From: a virus
Reading direction: 5' to 3' (one strand)
Virus record (IMG/VR): IMGVR_UViG_3300042090_000326
Location: 1 to 40,097 of that record
Length of the DNA: 40,097 nucleotides
Part shown: one piece after another, positions 1 through 40,097 of the stretch
How positions within the stretch are numbered: the first letter of the stretch is position 1
Layout of the letters: each line of letters begins with the position of its first letter
Program-made: the position numbers and the translations under genes
Notes under the pieces: generated by a model
Told to the model about the DNA's origin: nothing
Databases searched by the model: none
The model's input: only the letters and a program-made list of their open reading frames with translations

Positions 1-74
1 AGGGATACACCATTTCAAGCATAAAAACGGAGGAAAAGTTAGGAAGTCATCTATATAATTCCCCGAAATAGTGC

Positions 75-103
75 TTGACAAATGTTTCGCACTCGTTTAA
101 CTT
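75..103 (+). promoter_or_regulatory. Sigma70-type promoter for early RHH gene
   Basis: A perfect -35 box TTGACA (75-80) is followed after 17 bp by TAACTT (98-103), a weaker -10 with T-A at its start and T at its end. The predicted start, 7 nt past the -10, is position 110, which is the A of the downstream ATG. No Shine-Dalgarno fits in between, so the message would be leaderless. The same architecture recurs at 36446-36480. Confidence 0.6.
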
Positions 104-109
104 CTGCGC

Positions 110-262
110 ATGGCAATCGAGAACAAGGTTCAAACCATAGGATTCAGGGCGTCCAAGACGGAGCGGGCGCTGATCGAGAAATGGGCTGCTAAGTTGAATC
201 TGAGACTTTCGGCCTACATTCGTCTTTGCGTGCTAAACGACATGTCTCAGAGAGCGAAATAA
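110..262 (+). CDS. Small RHH / MobC-like DNA-binding protein
   Basis: This 50-residue basic protein has the look of a ribbon-helix-helix or MobC-type fold: a short strand (QTIGFRAS, about residues 8-15), a charged helix (KTERALIEKWAAKL) and a second helix starting at LSAYIR. Such proteins bind operators as dimers and often repress their own promoters. It is the first gene behind the TTGACA promoter at 75-103, and its ATG coincides with the predicted transcript start. The stop overlaps the next ATG (TAATG). Early transcriptional regulator is the likely role; a relaxosome-type accessory function is the alternative but no relaxase is present. The fold call is by pattern only. Confidence 0.7.
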   Translation: MAIENKVQTIGFRASKTERALIEKWAAKLNLRLSAYIRLCVLNDMSQRAK

Positions 263-489
263 TGGAAGTCTTGGACGCGCGCGAAGTTATTCTCCAAGCC
301 AAGATTGACGTGCTGCGCGAGGCGACTAGGGAAACTTGTCGGTACTGCCGATCTGGGATGGAGGCTATCAAATACGTAGGAGGCAAGGTTTGGTACCACA
401 GGGGAGGGCATTCTTGCGGAGCATATCCCCTTCACAACATGCTGATGCAACTTGCTGTCCCAACCGTGCGCAGGGAGGGCAAGGCGTGA
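262..489 (+). CDS. Small zinc-ribbon-like protein, unknown function
   Basis: A 75-residue protein with C-R-Y-C (CxxC) near the middle and a later H-R-G-G-H-S-C segment, together giving a plausible single zinc site. The N-terminal 25 residues are predicted helical. I chose the ATG at 262 because it overlaps the upstream stop (TAATG), although the frame opens earlier. It is translationally coupled to its neighbours, ending in a GTGA overlap with the nuclease gene. No function is recognised. Confidence 0.6.
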   Translation: MEVLDAREVILQAKIDVLREATRETCRYCRSGMEAIKYVGGKVWYHRGGHSCGAYPLHNMLMQLAVPTVRREGKA

Positions 490-854
490 GCACTAGGATC
501 AACGCTAAGGCCCCCAGGAAGCCCGTAGGCGCACGCAAATCCAAGACTGAGACCCAACTGTGCATGGAATGCCTCTTGGATGAGCTGGTGAGCAAGAAGG
601 GCAAAAAGTGGTATCCCGAGTTTCAGTTCAGTCCGGCGCGCAGGTGGCGTTTCGATTATGCAGCGCCGCACATGGTCGCAGTAGAGATTGAAGGGGCAAT
701 TTGGAGCGGGGGTCGGCACACGCGGGGAGCAGGCTATCAGCGTGATCTTGACAAGTACAACGCCGCTGCTCAGATGGGATGGCGTGTGTTTCGGTTCTCG
801 ACGCAGGACGTATTGCGGGGGAAAGCCGCTGAGATGTTGAGGCGAGTTTTGTAA
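486..854 (+). CDS. PD-(D/E)XK nuclease, DUF559/VSR-like
   Basis: A 122-residue protein ending in a compact restriction-endonuclease-like fold. Asp57 (in RFDY), Glu67 and Glu69 (VEIEG) and Lys90 (DKYN) fit the PD-(D/E)XK active site, and the GGRHTRG segment around His78 with GWRVFRFS near the end is typical of phage and bacterial DUF559/very-short-patch-like single-domain nucleases. The GTG start makes a GTGA overlap with the preceding gene; the frame is open further upstream but that part overlaps the neighbour. Likely roles are cleaving branched DNA or nicking during recombination or host DNA attack. It could act with the Erf/YqaJ recombination genes at 37706-39164 if the early operon wraps around. 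Confidence 0.72.
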   Translation: MSTRINAKAPRKPVGARKSKTETQLCMECLLDELVSKKGKKWYPEFQFSPARRWRFDYAAPHMVAVEIEGAIWSGGRHTRGAGYQRDLDKYNAAAQMGWRVFRFSTQDVLRGKAAEMLRRVL

Positions 855-868
855 CCGGAGGATGAGAA

Positions 869-940
869 ATGAAAGTTAGAGTTACGAGGCAGGACATCAT
901 CGACGCAAACGCAGAGCCGTTGGGGAGAAGGCGGAGATGA
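869..940 (+). CDS. Possible 23-residue peptide
   Basis: A tiny ORF with an ATG placed after CCGGAGGATGAGAA (GGAGG about 8 nt upstream), which is a good ribosome-binding site. It encodes a basic C-terminus (GRRRR) and ends in an ATGA overlap with the next gene. Its context supports translation, but its length is too small for any functional call; it may only serve translational coupling. Confidence 0.35.
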   Translation: MKVRVTRQDIIDANAEPLGRRRR

Positions 941-1110
941 TGCGATACGCAATCATGGCAGTGGTTTTTCTGTGTGGCTGCTACAAGCCCCAACCATATA
1001 AGTGCTGGGAGCACGAACCGTGCATGAGCAAGGAGCTGATGCAACGTTACGACGAGTGCATGATTCACCACGCTACAGGTGACTGTTTTAAGGGGATGCC
1101 GGACCAGTAG
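937..1110 (+). CDS. Small cysteine-rich putative lipoprotein
   Basis: A 57-residue protein starting MMRYAIMAVVFLCGC, a short hydrophobic stretch followed by a lipobox-like LCGC. The mature part has four further Cys (CW...PC...EC...DC) and ends by the TAG at 1108-1110. This suggests an exported small lipoprotein with disulphides; cysteine modification would be by the host Lgt/Lsp system. The start at 937 makes an ATGA overlap and the second ATG at 940 has better spacing from GCGGAG. The role is unknown; membrane-anchored early phage lipoproteins sometimes exclude superinfecting phages, but nothing in the sequence proves that here. Confidence 0.5.
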   Translation: MMRYAIMAVVFLCGCYKPQPYKCWEHEPCMSKELMQRYDECMIHHATGDCFKGMPDQ

Positions 1111-1113
1111 GGG

Positions 1114-1134
1114 CACCGGATCACTCGAAGGGAG
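1114..1134 (+). repeat. 21-bp direct repeat copy 1 (RBS region)
   Basis: Identical over 21 bp to 1459-1479. Each copy ends in the GAAGGGAG ribosome-binding site just upstream of a start codon (1144 and 1490). Similarity continues with mismatches for a few more bases (AAACGC versus GAACGA). Confidence 0.85.
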
Positions 1135-1143
1135 AAACGCAAA

Positions 1144-1455
1144 ATGTTGACAGTTTTGATTTGGCTATCCCTGCTGTATAACCCACCACAACCCATGTGG
1201 AACGGGATGATTCTGAGCGAGGTCCCAGAAGCGAGCGGATGGACCATGGACCAATTGCGGTGTGGTGTCCCCGATCCGAGCCAAGATCACTTCGGGGACG
1301 CCCGTGGATACGCAATGGGAATCGGCAAGGAAGTCAAAGGTTGGCACGTCGAAGAGGACCCGAAGCACATGCTGTACAGTCTGCACGCAGGCGGCTGGGT
1401 CCCTAGCGGCATTCCGGTGCCTATTTGCGTTCTGGACGAAAAGGTGCGCCCATGA
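1144..1455 (+). CDS. Unknown protein with hydrophobic N-terminus
   Basis: A 103-residue protein preceded by a strong ribosome-binding site (GAAGGGAGAAACGCAAA). The N-terminus (MLTVLIWLSLLY) is hydrophobic with no preceding positive charge, so it could be a weak signal or anchor. The rest is polar, with a WHVEEDPKHM segment and a VPSGIPVPICVL tail. No family is recognised. It lies between the two copies of a 21-bp repeat, which suggests that the intergenic control segment was duplicated when this gene or the next was inserted. Confidence 0.6.
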   Translation: MLTVLIWLSLLYNPPQPMWNGMILSEVPEASGWTMDQLRCGVPDPSQDHFGDARGYAMGIGKEVKGWHVEEDPKHMLYSLHAGGWVPSGIPVPICVLDEKVRP

Positions 1456-1458
1456 CCC

Positions 1459-1479
1459 CACCGGATCACTCGAAGGGAG
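1459..1479 (+). repeat. 21-bp direct repeat copy 2 (RBS region)
   Basis: Second copy of the repeat at 1114-1134; its GAAGGGAGG serves the start codon at 1490. A related string (CGAAGGGACGAAACGC) also occurs at 10270-10285 inside the scaffold leader. Confidence 0.85.
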
Positions 1480-1489
1480 GAACGAACGC

Positions 1490-1924
1490 ATGAGAATTTA
1501 TGTGGCGACAAGTTGGCGTAACGAGTTCCAGCCTGAAATAGTCAAAGATTTGCGAGCAGCGGGCCACGAGGTCTACGACTTCCGCGACGAGGAAGGCTTT
1601 CACTGGACCGAGGTTGATCCAAACTGGAAAGACTGGAAGCCATCTGAGTACATCTGGGGATTGAAGCAGCCAGCGGCGGAGCGCGGGTTCAAGCGCGATA
1701 TGGACGCCCTGAAATGGTGCGAGGCGTGCGTGTACGTGATGCCGTGCGGACCATCTGCCTCAATGGAAATGGGCTACGCGAAAGGCGCGGGCAAGATCGT
1801 AATCGTTTACATCCCTGCGCTTCGTGAGCCGGACCTGATGGTGAAAATGGCCGACCACATAACGAACGATTTCAGCGAGGTTCTAGACCTGCTGGCGTTC
1901 AAGCCTGTCAAGGTGCAGCCATGA
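1490..1924 (+). CDS. Nucleoside 2-deoxyribosyltransferase-fold protein
   Basis: A 144-residue single-domain protein. The start RIYVATSWRN with a ligand-binding loop, the central FKRDMDALKWCEACVYVMP and the SASMEMGYAKGAGKIVIVY segment match the Nuc_deoxyrib_tr family, in which the Glu of the ME-x-G-Y-A motif is the catalytic nucleophile. The acidic residue that usually lies six positions before this Glu in true transferases is Gly here, the variant seen in the PxGxSA subgroup, so base exchange is not assured. Hydrolysis of an N-glycosidic bond in nucleotides, or sensing/removing a nucleotide signal, are alternatives. It acts in the cytoplasm. The ATG follows the repeat-borne ribosome-binding site and the end makes an ATGA overlap with the next gene. 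Confidence 0.78.
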   Translation: MRIYVATSWRNEFQPEIVKDLRAAGHEVYDFRDEEGFHWTEVDPNWKDWKPSEYIWGLKQPAAERGFKRDMDALKWCEACVYVMPCGPSASMEMGYAKGAGKIVIVYIPALREPDLMVKMADHITNDFSEVLDLLAFKPVKVQP

Positions 1925-2211
1925 GCGAACGTAGAACTGGTAAATCCAAGATTACCTTGCGAAAGGGCGAGACTCTGGCGCAGGCGATTATGACCGCCAA
2001 ACACAAGCCCGCTGCGCCGGGACAGTTCACCGGCAAGTATGAAGTGTTATCGGCCAGTGGCATGGTTATGGCGACGGGAATGACGAAGGGTCAGGCCGAG
2101 AACCTTCTTGACAACTGGCGAAGGGACCGAAAAGAGCCGTACCAGTTACGACGCGAAAGGGTTCCAATGCCAGCAGACATCGCAGCGTTAGATATGGGAG
2201 ATGACGAATGA
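1921..2211 (+). CDS. Conserved-looking unknown, 96 aa
   Basis: A basic 96-residue protein. The central segment FTGKYEVLSASGMVMATGMTKGQAENLLDNWR looks like a short beta hairpin followed by a helix. It is linked by ATGA overlaps to both neighbours. No family is recognised. Confidence 0.55.
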   Translation: MSERRTGKSKITLRKGETLAQAIMTAKHKPAAPGQFTGKYEVLSASGMVMATGMTKGQAENLLDNWRRDRKEPYQLRRERVPMPADIAALDMGDDE

Positions 2212-2708
2212 GCCAGCAGAACTCGGAGAAGAATAAGCGGCCCGCTGCGCCGCCCGCGCCCACGGAGGGTGTGCCCGCTGGAGCATTTGAGTTAAGCACA
2301 CTCAATTACGACCCGGTGATGGCAAGAACGCACCTGATGGTCCCGAAGGACATGAAGTGTCACAAATGCGGAGCCGAAGAACCGTGGCGTGATCCGATGC
2401 GCGAAGAAGTGAACAAAACACTGGAATCGCTGGCTGCCCCCTTGCCGGATAGAGCGCCTGCGGAGGGTGTGGGAGCGCAGTCTTTATCATGCCGTGCCGC
2501 CCTACTTTCCTCCCAACCCAGAGCGCAGGGGTTGGCCGAGCTGGACGGTATCGAGAAGGCCGTCATTCAGGAAATAACGCATTTTCGCGGCTGGCAGCAT
2601 GAGGACTTCGAGCAAAAACTGGTCGGCCGCATCCAGCAGCGATTCAGTGAGATGCGTAAAACGGCTGCCCTGCTGTCCTCACGCGCTGCCGGGGAGGGGA
2701 GCAAGTGA
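2208..2708 (+). CDS. Unknown protein with one CxxC knuckle
   Basis: A 166-residue protein. A proline/alanine-rich start is followed by MKCHKCGAEEPW (about residues 45-56), half of a zinc ribbon, then a helical region (LAELDGIEKAVIQEITHFRGW...) and a helical tail. Two stretches (around residues 80-100 and the C-terminus ALLSSRAAGEGSK) have low complexity and resemble each other (RAALLSSQ / TAALLSSR), perhaps an internal duplication. Overlaps ATGA upstream and GTGA downstream. No function assigned. Confidence 0.55.
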   Translation: MSQQNSEKNKRPAAPPAPTEGVPAGAFELSTLNYDPVMARTHLMVPKDMKCHKCGAEEPWRDPMREEVNKTLESLAAPLPDRAPAEGVGAQSLSCRAALLSSQPRAQGLAELDGIEKAVIQEITHFRGWQHEDFEQKLVGRIQQRFSEMRKTAALLSSRAAGEGSK

Positions 2709-2977
2709 GCGACAATCAAGCATGTTGTGCGCACAACCGAGTCAGGTACGTTCCTATCGATAATGGGGACGGAACTATTTCCGATTCATGGTATTGCACG
2801 AGTGGATGCAACACTAGATTCGCCCCGATTCCACTGCCCGCACCATCCCCGGAGACTGGCACGGCGGGGGCGAGCGACGAAGAATTGGCCGAACAGTGCG
2901 AAACTGAAATCCAATCGGTGACGGTTGAAGACAAGCGGACAATGGCAGAAATTATAGCCCCAAGCGCTTGGGTCTAG
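2705..2977 (+). CDS. Zinc-ribbon-like small protein
   Basis: 90 residues from a GTG that overlaps the upstream stop (GTGA). Cys6/Cys7 and His9 near the start, and YCTSGC around residue 30 followed by NTRF, form the common phage 'C..H ... WxC..C..xF' zinc-ribbon layout. The C-terminal half is acidic and variable. Probably a DNA- or protein-binding accessory factor; nothing more specific can be read. Confidence 0.5.
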   Translation: MSDNQACCAHNRVRYVPIDNGDGTISDSWYCTSGCNTRFAPIPLPAPSPETGTAGASDEELAEQCETEIQSVTVEDKRTMAEIIAPSAWV

Positions 2978-3000
2978 GCTGTTGGTAGGAGGTAGCGCCG

Positions 3001-3162
3001 ATGTTCTGTAAAGAATGCCGTAACTTCATGGGGTTGGACGAGTGGGAATCCAAGGACGGCGTATGTGACGATTGCTTTGCTGATGCTGAGGCCCAAGCCT
3101 ACCAAGACGCTGGGGAGTCGAATGGGTATCCGACCGGAACCATTGGAGCCGAAACCAGGTGA
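3001..3162 (+). CDS. Tiny treble-clef/zinc-ribbon protein
   Basis: 53 residues with two knuckles, CKEC (residues 3-6) and CDDC (22-25), which form one zinc site, followed by an acidic tail. The ribosome-binding site TAGGAGGT is nearly perfect, 7 nt ahead of the ATG, suggesting high expression. Ends in a GTGA overlap with the next frame. Confidence 0.6.
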   Translation: MFCKECRNFMGLDEWESKDGVCDDCFADAEAQAYQDAGESNGYPTGTIGAETR

Positions 3163-3320
3163 TTCACATTAGCCTAACGGATAGACAGGCCGAGTTTCTC
3201 GAACGTCTCGTAGCCCAAATGGAGCGAGATACGATTGATCGCCAGTATTCTCAGATGTGCACTTCGATCCGCATGAAGATCAAGAAGGAGTGGGATGCGC
3301 AGGCCGATCACCATGAGTAA
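3159..3320 (+). CDS. Small helical unknown protein
   Basis: 53 residues from GTG overlapping the preceding stop. The sequence (ISLTDRQAEFLERLVAQMERDTIDRQYSQM...) is strongly predicted helical and highly charged. No family recognised; the start rests on the GTGA overlap. Confidence 0.5.
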   Translation: MIHISLTDRQAEFLERLVAQMERDTIDRQYSQMCTSIRMKIKKEWDAQADHHE

Positions 3321-3510
3321 GAACCCCGCAGCAGTACAGCTAGGCCGCATGGGCGGCAAGGTCAAATCCAAGAAGAAAGCAGCCGCAAAGAACTTGGTGG
3401 CTTATGTGCGCCAATCCGCTAAGGCAGAAGAATTGGAGCGGTGCGTCAAGATCCTGGAGTTTCACGGTCATACAGGTATGGCAAACGCCTTGCGGGAGAC
3501 TTTGCCATGA
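3313..3510 (+). CDS. Small basic Lys-rich protein (SKNPAAV-type)
   Basis: 65 residues starting MSKNPAAVQLGRMGGK, a signature seen in many small bacterial and phage proteins of unknown function; the next 15 residues are Lys/Ala rich, followed by a helical domain. I prefer the ATG at 3313, which overlaps the previous stop, over the one at 3295 because the family normally begins at this Met. DNA or RNA binding is plausible from charge only. Confidence 0.6.
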   Translation: MSKNPAAVQLGRMGGKVKSKKKAAAKNLVAYVRQSAKAEELERCVKILEFHGHTGMANALRETLP

Positions 3511-3563
3511 GATCGGCAGAGAAGCTTAGGGCGCGGCTGCTAGCTGGCTGTTCTGGCGCCTGA
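3507..3563 (+). CDS. Possible 18-residue peptide
   Basis: A short ORF starting in an ATGA overlap with the preceding stop and ending at TGA 3561-3563. Only its coupling supports it. Confidence 0.2.
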   Translation: MRSAEKLRARLLAGCSGA

Positions 3564-3566
3564 CCC

Positions 3567-3734
3567 ATGCCAAAGGCTAAGCGCAAGAAGAAGCCTCGCG
3601 AGTTGCCGATCGGCCTGCGCGAACTTCGTGCTAGACTACCGATCTTGAAGGGCTACATGGCCGGGAAGCGCCGGCACGAAACGCTGTCTAAGGACAACAC
3701 GCTGAATATGATGGAGCGCGAGAGGTGGGTGTAA
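3567..3734 (+). CDS. Small basic protein, unknown
   Basis: 55 residues with a very basic start (MPKAKRKKKPRE), then a helical stretch and an acidic/basic mixed tail. It fills the gap between two better supported genes, and its TAA abuts the following ATG (TAAATG). No convincing ribosome-binding site is visible. Function unknown. Confidence 0.45.
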   Translation: MPKAKRKKKPRELPIGLRELRARLPILKGYMAGKRRHETLSKDNTLNMMERERWV

Positions 3735-3998
3735 ATGCCAAACGAAATTCTGTGCTCGGTCTGCTTCAAGGTGAAATGCGATGACGAGGAAAAATGCAAC
3801 CGGACTGCGGTATCGCGAAACAAGCGCATCGCGAGGCACAATTACTGGATTCGCGTGAAAAGCGGTCTGAGCCAAGCCATGTCTGCTCTGCGGGAGAGGC
3901 CACCAATGCCAGCCACGAAGAGCGACGTCGCCAAATTAAGAGAGGCAATCGCGGATCTCGGGCGTGCAGTTGACAGTCTCCGCTCGCATGTGCCATGA
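3735..3998 (+). CDS. Zinc-knuckle + coiled-coil small protein
   Basis: 87 residues. The start EILCSVCFKVKCDDEEKC carries CSVC plus two more Cys, then basic RNKRIARHNYW. The C-terminal third (SDVAKLREAIADLGRAVDSLRS) has heptad spacing typical of a short coiled coil. It directly precedes the terminase genes, ATGA-coupled to the TerS-like gene. It may bind DNA but no family is recognised. Confidence 0.55.
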   Translation: MPNEILCSVCFKVKCDDEEKCNRTAVSRNKRIARHNYWIRVKSGLSQAMSALRERPPMPATKSDVAKLREAIADLGRAVDSLRSHVP

Positions 3999-4408
3999 AG
4001 CGCACAGCCCAAAAGATCGAAGAGGCCAAAGAGGCGAAGGCATCAGAGACGGAAACGCCTGAGCCCAAGCGAAATAAGCGTGGCAACCTACGTGGAATGC
4101 ACCCCAACACACTGGCGGCTGCGCGGAGAAACAAGGGACCGCACTTCCCTAAAGGAGTCTCTGGTAACCCCGGTGGACTCCCTGGGGTTGATATGGCTGC
4201 GCTTATTGCTCGCCGAACCTTTGAGCAGGACTCAGAGTCGGTTGCTGAGGGCATGGCCGCGCAGCTTCGTAAGGGAAACGCCTACGCCTTTAGCGTCCTT
4301 GCCGATCGCGGATACGGGAAAGTCAAAGAGAAGCACGAAGTTACCGGGGCCGATGGCGATCCTCTAGCCATCACGATCAAGCTGGTAAAGACGAATGGCA
4401 GCGACTGA
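3995..4408 (+). CDS. TerS-like DUF5681-type protein
   Basis: 137 residues. A charged N-terminal helix is followed by a basic linker and the motif FPKGVSGNPGGLPG, diagnostic of DUF5681-type phage proteins. A helical region and the ending DRGYGKVKEKHEVTGADGDPL are also shared with proteins encoded next to TerL. It overlaps the TerL gene by 14 nt. By position and family habit it is the small-terminase candidate that would recognise pac DNA and load TerL, but direct proof of that role for the family is lacking to my knowledge. Confidence 0.65.
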   Translation: MKRTAQKIEEAKEAKASETETPEPKRNKRGNLRGMHPNTLAAARRNKGPHFPKGVSGNPGGLPGVDMAALIARRTFEQDSESVAEGMAAQLRKGNAYAFSVLADRGYGKVKEKHEVTGADGDPLAITIKLVKTNGSD

Positions 4409-5687
4409 GTGCGTAGCCGAGTTCCCCGCAAAGCTTGAGTTCCTGTTTCAACCCTATCGCTACAAGGTAGTTAAAGGCGGTCGCTACGGTCTGAAGTCGT
4501 GGAACTTCGCCCGCGCGCTGCTGATGATTTGCGCTCAGCCAGGCTTGCTATGGGCCGGCCGCAAGGACCCTGTTCGCATCCTATGCGCCCGCGAAACGCA
4601 GAAGTCCATCAGCGAATCCGTGCACCAGCTTCTTGAGGACCAGATTCAGAACCTGAACCTATCCAGATTTTACACGGTCACGAAATCAGCCATAACGTGC
4701 GGCACGGGCGGTTTCTTCTCTTTCGCCGGCATCCGGCAGAACGTGAACAACCTCAAGTCCTTTGAAGGCTACGACATCTGCTGGGTTGAGGAAGCGCAGA
4801 CCGTCTCACGCAATAGCTGGAACGTGCTGATTCCCACAATCCGCAAAGAGGGCTCCGAGATTTGGGTAAGCTACAACCCGGAGCTCGAAACAGACGAGAC
4901 GCATCAGCGCTTTGCGATTCACCCACCCACGAATGCCAAAGTTGTGCACACCACGTGGAAGGACAATCCTTGGGTTACGGAGGTGATCAGGCAGGAAATC
5001 GCTGATCTGCGTGCGCGCTCGGAGGACGATTACCTGAACGTCTACGAGGGCATGTGCAAGCAGGCTGTTGAGGGCGCAATCTACAAGCAGGAGATTGGCG
5101 CCGCGGAGAAGGACGGCCGGCTGACCCGCGTGCCCTATGACCCCCAGCACCCGGTCCACACGTTCTGGGATCTGGGATTTGGCGATAACACGTCCATTTG
5201 GTTCGTGCAGACGATCGCCTTCGAGTTCCGCATCATCGACCATCTCAGCGCTTCGCTTCAGGCCCTGAGCTATTACATCAAGGCGCTCAAGGACAGGCCC
5301 TACGTCTACGGCAAGCATTACCTGCCCCACGATGGCGCGGCACACGAGCTCGGGACCGGCAAGAGCATCGAAGAACAGCTTCGGCTTCACTTCCCCGCGT
5401 CCGTGTTCATTACGCCCAAGCTTAGCGTTGCGGACGGAATAGCTGCGGCGCGAGCAATCTTCTCTCGTTGCTGGTTTGATCGCGATAAGTGCACGGACGG
5501 CTTGCAATCGCTGCGGCATTACCGTTATGATCGGGACGAAAATCTAAACACGTTCAAGCGGGAGCCGCTGCACGACTGGGCCTCACATGATGCCGACGCA
5601 TTTAGGACATTCGCCGTCGCGATCAAGGAAGTCCAAAGGCCAAGGCCGGCGCGCCCGCCAGCGAAAGCCCCGACTGCCTGGAGTTGA
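4395..5687 (+). CDS. terL: Terminase large subunit (PBSX/Terminase_3 type)
   Basis: This 430-residue ATPase/nuclease pumps DNA into the procapsid and cuts it. The N-terminal ATPase has a Walker A-like loop GGRYGLKS (28-35) with Lys34, a divergent form of GxRGxGKS, and Walker B YDICWVEEAQ (126-135) with the acidic pair 132-133. The C-terminal RNase H-like nuclease shows Asp259 (TFWDLGFGDN), Asp313 (PHDGAAHE) and Asp399/401 (SHDADAF), the metal ligands expected for this family. Length is normal. It follows the TerS-like gene with an overlap. Together with a P22-type portal, headful packaging is likely, consistent with a permuted genome. Confidence 0.95.
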   Translation: MAATECVAEFPAKLEFLFQPYRYKVVKGGRYGLKSWNFARALLMICAQPGLLWAGRKDPVRILCARETQKSISESVHQLLEDQIQNLNLSRFYTVTKSAITCGTGGFFSFAGIRQNVNNLKSFEGYDICWVEEAQTVSRNSWNVLIPTIRKEGSEIWVSYNPELETDETHQRFAIHPPTNAKVVHTTWKDNPWVTEVIRQEIADLRARSEDDYLNVYEGMCKQAVEGAIYKQEIGAAEKDGRLTRVPYDPQHPVHTFWDLGFGDNTSIWFVQTIAFEFRIIDHLSASLQALSYYIKALKDRPYVYGKHYLPHDGAAHELGTGKSIEEQLRLHFPASVFITPKLSVADGIAAARAIFSRCWFDRDKCTDGLQSLRHYRYDRDENLNTFKREPLHDWASHDADAFRTFAVAIKEVQRPRPARPPAKAPTAWS

Positions 5688-5688
5688 C

Positions 5689-5757
5689 GTGCTGGTGATC
5701 ATTCCTGCAGGCAACGATGTGGTGCGTGAGACGCTGAAATCTTCGAGGCAATCGTGA
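5689..5757 (+). CDS. Possible 22-residue peptide
   Basis: A short GTG-started frame that fills the gap between TerL and the KTSC gene and overlaps the next GTG. No ribosome-binding site is obvious. Listed for completeness only. Confidence 0.15.
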   Translation: MLVIIPAGNDVVRETLKSSRQS

Positions 5758-5993
5758 TCCGCCAACCCGTTCAGAGCACGAGCATTTCGGAGTTGGGGCA
5801 CGACCCGCACACGAACACGCTGGAAGTCGCTTTCCACAATGGCCGGGTGTATTCGTTCCCTGATGTAAACGTGGACGAGTACGCCGCACTGCTCAGCGCG
5901 CCATCGATCGGCAGCCACTTCGCCAATATCATCAAGCCGACGCGCGCCGGGCGCATCGTGCCGACAGATGTAGTTACCGGGGAGAACGTATGA
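5754..5993 (+). CDS. KTSC-domain protein
   Basis: 79 residues matching the KTSC domain throughout: STSISELGHDPHTNTLEVAFHNGRVYSFPDV, then VDEYAALLSAPSIGSHFANIIK. The usual 'KTSC' ending is replaced by a diverged tail. KTSC domains occur singly in phages and next to tRNA synthetases or other enzymes and are thought to bind nucleic acid or protein, but their role is not established. GTG start overlapping upstream, ATGA overlap downstream. Confidence 0.8.
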   Translation: MIRQPVQSTSISELGHDPHTNTLEVAFHNGRVYSFPDVNVDEYAALLSAPSIGSHFANIIKPTRAGRIVPTDVVTGENV

Positions 5994-6223
5994 GCCAAGT
6001 TGACGTGCTCGCGGTACGTGAGGCTCGCCACGCATTCATCAAAATGCATCGGCGGGATCCTGTCGCGATCAAGCTCCACCCAAAGACGCTCTGGGAGATT
6101 ATCGATTCCTGCAAGCAAATGGAATTCGAGATGGCCCGATACCCAGAGACAAGGGCAAAACTGATGGGCATGTGGATTGAGCAAGATGTGAGCATAGCCT
6201 ACCCAACGGTGGAGATTTTATGA
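5990..6223 (+). CDS. Unknown 77-aa protein
   Basis: A compact alpha/beta-looking protein (REARHAFIKMHRRDPVAIKLHPKTLWEII..., then KLMGMWIEQD). The pattern of a helix, a 'P..I.LHP.T..EI' strand and a terminal strand is common in small phage proteins encoded between terminase and portal genes. Coupled by ATGA overlaps on both sides. Confidence 0.55.
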   Translation: MSQVDVLAVREARHAFIKMHRRDPVAIKLHPKTLWEIIDSCKQMEFEMARYPETRAKLMGMWIEQDVSIAYPTVEIL

Positions 6224-6309
6224 GAGCACATGGCGGCTTCAAGTCCGTAACTGTAGCGCTGGGCAAGAAGGGGAGCTTCAAGCGCGGAAAGAAGGCCAAG
6301 AAACGATGA
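6220..6309 (+). CDS. Very small basic protein
   Basis: 29 residues, net strongly positive (KKGSFKRGKKAKKR at the end), in an ATGA overlap with the preceding gene and coupled to the next small frame. The charge suggests nucleic-acid binding. Length limits any further call. Confidence 0.4.
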   Translation: MRAHGGFKSVTVALGKKGSFKRGKKAKKR

Positions 6310-6392
6310 TCTACACTCTTAGTCTCCGCGACTCAATCGAAATCAGGCTGCGCCATGCCTACGCTTGGGTGCGCTACTGGTGGTTCAGTTGA
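6306..6392 (+). CDS. Possible 28-residue peptide
   Basis: MIYTLSLRDSIEIRLRHAYAW... with aromatic ending, ATGA-coupled to the preceding gene. The 110 nt that follow (6393-6503) contain nothing I can recognise apart from the ribosome-binding site for 6504. Confidence 0.3.
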   Translation: MIYTLSLRDSIEIRLRHAYAWVRYWWFS

Positions 6393-6503
6393 AATCAGCT
6401 CTGGCGGTGAGAGGGGCGCGTCGAGAGGGGAATAGCCGCGCAGTGGACTCCTGTAATCCCAAAGACGGCATCACGCCAGACTTTCCCCGACAATCGAGGG
6501 CAA

Positions 6504-6782
6504 ATGCTCATCACTCCAAATCGCCGCAAGATGATCGGCCGCAACCAGCTCAAGACGCTCAGCGACGTGCTGAAGTTCCTGATGGTGCAGAACCGCGACA
6601 TGCTCAAGGCGCAAGCAGGAAAGCCCCCCATCGCAAGGTGCATCGACTGCAAACGGGACATCACGGCCATGGAGATGTTCGCGGCGTGCCCGAAGTGCGC
6701 GAGCGGGGCAGTGTGCTACGAGTGCGTGGACAAGCACGACCACCTGAACCTGCACGACTTCCTGAACAACATGCTGAACTGA
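6504..6782 (+). CDS. Zinc-binding small protein
   Basis: 92 residues. An N-terminal helical half is followed by three Cys pairs: CIDC, CPKC and CYEC (residues about 46-74), with a nearby HDH, able to bind one or two zinc ions. GAGGG precedes the ATG by 4-5 nt. It lies just before the co-chaperonin gene. It may mediate protein interaction in head assembly, but no family is recognised. A longer overlapping frame starting at 6365 is rejected over this region. Confidence 0.6.
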   Translation: MLITPNRRKMIGRNQLKTLSDVLKFLMVQNRDMLKAQAGKPPIARCIDCKRDITAMEMFAACPKCASGAVCYECVDKHDHLNLHDFLNNMLN

Positions 6783-6799
6783 CTTGGAAGGGCGACCTG

Positions 6800-7117
6800 G
6801 TGCAGATCGAGTCGTTTCCCGACGACATCCGCTGTTGGCCGGTCAATATCGCAATGCAGCAGAGCATGATCGTGGCGCCACAGCTCTACGCCGAACCCTC
6901 GCGCTTCGGGAAAGTTGTTGCAATCGGTGATGGAAAGTTGAAAGATGGGCGGCAGCACAGGTTCGAGGTCGCAGTCGGAGACATCGTTCTTTGCACACGC
7001 TACCCCCAGAGTGGAAATACCGTAAAGTGGGAGGGGACAGAATTATTTGCCATGAGGGAGATCGAAATTCTCGCGATAATTACAACGAAGGAGACTACGA
7101 ATGGCAACGGCCGCTGA
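6800..7117 (+). CDS. GroES-like co-chaperonin
   Basis: 105 residues from a GTG with an ideal ribosome-binding site (GGAAGGG, 7 nt away). It aligns with Cpn10: IVAP (24-27) corresponds to the IVLP of the mobile loop that docks on GroEL, then FGKVVAIGDG (37-45), VAVGDIVLCTRY (58-68) and ELFAMREIEILAII at the end. Phage co-chaperonins such as T4 gp31 replace GroES so the host GroEL can fold the coat protein. Here it sits in the head module ahead of portal and coat genes, so that role is the natural inference. The basis is motif alignment; overall identity is low. Confidence 0.78.
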   Translation: MQIESFPDDIRCWPVNIAMQQSMIVAPQLYAEPSRFGKVVAIGDGKLKDGRQHRFEVAVGDIVLCTRYPQSGNTVKWEGTELFAMREIEILAIITTKETTNGNGR

Positions 7118-7403
7118 TTCCCGCGCCACGACGTACAAAGAGAAAATCCCCGAAAAGGTAGTTTCGCACATGGAGATCCGCCCCAACATGAGCGGCGGGC
7201 ACAACGTCGAGCTCCATCACACCCATTTCGATCACCCACCCGCGGTCAAGAAGTTCGACGGTCCGCATGAGCCGGTAAGCATCCCCAAGGGCCACATCCT
7301 GCACCATGTCGCAAAGCAGCTGGGCATTTCAATGTCCGACGTAGGCGCAGGCGAGGACACCGAAGAAGCCACGCACGAGACGAAGGAAGCAGCGGAGGCC
7401 TGA
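7101..7403 (+). CDS. His-rich small protein, unknown
   Basis: 100 residues with a His-rich middle (HNVELHHTHFDHPP, then GHILHHVAKQLGI) and an acidic Glu-rich tail. It overlaps the co-chaperonin gene by 17 nt and has GAAGGAG ahead of its ATG. Metal binding is possible. The position between terminase and portal suggests a head-related role; unproven. Confidence 0.55.
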   Translation: MATAADSRATTYKEKIPEKVVSHMEIRPNMSGGHNVELHHTHFDHPPAVKKFDGPHEPVSIPKGHILHHVAKQLGISMSDVGAGEDTEEATHETKEAAEA

Positions 7404-7404
7404 C

Positions 7405-7668
7405 ATGATGGGACGACCGATCGCGCGGCCGTGGAATCCTGGTGCAGGCGGTGAATTCGGAGGGTTCGGAACGCGCGGCGGTCTGCCACTGCAAAGCCCC
7501 GGTGGCATCAATCCTGTCGATCCGCGGGTCATGGGCAGCTTCGACAAGCTCAAGGGCAAGAAGAAGATCAAGAAATCAGGCGTCTACAAGCTCAAGAAGG
7601 GCGAAAGCGTGATCGGCAAGCGCAAGAAGTCCGACTCACACGCATTCATCGCCGGCCGGAAGGCATAG
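7405..7668 (+). CDS. Small basic Gly/Lys-rich protein
   Basis: 87 residues: a Gly/Pro-rich start, then a Lys-rich stretch (KLKGKKKIKKSG) and VYKLKKGESVIGKRKK, a motif ('GxYxLxKGExV') frequent in small phage proteins encoded near the portal. Likely nucleic-acid or capsid-associated by charge. A second ATG at 7408 is equally possible. Confidence 0.55.
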   Translation: MMGRPIARPWNPGAGGEFGGFGTRGGLPLQSPGGINPVDPRVMGSFDKLKGKKKIKKSGVYKLKKGESVIGKRKKSDSHAFIAGRKA

Positions 7669-7670
7669 AC

Positions 7671-7856
7671 TTGCACGGCGTCCCTTACGAGCGCTTTGTT
7701 TGGATTACGCAATCCTTCCCGTATCCCGCGCCCCAAGAGCAAGACAGCTTCGATCAGTTGATTTGCAATCTCGCAATGAGCCACATCCCCACGGTCCTGC
7801 ACTACACGCCGCGGCGCATCCTCGTGACCACTTGGAAGGCGCCCAATGCCCATTAG
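7671..7856 (+). CDS. Unknown 61-aa protein (TTG start)
   Basis: The frame from TTG at 7671 overlaps the portal start by 11 nt and fills the space exactly. The protein is a mix of aromatic strands (YERFVWITQSFPYP) and a helix. The start codon is uncertain. No family recognised. Confidence 0.4.
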   Translation: MHGVPYERFVWITQSFPYPAPQEQDSFDQLICNLAMSHIPTVLHYTPRRILVTTWKAPNAH

Positions 7857-9951
7857 CGAGAGCGACCAGAAGTTCCTGAAGAAAGCGCGGGACAGATTTC
7901 GCTATTGTCTCGAGCAATGGAAAGATATTCGCGAAGAGCACGACCGCGACATGCTTTTCCTCGCAGGTGACAGTTGGGACGAGCGTGAGAAGCAGCGCCG
8001 TCGCGACAAGCACATCCCCATGATTCACCTGGACGAGCTGACGCAGTACATCAACCAGCTCAACAACGACATTCGACAGAACAAGCGCGCGGTCAAGGTC
8101 ATGCCGGTAGGCGGCGGGGCAACGAACGACACTGCTGACACGCGCTCCGACTGGATTCGCTCGGTTGAGTACAGTTCTCAGGCCCAGTCCGCATACATCG
8201 CGGCATTCGAGGGAGCGACGGGCGGCAGCTACGGCTTCTGGGGACTTGAGACGTACTACGCGGACCCGAAATCATTCAACCTGAGCGTGCGAATCCGGCA
8301 GATCGCCAATGCCAACACCATCGTTTACGACCCGGACTGCAACAACTACGACTGTTCCGACGCTGAGGACTGTTTCGAGATTCAGTGGATGTCCGAAGAG
8401 AAGTTCAAGCGCAAATGGCCCGATGCCCAGATAGCCGAGTTCTCCGAAGAAATCCAGAAAATAGCCCCAGACTGGTTCAACAAGGACAAGCAAGTACAGG
8501 TGGTGAGCTGGTGGCGCGTCATCACCGAGAAGAAGAAGCTGCACCTGGTCAAGCTGCCCGATGATTCAAGGGTGGTGATGCGCTCGGACGAGCTGCCAGA
8601 GAACCACGACCCCAAAAAGATCGTCAAGACGCGCGAGTATGACGACCGCCGCATCGTGCAGTACGTCATCAACGGCGTTGAAATCCTCGAAACGAACGAT
8701 CCGCGCAAGGGCAAGGGCTGGCCCGGCAACTGGATTCCGATTATCCCGGTCTGGGGCAAAGAGCTCTACATTGACGAGGGCGCAGGCAGCAAGAGGATGC
8801 TGTTCTCGCTCATCCGGCTCGCCCGCGATCCTCAACGGCTTCTGAACTATTATGCCTCGCAGGAGATGATGGAGGCCAAAAAGACGCCCAACGCCCCGTA
8901 TATGGGACCGAAGGGCATGTTCAGCGAGTTTGCCGATCAGTGGGAGAAGCTGAACGATGAACCGACCGCTTACGTGGAATTCGGCATCCCCGAAGGCTTT
9001 CAGCCGGGCTCAATCAAGCCTGAGCGCATCCCGTTCATCCCGAACTTCGAGGCCTACGAAGAAGCCAAAGACGCCTGCAAACGCTCGATCATGGCGGCAA
9101 TGGGGATTGCTCCTCTACCGACCGCTGCGCAACGCCAGAACGAGAAATCAGGCGTGGCTCTCGAGCGGATTCAGGGCGAACGCGCGCAGGGCAGCTTCCA
9201 TTTCATTGATAATTACGACCGCTCGCTCGAGTTCGGCGGAAGGCAGCTTGATGACGTGTTCAAGGTCATCCACGACACACCGCGAGACATCGCGCTGCGC
9301 AAGGAAGATGGCACGCACAGCATGGCGCGAGTGAACGACCCGCAATCCCCGCTCAACAAGCCCTATCAGGGCGACCACGACGTGACGATTACGACCGGGC
9401 CGAGCCACGAGAGCCAGCGCGAGGAAGCGCAGGAGTTCACCGACCAGATTCTGACGATTCCTGAAGTTTTCCCGCTCGTGGGCGATTTGGTCGTCAAAAT
9501 GCGCAACTTGGGGCCGATTGGCGACCAGATCGCGGAACGCCTGAAGCCACCTCAGTTTGCGCAGGAGGACGAGAACAACCCATTGCCCGCCGCTGCGCAG
9601 GCCAAGATGGCCCAGATGCAACAGCAACTTACGCAGGCTCAGCAGGAGAACCAGCAGCTGCAGCAGGAAAAAGCCGCAAAGATGTGGGAGATGCAGGGGA
9701 AGCTCAAGATAGAGCAAATCCACTCGGACACGCAAAGGGCGGTCGCCGAAATCAACACGAAGGCACAGAATCTCAGCGAGCGCATGGCCGCACTCGAGCA
9801 ACTCGCATCTGATTTCCATGAGCGCGCCCACGAAACCGCACTCTCTGCCCAGGAACATCAGCAAACAAAAGATCAGGCGTTGCAAGCTGCGGCGTTGACA
9901 CCACCGGATGATTCGGGCAATAATTCGGGCGGAAGCAACGGCAGTTCGTAG
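7846..9951 (+). CDS. Portal protein, P22 gp1-like
   Basis: 701 residues, close to the 725 of P22 gp1. The start (FRYCLEQWKDIREEHDRDMLFLAGDSW), HIPMIHLDELTQYINQLNNDIRQNK, the VMPVGGG segment and YDPDCNNYDCSDAEDCF are typical of the P22-like portal family. The portal forms the dodecameric ring at one capsid vertex through which DNA enters and leaves and on which the tail assembles. Residues about 580-690 are Gln-rich and heptad-like (MQQQLTQAQQENQQLQQEK), predicting a long coiled-coil barrel inside the head, which in P22 senses head filling. The final residues are Ser/Gly/Asn rich. It is followed by a small gene and the scaffold leader. Confidence 0.93.
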   Translation: MPISESDQKFLKKARDRFRYCLEQWKDIREEHDRDMLFLAGDSWDEREKQRRRDKHIPMIHLDELTQYINQLNNDIRQNKRAVKVMPVGGGATNDTADTRSDWIRSVEYSSQAQSAYIAAFEGATGGSYGFWGLETYYADPKSFNLSVRIRQIANANTIVYDPDCNNYDCSDAEDCFEIQWMSEEKFKRKWPDAQIAEFSEEIQKIAPDWFNKDKQVQVVSWWRVITEKKKLHLVKLPDDSRVVMRSDELPENHDPKKIVKTREYDDRRIVQYVINGVEILETNDPRKGKGWPGNWIPIIPVWGKELYIDEGAGSKRMLFSLIRLARDPQRLLNYYASQEMMEAKKTPNAPYMGPKGMFSEFADQWEKLNDEPTAYVEFGIPEGFQPGSIKPERIPFIPNFEAYEEAKDACKRSIMAAMGIAPLPTAAQRQNEKSGVALERIQGERAQGSFHFIDNYDRSLEFGGRQLDDVFKVIHDTPRDIALRKEDGTHSMARVNDPQSPLNKPYQGDHDVTITTGPSHESQREEAQEFTDQILTIPEVFPLVGDLVVKMRNLGPIGDQIAERLKPPQFAQEDENNPLPAAAQAKMAQMQQQLTQAQQENQQLQQEKAAKMWEMQGKLKIEQIHSDTQRAVAEINTKAQNLSERMAALEQLASDFHERAHETALSAQEHQQTKDQALQAAALTPPDDSGNNSGGSNGSS

Positions 9952-9965
9952 CTCACGGAGGACGC

Positions 9966-10163
9966 ATGGCAAAGCTGAAAAACGCAATCAAGGGTGCGGA
10001 AAAGAAAACCATGTCCCGCGGCGGCGCAGCGCCCAGCTCGAAGAAGCTGCACACGGACAAAGAGCCGGTCGGCACGATCAACAAGAAGCACTTCGGCCAC
10101 GTGCTCAAGACGGCCAGCGCGCTGCACGGCGGTGACCCTTACAAGGCCGCGCACAAGATGTAA
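9966..10163 (+). CDS. Small basic protein, unknown
   Basis: 65 residues, Lys-rich (LKNAIKGAEKKTMSRGG..., then NKKHFGHVLKTASALHGGDPYKAAHKM). GGAGG lies 5-6 nt upstream of the ATG. Located between portal and scaffold. May be a minor capsid or DNA-condensing protein; no family recognised. Confidence 0.55.
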   Translation: MAKLKNAIKGAEKKTMSRGGAAPSSKKLHTDKEPVGTINKKHFGHVLKTASALHGGDPYKAAHKM

Positions 10164-10350
10164 CGATGTTGTTGACATTTCAGTGAGTTTGGCCGCAATA
10201 TCGGCCAGCCAGCGAGATGATGGAGTCGCCTAGGCTTATCACCTAGCGTGGAGCTTGATAGGCTCCCACCGAAGGGACGAAACGCCTTCGGTAGTACGAC
10301 GGGATGTGGCCTCGTCAACCGATGATGGGAAATCTTTCATCGGAGATACG
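10164..10350 (+). ncRNA. Structured 5' leader of scaffold gene
   Basis: This 187-nt gap, the longest in the genome, has five inverted repeats in series: GGCCG/CGGCC (10191-10206); CTAGG/CCTAG (10230-10246, 7-nt loop); GGAGC/GCTCC (10250-10266, 7-nt loop); ACCGAAGG/CCTTCGGT (10268-10292, perfect 8 bp); and CCGATGA/TCATCGG (10319-10343). GTCG (10225-10228) can pair with CGAC (10297-10300), enclosing the middle three as a four-way junction. The last hairpin includes two bases of the GGAG ribosome-binding site (10342-10345). P22 scaffold protein is known to limit its own synthesis after transcription, so a cis-regulatory role is plausible; that this RNA does it is inference. Confidence 0.6.
10172..10201 (+). 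promoter_or_regulatory. Possible internal promoter before scaffold leader
   Basis: TTGACA (10172-10177) is followed after 18 bp by CAATAT (10196-10201), a poor -10. The -10 lies in the loop of the GGCCG/CGGCC hairpin. It would give the scaffold and coat genes their own transcript. The -35 is convincing, the -10 is not. Confidence 0.35.
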
Positions 10351-11376
10351 ATGGCACCAGAGACGGCAACAGTAACCGCTGATTCGTCGCCCAGCGAAAT
10401 CCTTTCCTCATTGAATCCGAAGCAAAAAGCAGAGTGGCGCCAAACGGGCGCGCTGCCCGACCTACCCGAAGCACCTCCCAAGACGGAAGTTGCGGAATCG
10501 TCACCCGCTGCAAAGGAAACACCCGAGACAAAGGTGGAAACGCCTGCGTCTGAAACGTCCGCGGCCCCGGTCGTCGCGAAGGAAGAGCACAAGCCCAACA
10601 AGGGTGCGGAGGCGCGCATCAAGGAACTGCTCGCGGATAACAAGCGGCTGGCAGCCGAATTGGAATCTGCGCGCAAGATCCCTGTTGTTGCGCCGGCGAA
10701 AGTCGAGGAAGTCGCCAAACCTCGCCGCAACGATGTGGAACTCAAGACCGGACAGCCGATGTACGCCTCTGACGAGGCTTTTGAAGAGGCCATGGAGAAG
10801 TATCTCGTCGCCAAGGTAACGGCAGACGTGAACAAGGCCAATGCGAAAGCCGCACAAGAAGCGCGCGTTGCTGCGCAAAACGAGATCGTTCAAAAGCGGT
10901 GGCTCAACTCGGTGAAGATTGCGACCGAGAAGCATTCAGACTGGCGCGAAGTCGTCAAAGTCGATGAAAAGGGAAGGTTTCAGGACGAAACCCTCAAGTC
11001 GATCAAAATTGGCAGCGTCATGGATGGATGGATTCTCGACTCGGAAATCGGCGCCGACATGCTGTACTTTCTGGCAAAGAATCCTGGCGAAGTCGAGCGC
11101 ATTCAGGCCCTCGCGCCATTTGCCGCCGCCCGCGAATTGACCAAACTCGAGGACAAGCTGCTTTCCGGCACTGAAACCCCCGCACCGCCCAAGAAGGAAG
11201 AAAAGGCTGAAGGCTCGACCACCGCAGTGACACGCGCACCAGCGCCAGCGACCACGATCAGTGGTCGCACAACTGCCCCGGCCGATCCCGTCGAACGCGC
11301 GGAGAAGAATGGGGATTTCAAGGCGTACAAATCGGCTGCCAACGCCGAAGAGTTCGCCAAGAGGAAAGCGAGCTAA
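10351..11376 (+). CDS. Scaffolding protein (P22 gp8-like role)
   Basis: 341 residues. I chose the ATG at 10351 because GGAG lies 5 nt upstream; the frame is open upstream but runs through the structured leader. The protein is highly charged, rich in Ala/Glu/Lys/Pro, with a coiled-coil-prone stretch (GAEARIKELLADNKRLAAELESARK, near residues 85-110), a helical core (FEEAMEKYLVAKVTADVNKANAKAAQEARVAAQNE) and a C-terminal domain with DPVERAEKNGDFKAYKSA. Such low-complexity helical proteins directly before the coat gene are scaffolds that guide procapsid assembly and then leave. The stop shares one base with the coat ATG. P22 gp8 has 303 residues. Confidence 0.8.
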   Translation: MAPETATVTADSSPSEILSSLNPKQKAEWRQTGALPDLPEAPPKTEVAESSPAAKETPETKVETPASETSAAPVVAKEEHKPNKGAEARIKELLADNKRLAAELESARKIPVVAPAKVEEVAKPRRNDVELKTGQPMYASDEAFEEAMEKYLVAKVTADVNKANAKAAQEARVAAQNEIVQKRWLNSVKIATEKHSDWREVVKVDEKGRFQDETLKSIKIGSVMDGWILDSEIGADMLYFLAKNPGEVERIQALAPFAAARELTKLEDKLLSGTETPAPPKKEEKAEGSTTAVTRAPAPATTISGRTTAPADPVERAEKNGDFKAYKSAANAEEFAKRKAS

Positions 11377-12623
11377 TGCCCAACACATTTGCATTCCCGC
11401 AATGGGTTTCGATGGAGGCCCTGCGGCTATTGCTCAACAAGCTCGAAGTCGTTTCGTGCTTCAACACGGAATGGCAGAAGGAATTCGAGCAGGAGTTTCC
11501 GATCGGCTCTGTCGCGCAGGTCAAGATCCCGCAGCGCTTCACGATTCGCGACGGACTCGGTTACAACCCCCAGGCAATCAACCGGCTCACCACCACCGTG
11601 AACTGCAATCAGATCATGGGCGTGGACTTCGAGTGGGACGATTTCGAGCAGGCTCTGAACATGGAGCGCTCGAAAGAGGAAATCCGCAAGCAATACCTGG
11701 AGCCCGCCGTCGCGCAAATGGCCCAGGAAACGGATTCCCGCGCCGCGCAGTTTGCCTACCAGAACGCCAACAACATCGTGGGCGTGCTTGGAACAGACCC
11801 CACGACGGTAACGACCTTCGCACAGGCCCGCCAGCGTCTGTTTGAGCTTGCGTGCCCCCCGGGAGGCGAAAAGTCGCTCTGCATCCCGCCCCAGTTCTCG
11901 ACTTCGATGGTGCCGAACCTGCAATCCTTGCTCAACCCGCAGGACGACATCTCGAAGCAGTTCAAGGAAGGCTCGCTCGGCAAGCTCCACGGCTTTGACA
12001 TCTACGAGTGCATGTCGCTCTGGCGTCATACCGCGGGAACCATTGCCGGCGCCTTCACCGTAAACACGACCAACGTGAACAATGGCGGAAACCAGATCGG
12101 CGTCAACCTCACGGCTGGCGATGCGGTCAACGCGGGTGACGTGTTCTCGATTGCCAACGTGAACCTGGTGAACCCGATGACGCGCAGGTTCCTGTCGCCC
12201 ATCGCCAAGACGTTCGTTGTGCTGCAGCCCCTCGTTGCGACGGGCGGCGGCGCGGCGGCGGATTACTTGGTTGTTTCCCCGGCCCTGTTCGGACCCGGAT
12301 CGCAGTATCAGAACGTGGACGCCCTGCCGGTCAACGGCGCGACGGTCACCTTCTGGCCCGGGACAGCCTCACCGAACGGCAAGTCGGGCGCTCAGGGCCT
12401 CGTCATTCACGGCGATGCGTTCGGATTCGTTGCCGTGAAACTCGAAGAGCCGCGAGCGACGGAAATGACCAGCCAGACCAGGGATCCGGAAACGCGGGCC
12501 GCACTCCGGTTCGTCAGGATGTGGGACCCAGTGCAAGCCAAAATGATCAACCGCTGGGATTCGGTGTTCGGGTTCGGCCAGCTCTACGCGGACAGCTGCT
12601 CGGTCCGCATGGTGGGGGCATAA
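11376..12623 (+). CDS. Major capsid (coat) protein, P22 gp5-like
   Basis: 415 residues against 430 in P22 gp5. The start (MEALRLLLNKLEVVSCFNTEWQKEF), the IGSVAQVKIPQRFTIRDGL segment, and the middle DISKQFKEGSLGKLHGFDIYECMSL match the P22 coat-protein family, an HK97-fold protein with an added domain. It forms the icosahedral shell. The region 215-320 (GAFTVNTTNVN...DAVNAGDVFSIANVNLVNP) is a beta-rich insertion common to this family. Its gene is tightly coupled to the scaffold gene, so the leader at 10164-10350 may control both. High expression is expected. Confidence 0.92.
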   Translation: MPNTFAFPQWVSMEALRLLLNKLEVVSCFNTEWQKEFEQEFPIGSVAQVKIPQRFTIRDGLGYNPQAINRLTTTVNCNQIMGVDFEWDDFEQALNMERSKEEIRKQYLEPAVAQMAQETDSRAAQFAYQNANNIVGVLGTDPTTVTTFAQARQRLFELACPPGGEKSLCIPPQFSTSMVPNLQSLLNPQDDISKQFKEGSLGKLHGFDIYECMSLWRHTAGTIAGAFTVNTTNVNNGGNQIGVNLTAGDAVNAGDVFSIANVNLVNPMTRRFLSPIAKTFVVLQPLVATGGGAAADYLVVSPALFGPGSQYQNVDALPVNGATVTFWPGTASPNGKSGAQGLVIHGDAFGFVAVKLEEPRATEMTSQTRDPETRAALRFVRMWDPVQAKMINRWDSVFGFGQLYADSCSVRMVGA

Positions 12624-12627
12624 GAAC

Positions 12628-13485
12628 ATGAAAACAATGAACAAAGTCGCTCTTGCCCTGCTCGTGGCCATGGTCGTGATGCTGTGCCCGACATTCGCCC
12701 AGCAGAACTACCTGATCCAGACCACGCTGACGGCCGCGCAGCCCGCGCCGGCAGCCCCCGGCTCGCCTCCGGTCCCTTCGACGTTCGCATCTGTCGCATC
12801 CGTCACGGGGCTTTCAGGCATTCAGCTCAACCAGACGGCGACCATCAACCAGCAGACGTCTTGGCAAATCTATGTGGACCGTGAGCTTGAAACCATCGTG
12901 GCCGTCAACGGCCTGGTGCTTCAGGTTCAGCGCGGGCAAGGCGGAACTCTCGCTTCCGCTCACGCATCCGGCGCCATGGTGCTGGCCGGCCGCGCGTTCT
13001 GGTTCTACGTTACCGACCCGGGCGCGCAAAGCTCGCAGGGGATCACGTTCCCTTCAAACACCCCCTGCGTACTTGCGAACGTCGTAGCATCGCCTTGGGT
13101 CAACATCCGTACCGGCGCGCAGTGGATTTGCAACCCGACGTCCCTGACCTGGACGGCTGGGTTCAATAACCCATTCCTGCCAACCGGCACGTATTTCAAC
13201 TCGTCCGCTTCTACCGCGACTCAGCCTATCGCTGGGCCGGTAATCAAGCTGACCGGCACCACCGCGGCAACCTCGTTCACGTTTACCGGAAACGGCGCTA
13301 TTGGCATAAACGGCGCTGCCACGGCGAACAGCAACGTGGGCGGTGAGTTCTGCGTAATCCCGACCGGCGCGTGGCCCACGACCGCAGGCAACAACATCGG
13401 GGCAACGACCACCGGGGTAGCGGGAGTCGAGGAATGCTGGCTGTGGAACGGAACAGACGGCAAGTGGTACGAAATAAACCCGTAA
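12628..13485 (+). CDS. Secreted-type beta protein after coat gene
   Basis: 285 residues beginning with a textbook Sec signal peptide: MKTMNK, a 14-residue hydrophobic core and TFAQQ. Residues about 55-125 (TATINQQTSWQIYVDRELETIVAVNGLVLQVQRGQGGT...HASGAMV) match a module common in phage structural proteins, in which an 'RG..GT.A..H..GA' turn recurs. The C-terminal half is Gly/Thr-rich beta. It lies directly after the coat gene, the place of head decoration proteins. A cytoplasmic virion protein should not need a signal peptide, so either it is exported or the hydrophobic segment has a virion role. Confidence 0.75.
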   Translation: MKTMNKVALALLVAMVVMLCPTFAQQNYLIQTTLTAAQPAPAAPGSPPVPSTFASVASVTGLSGIQLNQTATINQQTSWQIYVDRELETIVAVNGLVLQVQRGQGGTLASAHASGAMVLAGRAFWFYVTDPGAQSSQGITFPSNTPCVLANVVASPWVNIRTGAQWICNPTSLTWTAGFNNPFLPTGTYFNSSASTATQPIAGPVIKLTGTTAATSFTFTGNGAIGINGAATANSNVGGEFCVIPTGAWPTTAGNNIGATTTGVAGVEECWLWNGTDGKWYEINP

Positions 13486-13499
13486 TCTGAACGGCTTCG

Positions 13500-13522
13500 A
13501 GGGGTGAGCCGGGATCACCCCT
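13500..13522 (+). terminator. Hairpin, possible attenuator
   Basis: AGGGGTGA (13500-13507) and TCACCCCT (13515-13522) form a perfect 8-bp stem with a 7-nt loop, 15 nt after the stop of the preceding gene and 8 nt before the GGAGG of the next. The sequence after it (AAATTT) is only weakly U-rich, so it may be a partial terminator or an mRNA-stabilising hairpin that sets the stoichiometry after the coat gene. Confidence 0.5.
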
Positions 13523-13540
13523 AAATTTCAGGAGGATCTG

Positions 13541-14071
13541 ATGCATTTGCTGATCGCTCTAGTCTTTGTGGCAATCATGTCGCTGCCTCTGCTCCTCGGC
13601 ACGACGATCATCGCGCCCCAGACCTCCAGCATTCTGGCCGGTCCGCGCGGCATCGGCGCGCGCGCCGCGGGAGGCGCTTACACGCAGGATTGCCAGCAGG
13701 ACTTACTCGACGCTGATCCTTTCCAGGGACCGCCGACTTATATTAGCGGTTCCACCGATGCCATTGTCCCCTCGGCGAACGTGGGTGGCGGCCATGCCGG
13801 GGGCAATTACGTAATCAAAACGGCCGGCGTCGATGCCATCACGATGCCCACCCCGATTGTCGGCTTGGACGACAACCTGACAGTGGCGATCTATTCCGAC
13901 ACGGCCAATGCCCACACAATCACAGCCGCGACGGCCTGTATCGCGAACGGAGTGGCCACGCTCAAGACGGTGATCAACCTGAGCTCATTCCGCGGGGCCG
14001 GCGTCACGCTGCGCGCCATGAATGGGACCTGGCAAGTCGTCGGACAGACTGGCGTATCTTCATTCGCGTAA
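13541..14071 (+). CDS. Secreted-type Gly/Thr-rich beta protein
   Basis: 176 residues with GGAGG 6 nt upstream of the ATG. The N-terminus (MHLLIALVFVAIMSLPLLLGTTIIA) is a signal peptide or anchor lacking strong positive charge. The mature part is beta-rich (GGNYVIKTAGVDAITMPTPIVGLDDNLTVAIYSDTANAHTITAATACI), resembling small virion beta-sandwich proteins carried in tandem by phages ('D..T..I.S.TA..HTI'). It probably coats the head or tail; the exact role is unknown. Confidence 0.65.
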   Translation: MHLLIALVFVAIMSLPLLLGTTIIAPQTSSILAGPRGIGARAAGGAYTQDCQQDLLDADPFQGPPTYISGSTDAIVPSANVGGGHAGGNYVIKTAGVDAITMPTPIVGLDDNLTVAIYSDTANAHTITAATACIANGVATLKTVINLSSFRGAGVTLRAMNGTWQVVGQTGVSSFA

Positions 14072-14080
14072 GGAGACGAA

Positions 14081-14488
14081 ATGCCGACAGCAGCAATTAG
14101 CGCCGAGGAACTGGCGGCCGCGCGCAGGATCATCGCAGCTTCTCAGGCTCTCTCAGGAACCAAGAACACGACCCTGCCTCGGGACTATCACGGGCCGGTG
14201 GACATCGAAAATCCGCGCGGGGATGGCGCCTACGAGTTCCCGAAGATGGCCTACAAGGCCAGCAAGGTCAGCCCAAAGGGCTACATCACGCGCATCGTGA
14301 AGAGTTCGGGCGAGGAAAAGGCCCTCCCAAAAGGCTGGGTGACGTCCACTGCGGACATTCATGCGCTACTTGATCCTCTTGCCAAGGCGCAATACGTCTC
14401 GGAAGAAGAAGTCGAAGGCGAAGAGCCGGAAGAGCGCGAACACTCGAAATCCACGAAGCAGGCGGCAAAAGACGCGACGGTGAAATAA
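14081..14488 (+). CDS. Unknown protein in connector cluster
   Basis: 135 residues: a helical start (ISAEELAAARRIIAASQAL), a middle with ENPRGDGAYEFPKMAYKA and ALPKGWVTSTADIHALLDPL, and a highly acidic then basic tail. The layout (short helix, 'yP..my...' segment, acidic C-terminus) is common among small phage proteins encoded between coat and adaptor genes. GGAG precedes the ATG. No signal peptide, unlike its neighbours. Confidence 0.6.
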   Translation: MPTAAISAEELAAARRIIAASQALSGTKNTTLPRDYHGPVDIENPRGDGAYEFPKMAYKASKVSPKGYITRIVKSSGEEKALPKGWVTSTADIHALLDPLAKAQYVSEEEVEGEEPEEREHSKSTKQAAKDATVK

Positions 14489-15346
14489 GTGCCGGGTCCG
14501 GTAGTACCGCCGTCACTGCCGGGTCCGCTCCCCATCCCCCCGGGTCCGAACACGGTTCGGCAAATCTGCACGAACGCTCTCTATGAAATAAACGTCGTGG
14601 CGCCCGGCGAGGTCCCGGCTGCGCTGGAATTGGCCTTTGTTCTAAGCAAGTTCAATCAGATCATGGATATGTGGAGCACTCAGCGCGACAAGATATTCGC
14701 GCTCGACCTGCTCAGCGCTTCTCCCGGCGTGCCAGCGGGAAACGGCAATCCGGCCATCCCCGCGGCGCCTTACCTGCTGGTCCCGAACCTCGTTTCGCAC
14801 ACCATCGGGCCGTATTCGGTCGGCGCGCCGACATTCCCGGTCAACACCGAGCGCCCAGTGCGCATCAAGAACATCAACATTCTGCTGAACAACGTGACGC
14901 CGATCGTCAGGTTCCCGCTTGCAAAGAGAGATTCCGACTGGTGGGCCGCGAACCGCGTCCAGGCCATAACTACTTCCCTGCCAACGGATTACTACTACCG
15001 CATGGACTGGCCGCTGGGAAACATCTTCTTCTGGCCTGTGCCGAATTACGCATGGGGCGTGGAGCTTGAGATTGAGACTCCGCTATCCGGCGCCGCAACG
15101 CTCGATACGCAGTTCATCTTTCCGCCCGGGTACGAGCTGGCGATTACCCTGACGCTCGCCGAACTGCTCTGCCCGTCGTTTGAGAAGCCCCCGAATCAGG
15201 TTCTCGTGGCTGCAGCCCTTCAGGCGCGCCAGGCTGTCTCAGGGCTCAATGCCCAGCCCCCGCGCATCAGTTTGGACGATTTCGGAGGGCCGAGCACTGC
15301 AAGGCCTAGATCCAACTGGAATTACCACACGGGATTGACGAGGTGA
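14489..15346 (+). CDS. Tail adaptor / head-closure protein, gp4-like
   Basis: 285 residues from a GTG that follows the previous stop directly. After a Pro-rich start, ICTNALYEINVVAPGEVPAALELAFVLSKFNQIMDMWSTQRDKIF is the family signature of gp4-like adaptors, followed by YSVGAPTFPVNTERPVRIK and GNIFFWPVPNYAWGVELEIETPLS and PPGYELAITLTLAELLCPSF. In P22, gp4 binds under the portal, closes the filled head and accepts gp10. The protein is longer than P22 gp4 (166 residues) because it has an added beta domain, as in many relatives. Order coat, gp4, gp10 is as in P22. Confidence 0.85.
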   Translation: MPGPVVPPSLPGPLPIPPGPNTVRQICTNALYEINVVAPGEVPAALELAFVLSKFNQIMDMWSTQRDKIFALDLLSASPGVPAGNGNPAIPAAPYLLVPNLVSHTIGPYSVGAPTFPVNTERPVRIKNINILLNNVTPIVRFPLAKRDSDWWAANRVQAITTSLPTDYYYRMDWPLGNIFFWPVPNYAWGVELEIETPLSGAATLDTQFIFPPGYELAITLTLAELLCPSFEKPPNQVLVAAALQARQAVSGLNAQPPRISLDDFGGPSTARPRSNWNYHTGLTR

Positions 15347-15351
15347 CGAAC

Positions 15352-16170
15352 ATGAAACGCTGGCTGCTTCCACTTATTTTGCTGCTCGCGCCGGTCGCAT
15401 TCGGGCAGGGCACGACTTCACTGACGGCCAATCCCCTCGGCGGGAACATCGTCGCCTCTTCGGCGGCGTGCGCAACGGTATCGAGCTGCGTCTGGATGAA
15501 GCTGCCTCCTACGGCTGGCACGGAGTCCGTCACGATTACCGGAACTTTCTCTGAGACGCTGGTGTATGAGTGCTCTGGCGATGGCGGCGTCACCTGGACG
15601 ACACTCGCGACTCTCACCGCAACCGGAGTCACGGCCTACAACGTCTCGGCCATGACGGATTGCCGGGTGCGGGCTTCCGCCTTCGTAAGCGGAAACGCTG
15701 GAATCAACCTGCAGGCGAGCGCAGCGACGGCCCCGGGTTCCTCGACGCCTGGTGCGGCTGGTTCGGTATCCGTCGCGAACATCGCTGGAACCACTGATCC
15801 TTGCGACAACCCCTCCGTGCTGAAGTCCAGCGTGCCAATCAACGTCGTCACGCCCACAACTACATCGCTGGTAGCCGTTTCTGGCACTAAGGCGGTCTAT
15901 GTCTGCGGATTCACGGTCACCATTGCCCCCTCGGCGACGTCTGCCGACACGGCGCAGCTTGAATATGGGACCGGAGCAGCTTGCTCGAGCCCGACCGTGC
16001 TGACCGGTTCGTTCGGAGCAGGGGATGTGACCACTGCGACCGGACCGACTGTCATCTCGCTCGCCGATCCGGGCACTTCCATGACCGCGCCGGCTTCTAA
16101 CGGAGTCTGTCTGCTGAGCGCAGGAACGACGGTCAACATTCAGGGGATTTTGCAATACGTTCAGCAGTAA
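15352..16170 (+). CDS. Secreted-type beta protein between gp4 and gp10
   Basis: 272 residues from the ATG at 15352, which has GAGGTGA at ideal spacing; a GTG at 15343 overlapping the upstream stop is the alternative. The N-terminus MKRWLLPLILLLAPVAFGQG is a classic Sec signal peptide. Two beta domains follow: a sandwich with CVWMKLPPTAGTESVTITG and VYECSGDGGVTW, and a C-terminal one (KAVYVCGFTVTIAPSATSADTAQLEYGTGAACSS). Paired cysteines suggest disulphides, expected only outside the cytoplasm. Location in the virion operon suggests a virion or adsorption role, but its export makes it unusual. Confidence 0.75.
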   Translation: MKRWLLPLILLLAPVAFGQGTTSLTANPLGGNIVASSAACATVSSCVWMKLPPTAGTESVTITGTFSETLVYECSGDGGVTWTTLATLTATGVTAYNVSAMTDCRVRASAFVSGNAGINLQASAATAPGSSTPGAAGSVSVANIAGTTDPCDNPSVLKSSVPINVVTPTTTSLVAVSGTKAVYVCGFTVTIAPSATSADTAQLEYGTGAACSSPTVLTGSFGAGDVTTATGPTVISLADPGTSMTAPASNGVCLLSAGTTVNIQGILQYVQQ

Positions 16171-16179
16171 GGAGGATTT

Positions 16180-16530
16180 ATGGCTCGGACAGCAATGGCA
16201 GTCGTGCAGGCCTCGCGCACGGGCACGTCCCTTGCGCCGGTGGCGGTTGACAACGTGAACGGCAATTCCTTCGCCAACAACGGAAACACGCTTTTGTCCC
16301 TCACCAACCAGGGTGTGACGGACCTTGCGGCCACGATTCACGCGCAGAGTTACGTGGACGGAGACGCATCGAACGGCCTGAAAGTCCCAGATCGCATGAT
16401 CGACATCCCCGCGGGAGAAACGATTCTGTGCGGGCCGTTCAGTCCCGATATTTACAACGATCCGAGCGGCAACGTGTGGCTCGACGTGTCCGGTCCCGTG
16501 CTTGCGATTGCGGTTATCGTTTCCGACTAA
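16180..16530 (+). CDS. Small beta structural protein
   Basis: 116 residues preceded by AAGGAGG. The start MARTAMAVVQASRTGTSLAPVAVDNVNGNSFANNGNTLLSLTN is typical of a small phage structural protein family encoded between head and tail genes; DIPAGETILCGPFSPDIYNDPSGNVWLDVSG is a further matching block. Probably a beta-sandwich head- or tail-decorating protein. No signal peptide. Confidence 0.7.
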   Translation: MARTAMAVVQASRTGTSLAPVAVDNVNGNSFANNGNTLLSLTNQGVTDLAATIHAQSYVDGDASNGLKVPDRMIDIPAGETILCGPFSPDIYNDPSGNVWLDVSGPVLAIAVIVSD

Positions 16531-16539
16531 GGAGCCAAG

Positions 16540-18138
16540 GTGGCAAGGTTCGGCCTGATCGGTCCGTCGTATCGCTCGCAGTCCCTCACGGCGGACTGTC
16601 AGACCACCATGAACTGGTATCTGGAAACGATAGAATCGAACTACGGCAAGTCTGCCATGGCTCTTTATCCTTGCCCGGGAACTAATCTGTTCGTGACGCT
16701 GCCTCCCGGCCCACTGCGCGGACAAATAGAAATCAACGGGCGCTACTTCGCCATCTCGGGACCGAATTTCTACGAAGTCCTGCAGAACGGAACGCCTAAC
16801 CTGATTGGAGCAGTCGCAAACGACCAGCTCCCGGCCTCAATGATCGCGAGCCCGCAGCAACTCCTCATCGCATCGGGTGGAAGTCTGTACTGGTATCAGC
16901 TTCAGCCGCAGACGAACGTGAATAACACGGCAGTGCCGATCGGCGGGGCGGTTCCAGCAACTCTTCTGGCGGGGACTTTCCAGCAGATCCCGAACACGAC
17001 ATTCACGCTGCCTGGAAGCGGAGCACCCGGAAGCCCTTCGCAGGTCGAATACATCGATGGATTCTTTCTGGTGCTGCTCAGGAACTCGCAGACGATCTAC
17101 ATTTCAACGCCCTTGGACGCCTCAAGTTGGCCTCCGCTGCAATTGCTCGTTGTGACCGTGTTTTCCGATAACGTGCAAGGCATGATTCAGAATCAGCGCA
17201 GGCTGGCGGTGATTGGCCGCAAGCGCTCGACGACCTACTACGACTCAGGAAGCGCCAACATCTTCGACGTGGACCCTTCCGGCACGGTTGAAAACGGCAT
17301 GGCGAGCGTGTTCGGCATGTGCAGGCTGGACAACTCTATTTTCTGGATTGACCAAGACGAGCGCGGCAACGGAATCGTGCGCCGGAACTCTGGTTATACG
17401 CCCGTGCGCATCAGCAACCATGCCATTGAATTTGCGATGCAGGGATACCCGACGATTGCCGACTGTGTGGCTTACCCCTACCAGGATCAGGGGCACAGTT
17501 TCGCGGTTTTCTACTTCCCGACCGCAAACAAGACGTGGGTGTACGACGTGGCAACGGGTCAGTGGCACGAGCGCGGCTACTGGAACACGAATACCGGCAA
17601 ATTCAGCGCGCACAAGAGCCAGAACCATGCTTTCGCATTCGGGATGCACTTGGTAGGCGACCCGACCAGCGGAAACATTTACCAGATGGCGATTCCTTCG
17701 CAAACCGGGGGAGCTTGGAACTTCGTCACCGATTCTGGCAACCCGATCCGGCGTGTCAGGCGTTCTCCGCACATCTCGGTTGAGAACCACTGGCAGTTTT
17801 ACAACGAGCTGATTGTTGATGTAGAAACGGGACTCGGCCCAGAGCCCCCGCTGCGCGACGGAAACGGCAATCCGCGCGCCCCGCAGCTGCTGCTAAAGTG
17901 GAGCACGGACTACGCCCACACCTGGTCGAACGAATATGCCCTGGATTGCGGGCAGATCGGGCAATACCGGTCTCGCGCGCGCCGTTCGCGCATGGGTCGC
18001 GCTCGGGACATGGTAATCGAGCTTTCGTGCAGCGATCCGATCGGCTGGCGGCTGATTGAAGGCTACATCGACGTTGACGGGCCGGCGCCTTACAAGCCGC
18101 AACAGCGTCTCGCGACGACATATGGGAAAGTGACCTGA
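16540..18138 (+). CDS. Tail hub / DNA stabilisation protein, gp10-like
   Basis: 532 residues from a GTG after GGAGCCAAG. The block LTADCQTTMNWYLETIESNYGKSAMALYPCPGTNLF followed by LRGQIEINGRYFAISGPNFYEV matches the packaged-DNA stabilisation family of P22 gp10 (472 residues). Repeated blade-like units (FLVLLRNSQTIYIS, LAVIGRKRSTTYYDSGSANIFD, SIFWIDQDERGNGIVRR, SFAVFYFPTANKTWVYDVATGQWHERGYW) suggest a beta-propeller. In P22, gp10 hexamers bind gp4 and anchor tailspikes and the needle. The stop shares a base with the next ATG. Confidence 0.87.
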   Translation: MARFGLIGPSYRSQSLTADCQTTMNWYLETIESNYGKSAMALYPCPGTNLFVTLPPGPLRGQIEINGRYFAISGPNFYEVLQNGTPNLIGAVANDQLPASMIASPQQLLIASGGSLYWYQLQPQTNVNNTAVPIGGAVPATLLAGTFQQIPNTTFTLPGSGAPGSPSQVEYIDGFFLVLLRNSQTIYISTPLDASSWPPLQLLVVTVFSDNVQGMIQNQRRLAVIGRKRSTTYYDSGSANIFDVDPSGTVENGMASVFGMCRLDNSIFWIDQDERGNGIVRRNSGYTPVRISNHAIEFAMQGYPTIADCVAYPYQDQGHSFAVFYFPTANKTWVYDVATGQWHERGYWNTNTGKFSAHKSQNHAFAFGMHLVGDPTSGNIYQMAIPSQTGGAWNFVTDSGNPIRRVRRSPHISVENHWQFYNELIVDVETGLGPEPPLRDGNGNPRAPQLLLKWSTDYAHTWSNEYALDCGQIGQYRSRARRSRMGRARDMVIELSCSDPIGWRLIEGYIDVDGPAPYKPQQRLATTYGKVT

Positions 18139-18365
18139 TGGCCAAGAACATCCCTGTCGCCCGGCCCATCGTTCGGAATGATCAGAACGAGAATCAGCAG
18201 CAAACGAACTGGTACGCAAGTCTCAGGGCGCCAGCAAGCCCTACGGCGCCACCGGCCACATCGAAGTCGGCGGGGATTGCAGGCCAGATCGCTTATGATC
18301 AGAACTTCTTTTACGTGTGCATAGGAGTGAATCAGTGGAAGCGGATACCGCTCACAGCCTTTTAG
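18138..18365 (+). CDS. Small tail-associated protein
   Basis: 75 residues. A polar, Gln/Asn/Pro/Ala-rich first half is followed by GIAGQIAYDQNFFYVCIGVNQWKRIPL, a short beta module found at the ends of many phage tail proteins and fibres. It sits where P22 carries the tail needle gene 26, but it is far too short for a needle. It overlaps the ACP gene by 31 nt. Confidence 0.6.
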   Translation: MAKNIPVARPIVRNDQNENQQQTNWYASLRAPASPTAPPATSKSAGIAGQIAYDQNFFYVCIGVNQWKRIPLTAF

Positions 18366-18547
18366 AGATTATCGAAGCCGAGACGTTCCAGAAGGTGACG
18401 CTGGAAACTTCGATTGACGAGCTGAACCTTGACTCGCTCGACTTCGTTGACCTGATGATGGTGATTTGCGCGAAGATCAAGCCGATTCCCGAGCTGGAGT
18501 GGGCGAAGTTCGATACGGTCGGCGACATCGCAAAGGCTCTGGCATGA
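18335..18547 (+). CDS. Acyl carrier protein-like protein
   Basis: 70 residues from a GTG with AGGAG 7 nt upstream. The pattern SIDELNLDSLDFVDLMMVI contains the 4'-phosphopantetheine site D-S-L (Ser34) at the start of helix II, preceded by an acidic 'xDEL' and followed by the V-D-L-M-M face that binds partner enzymes; TVGDIAKAL matches the final helix. Acidic overall, as ACPs are. It carries acyl groups on a thioester after modification by a phosphopantetheinyl transferase, which must come from the host because none is encoded here. It is ATGA-coupled to a GNAT acyltransferase gene. The two together suggest acyl transfer from this ACP. Confidence 0.82.
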   Translation: MEADTAHSLLEIIEAETFQKVTLETSIDELNLDSLDFVDLMMVICAKIKPIPELEWAKFDTVGDIAKALA

Positions 18548-18999
18548 ACGTGAGTTTTCAAGTCGAGAAATGGTCTAGCGCCCTGCCGGAACTGCGCCCG
18601 ATGTTCTCCGAGCTCTGGGATGACGTTGCGGTGGACAAGGACCGCTTCAAGGCCAAATGCGAAGAGCCGAAATATAAGGTTTTGGAGGATAACGGGGCGC
18701 TGTGTCTTACGACGGCGCGCGTAGACGGGAAGCTGGTTGGCTACTACGTGGCGCTGATCATCGCCAACCCGCACTACGAGGGCCAGGGATTGATGGCGTA
18801 CACGGATATGTACTGGCTCAACCCGGAGTATCGCCGAGGGAATCTCGGTTTGAAACTTTTCACTTTCTCGGAAGATGTGTGGCGCGAGCGCGGCGCCGTG
18901 AAGGCCTACTCTTCGCACAAGCTGCACAAGAGCAGGGGCACGATGTTTGCAATTCTCGGCTGGAAGCCGACTGACTTGATTTACTCGAAGATCCTATGA
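18544..18999 (+). CDS. GNAT-family acyltransferase
   Basis: 151 residues with a GNAT fold pattern: YYVALIIANPHYEGQGLMAYTDMYWLNPEYRRGNLGLKLFTFSEDVW (about 68-113) includes beta4-beta5 and the pyrophosphate-binding loop RRGNLG (97-102), in which the usual fourth-position Gly is Asn; FAILGWKPTDLIYSKIL ends the fold. GNAT enzymes move acyl groups, usually from acetyl-CoA, though LuxI-type and RTX-toxin acyltransferases of GNAT-like fold take acyl-ACP. The start overlaps the ACP stop (ATGA) and the end overlaps the ejection gene (ATGA). GNAT genes occur in many podovirus structural operons with unknown targets; an ACP partner points to an acyl-ACP donor. Confidence 0.83.
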   Translation: MNVSFQVEKWSSALPELRPMFSELWDDVAVDKDRFKAKCEEPKYKVLEDNGALCLTTARVDGKLVGYYVALIIANPHYEGQGLMAYTDMYWLNPEYRRGNLGLKLFTFSEDVWRERGAVKAYSSHKLHKSRGTMFAILGWKPTDLIYSKIL

Positions 19000-19814
19000 G
19001 CACGGTCGCCATCGCGAGTATTGCCGCCGCTGGAATCGGCGCAGCCGGGAGCATCGCTTCGGGTGCCGAGCAGGCGGGAGCAGCGAAATCCGCGCAGCAG
19101 CTTCAGGCGCAGGAGGCTGAGCAGTCGCTTCAGTTTCAGGAACAAGAATTTAATACCGAGCAGGCGAACCAGGCGCCATTCCTCAAAGCAGGAACAGGTG
19201 CCATCAGCACGCTCTCGCAACTGACTTCCACACCCGGGCAAGGGCTTCTGACGCCGTGGACGGACACGTTTGAAGCACCCACAGCCGCACAGGCAGAAGC
19301 CACTCCCGGTTATCAGTTCACACTCGGTCAGGGTGAGCAGGCTCTCCAGAATTCTGCCGCTGCCAGTGGAGGCCTGCTCACGGGAGGGACCGCAAAGGCG
19401 CTCACGCAATACGGGGAAGGCCTTGCCGATACGACGTACCAGCAGACCTACCAGAACGCCTTGCAGCAGTACGAAACTGCGTACAGCACGTTCCAGAACA
19501 ACCAGACGAACACGTACAATCGACTCGCCGGAGTCGCGGGAACGGGGCAGACGGCCGCGCAGCAACTTGGCACCGAGGGCCAGTCGGCCGCGCAGGGCGT
19601 CTCAAACATCAACCTTACTACCGGCGCGCAGCAGGGTCAGGACATTCTCGCGGGAGCCGCAGCTACAGCGAGCGGATATGCAGGGGCAACGAATGCCGTT
19701 TCTGGCGGATTGAACAGCATCGCGGGAGCACTCACATTGCAGCAGCTTTTGGCGCAGCAGAACCCTAACGACATCAGCGGCCTGTTCGCACCGGGCACGC
19801 CAGGTACAAATTAA
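18996..19814 (+). CDS. Ejection (DNA transfer) protein, gp14/gp7-like
   Basis: 272 residues. The start MSTVAIASIAAAGIGAAGSIASGAEQAGAAKSAQQLQAQEAEQ is a glycine/alanine-rich hydrophobic helix followed by a Gln-rich helix. The block ATPGYQFTLGQGEQALQNSAAASGGLLTGGTAKALTQYGEGLADTTYQQTYQNALQQY is a hallmark of P22-like internal virion proteins. These are packaged in the head and ejected ahead of DNA to form a channel across the envelope. Order after the gp10 region agrees with P22 genes 14-7-20-16. Confidence 0.8.
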   Translation: MSTVAIASIAAAGIGAAGSIASGAEQAGAAKSAQQLQAQEAEQSLQFQEQEFNTEQANQAPFLKAGTGAISTLSQLTSTPGQGLLTPWTDTFEAPTAAQAEATPGYQFTLGQGEQALQNSAAASGGLLTGGTAKALTQYGEGLADTTYQQTYQNALQQYETAYSTFQNNQTNTYNRLAGVAGTGQTAAQQLGTEGQSAAQGVSNINLTTGAQQGQDILAGAAATASGYAGATNAVSGGLNSIAGALTLQQLLAQQNPNDISGLFAPGTPGTN

Positions 19815-21286
19815 TGGGCGGCTACGCACTCCCGGCTCTCGACATTCGGCCACCGGAGAACCCTCTGGACGAAGCCGCCAAAGCTCTGTCCATCAAGGGA
19901 ATGCTCCAGGGCCAACAGGGTCAGCAAATCCAGCAGCAGGGCGCGCAGCTTGAGAACCAAAAAACTCAACAGGGACTTGCGGACCAGAAGGCCATGACCA
20001 CGGCGATGCAGCAGTGGGACGGCAAGGATATTGAGGATTTGCCCGCACTGGTGCTGAAAAACGGCGGTTCAGCATCAGCCGTCTGGAACGTGCGCTCGCA
20101 GATACTGAACCAGCGGCAAACGCTATCCAAGATCGCAGCGGATGATGCGGAGACGGGGGCGAAAAACGTTGAAACATATCAGAAAAGGGCCGATACCATC
20201 GCGGGGCAGCTCGAAGGGTTGACGAACAAGGATGTTGTGTCGGACTCCGATTTGCCCAACACGGCTAAAACCACCGTTAACGGATTGCTGAACGCAGGCT
20301 TGATCGACGCCGCCCACGCCTCTCAGCTTGGCGACTTCATTGACTCAAATGCGCAGAATCCTGACACGCTGAGAAAGGGAATCAACGAGTACGCGAATGT
20401 TCACCTCGCGGCGAGTCAACAGGCTGACATTGCCCAGAAGCAGGCTGAGAGCGGAAAGGCACTGGCCGAAGCAAATCTTGCGAACCAGAAGGTCAAGCTC
20501 TACGCGAACACGAAACCCGGAGATTTCGATAACACGATTGATGGACTTGTGCCTGCCGGCGATCCGCTGAATGGCCAGACCAAGACGCTCGTGAATTCAC
20601 TGCTCGCTCGGGGAGACTATGAAGGCGCGTCCAAATCTCTCGAAAACGTTCAGCACGTTCTCGATCAGCGCGCGCAGACAAACTACGAGCAGAATCGCGA
20701 GGATTACCGCGCGGCACTCGGGCGCCAGGTATCTACTGCCAACCAGCTTCAGAAGAACGGTCTTGAGCAGCTCGATAAAATCTGGACAGATCCGCAGCAC
20801 GGCTATACGCAATTCCTGTCTCAGGCGCAGGCGACCAAGACGGCCATCGAACAATCGAAAAACGGCTCCGAACTGGCCTCCAGTCTCGTGCCATTGATGA
20901 CCGTTCTGGGAGTAAATAGCTATGCGGGGGTACATCGCATCAACCCAGTGGAATATGAGAATGCCGGGCCAGCAGTCGGTTCGGTCTATCGGCGCCTGAA
21001 TGCGCTTCTGGATAAGGCTGGTAGCGGCAGCGTTCCGACAGCGACTCTCAATGAGGCGAGCCAGCTTGTCGATAGCCTGATTGGTCCGAAGTTCGATGCC
21101 ACGTTGGCGGGATCGCAGTTGATTTCACGAAACGCGAAGCTTGACCCCAAGCAGACCACCATTTTCGACAAGAACGGACAGGCCGCAACGCTGGATGACG
21201 TAGCGAACGGACGCACGCAGGCCGCCCCGACCAGTGGGAATGATCCTTTTGCAGCCTTTGGAGGAAAGTTGCACCCGAACCAATGA
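19814..21286 (+). CDS. Large helical ejection protein (gp20/gp16-like)
   Basis: 490 residues, nearly all predicted helix. A Gln-rich coiled-coil start (MLQGQQGQQIQQQGAQLENQ), repeated helices through the middle, and an ending of APTSGNDPFAAFGGK. The composition (rich in Ala, Gln, Asn, Asp) and the position between two other ejection-type genes fit an internal virion protein delivered with DNA. There is no detectable lytic transglycosylase motif. The previous TAA shares a base with its ATG. Confidence 0.7.
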   Translation: MGGYALPALDIRPPENPLDEAAKALSIKGMLQGQQGQQIQQQGAQLENQKTQQGLADQKAMTTAMQQWDGKDIEDLPALVLKNGGSASAVWNVRSQILNQRQTLSKIAADDAETGAKNVETYQKRADTIAGQLEGLTNKDVVSDSDLPNTAKTTVNGLLNAGLIDAAHASQLGDFIDSNAQNPDTLRKGINEYANVHLAASQQADIAQKQAESGKALAEANLANQKVKLYANTKPGDFDNTIDGLVPAGDPLNGQTKTLVNSLLARGDYEGASKSLENVQHVLDQRAQTNYEQNREDYRAALGRQVSTANQLQKNGLEQLDKIWTDPQHGYTQFLSQAQATKTAIEQSKNGSELASSLVPLMTVLGVNSYAGVHRINPVEYENAGPAVGSVYRRLNALLDKAGSGSVPTATLNEASQLVDSLIGPKFDATLAGSQLISRNAKLDPKQTTIFDKNGQAATLDDVANGRTQAAPTSGNDPFAAFGGKLHPNQ

Positions 21287-22356
21287 GCAGCACGCCCATG
21301 ATCGCACCAGACGGTAGCACGGGAGATGTGCCGACCGCTAACGTGTCGGACGCCGTTAAGGCTGGCTTCAAGATGGCGACGGCGATGACTTCTCCCGATG
21401 GGAAGCTCGGATACATCCCGAGCGACCGCGCAGCGGAGGCGCGCGCTGCTGGCTTTGCGATGGCTCCTACTGGGAACACGGCGAATGTGGGGACAAAAAC
21501 AGGTGCCTTTTCAGCCGATGCTGGTACTCCCGTGAATCTCATTACCGGGGAAGGCGGTATGGCTGCAGCCAGCCGACAGGCCGAGCAGGACATTGGAACT
21601 CAGGGCGAGCAGATGAAGGGAATCCCGGTCGGCTCGGCAGGCGTTTTACCGGGGATTACTGCCCATGCGCCCGCATCCATCGCAGAGGACAAGCGGGCTT
21701 ACGACGCCCAGACGGCGCCCGTTCCGAGTTCATCGAATCCCGTCAACATCCCTCCGAATATGCGCGGATTGGAGAAGTCGGCAGAGCAGATTCCGTCTGT
21801 CGCTGGTGCGGCCGCGGCGTTCGTTCCGGTCGGGGGTGCGGCAAAAGTTGTAGACGAAGCGCTCCCGAACGCCCAGCGTGCCGGTGCAGCCTTGCAGGAC
21901 GTTAAGACTGTGGCCGGTGCGGTGCCCATCAACACGGCTAAAGTCGGCGATGCGGCTCTTGATCTCTATGAGCAGTCCCAGCGCGGCGCAACGCTTCCCA
22001 AAGCGGTTCGTCAGCTAGTTGTGCGCATGACGGCGCCGAACGCAGAACCACTGACCTATGCGGAGGCCAAGGATTTTCAATCGAACATTTCGGCACTCTC
22101 GGCGAATGAAAAGATGAGCCTAAATGCAAAAACTGCGCGCCTGGTGGGACAGTTGAATAGTACTCTCAAGGATGCATTGACGGATGCTGCGGACGTCGAA
22201 GGTAAGGGCCAGCAGTTCACTCAGGCAATGCAGGAGTATCATCGAGCGATGCAGGTTCGGGATTTCTCGGACGACGCCAAGGCGTTCGCTTTCAAAACGG
22301 CACTGAAAGCTGCTGGGTTGTACGGAGTCGGGAGACTGCTAGGTATGGGTCAATGA
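21283..22356 (+). CDS. Ejection-type protein with APDG..DVP repeats
   Basis: 357 residues. The N-terminus holds two consecutive units: MIAPDGSTGDVPTANVSDAVKAGFKMA and MTSPDGKLGYIPSDRAAEARAAGFAMA; each reads 'SPDG..G.IP...A..A.AAGF', a short repeat found at the start of phage internal and tail proteins. A long variable linker with an Ala/Val-rich segment (AAAAFVPVGGAAKVV) precedes a helical C-terminal domain. By location, the third internal or ejection protein. ATGA overlaps both sides. Confidence 0.68.
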   Translation: MSSTPMIAPDGSTGDVPTANVSDAVKAGFKMATAMTSPDGKLGYIPSDRAAEARAAGFAMAPTGNTANVGTKTGAFSADAGTPVNLITGEGGMAAASRQAEQDIGTQGEQMKGIPVGSAGVLPGITAHAPASIAEDKRAYDAQTAPVPSSSNPVNIPPNMRGLEKSAEQIPSVAGAAAAFVPVGGAAKVVDEALPNAQRAGAALQDVKTVAGAVPINTAKVGDAALDLYEQSQRGATLPKAVRQLVVRMTAPNAEPLTYAEAKDFQSNISALSANEKMSLNAKTARLVGQLNSTLKDALTDAADVEGKGQQFTQAMQEYHRAMQVRDFSDDAKAFAFKTALKAAGLYGVGRLLGMGQ

Positions 22357-23891
22357 TCGCCAAACCAAAACTTGCGCTGCTTTCGCTCGTTGCGCCTCTC
22401 GGAATGAAAATCGTGAAGCGTCCAGGCGATCGCCACAAAGATGCACCAAAACATACTCGCATTCTATTCGCCCTAGCGCTCTTTTGTCTATTGCCGATGC
22501 TGGCGCACGGGCAGGTCCCCGTTGCCCTGTTGCCCCCAAGTCACCAGCAGTTCTTTTTGCCGAACGGCACGCCCAACGCGGGAGGCTGCCTGTTTTTCTA
22601 CACTTCTGGCACAAGTACGCCCGCACCGACCTACACGGACGTAAACGGCACGATCCTGAACAGCAATCCAGTGGTGCTGGATTCTTCGGGCTACGCGACA
22701 ATCTATCTCGCGAACCAGGAATACCGCGTGCAGATGCTCACCGCGGGGGGAGTTAACTGCGCGACCGGCTCTCAGGTGTGGGAGCAGGATGGCGTTTCTG
22801 CATACCAGATCATCAACGGCACGCAGACGATCATCTTTTCGGGGGTAACTTCGTTTCCGGTCGGCTCGCCGGGTGAGGTTCTCTACCGCACCGATTTGGG
22901 ACGAATCTGCTTCTTCTACTCATCCTGGGATTGCTTTCCGGGCGATGCGACGATTGACACACTGACCAACAAGACCATAAGCGTTCCCAGCAACACTATT
23001 AGCTGCACGCCGAACTCGGCCGGTCTGTATCTTCGCGATAATGGCACGCAGGTCGAATGCTCAGTAATCCAGCTTGCCGATCTTCCTCCGAATCAATATC
23101 AGGTCGCCTCGAACCAAAGCCCCGGAACAGTGCTTAATAGCCTCGCCATCTTAGTAAACGGAGGGGTCACGGAAGCGACGACTTCCAGCCTGTCGGGAAT
23201 CTACGGCATCTGCGTCGCCAGTACGGGAACGACCTGCGGCGCAACTGGGAATGCAACGATCCTGGTGAATGGCGCGGCGATATGCAATTACGATACTTCG
23301 GCAGTTTCTCTCACAGGCGGCGATTTCGTTACGAACAGCACGACCACTGCGGGGGATTGCCACGACACAGGCTCCACCTCTTGCCCGGCGCCGTCCCTGG
23401 GGCAGGTAATTGGCGTGGTCCAGATCAGCAGCAACCAGACCACGGTGATAGCTCCGGGGCTGTGCCCGCCGACGTTTCCACGCGTCGTTTACAGTACCGC
23501 GACCGCATCAACGAATGTCAGTATCGGCAACACGACCATGGTTTCCTCGGTGGCGGTAAACAGTACGTGGCGCATCGGCGTGTATCTGGACGTAACGCAA
23601 GTTGGCATGAGCTGCGCGGGCAATTCAACGGTTGTTTTCGATGTTGGGTTTACGGACCCGAATACGAGCATTGCCTCAACGGGACAGGTGCTGACGTTCA
23701 CGATCACCACGAACGGAACCCTGGGTACAGTGAACTCTTCGCAGGCGGGAACATTCGGCCCTGCGGGAGTGATTCGCGCGAAGGCGGGAACGCAGATCTA
23801 TTACTCGACTACCTATTCGGCCGGGGGTAGCTGCGCTCCTGCTCCCGACGTGCAGTTGTTCCCGATCCTTGAACAGCTGTCGGGGAATTGA
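22353..23891 (+). CDS. Tailspike/fibre-like protein with signal peptide
   Basis: 512 residues. After 36 polar residues comes a strong hydrophobic stretch (ILFALALFCLLPMLAHGQ, 37-54) like a Sec signal peptide with a long n-region; no later start codon lies closer. Then HQQFFLPNGTPNAGGCLFFYTSGTSTPAPTYTDVNG...NPVVLDSSGYATIYLANQEYRVQM (65-128) has the form of the head-binding module of podovirus tailspikes. The remainder is Thr/Ser/Gly-rich beta with spaced Cys pairs. The place straight after the ejection genes is that of P22 gene 9. The protein likely contacts the receptor; the signal peptide is unexpected for such a protein. Confidence 0.75.
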   Translation: MIAKPKLALLSLVAPLGMKIVKRPGDRHKDAPKHTRILFALALFCLLPMLAHGQVPVALLPPSHQQFFLPNGTPNAGGCLFFYTSGTSTPAPTYTDVNGTILNSNPVVLDSSGYATIYLANQEYRVQMLTAGGVNCATGSQVWEQDGVSAYQIINGTQTIIFSGVTSFPVGSPGEVLYRTDLGRICFFYSSWDCFPGDATIDTLTNKTISVPSNTISCTPNSAGLYLRDNGTQVECSVIQLADLPPNQYQVASNQSPGTVLNSLAILVNGGVTEATTSSLSGIYGICVASTGTTCGATGNATILVNGAAICNYDTSAVSLTGGDFVTNSTTTAGDCHDTGSTSCPAPSLGQVIGVVQISSNQTTVIAPGLCPPTFPRVVYSTATASTNVSIGNTTMVSSVAVNSTWRIGVYLDVTQVGMSCAGNSTVVFDVGFTDPNTSIASTGQVLTFTITTNGTLGTVNSSQAGTFGPAGVIRAKAGTQIYYSTTYSAGGSCAPAPDVQLFPILEQLSGN

Positions 23892-26800
23892 TGATGAGAC
23901 GACTACTCTTTCTTGCGTTCCTGCTCACCCCGCTACTCACATACGCGCAGGGCGTTCGCATCGGCCCTCAGCAGATCAGCCAGGAATCAACCGTCGCGGG
24001 TCAGCCGAACGTGCTTACCGTGCCGCTTGGGGCCATCGTGAACTTCTGCAATGCCCCTGCGAATGCGGCGCCGTGCACGAACAAGGCACCAACCTACACC
24101 GACGCCACGCTTTCGACGCCTTGCAGCACGTCCACGCAAATCGTGCTCGACGGCACGAACAACTGCGTTGCGAGTCCGGATGCAGGGGAAAACTGGGGCG
24201 TCTGGGTTGCTGCAGGTCAGTACACGTACACGATTACATTGTCAACGGGGGTGACGCTCGGGCCTTATTTCGTCACTGCGGGAGGTTCTGGGGGCGGAGG
24301 CGGGGGTTCGCCGGCCGGATCGGTAGGATCTTTCCAGATCTACGGCCCTGGTGGAGTTTTCGCTGCATCTCAGACCTTTTTCGATAAGGGCGCTCTCGGA
24401 ACCTGTTTTACAGGTCCGCGGCCCTATTACGATGTGACGTGCTTCAATGCTTCTGGGTCATCCGCCACCGTGACAGGTTCGATCAATGCGACGCAGAATA
24501 CATTGACTCTCGGGGCAGCTCTGGATTTTACGAACGGGGAAGGAGTGATGGTTCCCGGTGCGGGAGCCACGGCCACGATCCTCGCCCCCACAGCGCCTTC
24601 CGGCGCGCAAGTTTCAACGGTTGCGAACATCCTAAACATCAACCTGGTGCCGAGCGGTTCGACACACGGAATAACCTGCTCGGGCGGCGTTGCGACAGTC
24701 ACAACGAATGGGTGGTACGGTTTCGCGAATGGCACGAGCGTGACCCTCGCGGGAACAGGGGTCTCGAATTACAACATCACGGCCACGCTGACCGCGGTCA
24801 GCAATTACGTTTTCACCATCCCCGCGACCTGCTCTGGCAATGCGGATGGCGGAACGGTCACTCTCAGTGCTAGCGGCTCGACCACCTTCAATTACAAGAT
24901 CGTGGCGATGGACGCTCTCAGGGGTTACAGTCCAGCTTCGGCCAACTTCACGGTCACGACGGGCCAAGTTCTTTCCCCGCAGGTCCATAACCACCTCACA
25001 TGGACAGCATCTCTCAACGCGACCGAATATCTGGTCTACGGGGACAAGGGGCTCGGCGGAGCGCTGTCCTGCATTGGCCCTGCGGTTGCCATTACAACAC
25101 CCTCAAATTCACCGACCTATGACGATTACGGCAACGCGGGAGGCCAGTGCCCTCTGAATGCCCCGCCTGCCCCGCCTTCAGGGAACACGCCGCAGGACCT
25201 GGTAACGACCATCTCAAGTGGGGGCGGAACAACGACCCTGGTTCTCGCTGCCGCTGCCTCCAACAGCGTCTTCGGCGTGACGGTTGAGCATGACGACAGC
25301 GCGGCGGCACAGGCGGCCCTTAACGCGATGGCCTCCAACACTTTAGTTCAGAACGGAGGAGCCGGGATCGTGGACTTCCCGACCGGAACCTATCGCCTTG
25401 AGACGCTGAGTTTTACGAACGCGAACAATGGCAGCGCCAGAATTGAAGTAAACGGGCACATCATTTTCAGGACTCCGTTCAAGTTCACCGGGATCGACAA
25501 TTACCATATCGTCGGCATGTCGGGGGCTCCATCGGAGCAGCAGTGGACAGGGCCGGGGGCCTCGATCGACGGCCGTGGTACCGCTCCCGTCATCCATTTC
25601 TACGGGAACTGGCAATCCAATAGCATCGAGAACATTCAGATCGGTAATTGCCCGTCAAGCTGCGTATACATGGAGGCCGATGCGAGCGGCAGCCCGACGA
25701 CCGACACAATTCTAAACGATGACATGGGCACGATCGGTCTGCCGTCCCTATCTCCGCTCTTCGTCTTCCTCGGTTCATTCGGAGTGAAGATTCCGGGAGG
25801 CTATTACCACACAAGCGGGAGTTCTGTGCTGCCTTCTATTTTCATTCACGATACCGGGATCGCGTCTATTGATTGCGTCAACTTCGCCGGAAGCGGCATC
25901 GGGCTTCTTGAAGATACGAATTATGCTCCCGGAGTGTCGGGGCCTTTCCGAATCGATTTCGGCTGCTCGACCGACCCTTACGAAAGCGGGAATACACCGA
26001 TGGTGGCCATCGCGACCACCACGAGCGCATGGGTCGAGAACGTCACGATCAACAATCCTGGGCCGGCCGATGCGGTCGTCGGGCAAGACACATCAATCGT
26101 AAAGACAAGCGGCAGCGGCGGAATCGTCAATCAGTTGACGGTCATCGGGGCTCAGCCCATTCAAAACGAGGCAGTCCTTGAAGGCAACGCACGCGGAATC
26201 ATCACCTGCGGACTCTCAACTGCGGGATGCGAGGGCGCAACCGTGTTTGGCGGATTGGTCGGAATCGCCATCGACAATCAGGGGCAGGTATTCAATTTCG
26301 CGGGACCGAATGCCCTCGGCGGCACGCACTTCATCGGGCAGACAGGCGCAGCGAATCCCATCTCCGTCGAGAATCCTGCCGGAACGGTAAAAGCGTCAGT
26401 TGATCCTCTGGGCAATGCGGTTGCGGCGAGCGTCACAGACTCTGGCATCACGGGCTTGATTCAGTGTGTACACGCAAGTTCTACGGGGCTATTTTCAGGA
26501 ACAGGGGCGGATTGCGGTGCAGGCGGAAGCAGTATCTTTACGAGCTTCCAGTTCGGCACGAACACGGCGGTCACAGGTACGGGCAACTATTTCCAGCTCA
26601 CTTACGATTCCAACTTCGCACCGACGTACAGCGGGTCTGGAACCGTGGGCAGCCCTTTCATCGCCACACTGAAGCTCTCGGCTACGCCGGCGCTCGGCAC
26701 GCCTTCTGCCATCAATCTTGCGAACGCGACGAATCTCCCTTGCGGCGCGCTCCCCGCGCTGACTGGCGGCGTCACATCTGCCGGTTCGACCTGCACGGTG

Positions 26801-28105
26801 TCTCAGGTGCTCCCGAACGGCGACACGGCCACGACCCAGACGGTCGGAGATAGCACGGCGAAACTCGCGACAGATGCTTTCGTAATTGCCAACTCAGTTG
26901 CCAACCCCTGCTCTGCGAATCCTCTCGGGGCGATGCTCTACCAGAGCAACACTTCTGCGTTGGCCTGCCTCCTGGGACCGACAGGGCCGAACAACACGCC
27001 TCTTTACCTGTGCGACACACCGGTGGCAGGCGCGGCGACTGCGGAGACCTGGTGCGTGGGCGGCGTCCCGGTTGACGCCACGAACCCGGCAACGCTGCTG
27101 GTAGGAGACCGCGCTAATTTCCTGAACTGGACGAGCGGCGTGGCTCTTGCCCTACCTGCCGTTGGCGGCAGTTTCGCGAACAACTTCCCGTTCGTGCTGA
27201 AGAACACCTCGAGCACTCTGACGATCACCCCGAATGCCGCGGCGAGCGACCTGATCGATGGAGCCGCAAGCGGGACGGTCCTGCCGAACTTCGCATCATG
27301 GGTCTATCAGGATTCAACCTCGGCGCCGGGTCATTGGTTCACGATCAAAGTGCCGACGTTTCAGGCCTTCGGAGTAACCTGCACAAACGGCTTGAACTGG
27401 TCAACGACAACCGGAATCGGCTGCCTTGCGGCGGCACCAATCCTCTCTGGCGGCACGGCTGGCGGTGACTTGAGCGGAACGTATCCGAACCCGACTGTAG
27501 CGCAGGTCAATGGGGCTGCTGTTCCAACTTCAGCGACCATCGTTGGCACGAACGGATCAAAGCAGCTTGTGGCTGCGGCTCTCGCCAGCGCCGACATCTA
27601 CGTGGGGAATGGTTCAAATCTTCCGGTTGCCGTTGCGGTAAGCGGTGACTCAACACTTTCCAATACGGGCGGGATGGTCAATACGGGCATCAATGGAGCC
27701 ACGCTGCCCGCATCCGCTGCGCTCGTCGCAACCAATTCGAGCAAGCAAATCGTGGCTGCCGGGGCGCAGTATGCGAAACTCCGCTGCGAGCCCGGGCTTG
27801 GTGATGGACTGAATGCCATTCCAGCAGGCACCTACCTGCAAACGAACTGCTATAACGATTCCGGCGTCACCTGGACGATTACCGGGATCAAGTGCTACAT
27901 AGACGGCGGCTCAAGCAGCACGCTGAACGCCGCAGGCAACACCCTCGGCGCGCTGCTGACCGGCGCAATCGCCTGCTCGACTTCGTTTGCTTCGGGAACG
28001 CAGAGTGCGAACGTCGCACTTACCAGCGGAGATTACATCAAGTTCACCTTCGTCGCGGACGGGACGGCGAAACAGACGACTTGGGTCGTCTCCATGACGC
28101 AATGA
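23888..28105 (+). CDS. Giant tail fibre/spike with beta-helix
   Basis: 1405 residues, the largest protein here. It starts with a clear signal peptide (MMMRRLLFLAFLLTPLLTYAQG). An N-terminal Cys-rich domain (FCNAPANAAPCTNKAPTYTD...NNC) leads through a Gly linker (about 130) to Ig-like beta regions. VEHDDSAAAQAALNAM and IVDFPTGTYRLETLSF (465-505) are the pectate-lyase-3 type entry to a right-handed beta-helix extending to about 830, typical of depolymerising or receptor-binding spikes. The C-terminus has fibre repeats (GGDLSGTYPNPTV near 1195). Likely trimeric adhesin and perhaps polysaccharide-degrading enzyme; no catalytic residues assigned. Confidence 0.82.
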   Translation: MMMRRLLFLAFLLTPLLTYAQGVRIGPQQISQESTVAGQPNVLTVPLGAIVNFCNAPANAAPCTNKAPTYTDATLSTPCSTSTQIVLDGTNNCVASPDAGENWGVWVAAGQYTYTITLSTGVTLGPYFVTAGGSGGGGGGSPAGSVGSFQIYGPGGVFAASQTFFDKGALGTCFTGPRPYYDVTCFNASGSSATVTGSINATQNTLTLGAALDFTNGEGVMVPGAGATATILAPTAPSGAQVSTVANILNINLVPSGSTHGITCSGGVATVTTNGWYGFANGTSVTLAGTGVSNYNITATLTAVSNYVFTIPATCSGNADGGTVTLSASGSTTFNYKIVAMDALRGYSPASANFTVTTGQVLSPQVHNHLTWTASLNATEYLVYGDKGLGGALSCIGPAVAITTPSNSPTYDDYGNAGGQCPLNAPPAPPSGNTPQDLVTTISSGGGTTTLVLAAAASNSVFGVTVEHDDSAAAQAALNAMASNTLVQNGGAGIVDFPTGTYRLETLSFTNANNGSARIEVNGHIIFRTPFKFTGIDNYHIVGMSGAPSEQQWTGPGASIDGRGTAPVIHFYGNWQSNSIENIQIGNCPSSCVYMEADASGSPTTDTILNDDMGTIGLPSLSPLFVFLGSFGVKIPGGYYHTSGSSVLPSIFIHDTGIASIDCVNFAGSGIGLLEDTNYAPGVSGPFRIDFGCSTDPYESGNTPMVAIATTTSAWVENVTINNPGPADAVVGQDTSIVKTSGSGGIVNQLTVIGAQPIQNEAVLEGNARGIITCGLSTAGCEGATVFGGLVGIAIDNQGQVFNFAGPNALGGTHFIGQTGAANPISVENPAGTVKASVDPLGNAVAASVTDSGITGLIQCVHASSTGLFSGTGADCGAGGSSIFTSFQFGTNTAVTGTGNYFQLTYDSNFAPTYSGSGTVGSPFIATLKLSATPALGTPSAINLANATNLPCGALPALTGGVTSAGSTCTVSQVLPNGDTATTQTVGDSTAKLATDAFVIANSVANPCSANPLGAMLYQSNTSALACLLGPTGPNNTPLYLCDTPVAGAATAETWCVGGVPVDATNPATLLVGDRANFLNWTSGVALALPAVGGSFANNFPFVLKNTSSTLTITPNAAASDLIDGAASGTVLPNFASWVYQDSTSAPGHWFTIKVPTFQAFGVTCTNGLNWSTTTGIGCLAAAPILSGGTAGGDLSGTYPNPTVAQVNGAAVPTSATIVGTNGSKQLVAAALASADIYVGNGSNLPVAVAVSGDSTLSNTGGMVNTGINGATLPASAALVATNSSKQIVAAGAQYAKLRCEPGLGDGLNAIPAGTYLQTNCYNDSGVTWTITGIKCYIDGGSSSTLNAAGNTLGALLTGAIACSTSFASGTQSANVALTSGDYIKFTFVADGTAKQTTWVVSMTQ

Positions 28106-30294
28106 GACGGCTTCTGCTCTTTCTGGCCCTTGCGCCTTGCCTCCACGCGCAGGGCATGATCACGGGTAATGATCACCGCAAGATTTTCGCGGCCGCAGTT
28201 AATCCTACCCCCGGCTTCGTCTCATCGACGGTCAGTGGGAGCACAGAGAACGATTCCGTCACGACACTGTTTTCCGGCACCACGACTTGCAACAACACGA
28301 ACTACACCTTCTGCACGCAATATGCCGATCCCACCCTGGCAGGGAACTCGGGAGTACTTTTTGTCACCTACGGGGCCAGTTCGCAGGAAGCCCCGACCGT
28401 CACGGATGATAAATCAAATACCTATACCCACGCATCGTGCACTGCTCACGATTCAACAAACAACCGCTGGGCAGAAGTGTACTACTCAATCGGACTCACC
28501 ACTGGAACGCGGCAGATCACCGTCACCTTCCCAACCACTGTCACAAACGCACAAGTGCAGGTGCAGCAGCTCTACAACATTGGTTCCTATGATTCCTGTT
28601 CGCAGAATGCCAGCGGGTCATCGGTCACTTCTTTCACGGCAGGCAGTCTCACAACTACGGCCGGGAACGACTGGGTAGGCGTTTTTACCGTGCAGACCAA
28701 CCCAACGAACACCACTTCTACAAACAATTCCCTCGGCCCGTTCGCGGCGGATTCTGGATGGAACCAGACCTCAAATGATCTTCGTGAAGGCGCAGCCTCG
28801 GCATGGGAAGTGGATGCTTCCTCGGGAACGATCACCCCGAAGATGACTTCCAGCGCTTCGGCGGCTTATGTCGGGGTCTCTGTAGCACTGAAGTCCGCAA
28901 CTGCCGGGAATGCTCCGTCCGGGATGTACATCTCCTGCATCGGTTCTTACAATTCCACGGCCTCACTGGCAAATACCGTAACCACGGCGCAGGAAGGAAT
29001 GCCCTGTACTCCTGTCAGCGGGTCGGGCAGCTTGCTGTTTGTCGATATACAAGGTGGCACGTTCAGCAATGACCCCTTGGCGATTACTGGAATATCAGAC
29101 GGAACGAATACTTGGGCGCAGTGCGGAATCACCACCACTACCGGGACCGGAGGACCTTGGACATCTACCTGGTATGCGTCAAATCCCACTTTAATCAACT
29201 CAGAAGCTCCTACGTTCACGATCAACCCGAATGGAACCGCCTATGACATAAGCCTGTGGTGGTACGTTGTTTCCGGGACAAACACCACGGGCGGTTGTGA
29301 TGCCTACCCGATTACCGATACCGGCAGCAACGTCACCACTGGTTCCACGTTCACGATAACGAGCACTTATCAGACGGCCGCTAGCTCGGCAATGATTTTT
29401 AACCAAATGGGCACACAGCAGAACACGCCCGTGTCCCTGACTTCACCCTCGGTGTTATTCGATACGACCATCAATGCTGGTGAAAACCTCAACGGACCTT
29501 GGCCGCTCGATGAAAACAATGCGCGGGGACATTTTCAAACGTCCAATTCAAATTCGGCACAGACCTGGACCTACGGGCTAACCTCCTCGACTACGCAGCT
29601 ATCGGTATGGGCTTCCACTTTCGCGGCTTTCCCGCTTCCCGGTGCAGTATGGATGAAAGACAAAGCTGTCACTGCGGAAGCTACGGGCACGGCATCCGAT
29701 GTCCAGGCCAGCATTACCACTACCGCATCATCGACCCTGGCGGTGGCCGTCGATCTCTACAGCAGCACGGTTAGAACCATCAGCTCGGTCAAGCTAGATG
29801 GAAACACCTCTTGCAGCACCGGCACGGCTCTCAATTTGGTTTCAAACACTACCACCACGGGAGTTTCCGGTTCGCAAGGCGCGACGGCGATCTATTACCT
29901 TACGGGAGTTTCAGCGGCAGCGCATACGATCACCGCCTGTGCCTCGGGCGCGATGGTTGGAGGTCACTTCGACATTGCTGTGTATCCCGTCATAAATATC
30001 AGCGCGACGGACGGCACCGCTACCGCGAATCAGAATAGTTCGGTTAGCGCGGGAGCGGCCACGGCAAGCGGCGTGACCACGACCGCGACAAAAGGATTTT
30101 GCCTGAGCATTTTCTCGGTGTCGAATCTGGTTACGGCCTCCCCGGCTTCCGGGAACGCTTACACGACGGGATCGGGAATCTTTACATCGACAGACGCCTG
30201 GGCGGGGCTTATCTCGACATCCGCCGCATCTCACGCGCCTGCGGTTTCGGATTCAAGCGGGACTTTTAACGCCAGCAATGCGTGCTTTCAATAG
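28102..30294 (+). CDS. Large secreted-type repeat protein
   Basis: 730 residues starting MRRLLLFLALAPCLHAQG, a Sec signal peptide. The mature part is Thr/Ser/Asn-rich beta made of about three related domains: each has a 'V..D..SN.Y......' strand, a GVSGSQGATAIYYLTGVSA or TTGTRQITVTFP type strand and an 'AGSLTTTAGNDWVGVF' or 'AASSAMIFNQMG' type strand. Such domains occur in bacterial surface proteins. Spaced Cys residues suggest disulphides. By position, an accessory adhesin or fibre tip; it could instead be secreted to the cell surface. Confidence 0.65.
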   Translation: MRRLLLFLALAPCLHAQGMITGNDHRKIFAAAVNPTPGFVSSTVSGSTENDSVTTLFSGTTTCNNTNYTFCTQYADPTLAGNSGVLFVTYGASSQEAPTVTDDKSNTYTHASCTAHDSTNNRWAEVYYSIGLTTGTRQITVTFPTTVTNAQVQVQQLYNIGSYDSCSQNASGSSVTSFTAGSLTTTAGNDWVGVFTVQTNPTNTTSTNNSLGPFAADSGWNQTSNDLREGAASAWEVDASSGTITPKMTSSASAAYVGVSVALKSATAGNAPSGMYISCIGSYNSTASLANTVTTAQEGMPCTPVSGSGSLLFVDIQGGTFSNDPLAITGISDGTNTWAQCGITTTTGTGGPWTSTWYASNPTLINSEAPTFTINPNGTAYDISLWWYVVSGTNTTGGCDAYPITDTGSNVTTGSTFTITSTYQTAASSAMIFNQMGTQQNTPVSLTSPSVLFDTTINAGENLNGPWPLDENNARGHFQTSNSNSAQTWTYGLTSSTTQLSVWASTFAAFPLPGAVWMKDKAVTAEATGTASDVQASITTTASSTLAVAVDLYSSTVRTISSVKLDGNTSCSTGTALNLVSNTTTTGVSGSQGATAIYYLTGVSAAAHTITACASGAMVGGHFDIAVYPVINISATDGTATANQNSSVSAGAATASGVTTTATKGFCLSIFSVSNLVTASPASGNAYTTGSGIFTSTDAWAGLISTSAASHAPAVSDSSGTFNASNACFQ

Positions 30295-30306
30295 AATGGG
30301 TGTATA

Positions 30307-32148
30307 ATGCATAACCATGAATCACCTATGGATCATCGCCGTGGCTTTCAGCGTTGCTCGTTTAAGCGTGTATGGCTGGGCCTTTTTGTTCAAGCGCTCC
30401 TAGCCGTCTCGGCCCACGCCGCGACTTACACGGCCGCCTCATGCGATATGAGCGACGTGCAAACTGCTATCAGCAATGAGAACGCTTCTCCGATTAACGG
30501 AGATATCATCGCAATCCCCTCGGGAAACTGCTCTTGGACGAATACCAGCCAACTGAATGCCGCATTCACGGTTTCCGTTACGATTCAAGGCAACACGACC
30601 ATCAGCACGAACTGCGGCGCGCCCCCCACTTACACGTCGCCCTGCACTGCAACCGATAACACAATCATCAAAGACGGAAGAGGAAGCGGGGGATCTCCCC
30701 TTATCGGATTCGCTCCGAATGGTTCTTCGAGTCAAGAAGTGAGGATCACCGGAATAAGCTGGAACATGAACAATGTGGCCGACTTCAATGGGATGATCGC
30801 CATAGGAACCCAGAACGATACGGGACAAATCCGCCTCGATCATTGCCATTTCTATAACTTGGGAGCAGTGGCTGTTTTGGAATACCAGGTAACCGGATAC
30901 GGTGTGGCCGATCACAATGTTTTCGACAGCAATAGCACTGTAAACGGGATAAGGGCTTATGGGTCGGACGGGCAGGGGTACACCTTTTGGAATCAGAGCA
31001 CACAATTCGGCTCGGCCAATTTCTTCTTCATGGAAAATAATACTTTCAATAACGGATACCCCGACGATTGCAATGCCGGTGGCCGTTATGTATTCCGCTA
31101 TAACGTCTATAACGGTAATCAGAGCGATGCCTATACCCAGACCCATGCCCTTGGGTCCGTTCTTGGCCCTCCGGCCGCTGGCTGCCGAGCATGGGAGGTT
31201 TATGGGAACGTAGCGACTTCCACAAGCTCGGGGGGTGCCTATGCCGGAGAAGGACTGACTTCCGGGACAGGTCTTTCGTGGAACAACATCACGGCCGGGT
31301 ATAACCACAACCTGTCATTCTTTGAAGATCGGGACAGCGGCACGAATACCTGCGGGGCGACTCCGAATTATTGCCAAAATGCAACGCCAAACGGCTGGGG
31401 ATACTGCGCGAGCTCTCCGTTCGGAGGAGTTGCGGGGCCGAGCAATTGGGATGGAAACAATAATAACAATGGCTCGCAGGGATGGCCGTGCATTGGCCAG
31501 ATCGGAAGAGGGCAGGGAGACTTGCTGGCAGGGACTGCATTTCCGACCATTTGCGATCAGACGCTCGGATGCAGTACTTACAATGGGCAGTGGCCGAATC
31601 AGAAATTGGAGCCAGTTTACAGTTGGGAAGAAACCTGCGGATCAACCTGCACGACATTGGTTGACGTGCAAAGCCCGGACAACAATATCCAAGCGAACCG
31701 GGATTACTACGTGCAGGCCGGGAGCACCGCGCAGATAAGCTCAAGTTCCCCATTCAATGGCACATCTGGAACTGGATGGGGCACTTCCGCCAACCGCCCG
31801 GCTACATGCACGGCAGGAATCGGAGGAACTTACGCTACTAGCCCCACAGGTTCCTACGGAGTGGCTTATTTCGCTACCGATGCAAACTCGGGGCAAGGGG
31901 AGCTTTACATCTGTACCGGAACTAACACTTGGACAGCGGCGTATGAACCGTATGTTTTCCCTCATCCGCTCGATACGACAGGAGTCACGCCCGTTCCGCC
32001 GTCAACGATCGCGAATTCGAATTTTATGGCAAAGGAGAAACAAGATGAGAAAGCTAGGATTGCTTCTGTTCTTTTTGGCGTTAGCAGGAATCTCGACCCC
32101 GGCCCAAGCAGCGCACTCCGTAACGCTCACCTGGACGGAGAGCGTTGA
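30307..32148 (+). CDS. Secreted beta-helix (pectate-lyase-like) protein
   Basis: 613 residues. After about 20 polar residues comes the hydrophobic segment VWLGLFVQALLAVSAHAATY, a signal peptide; the Met at 30328 would give a shorter n-region. Residues 50-330 form a right-handed parallel beta-helix pattern (GDIIAIPSGNCSW, VTIQGNT, VRITGISWNMNN, IRLDHCHFYN, YGVADHNVFDSN, FFMENNTFNN). WTAAYEPYVFPHPL is the usual C-terminal end of this secreted family. A further 40 residues run out of frame over the next gene by 104 nt. Probably binds or cleaves surface polysaccharide; catalytic residues not identified. Confidence 0.72.
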   Translation: MHNHESPMDHRRGFQRCSFKRVWLGLFVQALLAVSAHAATYTAASCDMSDVQTAISNENASPINGDIIAIPSGNCSWTNTSQLNAAFTVSVTIQGNTTISTNCGAPPTYTSPCTATDNTIIKDGRGSGGSPLIGFAPNGSSSQEVRITGISWNMNNVADFNGMIAIGTQNDTGQIRLDHCHFYNLGAVAVLEYQVTGYGVADHNVFDSNSTVNGIRAYGSDGQGYTFWNQSTQFGSANFFFMENNTFNNGYPDDCNAGGRYVFRYNVYNGNQSDAYTQTHALGSVLGPPAAGCRAWEVYGNVATSTSSGGAYAGEGLTSGTGLSWNNITAGYNHNLSFFEDRDSGTNTCGATPNYCQNATPNGWGYCASSPFGGVAGPSNWDGNNNNNGSQGWPCIGQIGRGQGDLLAGTAFPTICDQTLGCSTYNGQWPNQKLEPVYSWEETCGSTCTTLVDVQSPDNNIQANRDYYVQAGSTAQISSSSPFNGTSGTGWGTSANRPATCTAGIGGTYATSPTGSYGVAYFATDANSGQGELYICTGTNTWTAAYEPYVFPHPLDTTGVTPVPPSTIANSNFMAKEKQDEKARIASVLFGVSRNLDPGPSSALRNAHLDGER

Positions 32149-32425
32149 CACAACTTCGACCTACGTAGTCTACCGCGCGCCGGGGGCGTGTCCTGCGGCC
32201 GGAACTACGCCTCTGCCTGCAAGCTTCGTGCAGGTCGGGACCAATTCGGCGCCTAGCTCTGGCACTTCTCTCTCGTTCACCGACACCTCCGCTACGCTGA
32301 CGGCGGGAGCCTGGTGCTACGACGTGGAAGCTACGCTTGCGGGCGTCAGTTCCAAGCCATCGAACTTCGCTCCGGTGACGATCGCTCCGGGTGCAGTGAC
32401 GATCACGGTGACAATCGCGCAATGA
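32045..32425 (+). CDS. Secreted fibronectin-III-like domain protein
   Basis: 126 residues with GGAG 7 nt before the ATG. MRKLGLLLFFLALAGISTPAQA is a clear signal peptide. The mature part is one FnIII/Ig-like domain: HSVTLTWTESVDTTSTYVVYRAPG, then SFTDTSATLTAGAWCYDVEATLAGVSSKPSNF. A Cys pair is present. Its 5' end overlaps the preceding gene by 104 nt in another frame. Such single domains bind carbohydrates or other surface proteins; role here unknown. Confidence 0.7.
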   Translation: MRKLGLLLFFLALAGISTPAQAAHSVTLTWTESVDTTSTYVVYRAPGACPAAGTTPLPASFVQVGTNSAPSSGTSLSFTDTSATLTAGAWCYDVEATLAGVSSKPSNFAPVTIAPGAVTITVTIAQ

Positions 32426-32589
32426 AGTCTTGCTGGTGGAAAGACTCTGCCTTAATGTTCAAGCGAGGCGAGCGCTGCAAGAAAACGCAAGGGCTTCAGG
32501 ACATCGGGAACGGGCTGAAGTATTGCGCAGTTCACTTCCCGAAAGTCCTGAAGCTCAGAGAGTGGATTAGGAGGGCACCCAGCCCATGA
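32422..32589 (+). CDS. Small Cys-containing basic protein
   Basis: 55 residues, basic, with Cys4, Cys19 and a late CAVHF segment, possibly a zinc site. ATGA overlaps on both sides. No recognised family. Confidence 0.5.
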   Translation: MKSCWWKDSALMFKRGERCKKTQGLQDIGNGLKYCAVHFPKVLKLREWIRRAPSP

Positions 32590-32999
32590 ACCATTTTCTG
32601 CACGAGCACGGCGTCATCTACTTCCACCTGATCTTGCTGATCCGTCTGATCATGGCGGCACTGTTCGTGGCGCTGGCCTATTGGATGGCAGAGCACATGT
32701 CGCCCGAGGCGGCGATCTTCTGGAAAGCCGTGCTGTCCGACAGCGGGAATCCTTCGTGGTCGCGCGTGGCGAGCTCGCTGCTGCTCATCGCGTGTGTCGT
32801 GTGGGATACCCGGTTTCTTTTCACGACAAATGCTCTGCCCGATGGCGGTAGTCTTAGCGCACAAGCTCTTTTTATTTCCAGCCCGTACCTGATCAACACG
32901 AGCGGAAAAGCCGTTATGATGGGCATAGCTGGCAAGCAGTCGAGCCCACCGCCTCCAGTCGTGGCGGGAGACACGACAACCGTGATGGTGGGGAAGTAG
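32586..32999 (+). CDS. Membrane protein, holin candidate
   Basis: 137 residues. Two hydrophobic segments, FHLILLIRLIMAALFVALAYWMA (about 13-35) and VASSLLLIACVVWDTRF (about 60-76), are separated by a short soluble loop, and the tail is polar with Pro-rich PPPPVV. Size, two membrane spans and position at the head of the lysis region fit a class II holin, which would let the muralytic enzymes reach the wall. Other membrane roles are possible. Confidence 0.5.
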   Translation: MNHFLHEHGVIYFHLILLIRLIMAALFVALAYWMAEHMSPEAAIFWKAVLSDSGNPSWSRVASSLLLIACVVWDTRFLFTTNALPDGGSLSAQALFISSPYLINTSGKAVMMGIAGKQSSPPPPVVAGDTTTVMVGK

Positions 33000-33005
33000 G
33001 GGAAC

Positions 33006-33353
33006 ATGAGTCATATCGACCCGACCGTGATGAACTCCCTTTTGCTTGCGGCGATCACCCTCATGGGCGGCCTAAATATGTATCTGCGCTCGAAGGCCGA
33101 ACAGAGGGCGACGTCGCAGCAGGAGCGCATTGCCCAGGTCGCCGACAACACGCACACCCTGGTCAACAATGCCATGGGCGCGCAGCTTCAGCTCACCGCG
33201 ACCACTGCCAAGGCGTTGGCCGACGTGACGCACGATCCCGTCCACGTTGCCGCTGCGCAAGTCGCCCAGACAGCCCTCGATGAACACCTGAGAAAACAGG
33301 CGATCATGGACAACACGCCCGCGATGAAAGCGTATCAGCCGGGGAAATCTTAA
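33006..33353 (+). CDS. Single-span membrane protein with coiled coil
   Basis: 115 residues. One membrane span near the start (MNSLLLAAITLMGGLNMYL) is followed by a charged helical region (RSKAEQRATSQQERIAQVADNTHTLVNNAMGAQLQ...). This layout resembles phage proteins of the holin/haemolysin XhlA or spanin type that sit in the lysis cassette. The stop TAA at 33351-33353 follows TCT, and a +1 shift there would add 36 residues (see 33354-33462). Confidence 0.5.
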   Translation: MSHIDPTVMNSLLLAAITLMGGLNMYLRSKAEQRATSQQERIAQVADNTHTLVNNAMGAQLQLTATTAKALADVTHDPVHVAAAQVAQTALDEHLRKQAIMDNTPAMKAYQPGKS

Positions 33354-33462
33354 CCATGGACCAACGCCAGCGCAGGAGATTACCGAGCCTGTGGTGGTTT
33401 TCGAGCCCGAGGCCGGCGTGAAGGGGAACGTGTTCGTGGAGTGGCTGAAGCAGATTTTCTAA
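33354..33462 (+). other. Short gap with orphan open frame
   Basis: The 109 nt between two lysis-region genes are open in the +1 frame from 33328 to the TAA at 33460-33462, with coding-like content (ITEPVVVFEPEAGVKGNVFVEWLKQIF). There is no ATG in that frame. A separate 21-codon ATG frame (33356-33421) has no ribosome-binding site. It could be a frameshifted extension of the upstream gene, a GTG-started peptide at 33391, or a decayed remnant. Confidence 0.35.
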
Positions 33463-33717
33463 ATGACCTCATGGCAAACAGTTCTGTCGATCATCGCGTT
33501 CCTGCTCGGAACGGTGACGGTGAACCTTATCATCGTGTCCTGGTACATGGGCAGGCGAACGGCGCTTTATGATAACTTCGGCCCACGCCTCGACAGGCAC
33601 GATCAGGTGATCGAAGGCGTTGTGGAGATTACGCGCGACACGGCGCGGGACGTGTGGTGGATTCGATCTGAATTGCGCCGACTCGGGGGAACGGCACCGA
33701 ACGGCGGCGAACACTAA
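33463..33717 (+). CDS. Single-span membrane protein (lysis region)
   Basis: 84 residues. VLSIIAFLLGTVTVNLIIVSWYM is one strong membrane span; the rest is a charged helix (RLDRHDQVIEGVVEITRDTARDVWWIRSELRRL) that would lie in one compartment. This N-in/N-out single span plus amphipathic helix is shared by XhlA-type lysis proteins and by inner-membrane spanins. A lysis role is likely from position. Confidence 0.5.
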   Translation: MTSWQTVLSIIAFLLGTVTVNLIIVSWYMGRRTALYDNFGPRLDRHDQVIEGVVEITRDTARDVWWIRSELRRLGGTAPNGGEH

Positions 33718-33726
33718 GGAGGCTTT

Positions 33727-33918
33727 ATGGGACAATTTGGAGGCGGTGGGGCACCAAACCCCGGAATTAAGATCGTAGTGCAAACTGCAGCGATCGACAC
33801 GGTGTCGTTGCTGACAACCCCTAAGCCCGCAACCCAGAAAGATCAGCCCGTCACGATCACCTGGGCGAACGGCCAAACGGTAGTGTACGACTACTGGACG
33901 GGGGCCATCCTCAAATGA
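33727..33918 (+). CDS. Small beta protein, unknown
   Basis: 63 residues preceded by AAGGAGG. Gly-rich start and two predicted hairpins (IKIVVQTAAIDTVSLLTTP, VTITWANGQTVVYDYWTGAILK). ATGA overlap with the following membrane-protein gene. No family recognised. Confidence 0.5.
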   Translation: MGQFGGGGAPNPGIKIVVQTAAIDTVSLLTTPKPATQKDQPVTITWANGQTVVYDYWTGAILK

Positions 33919-34511
33919 GGTTCTTGATTGCCGTGGCTTGCTTGACTGTCGCATGGCGCTACGCCTCGCACGCGGGCCTGCGCCGATACTTCGCGGTCAA
34001 CCTCGCGTGCACGGCCGTCTGGGAGCTCATGCTGATGCGCTGGTCATACGATTCAACCGTCTATGCCGTAGCTTGGATCATGGGCATTGGCGCGATATAT
34101 GTTTTCGAGCTCGCGCTGATGAGAGACACGATAAGGACGATCAGGCCTACCGTGCTTCCTTACCTCAGCGGCTCGCTGGCCTTCGCCCTGCTCATGCTCG
34201 TGATTACGCACCCCAAGGGCTTGCTTGAATGGGTGCAGGCCGCCAACGGCGCGTCTGACCTGTTCTGCGCGATCCCTACCCTGCTGGGCGCCGCTTGGCT
34301 CTCGGGAATCCCGCGCAAGATAGGTTTCTCTCTTGGGGCTCTGTGGCTCACGCAGGCGGCCTACGAGCTGGGATTCGGACTGCATTTGACGAGTCCCGCA
34401 TGGATCACGGTCAATAACTGGCTGCCCACGCTCATCGTAGCGGTAGGCTGTCTGTGGATCGCGCACATCGGGCATCGGGAGGAAAGCGGCGCGGACTCTT
34501 TCGCAGATTGA
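33915..34511 (+). CDS. Polytopic membrane protein
   Basis: 198 residues with about six hydrophobic segments (MRFLIAVACLTVAW; AVNLACTAVWELML; AVAWIMGIGAIYVFELALM; LPYLSGSLAFALLMLVI; LFCAIPTLLGAAWLSG; WLPTLIVAVGCLWIAH) alternating with short charged loops. No catalytic motif seen. A member of the lysis region that might modify membrane properties or exclude other phages. Its TGA overlaps the TTG proposed for the next gene. Confidence 0.6.
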   Translation: MRFLIAVACLTVAWRYASHAGLRRYFAVNLACTAVWELMLMRWSYDSTVYAVAWIMGIGAIYVFELALMRDTIRTIRPTVLPYLSGSLAFALLMLVITHPKGLLEWVQAANGASDLFCAIPTLLGAAWLSGIPRKIGFSLGALWLTQAAYELGFGLHLTSPAWITVNNWLPTLIVAVGCLWIAHIGHREESGADSFAD

Positions 34512-34891
34512 GGAGAAAAGCCATCTGGATCTATAGCCAAATCGACGGCAAGGTTTACCACGACGGAACCTTCCTCGGAACGGGATATGCCGGGAAAGGT
34601 CCGGGCAAGAACAACCCGGCGATGGAGGATACCCGCGACGTCGGACCCCTACCGCGGGGCTTCTACGAAATCGGCGATCCGGTCCATGATCCGGTTACCG
34701 GAGAATACACGCTCCCGCTGACGCCCGACCCAGGCAATCAGATGTTCGGGCGCAGCGAGTTCAAGTGGCACGGCGATAACCCTGCGCACATCGGGCAGTC
34801 ATCTGACGGGTGTATCGTTTCCATGCTGACGCTACGGATCACGGTCCATGAGTCGGCGGACCGCAGACTTCAGGTTATTTCGGGCACGTAG
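34508..34891 (+). CDS. Tlde1/DUF2778 peptidoglycan enzyme
   Basis: 127 residues (TTG start). The C-terminal GRSEFKWHGDN (81-91, His88) and SSDGCIV (98-104, Cys102) are the catalytic signature of the DUF2778/Tlde1 domain, an L,D-transpeptidase-like fold that in type VI effectors cuts or exchanges peptidoglycan side chains. The N-terminal IYSQIDGKVYHDG...GTGYAGKGPGKNNP is the matching first part. It is the best candidate for the cell-wall-degrading lysis enzyme. TTG at 34508 overlaps the upstream stop, but AGGAG (34511-34515) sits ideally before an ATC at 34523, so initiation may occur there. No signal peptide, so a holin would be needed. Confidence 0.78.
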   Translation: MRRKAIWIYSQIDGKVYHDGTFLGTGYAGKGPGKNNPAMEDTRDVGPLPRGFYEIGDPVHDPVTGEYTLPLTPDPGNQMFGRSEFKWHGDNPAHIGQSSDGCIVSMLTLRITVHESADRRLQVISGT

Positions 34892-34920
34892 TTGTGTTAT
34901 ATTTCGGCACGGAGGAACCA

Positions 34921-35466
34921 ATGAAAAACGCCCTACTCGGCCTCGTATTGCTTCTGGCAGGCTCCTGCTTCGCGCAGACCACCACGCCCCCGACCCCACC
35001 GGCACCTACGACAAACGGACCGTTTGCCGTCACCGCGGGCGTCGTCACGGCCTCCGTCAAGGGGCAGAGCATTGTGGGCACGTCACTCCTGGGACTGCTT
35101 TCAGTGACGCCCAACTTCCGCATCCGGGACGACAATACCCTGTTTTCCTCGAAGAATGCTCAGCAGTTCCTTGGCGGCGGCGAGTACTCCTGGTTGCACC
35201 TGATCAAGAGTTCGACGCTCAACAAGAGCATCTGGGATTCGTACATGTATGGGGAGGTTGGCGCCGACCGCTACACCAACTCGGCCAGCGTGACGACTCA
35301 GCACATCGGTCTCGAGTTCGGAGGCGGGTTGCGAATGGACCCCACAAAGACGGGTAACTTCAGCCTCACGCTCATAGAGGTTGGATTGGCGCGACTGCCC
35401 AGTTTGAGCGGCGGCATGGTCCCGGTGGTTCGCAGCTCGATTAACTGGAATTTCAGCAGCAATTGA
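34921..35466 (+). CDS. Secreted / outer-membrane-type protein
   Basis: 181 residues; GGAGG lies 5 nt before the ATG at 34921. MKNALLGLVLLLAGSCFAQ is a signal peptide. After a Pro/Thr linker, alternating strands (GEYSWLHLIKSSTLNKSIWDSYMYGEVGADRYTN, HIGLEFGGGLRMD, NFSLTLIEVGLARL, MVPVVRSSINWNFSSN) resemble outer-membrane beta-barrel strands, and the terminal strand is of the usual aromatic type. Possibly a small beta-barrel inserted in the host outer membrane, e.g. Lom-like, altering receptors after infection. The match is by composition and strand pattern only. Confidence 0.6.
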   Translation: MKNALLGLVLLLAGSCFAQTTTPPTPPAPTTNGPFAVTAGVVTASVKGQSIVGTSLLGLLSVTPNFRIRDDNTLFSSKNAQQFLGGGEYSWLHLIKSSTLNKSIWDSYMYGEVGADRYTNSASVTTQHIGLEFGGGLRMDPTKTGNFSLTLIEVGLARLPSLSGGMVPVVRSSINWNFSSN

Positions 35467-35948
35467 GCATCAGGGTCCAACTTGTGACGGACCGGTGGAA
35501 CCCTATTTCCGCCGCGATAAGATTCAGTACGAGATCAGAGTTTTCTCATGCGGAGTTCATTGACACCGAGGCCGGCGTAACCTTCGGCTCCCGGTCGCAC
35601 GGCGGCGTAATGGAGCGTCCGTGCTCAATTGATCACTATACCCGCGTGGAACAGTTCACGGCGAATTCGAGCCACGCGGAAGAAGCGATGCGAGCGGCCT
35701 ACGCTTGGGCGCGCACTCAGGCGGGCAAGCGCTACGACTATTCGGCCATCACGGGGATAGCCTTTAATCGGGACTGGCGCGACGAGGCGCGGTGGTTCTG
35801 CTCCGAGCTGGTCGCCGCGGCGTTCGAGAATGTAGGCTTCCCACTGCTCAGTACTCGTCCCTCGGACAAAGTGTATAGAATTACTCCCAGAGATTTGCTA
35901 CTCTCGCGGAGTCTTGTGTTTTTAGAAGGAAAGGGCCTAGATGTTTGA
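35463..35948 (+). CDS. NlpC/P60-like permuted papain hydrolase
   Basis: 161 residues from a TTG overlapping the upstream stop. FSHAEFI (His29) near the start and WFCSELVAAAF (Cys113) give the permuted papain order His...Cys of the YiiX/NlpC-P60 group; the block AYAWARTQAGKRYDYSAITGIAF leads into the Cys helix as in that family. Such enzymes cut amide bonds in peptidoglycan peptides, lipids or proteins. Next to the Tlde1-type gene, a lysis or wall-remodelling role is likely. No signal peptide. Confidence 0.72.
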   Translation: MSIRVQLVTDRWNPISAAIRFSTRSEFSHAEFIDTEAGVTFGSRSHGGVMERPCSIDHYTRVEQFTANSSHAEEAMRAAYAWARTQAGKRYDYSAITGIAFNRDWRDEARWFCSELVAAAFENVGFPLLSTRPSDKVYRITPRDLLLSRSLVFLEGKGLDV

Positions 35949-36357
35949 TCACGAAGAGAAAGAACTGCTACGCGCAATGCTTGGCAGACTCGCAAGTTTG
36001 GAGGATACATTGAGCGCTACGAATCAAGGACTCACCGATCTACAGGCGGCAATCGCCGCAGAAACGACTCAGGCCGGACAGGTAGTGGCGGCTCTCAATG
36101 CAGCCTCCGCTTCGATCGCGGCCCTACAGGCTCAGGTTGCGGCACTCCAAGCGCAGCTCGCGGCCGGCACCGAAGTCACCGATGCCCAACTCGAAACCAT
36201 GGCTCAGACGCTCGACACAGCAGAGGCGTCGGTGAACGCGGCCATCAATCCCCCGGCGCCAGCGCCAGTAGCTCCTGCAGCGGCCCCCGCGGCCGACGTG
36301 GCGGCTGCCAAGCCCGCACCCGGAACACCTGGAGCGCAGGGAATCCAGGCCCGCTAG
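35941..36357 (+). CDS. Coiled-coil protein with Pro/Ala-rich tail
   Basis: 138 residues. Residues 1-100 form a long heptad coiled coil (LRAMLGRLASLEDTLSATNQGLTDLQAAI..., then ASASIAALQAQVAALQAQLAAG), followed by a Pro/Ala tail. Typical of small phage proteins annotated after tail genes; could bridge membrane or virion proteins. It is the last gene before the terminator. Confidence 0.6.
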   Translation: MFDHEEKELLRAMLGRLASLEDTLSATNQGLTDLQAAIAAETTQAGQVVAALNAASASIAALQAQVAALQAQLAAGTEVTDAQLETMAQTLDTAEASVNAAINPPAPAPVAPAAAPAADVAAAKPAPGTPGAQGIQAR

Positions 36358-36374
36358 CATCCACCGAAGCACGG

Positions 36375-36425
36375 CAGGGCCGGAAGCCCCCACACCCAAA
36401 CTCTTCCGGCCCTGTTTCTTTTTTT
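36375..36425 (+). terminator. Strong intrinsic terminator
   Basis: CAGGGCCGGAAG (36375-36386) and CTTCCGGCCCTG (36403-36414) form a perfect 12-bp GC-rich stem with a 16-nt loop, followed at once by a U-rich tract TTTCTTTTTTT (36415-36425). It closes the late operon 18 nt after its last stop codon and separates it from the early promoter at 36446. Confidence 0.95.
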
Positions 36426-36445
36426 AGCACACCCGCAAATATGTG

Positions 36446-36473
36446 TTGACAAGAATCTACGAATGTAGATAAT
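36446..36473 (+). promoter_or_regulatory. Early promoter with embedded operator
   Basis: TTGACA (36446-36451) and GATAAT (36468-36473) are separated by 16 bp. The inverted repeat ATCTAC-GAAT-GTAGAT (36455-36470) fills the spacer and enters the -10, the ideal place for a repressor such as an RHH dimer pair. The predicted start, 7 nt beyond the -10, is position 36480, the A of the ATG, so the transcript should be leaderless. Confidence 0.8.
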
Positions 36474-36479
36474 TGTCGC

Positions 36480-36611
36480 ATGGCATCCACTACAGTACGA
36501 ATCAGCAAGGACACCCACAAAGTTCTGGTAGCCCATGCCGTCAAGACGGGGAAGAAACTGCAATTCCTGCTTGAGCGGGCCATCGTGCGCTGCTACGGAG
36601 GCAAAGCCTGA
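36480..36611 (+). CDS. Arc-like RHH regulator
   Basis: 43 residues: strand TTVRIS, helix KDTHKVLVAHAVKTGK, then KLQFLLERAIVRCYGG, the ribbon-helix-helix arrangement of Arc-type repressors. It likely dimerises and binds the inverted repeat inside its own promoter. The ATG begins at the predicted transcript start without a Shine-Dalgarno. It is the second gene of this design; the first is at 110-262. Autorepression of the early operon is the simplest inference. Confidence 0.78.
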   Translation: MASTTVRISKDTHKVLVAHAVKTGKKLQFLLERAIVRCYGGKA

Positions 36612-36691
36612 TGTATGGACATTGGGGCAGATGCCGAGCGCAGATCTACGCGAAGCTTGGTTTCAGATGGCAACCACGGAGGCAAGTATGA
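36611..36691 (+). CDS. Possible 26-residue basic peptide
   Basis: An ATG sharing a base with the preceding TGA opens a 26-codon frame ending in an ATGA overlap with the next RHH gene. The peptide is basic and aromatic. It may serve only to couple translation. Confidence 0.3.
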   Translation: MYGHWGRCRAQIYAKLGFRWQPRRQV

Positions 36692-36876
36692 GCAAGAGCA
36701 TAGTCTGGACGGTCAGGTTTCCAGCCGAGCTCGCGGAGAACATTCGCATCGAGGCCAAGAAGAGGAACGTCAACGTGAACAATCTCATCAACCAGGCGAT
36801 CGCTTCTTTCCTTCTCGCCGGCGTGCTGGACGAGTCCAGGCTCGAGCGCGCGCTAAAAGGAGAAATCCAGCCGTGA
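36688..36876 (+). CDS. Second RHH DNA-binding protein
   Basis: 62 residues from an ATG with GGAGG 5 nt upstream. IVWTVRFPAELAENIRIEAKKRNVNVNNLINQAIASFLLAG has the RHH layout: strand (WTVRFP), helix (AELAENIRIEAKKRN), helix (VNNLINQAIASFL). Paralogous in type, not closely in sequence, to the RHH protein just upstream, so the pair could bind different operators. Ends in a GTGA overlap. Confidence 0.78.
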   Translation: MSKSIVWTVRFPAELAENIRIEAKKRNVNVNNLINQAIASFLLAGVLDESRLERALKGEIQP

Positions 36877-37163
36877 ACCTGCCCTTCGACGAGGCAGCGG
36901 CCGATCGGTATTGGGAACGGGTCCGCAAGGGGAATCCAATCTTTGAACTGGGAGGCACCATGACACAAGACGAGCAGTTCGAGTCCTTGCTTGAAACCGC
37001 GGCGATTCAGCAGGCTCTCGGTGGGCTCCGTAAGGCATCGGACAGGCTGGCGAAGGTCTGTGGAGAAACGAAGGCCTACCTGGACACGGAAATCGAACGC
37101 CGGCACAACGACATCCAGCGGCTCGACTCTCTTGAGCGCGGGGCAGGCTGCTATGAGGAGTGA
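36873..37163 (+). CDS. Small helical unknown protein
   Basis: 96 residues from the GTG overlapping the previous stop. An internal ATG at 36960 with GGGAGG at ideal spacing would give a 67-residue form beginning MTQDEQFESLL, and may be the main start. The C-terminal part (LRKASDRLAKVCGETKAYLDTEIERRHNDIQRLDSLERG) is helical, coiled-coil-like. Function unknown. Confidence 0.5.
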   Translation: MNLPFDEAAADRYWERVRKGNPIFELGGTMTQDEQFESLLETAAIQQALGGLRKASDRLAKVCGETKAYLDTEIERRHNDIQRLDSLERGAGCYEE

Positions 37164-37323
37164 CCCGATCACGGACAGGGAGATGCGCGAGATGGGCCAG
37201 AAGGCCGACTGGTTCACGTTCTGGTGCTACGCGATTGCATTTGCGTTCGGCTCGCTGGCACTGTTCCTGGGTGGTCGCGCGCTGTACCACTTCCTCCACT
37301 GGCTCACGACGGTAGGGCTCTGA
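37153..37323 (+). CDS. Small single-span membrane protein
   Basis: 56 residues. A charged N-terminus (RSDPITDREMREMGQKAD) is followed by a hydrophobic span (WFTFWCYAIAFAFGSLALFLGG) and a short tail (YHFLHWLTTVGL). Overlaps the preceding gene by 11 nt. An early membrane protein could protect the infected cell or tether replication; unproven. Confidence 0.55.
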   Translation: MRSDPITDREMREMGQKADWFTFWCYAIAFAFGSLALFLGGRALYHFLHWLTTVGL

Positions 37324-37706
37324 TGCCCCGCGGCGCCAAGGTAGATCGGCCTGTGACGTCGCTGCTTTTCAAGAACGGCATCCTGCTCGACCGTCGCAGC
37401 TTCGTTTCGCTCAACGGAAACGAGCCGCATCTGTTCCTTGCGGGAGCCGACATTATTCGGCTTCGCGGGTGGGCCTTTACGAAATCAAAGGGAAGGTGCC
37501 AACTCAGGCTCAAGGGGTGCAGGGGAACGGCCGAGGAAATGCACCACAAGCAGGGCGGCCTAACAGGGCGTTGCGACTGCCGGCACAACGTCTGCATGTC
37601 CTGCTCGAATTGCCATTCGGTCGAGCACAACCGCTATCCCAAGTTCGGCCCTGGACGCGCAGAGGCCATCAAGCAATTCATGAAACTCACCGGAGGCAAT
37701 GACTAA
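37323..37706 (+). CDS. HNH-type / Zn-finger nuclease-like protein
   Basis: 127 residues from an ATG sharing a base with the preceding stop. GRCQLRLKGC (Cys59, Cys66), MHHKQGG (74-75), RCDCRHNVCMSCSNCHSVEHN (84-103) reproduce the H-N-H order (His75, Asn89, His102) with Cys pairs that bind structural zinc. Homing or recombination-linked nicking is typical. It stands directly before the Erf and YqaJ genes, so it may process DNA in the same pathway, or act at packaging. Confidence 0.7.
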   Translation: MPRGAKVDRPVTSLLFKNGILLDRRSFVSLNGNEPHLFLAGADIIRLRGWAFTKSKGRCQLRLKGCRGTAEEMHHKQGGLTGRCDCRHNVCMSCSNCHSVEHNRYPKFGPGRAEAIKQFMKLTGGND

Positions 37707-38458
37707 TGAGCGCACCTGAAGTAAAGGAGTTCCAGTTGGAAAACAAGCCCGCGGAAATTGTGCGGTTGGCTCCCACGCCGATGGACTTGCTGTACTCGGC
37801 CACTCAGCAGGGCGCAAATGTTGACACCATGAGCAAACTTCTGGACCTGCAAATGCGGTGGGAGGCGAACGAGGCCAAGAAAGCCTTCCGATCGGCAATG
37901 GCCGAGTTCAAGAAGAAAGCCCCGGAGATTGTGCGCAACAGAACCGCGTCTTTCGGAAGCGGTGACAAGGCCGTGTCCTACGACTACGCGACCCTCGATC
38001 ACGTTTGCGATGCCCTGACGCCCGCCCTCAGCGAGCAGGGAATCACCCACGGATGGCGCATGGAGCAGAAGGAAGGAAAGATCAAGGTGACGTGCGTCCT
38101 GAGCCTAGGCATCTACAGCGAGGACGGAGCGACATTGGAGGCATCGCCCGACACGAGCGGGGCCAAGAACAGCGTCCAGGCTATCGGCTCTACGGTTTCC
38201 TACCTGGAGCGGTACACATTCCTTGGTGCCTGTGGCATCGCGGTCAAGGGGCAGGATACCGATACTTTGGCCCTGACGCCCGAGTTGGAGCAGCAACTTC
38301 TAGCGATCCGTGAGGCTCCCGATACGACTGCCCTGAAGGATGTTTCGACTGGTCCAATCCAGAAATACATGAAGGCCACGCAGCTCGCCGAAGCCAAGGC
38401 CCTAATCGACGCGCGCGACAAGCGCAAAAAGGAACTGCTCGCCGATGAGCCTGCCTAA
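37706..38458 (+). CDS. erf: Erf-type single-strand annealing protein
   Basis: 250 residues. The core (FRSAMAEFKKKAPEIVRNRTA, about 61-81; SYDYATLDHVCDALTPALSEQGI, 91-113; VQAIGSTVSYLERYTFLGACGIA) matches the ERF superfamily. These ring-forming proteins anneal complementary single strands. In P22, Erf circularises the incoming permuted DNA by its terminal redundancy. The presence of Erf fits headful packaging. The gene overlaps YqaJ exonuclease by 14 nt, a standard two-component recombination unit. The C-terminal tail is Lys/Glu-rich. Confidence 0.93.
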   Translation: MSAPEVKEFQLENKPAEIVRLAPTPMDLLYSATQQGANVDTMSKLLDLQMRWEANEAKKAFRSAMAEFKKKAPEIVRNRTASFGSGDKAVSYDYATLDHVCDALTPALSEQGITHGWRMEQKEGKIKVTCVLSLGIYSEDGATLEASPDTSGAKNSVQAIGSTVSYLERYTFLGACGIAVKGQDTDTLALTPELEQQLLAIREAPDTTALKDVSTGPIQKYMKATQLAEAKALIDARDKRKKELLADEPA

Positions 38459-39164
38459 GAACTACCTCAGCATGGCCCAGAACACGCCCGAGTGGCTCAT
38501 GGCTCGGTGCGGCTTGGTCACGTCCTCGCGCATCGCCGACATCGTGAAGAAGCGCAAGGACGGAAAGCCGGTAGCCGCCCGACACAACTACCTAATGGAC
38601 AAAGTGACCGAAGTCCTCACCGGGCGCAGCACTGACAACTACGTGTCTCAGGCGATGGAGTTCGGCATCGACAATGAACCACTCGCCAGAACTGCCTACG
38701 AGCTTTCGGAGAACGTGGAAGTCGCTTCGGTCGGGTTCGTCCTGCATCCAAAGTTGCCACGTTGCGGCGCCTCACCAGACGGCCTGATCGGCGATGATGG
38801 CCTGGTCGAGTTCAAAGTGCCAAATACGGCAACCCACCTGGAATACATTTTCGCAGACGAAGTGCCCGATGAATACAAGCCGCAAATGATGTGGCAGATG
38901 GCCTGCGCCGAGCGCGACTGGTGCGACTTCTGTTCCTACGATCCGCGCGTGCCTCAGGAGTTTAGCCTGTTTATCAAGCGGTTTGAGCGCGACAACCTGA
39001 TGATTATCGAGATGGAGAAGGAAGTCGTGAAGTTCATAACCGAAATGAACGTGATGTGCGAACGCCTGAAGGTCCACGCGCAAGCCAAGGCTCGACTGGT
39101 CGGCCCCGGCCCGCAAGCCTCAGAGATTCCTGACGCAGCAGAATGGATCGGGAGGACGCAGTGA
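38445..39164 (+). CDS. YqaJ-type (lambda-like) exonuclease
   Basis: 239 residues. Catalytic pattern of the YqaJ viral recombinase family: Asp112 (CGASPDGLI), Glu122-x-Lys124 (LVEFKVP) and the MMWQMACAERDWCDF helix; upstream QNTPEWLMARCGLVTSSRI holds the conserved substrate-binding Arg/Ser, and FGIDNEPLARTAY the Glu78. It resects one strand from a double-strand end, giving the 3' tail that Erf anneals. Overlaps the erf gene and ends with a GTG overlap downstream. Confidence 0.92.
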   Translation: MSLPKNYLSMAQNTPEWLMARCGLVTSSRIADIVKKRKDGKPVAARHNYLMDKVTEVLTGRSTDNYVSQAMEFGIDNEPLARTAYELSENVEVASVGFVLHPKLPRCGASPDGLIGDDGLVEFKVPNTATHLEYIFADEVPDEYKPQMMWQMACAERDWCDFCSYDPRVPQEFSLFIKRFERDNLMIIEMEKEVVKFITEMNVMCERLKVHAQAKARLVGPGPQASEIPDAAEWIGRTQ

Positions 39165-39445
39165 CCCAACTTTCCTTTCAGACGCAGCCCCAGCAGGTGC
39201 AGATTTGCGAGCAGACGCCCAAGAGACGGACGCAGGCTGACAGAGTACTGGCACTACTGCGCAGCAAGGAATGGGTGACGTTGCCAGAGATTCTTGATCT
39301 GCGGATTGCAAACTATAGGGCGAGAATCTCAGAGCTTCGGAGGCGCGGCTATTGGATCGAGTGCTACGTCAAGCAGGTCAACGGCGAGAAGCGCACGGAA
39401 TACAACCTGACATTGGAACCGGCGGACATGGAAGGAGACGGGTGA
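39161..39445 (+). CDS. Helix-turn-helix protein
   Basis: 94 residues from a GTG with GGGAGG 5 nt upstream. TQADRVLALLRSKEWVTLPEILDLRIANYRARISELRRRGYWIE is a winged-helix-like HTH seen in small phage proteins, with recognition helix ANYRARISELR, followed by the wing CYVKQVNGEKRTEYNLT. Likely binds DNA at the origin or an early promoter; exact role unknown. Confidence 0.7.
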   Translation: MTQLSFQTQPQQVQICEQTPKRRTQADRVLALLRSKEWVTLPEILDLRIANYRARISELRRRGYWIECYVKQVNGEKRTEYNLTLEPADMEGDG

Positions 39446-39446
39446 A

Positions 39447-39608
39447 ATGACCGAGAAAGAGGCGCCCTCGGAAAGGTGCCCTCAGTGCAAGAGGGAATCG
39501 TTGGTTCATTCGGCGCACGGTGATTACTGCGCAGACATACGATGCAAGTGGGGGTGGGAGACTTCGGTCCCTGGCGACCCTTCGGATCGCGGCCATGGTG
39601 CTAGATGA
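39447..39608 (+). CDS. Small zinc-ribbon protein
   Basis: 53 residues from ATG with GGAG upstream. CPQC (residues 11-14) and the later C...C pair (YCADIRCKWGW, 28 and 33) form one zinc ribbon. ATGA overlap with the next gene. Unknown function; one of several mini zinc-ribbon proteins of this phage. Confidence 0.5.
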   Translation: MTEKEAPSERCPQCKRESLVHSAHGDYCADIRCKWGWETSVPGDPSDRGHGAR

Positions 39609-39892
39609 GCACCCCCGGCGACGAAGAACTGTGGCAGCCTGCGCGGACGTTCAAAGCTCACGATTCGGAGGAAGGTTGGCATTTGACTCCCGAGCAGATA
39701 GAGCTTGCTCCGAAGCTTGTAATCCGCATTCGTGAGTCCGAACCTTTCGATGATGACTACATTATGGAGGGGCGGGCTATCAAGCATTGCAACTCTAAGC
39801 GTTTCTTCCAGATTCACCCAGAGGACTGCGCCAGATTGGGATTTCCGGATGACACGCTATATCTCTGCGAGCATGAAATCCTAACCGACTGA
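39605..39892 (+). CDS. Unknown 95-aa protein
   Basis: 95 residues, acidic (DSEEGWHLTPEQIELAPKLVIRIRESEPFDDDYIM..., DCARLGFPDDTLYLCEHE). ATGA overlap upstream. No family recognised. It would be within the early operon. Confidence 0.5.
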   Translation: MSTPGDEELWQPARTFKAHDSEEGWHLTPEQIELAPKLVIRIRESEPFDDDYIMEGRAIKHCNSKRFFQIHPEDCARLGFPDDTLYLCEHEILTD

Positions 39893-39902
39893 GAGGCCCA
39901 AG

Positions 39903-40097
39903 ATGACCAAAATCAGCCCCTACCCAAACGCACCATCCGCAGCATGGACCGAAGTAAGCGCAGAGGAGATACCCAGGGACGCCCTGGTGAACCTACGAAA
40001 GGCAGGTAAGGCTACCGCCGAAGCACGGCTTGCTGCTGCACGGGAGTTCCAGGCTGAGGCGGAAGGGAAGGTGGTGGTGATTGGGAGAGTGGAGTAA
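39903..40097 (+). CDS. Small unknown protein at window end
   Basis: 64 residues, ending at the TAA that is also the last codon of the window. The middle is a helical Ala/Glu-rich stretch (ARLAAAREFQAEAEGK). GAGG lies about 8 nt upstream. In a circular or permuted genome it would be followed by 1-109 and the first RHH gene, within one early region. Confidence 0.5.
   Translation: MTKISPYPNAPSAAWTEVSAEEIPRDALVNLRKAGKATAEARLAAAREFQAEAEGKVVVIGRVE

Follow-up and report, generated by a model that had tools for sequence, protein, structure and literature searches.

In phage T7, promoters used by the phage RNA polymerase lie before both the scaffold gene (gene 9) and the capsid gene (gene 10), and in phage P22 the gene 8 scaffold protein reportedly represses its own synthesis post-transcriptionally. 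Phages need a fixed ratio of scaffold to coat protein, though one operon holds both genes. Sequestration of the Shine-Dalgarno (SD) sequence by an RNA hairpin has been described for the T4 genes e, soc and 49 and for I-TevI, the gene e hairpin being a feature of the longer early transcripts (PMC3014915). Here, we describe the gap upstream of the scaffold gene of a P22-like phage, which we judge, with somewhat better than even confidence, to be made up of a promoter and a leader of about 143 nt ending in an SD hairpin, and to act as the transcription and translation start module of the scaffold-coat block.

Organisation of the portal-scaffold junction

The window analysed here is a viral record of 40,097 nt (IMG/VR IMGVR_UViG_3300042090_000326), in which P22-like portal and coat genes, a terminase gene and a scaffold gene were identified. 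The scaffold gene (10351-11376, plus strand) matches PHROG 8865, head scaffolding protein (E 1.4e-15), and is followed by the coat gene (11376-12623, plus strand; Pfam P22_CoatProtein, E 1.2e-17), the start of which overlaps the scaffold stop codon as TAATG. Upstream lies p65, a gene of 65 amino acids (9966-10163, plus strand) that is preceded by the SD sequence GGAGG and has homologues in related viral contigs; it matched no PHROG or Pfam family. The 187-nt gap noticed in an earlier, sequence-only reading of this DNA is real, extending from the p65 stop (10163) to the scaffold ATG (10351). The same reading held that genes overlap everywhere else. That claim holds broadly for the structural module but goes too far, since a rough gene call shows gaps there (55, 50 and about 196 nt) and larger ones in the right third of the window. 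A phage-encoded co-chaperonin, Cpn10 (GroES-like, Pfam E 3.3e-10; 6800-7117), lies upstream of the portal gene in this genome with a P22-type coat.

A number of other identities for the gap were rejected. The leader occurs only once in its own record, which argues against a mobile or repeated element, and no plus-strand hairpin near the gap is followed by the T-run of an intrinsic terminator. An upstream ORF (10304-10375, 24 codons including the stop), running through the hairpin termed D below and overlapping the scaffold start, was judged unconserved because its counterpart ends after three codons in the related contig L002 and lies in another frame in L003; a frame resembling it is present in L005 and L006. 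No tRNA or tmRNA was found in the window. A tRNA-Met gene does lie between portal and scaffold (L164, 4811-4884) in a prophage of Acidicapsa dinghuensis.

A coat-based search yielded 80 related viral contigs, and no further close relatives were found by p65 and scaffold alignments or in 399 Acidobacteria-class genomes; prophage-like relatives of the window's coat are present in Acidobacteriota genomes. The length of the gap varies from 187 nt in the window to about 131-135 nt in L002, L005 and L006 and 0-60 nt in L007-L009, L011 and L012, and an additional ORF of 83 amino acids, with no Pfam match, is found in the gap of L003 (4575-4862) and L010 (4706-4954). More distant relatives are without p65, and their portal and scaffold genes often overlap. 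Throughout the family, the junction between portal and scaffold is a site of insertions.

The candidate promoter and the fold of the leader

Immediately past the p65 stop codon is a candidate promoter, P2, with an exact TTGACA as the -35 box (10172-10177, plus strand) and CAATAT as the -10 box (10196-10201, plus strand), separated by a spacer of 18 nt. The TTGACA box is positioned 0-12 nt past the p65 stop in the window, L002, L003, L005 and L006, and in all five phages GCANNAT is found 17-18 nt from it, the CANNAT always being preceded by G. Within the window, the pattern TTGACA-N16-18-CANNAT occurs a single time, compared to 0.18 expected. P2 thus has the two boxes of a sigma-70-type promoter, conserved in position and 17-18 nt apart, albeit with a weak -10 that matches TATAAT at 3/6 positions in the window and 4/6 in the other four phages. 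The sequence surrounding P2 is largely unalignable between the five phages, and conservation of the site in spite of this points to a promoter. The comparison therefore argues strongly that the first 45 nt or so of the gap, overlooked as such by the sequence-only reading, correspond to a sigma-70-type promoter; the case falls short of proof because the -10 match is weak and the start site is only predicted.

From the position of the -10 box we infer use of a start site that would give a 5' UTR of about 143 nt (10208-10350, plus strand). Placed directly behind the p65 stop, P2 would produce an mRNA with this leader and would raise transcription of scaffold and coat. The -10 box is enclosed by the dyad H1 (GGCCG-CAATAT-CGGCC; 10191-10206, no strand assigned), and an mRNA from P2 would consequently not contain H1, making it at most a DNA feature. 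In the case of L003, the 83-amino-acid gene starts about 10 nt past the P2 -10 box, so the mRNA there may be nearly leaderless. A candidate upstream promoter, P1 (TTGACA-18-AATAAT; 9895-9924, plus strand), with 11/12 consensus matches, lies within the 3' end of the portal gene, and a similar site recurs upstream of p65 in L005 and L006.

The predicted fold of positions 10164-10370 has a free energy of -75.4 kcal/mol, compared to -63.9 +/- 4.45 for shuffled sequences (z -2.59), with 1 of 200 shuffles folding as well. When plus-strand windows of 187 nt, about 1000 in all, were compared, no more than six beat the leader for their G+C content, one of them overlapping the leader itself. By shuffling and by rank, therefore, the fold is more than chance. 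Folds more stable for their G+C content than that of the scaffold leader are predicted for five windows of the 32-34 kb region (32401-32681 and 34321).

The inverted repeats that had been noticed in the gap are present, and six hairpins can be drawn (H1-H4, C and D). H2 is weak (10230-10246, plus strand; probability about 0.06), whereas H3 (10250-10266, plus strand; pair probabilities mostly 0.84-0.87) and the 8-bp H4 (10268-10292, plus strand; 0.91-1.0) are confidently predicted in this phage. No counterpart of H3 or H4 was found in any relative compared, which argues that they have no conserved function. Hairpin C (GACGGG/CTCGTC; 10298-10316, plus strand) has pair probabilities of 0.43-0.66, and a GAC/GTC hairpin resembling it is found at the same place in L002 and L006 only. 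The full set is restricted to the window and L001, a contig that is identical here. A four-way junction closed by GTCG/CGAC, as once envisaged, has an ensemble probability of 0.0, because hairpin C competes for the CGAC. Of the proposal that a structured leader controls scaffold translation, what survives is hairpin D; the multi-hairpin or junction architecture is either unconserved or unformed, and the gap is not one multi-hairpin switch. The central hairpins H2-H4 may be lineage-specific filler or stabilising structure. What is a striking fold in a single sequence is thus resolved by the comparative data into a promoter, a single hairpin that is conserved, and filler that is not.

The Shine-Dalgarno hairpin

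Hairpin D (CCGATGA/TCATCGG; 10319-10343, plus strand) sequesters the GG of the scaffold SD sequence GGAG (10342-10345, plus strand), which is spaced 5 nt from the ATG. It is predicted at -10.0 kcal/mol with pair probabilities of 0.98-1.0, leaving the GG unpaired with a probability of 0.00-0.01, in agreement with the earlier claim of a terminal hairpin that holds part of the GGAG. Each of the five phages with P2 retains D, with a pairing probability near 1 for the GG (or GAG) of the SD, with arms that read CCTCGATGA/TCATCGAGG in L003, CCGATGAAG/CTTCGTCGG in L002 and CCGGTGA/TCATCGG in L006, with a very strong helix of 12 bp in L005 (-22.4 kcal/mol), and with loops that differ among the five, from 8 to 27 nt. 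When 67 scaffold start regions are ranked by their SD helix, the five phages take places 1, 2, 3, 6 and 8, and for L009-L014 and L007 the rank is low or an SD helix is lacking. Taken alone, D of the window has a p of 0.16, and SD sequences that are sequestered in part are not uncommon in this genome. Covariation, on which the sequence-only reading would have had its leader judged, amounts in D to a single double-sided change, from C-G to U-A, and two single-sided changes that preserve pairing as G-U, with 35/35 pair cells standard; with five sequences only and 4/7 pairs invariant, 100/500 shuffles score as high, and the count on its own does not decide the matter.

P2 and D co-occur in the same five phages, and both are missing from seven relatives (L007-L012 and L014), two of which, L010 and L012, retain the ribosome-binding sequence TTCATCGGAGG yet are without D. 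Both the candidate promoter and the SD hairpin are conserved at the level of sequence. L003 is placed with L007-L009 on the coat tree (93/94), which makes it probable that the two elements were gained or lost jointly two or more times.

A second hairpin, CATCG-GAGATA-CGATG (10338-10353, plus strand), involves the start codon and is mutually exclusive with D. It comprises only 5 bp, at -5.1 kcal/mol versus -10.0 for D, and most of the SD sits in its loop. The repeat CATCG...CGATG is also found in L003, L005, L006, L010, L012, L055, L071 and L093, a wider set of relatives than that of D. Since the start-codon hairpin competes with D and is seen more widely, a two-state switch between them is possible.

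By pairing the first half of the SD with the upstream CCGATGA, D would lower ribosome loading on the scaffold gene, or make it conditional on opening of the hairpin. The coat SD has an accessibility of 0.84, that of the GG in the scaffold SD being 0.00, and D would accordingly be expected to lower scaffold initiation relative to coat. As the start codon of coat overlaps the stop codon of scaffold but is served by an accessible SD of its own, the effect of D would mainly be to set the scaffold:coat ratio. This putative repression could be that of a fixed brake, or D could be opened or closed by a ligand. The promoter and SD hairpin are a small and concrete target for the study of ratio control outside the enterobacterial models.

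Rival readings and comparison with known systems

A different hairpin, here termed element B, is found 30-60 nt before the scaffold ATG in distant relatives (L203, L208, L216, L220, L188, L190, L077, L038 and about 35 more). Its arms are unrelated in sequence, its loop is GCGUNA, GCGUA or GCGCA, and it is often preceded by a box, AAGUUUAGC or GACUUUAGC. Hairpins of this type occur in 49 of 113 distinct leaders, with 24 different inner arms, versus a mean of 8.1 (maximum 14) in shuffled sets, and 38/38 pair cells are standard, versus 87.5% in shuffles. A covariance model built from ten leaders and scanned over 489 kb matched, at E below 1e-5, scaffold leaders only, including four that were not used in training (L226, L074, L062 and L218). 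No Rfam family matches 11 element-B loci, and element B is a candidate for a new RNA motif of phage scaffold leaders. The combination of box and hairpin loosely recalls the boxA-boxB antitermination site, by analogy only. The window's own leader was considered as an instance of element B, with a AAGUUUAGC-type box and a GCGUNA-loop hairpin, and rejected, as the covariance model gives no match. Both element B and the window leader are structured RNAs that lie in the 5' leader of the scaffold gene; element B differs from the window leader in not pairing with the SD, in its loop and in having no promoter.

The sequence-only reading put the leader forward as a candidate protein-sensing switch; in such an autoregulatory scheme, binding of free scaffold (or coat) protein to the leader would stabilise D and shut off the protein's own synthesis. 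Conservation of the SD hairpin fits this idea, as does the -22.4 kcal/mol hairpin of L005, which would require a factor that opens or sets it, and scaffold self-repression is said to occur in P22. Beyond the arms and the SD, however, the five leaders share no loop or single-stranded motif, and the corresponding gap in P22 is only 13 nt, such that this reading seems quite unlikely. RNase III cleavage and 5'-end protection occur in other structured phage leaders, and H3, H4 and C could shield the 5' end or serve as RNase III targets, with D being incidental. The stability of H3 and H4, and the z of -2.59 for the whole leader, would be expected on such grounds, but the absence of H3 and H4 from all relatives, where D is the conserved part, makes a role in stability or processing improbable.

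Very unlikely, too, is that D is a diverged copy of element B. The two occupy the same place, about 30-60 nt upstream of the ATG, and the D loop of L002, in a single case, is the element-B loop GCGTAAAA; the other four D loops differ, element B does not pair with the SD, and the model finds no match in the leaders of any of the five phages. Control at the level of DNA would cast the dyads H1, at the -10 box, and CATCG-N6-CGATG, at the start codon, as repressor operators. H1 encloses the -10, and weaker dyads surround the -10 in L005 and L006, but arms and spacing vary among the relatives with no common operator sequence, and short dyads rich in G+C come easily in this genome, rendering operators the most improbable of these possibilities. 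A start module of promoter and SD hairpin therefore remains the favoured reading. More speculatively, the scaffold genes of this large group of Acidobacteria-associated P22-like phages may be controlled by two RNA devices, the promoter-linked SD hairpin in the window's clade and the covarying GCGUNA-loop hairpin in sister clades, one or both being read by scaffold or coat protein. This is unlikely, but if true, it would make the question of phage scaffold/coat balance directly testable.

With regard to described systems, no Rfam model matched the leader at gathering scores, or meaningfully at E values up to 10, and the leader is outside the known Rfam families of riboswitches, ribozymes and leaders; no DNA homologue of it was found in named phages. 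P22 shares with the window the order portal-scaffold-coat and the overlap of scaffold stop and coat start. In P22, however, only 13 nt separate gene 1 (portal) from gene 8 (scaffold), with no homologous leader, and P22 autoregulation therefore cannot use one; the RNA arrangement is not common to the two phages, and the analogy drawn earlier with P22 is weak and lends no support to an RNA sensor. The likeness to T7 lies in a dedicated promoter, a candidate one in the window, that boosts the scaffold-capsid block, the T7 promoters being those of the phage RNA polymerase whereas the site here looks like a host sigma-70-type promoter. Closest to hairpin D are the T4 e-type hairpins, as in both cases a short helix pairs the SD region of a phage mRNA and lowers ribosome binding, which for D is a prediction from its fold, where the SD is paired in a stable helix. 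The late transcript of T4 gene e starts inside the hairpin and escapes sequestration. Unlike this proximal, bypassing promoter of T4, P2 is upstream of all hairpins except H1, and since it precedes the whole of D, every transcript from P2 would carry the SD hairpin.
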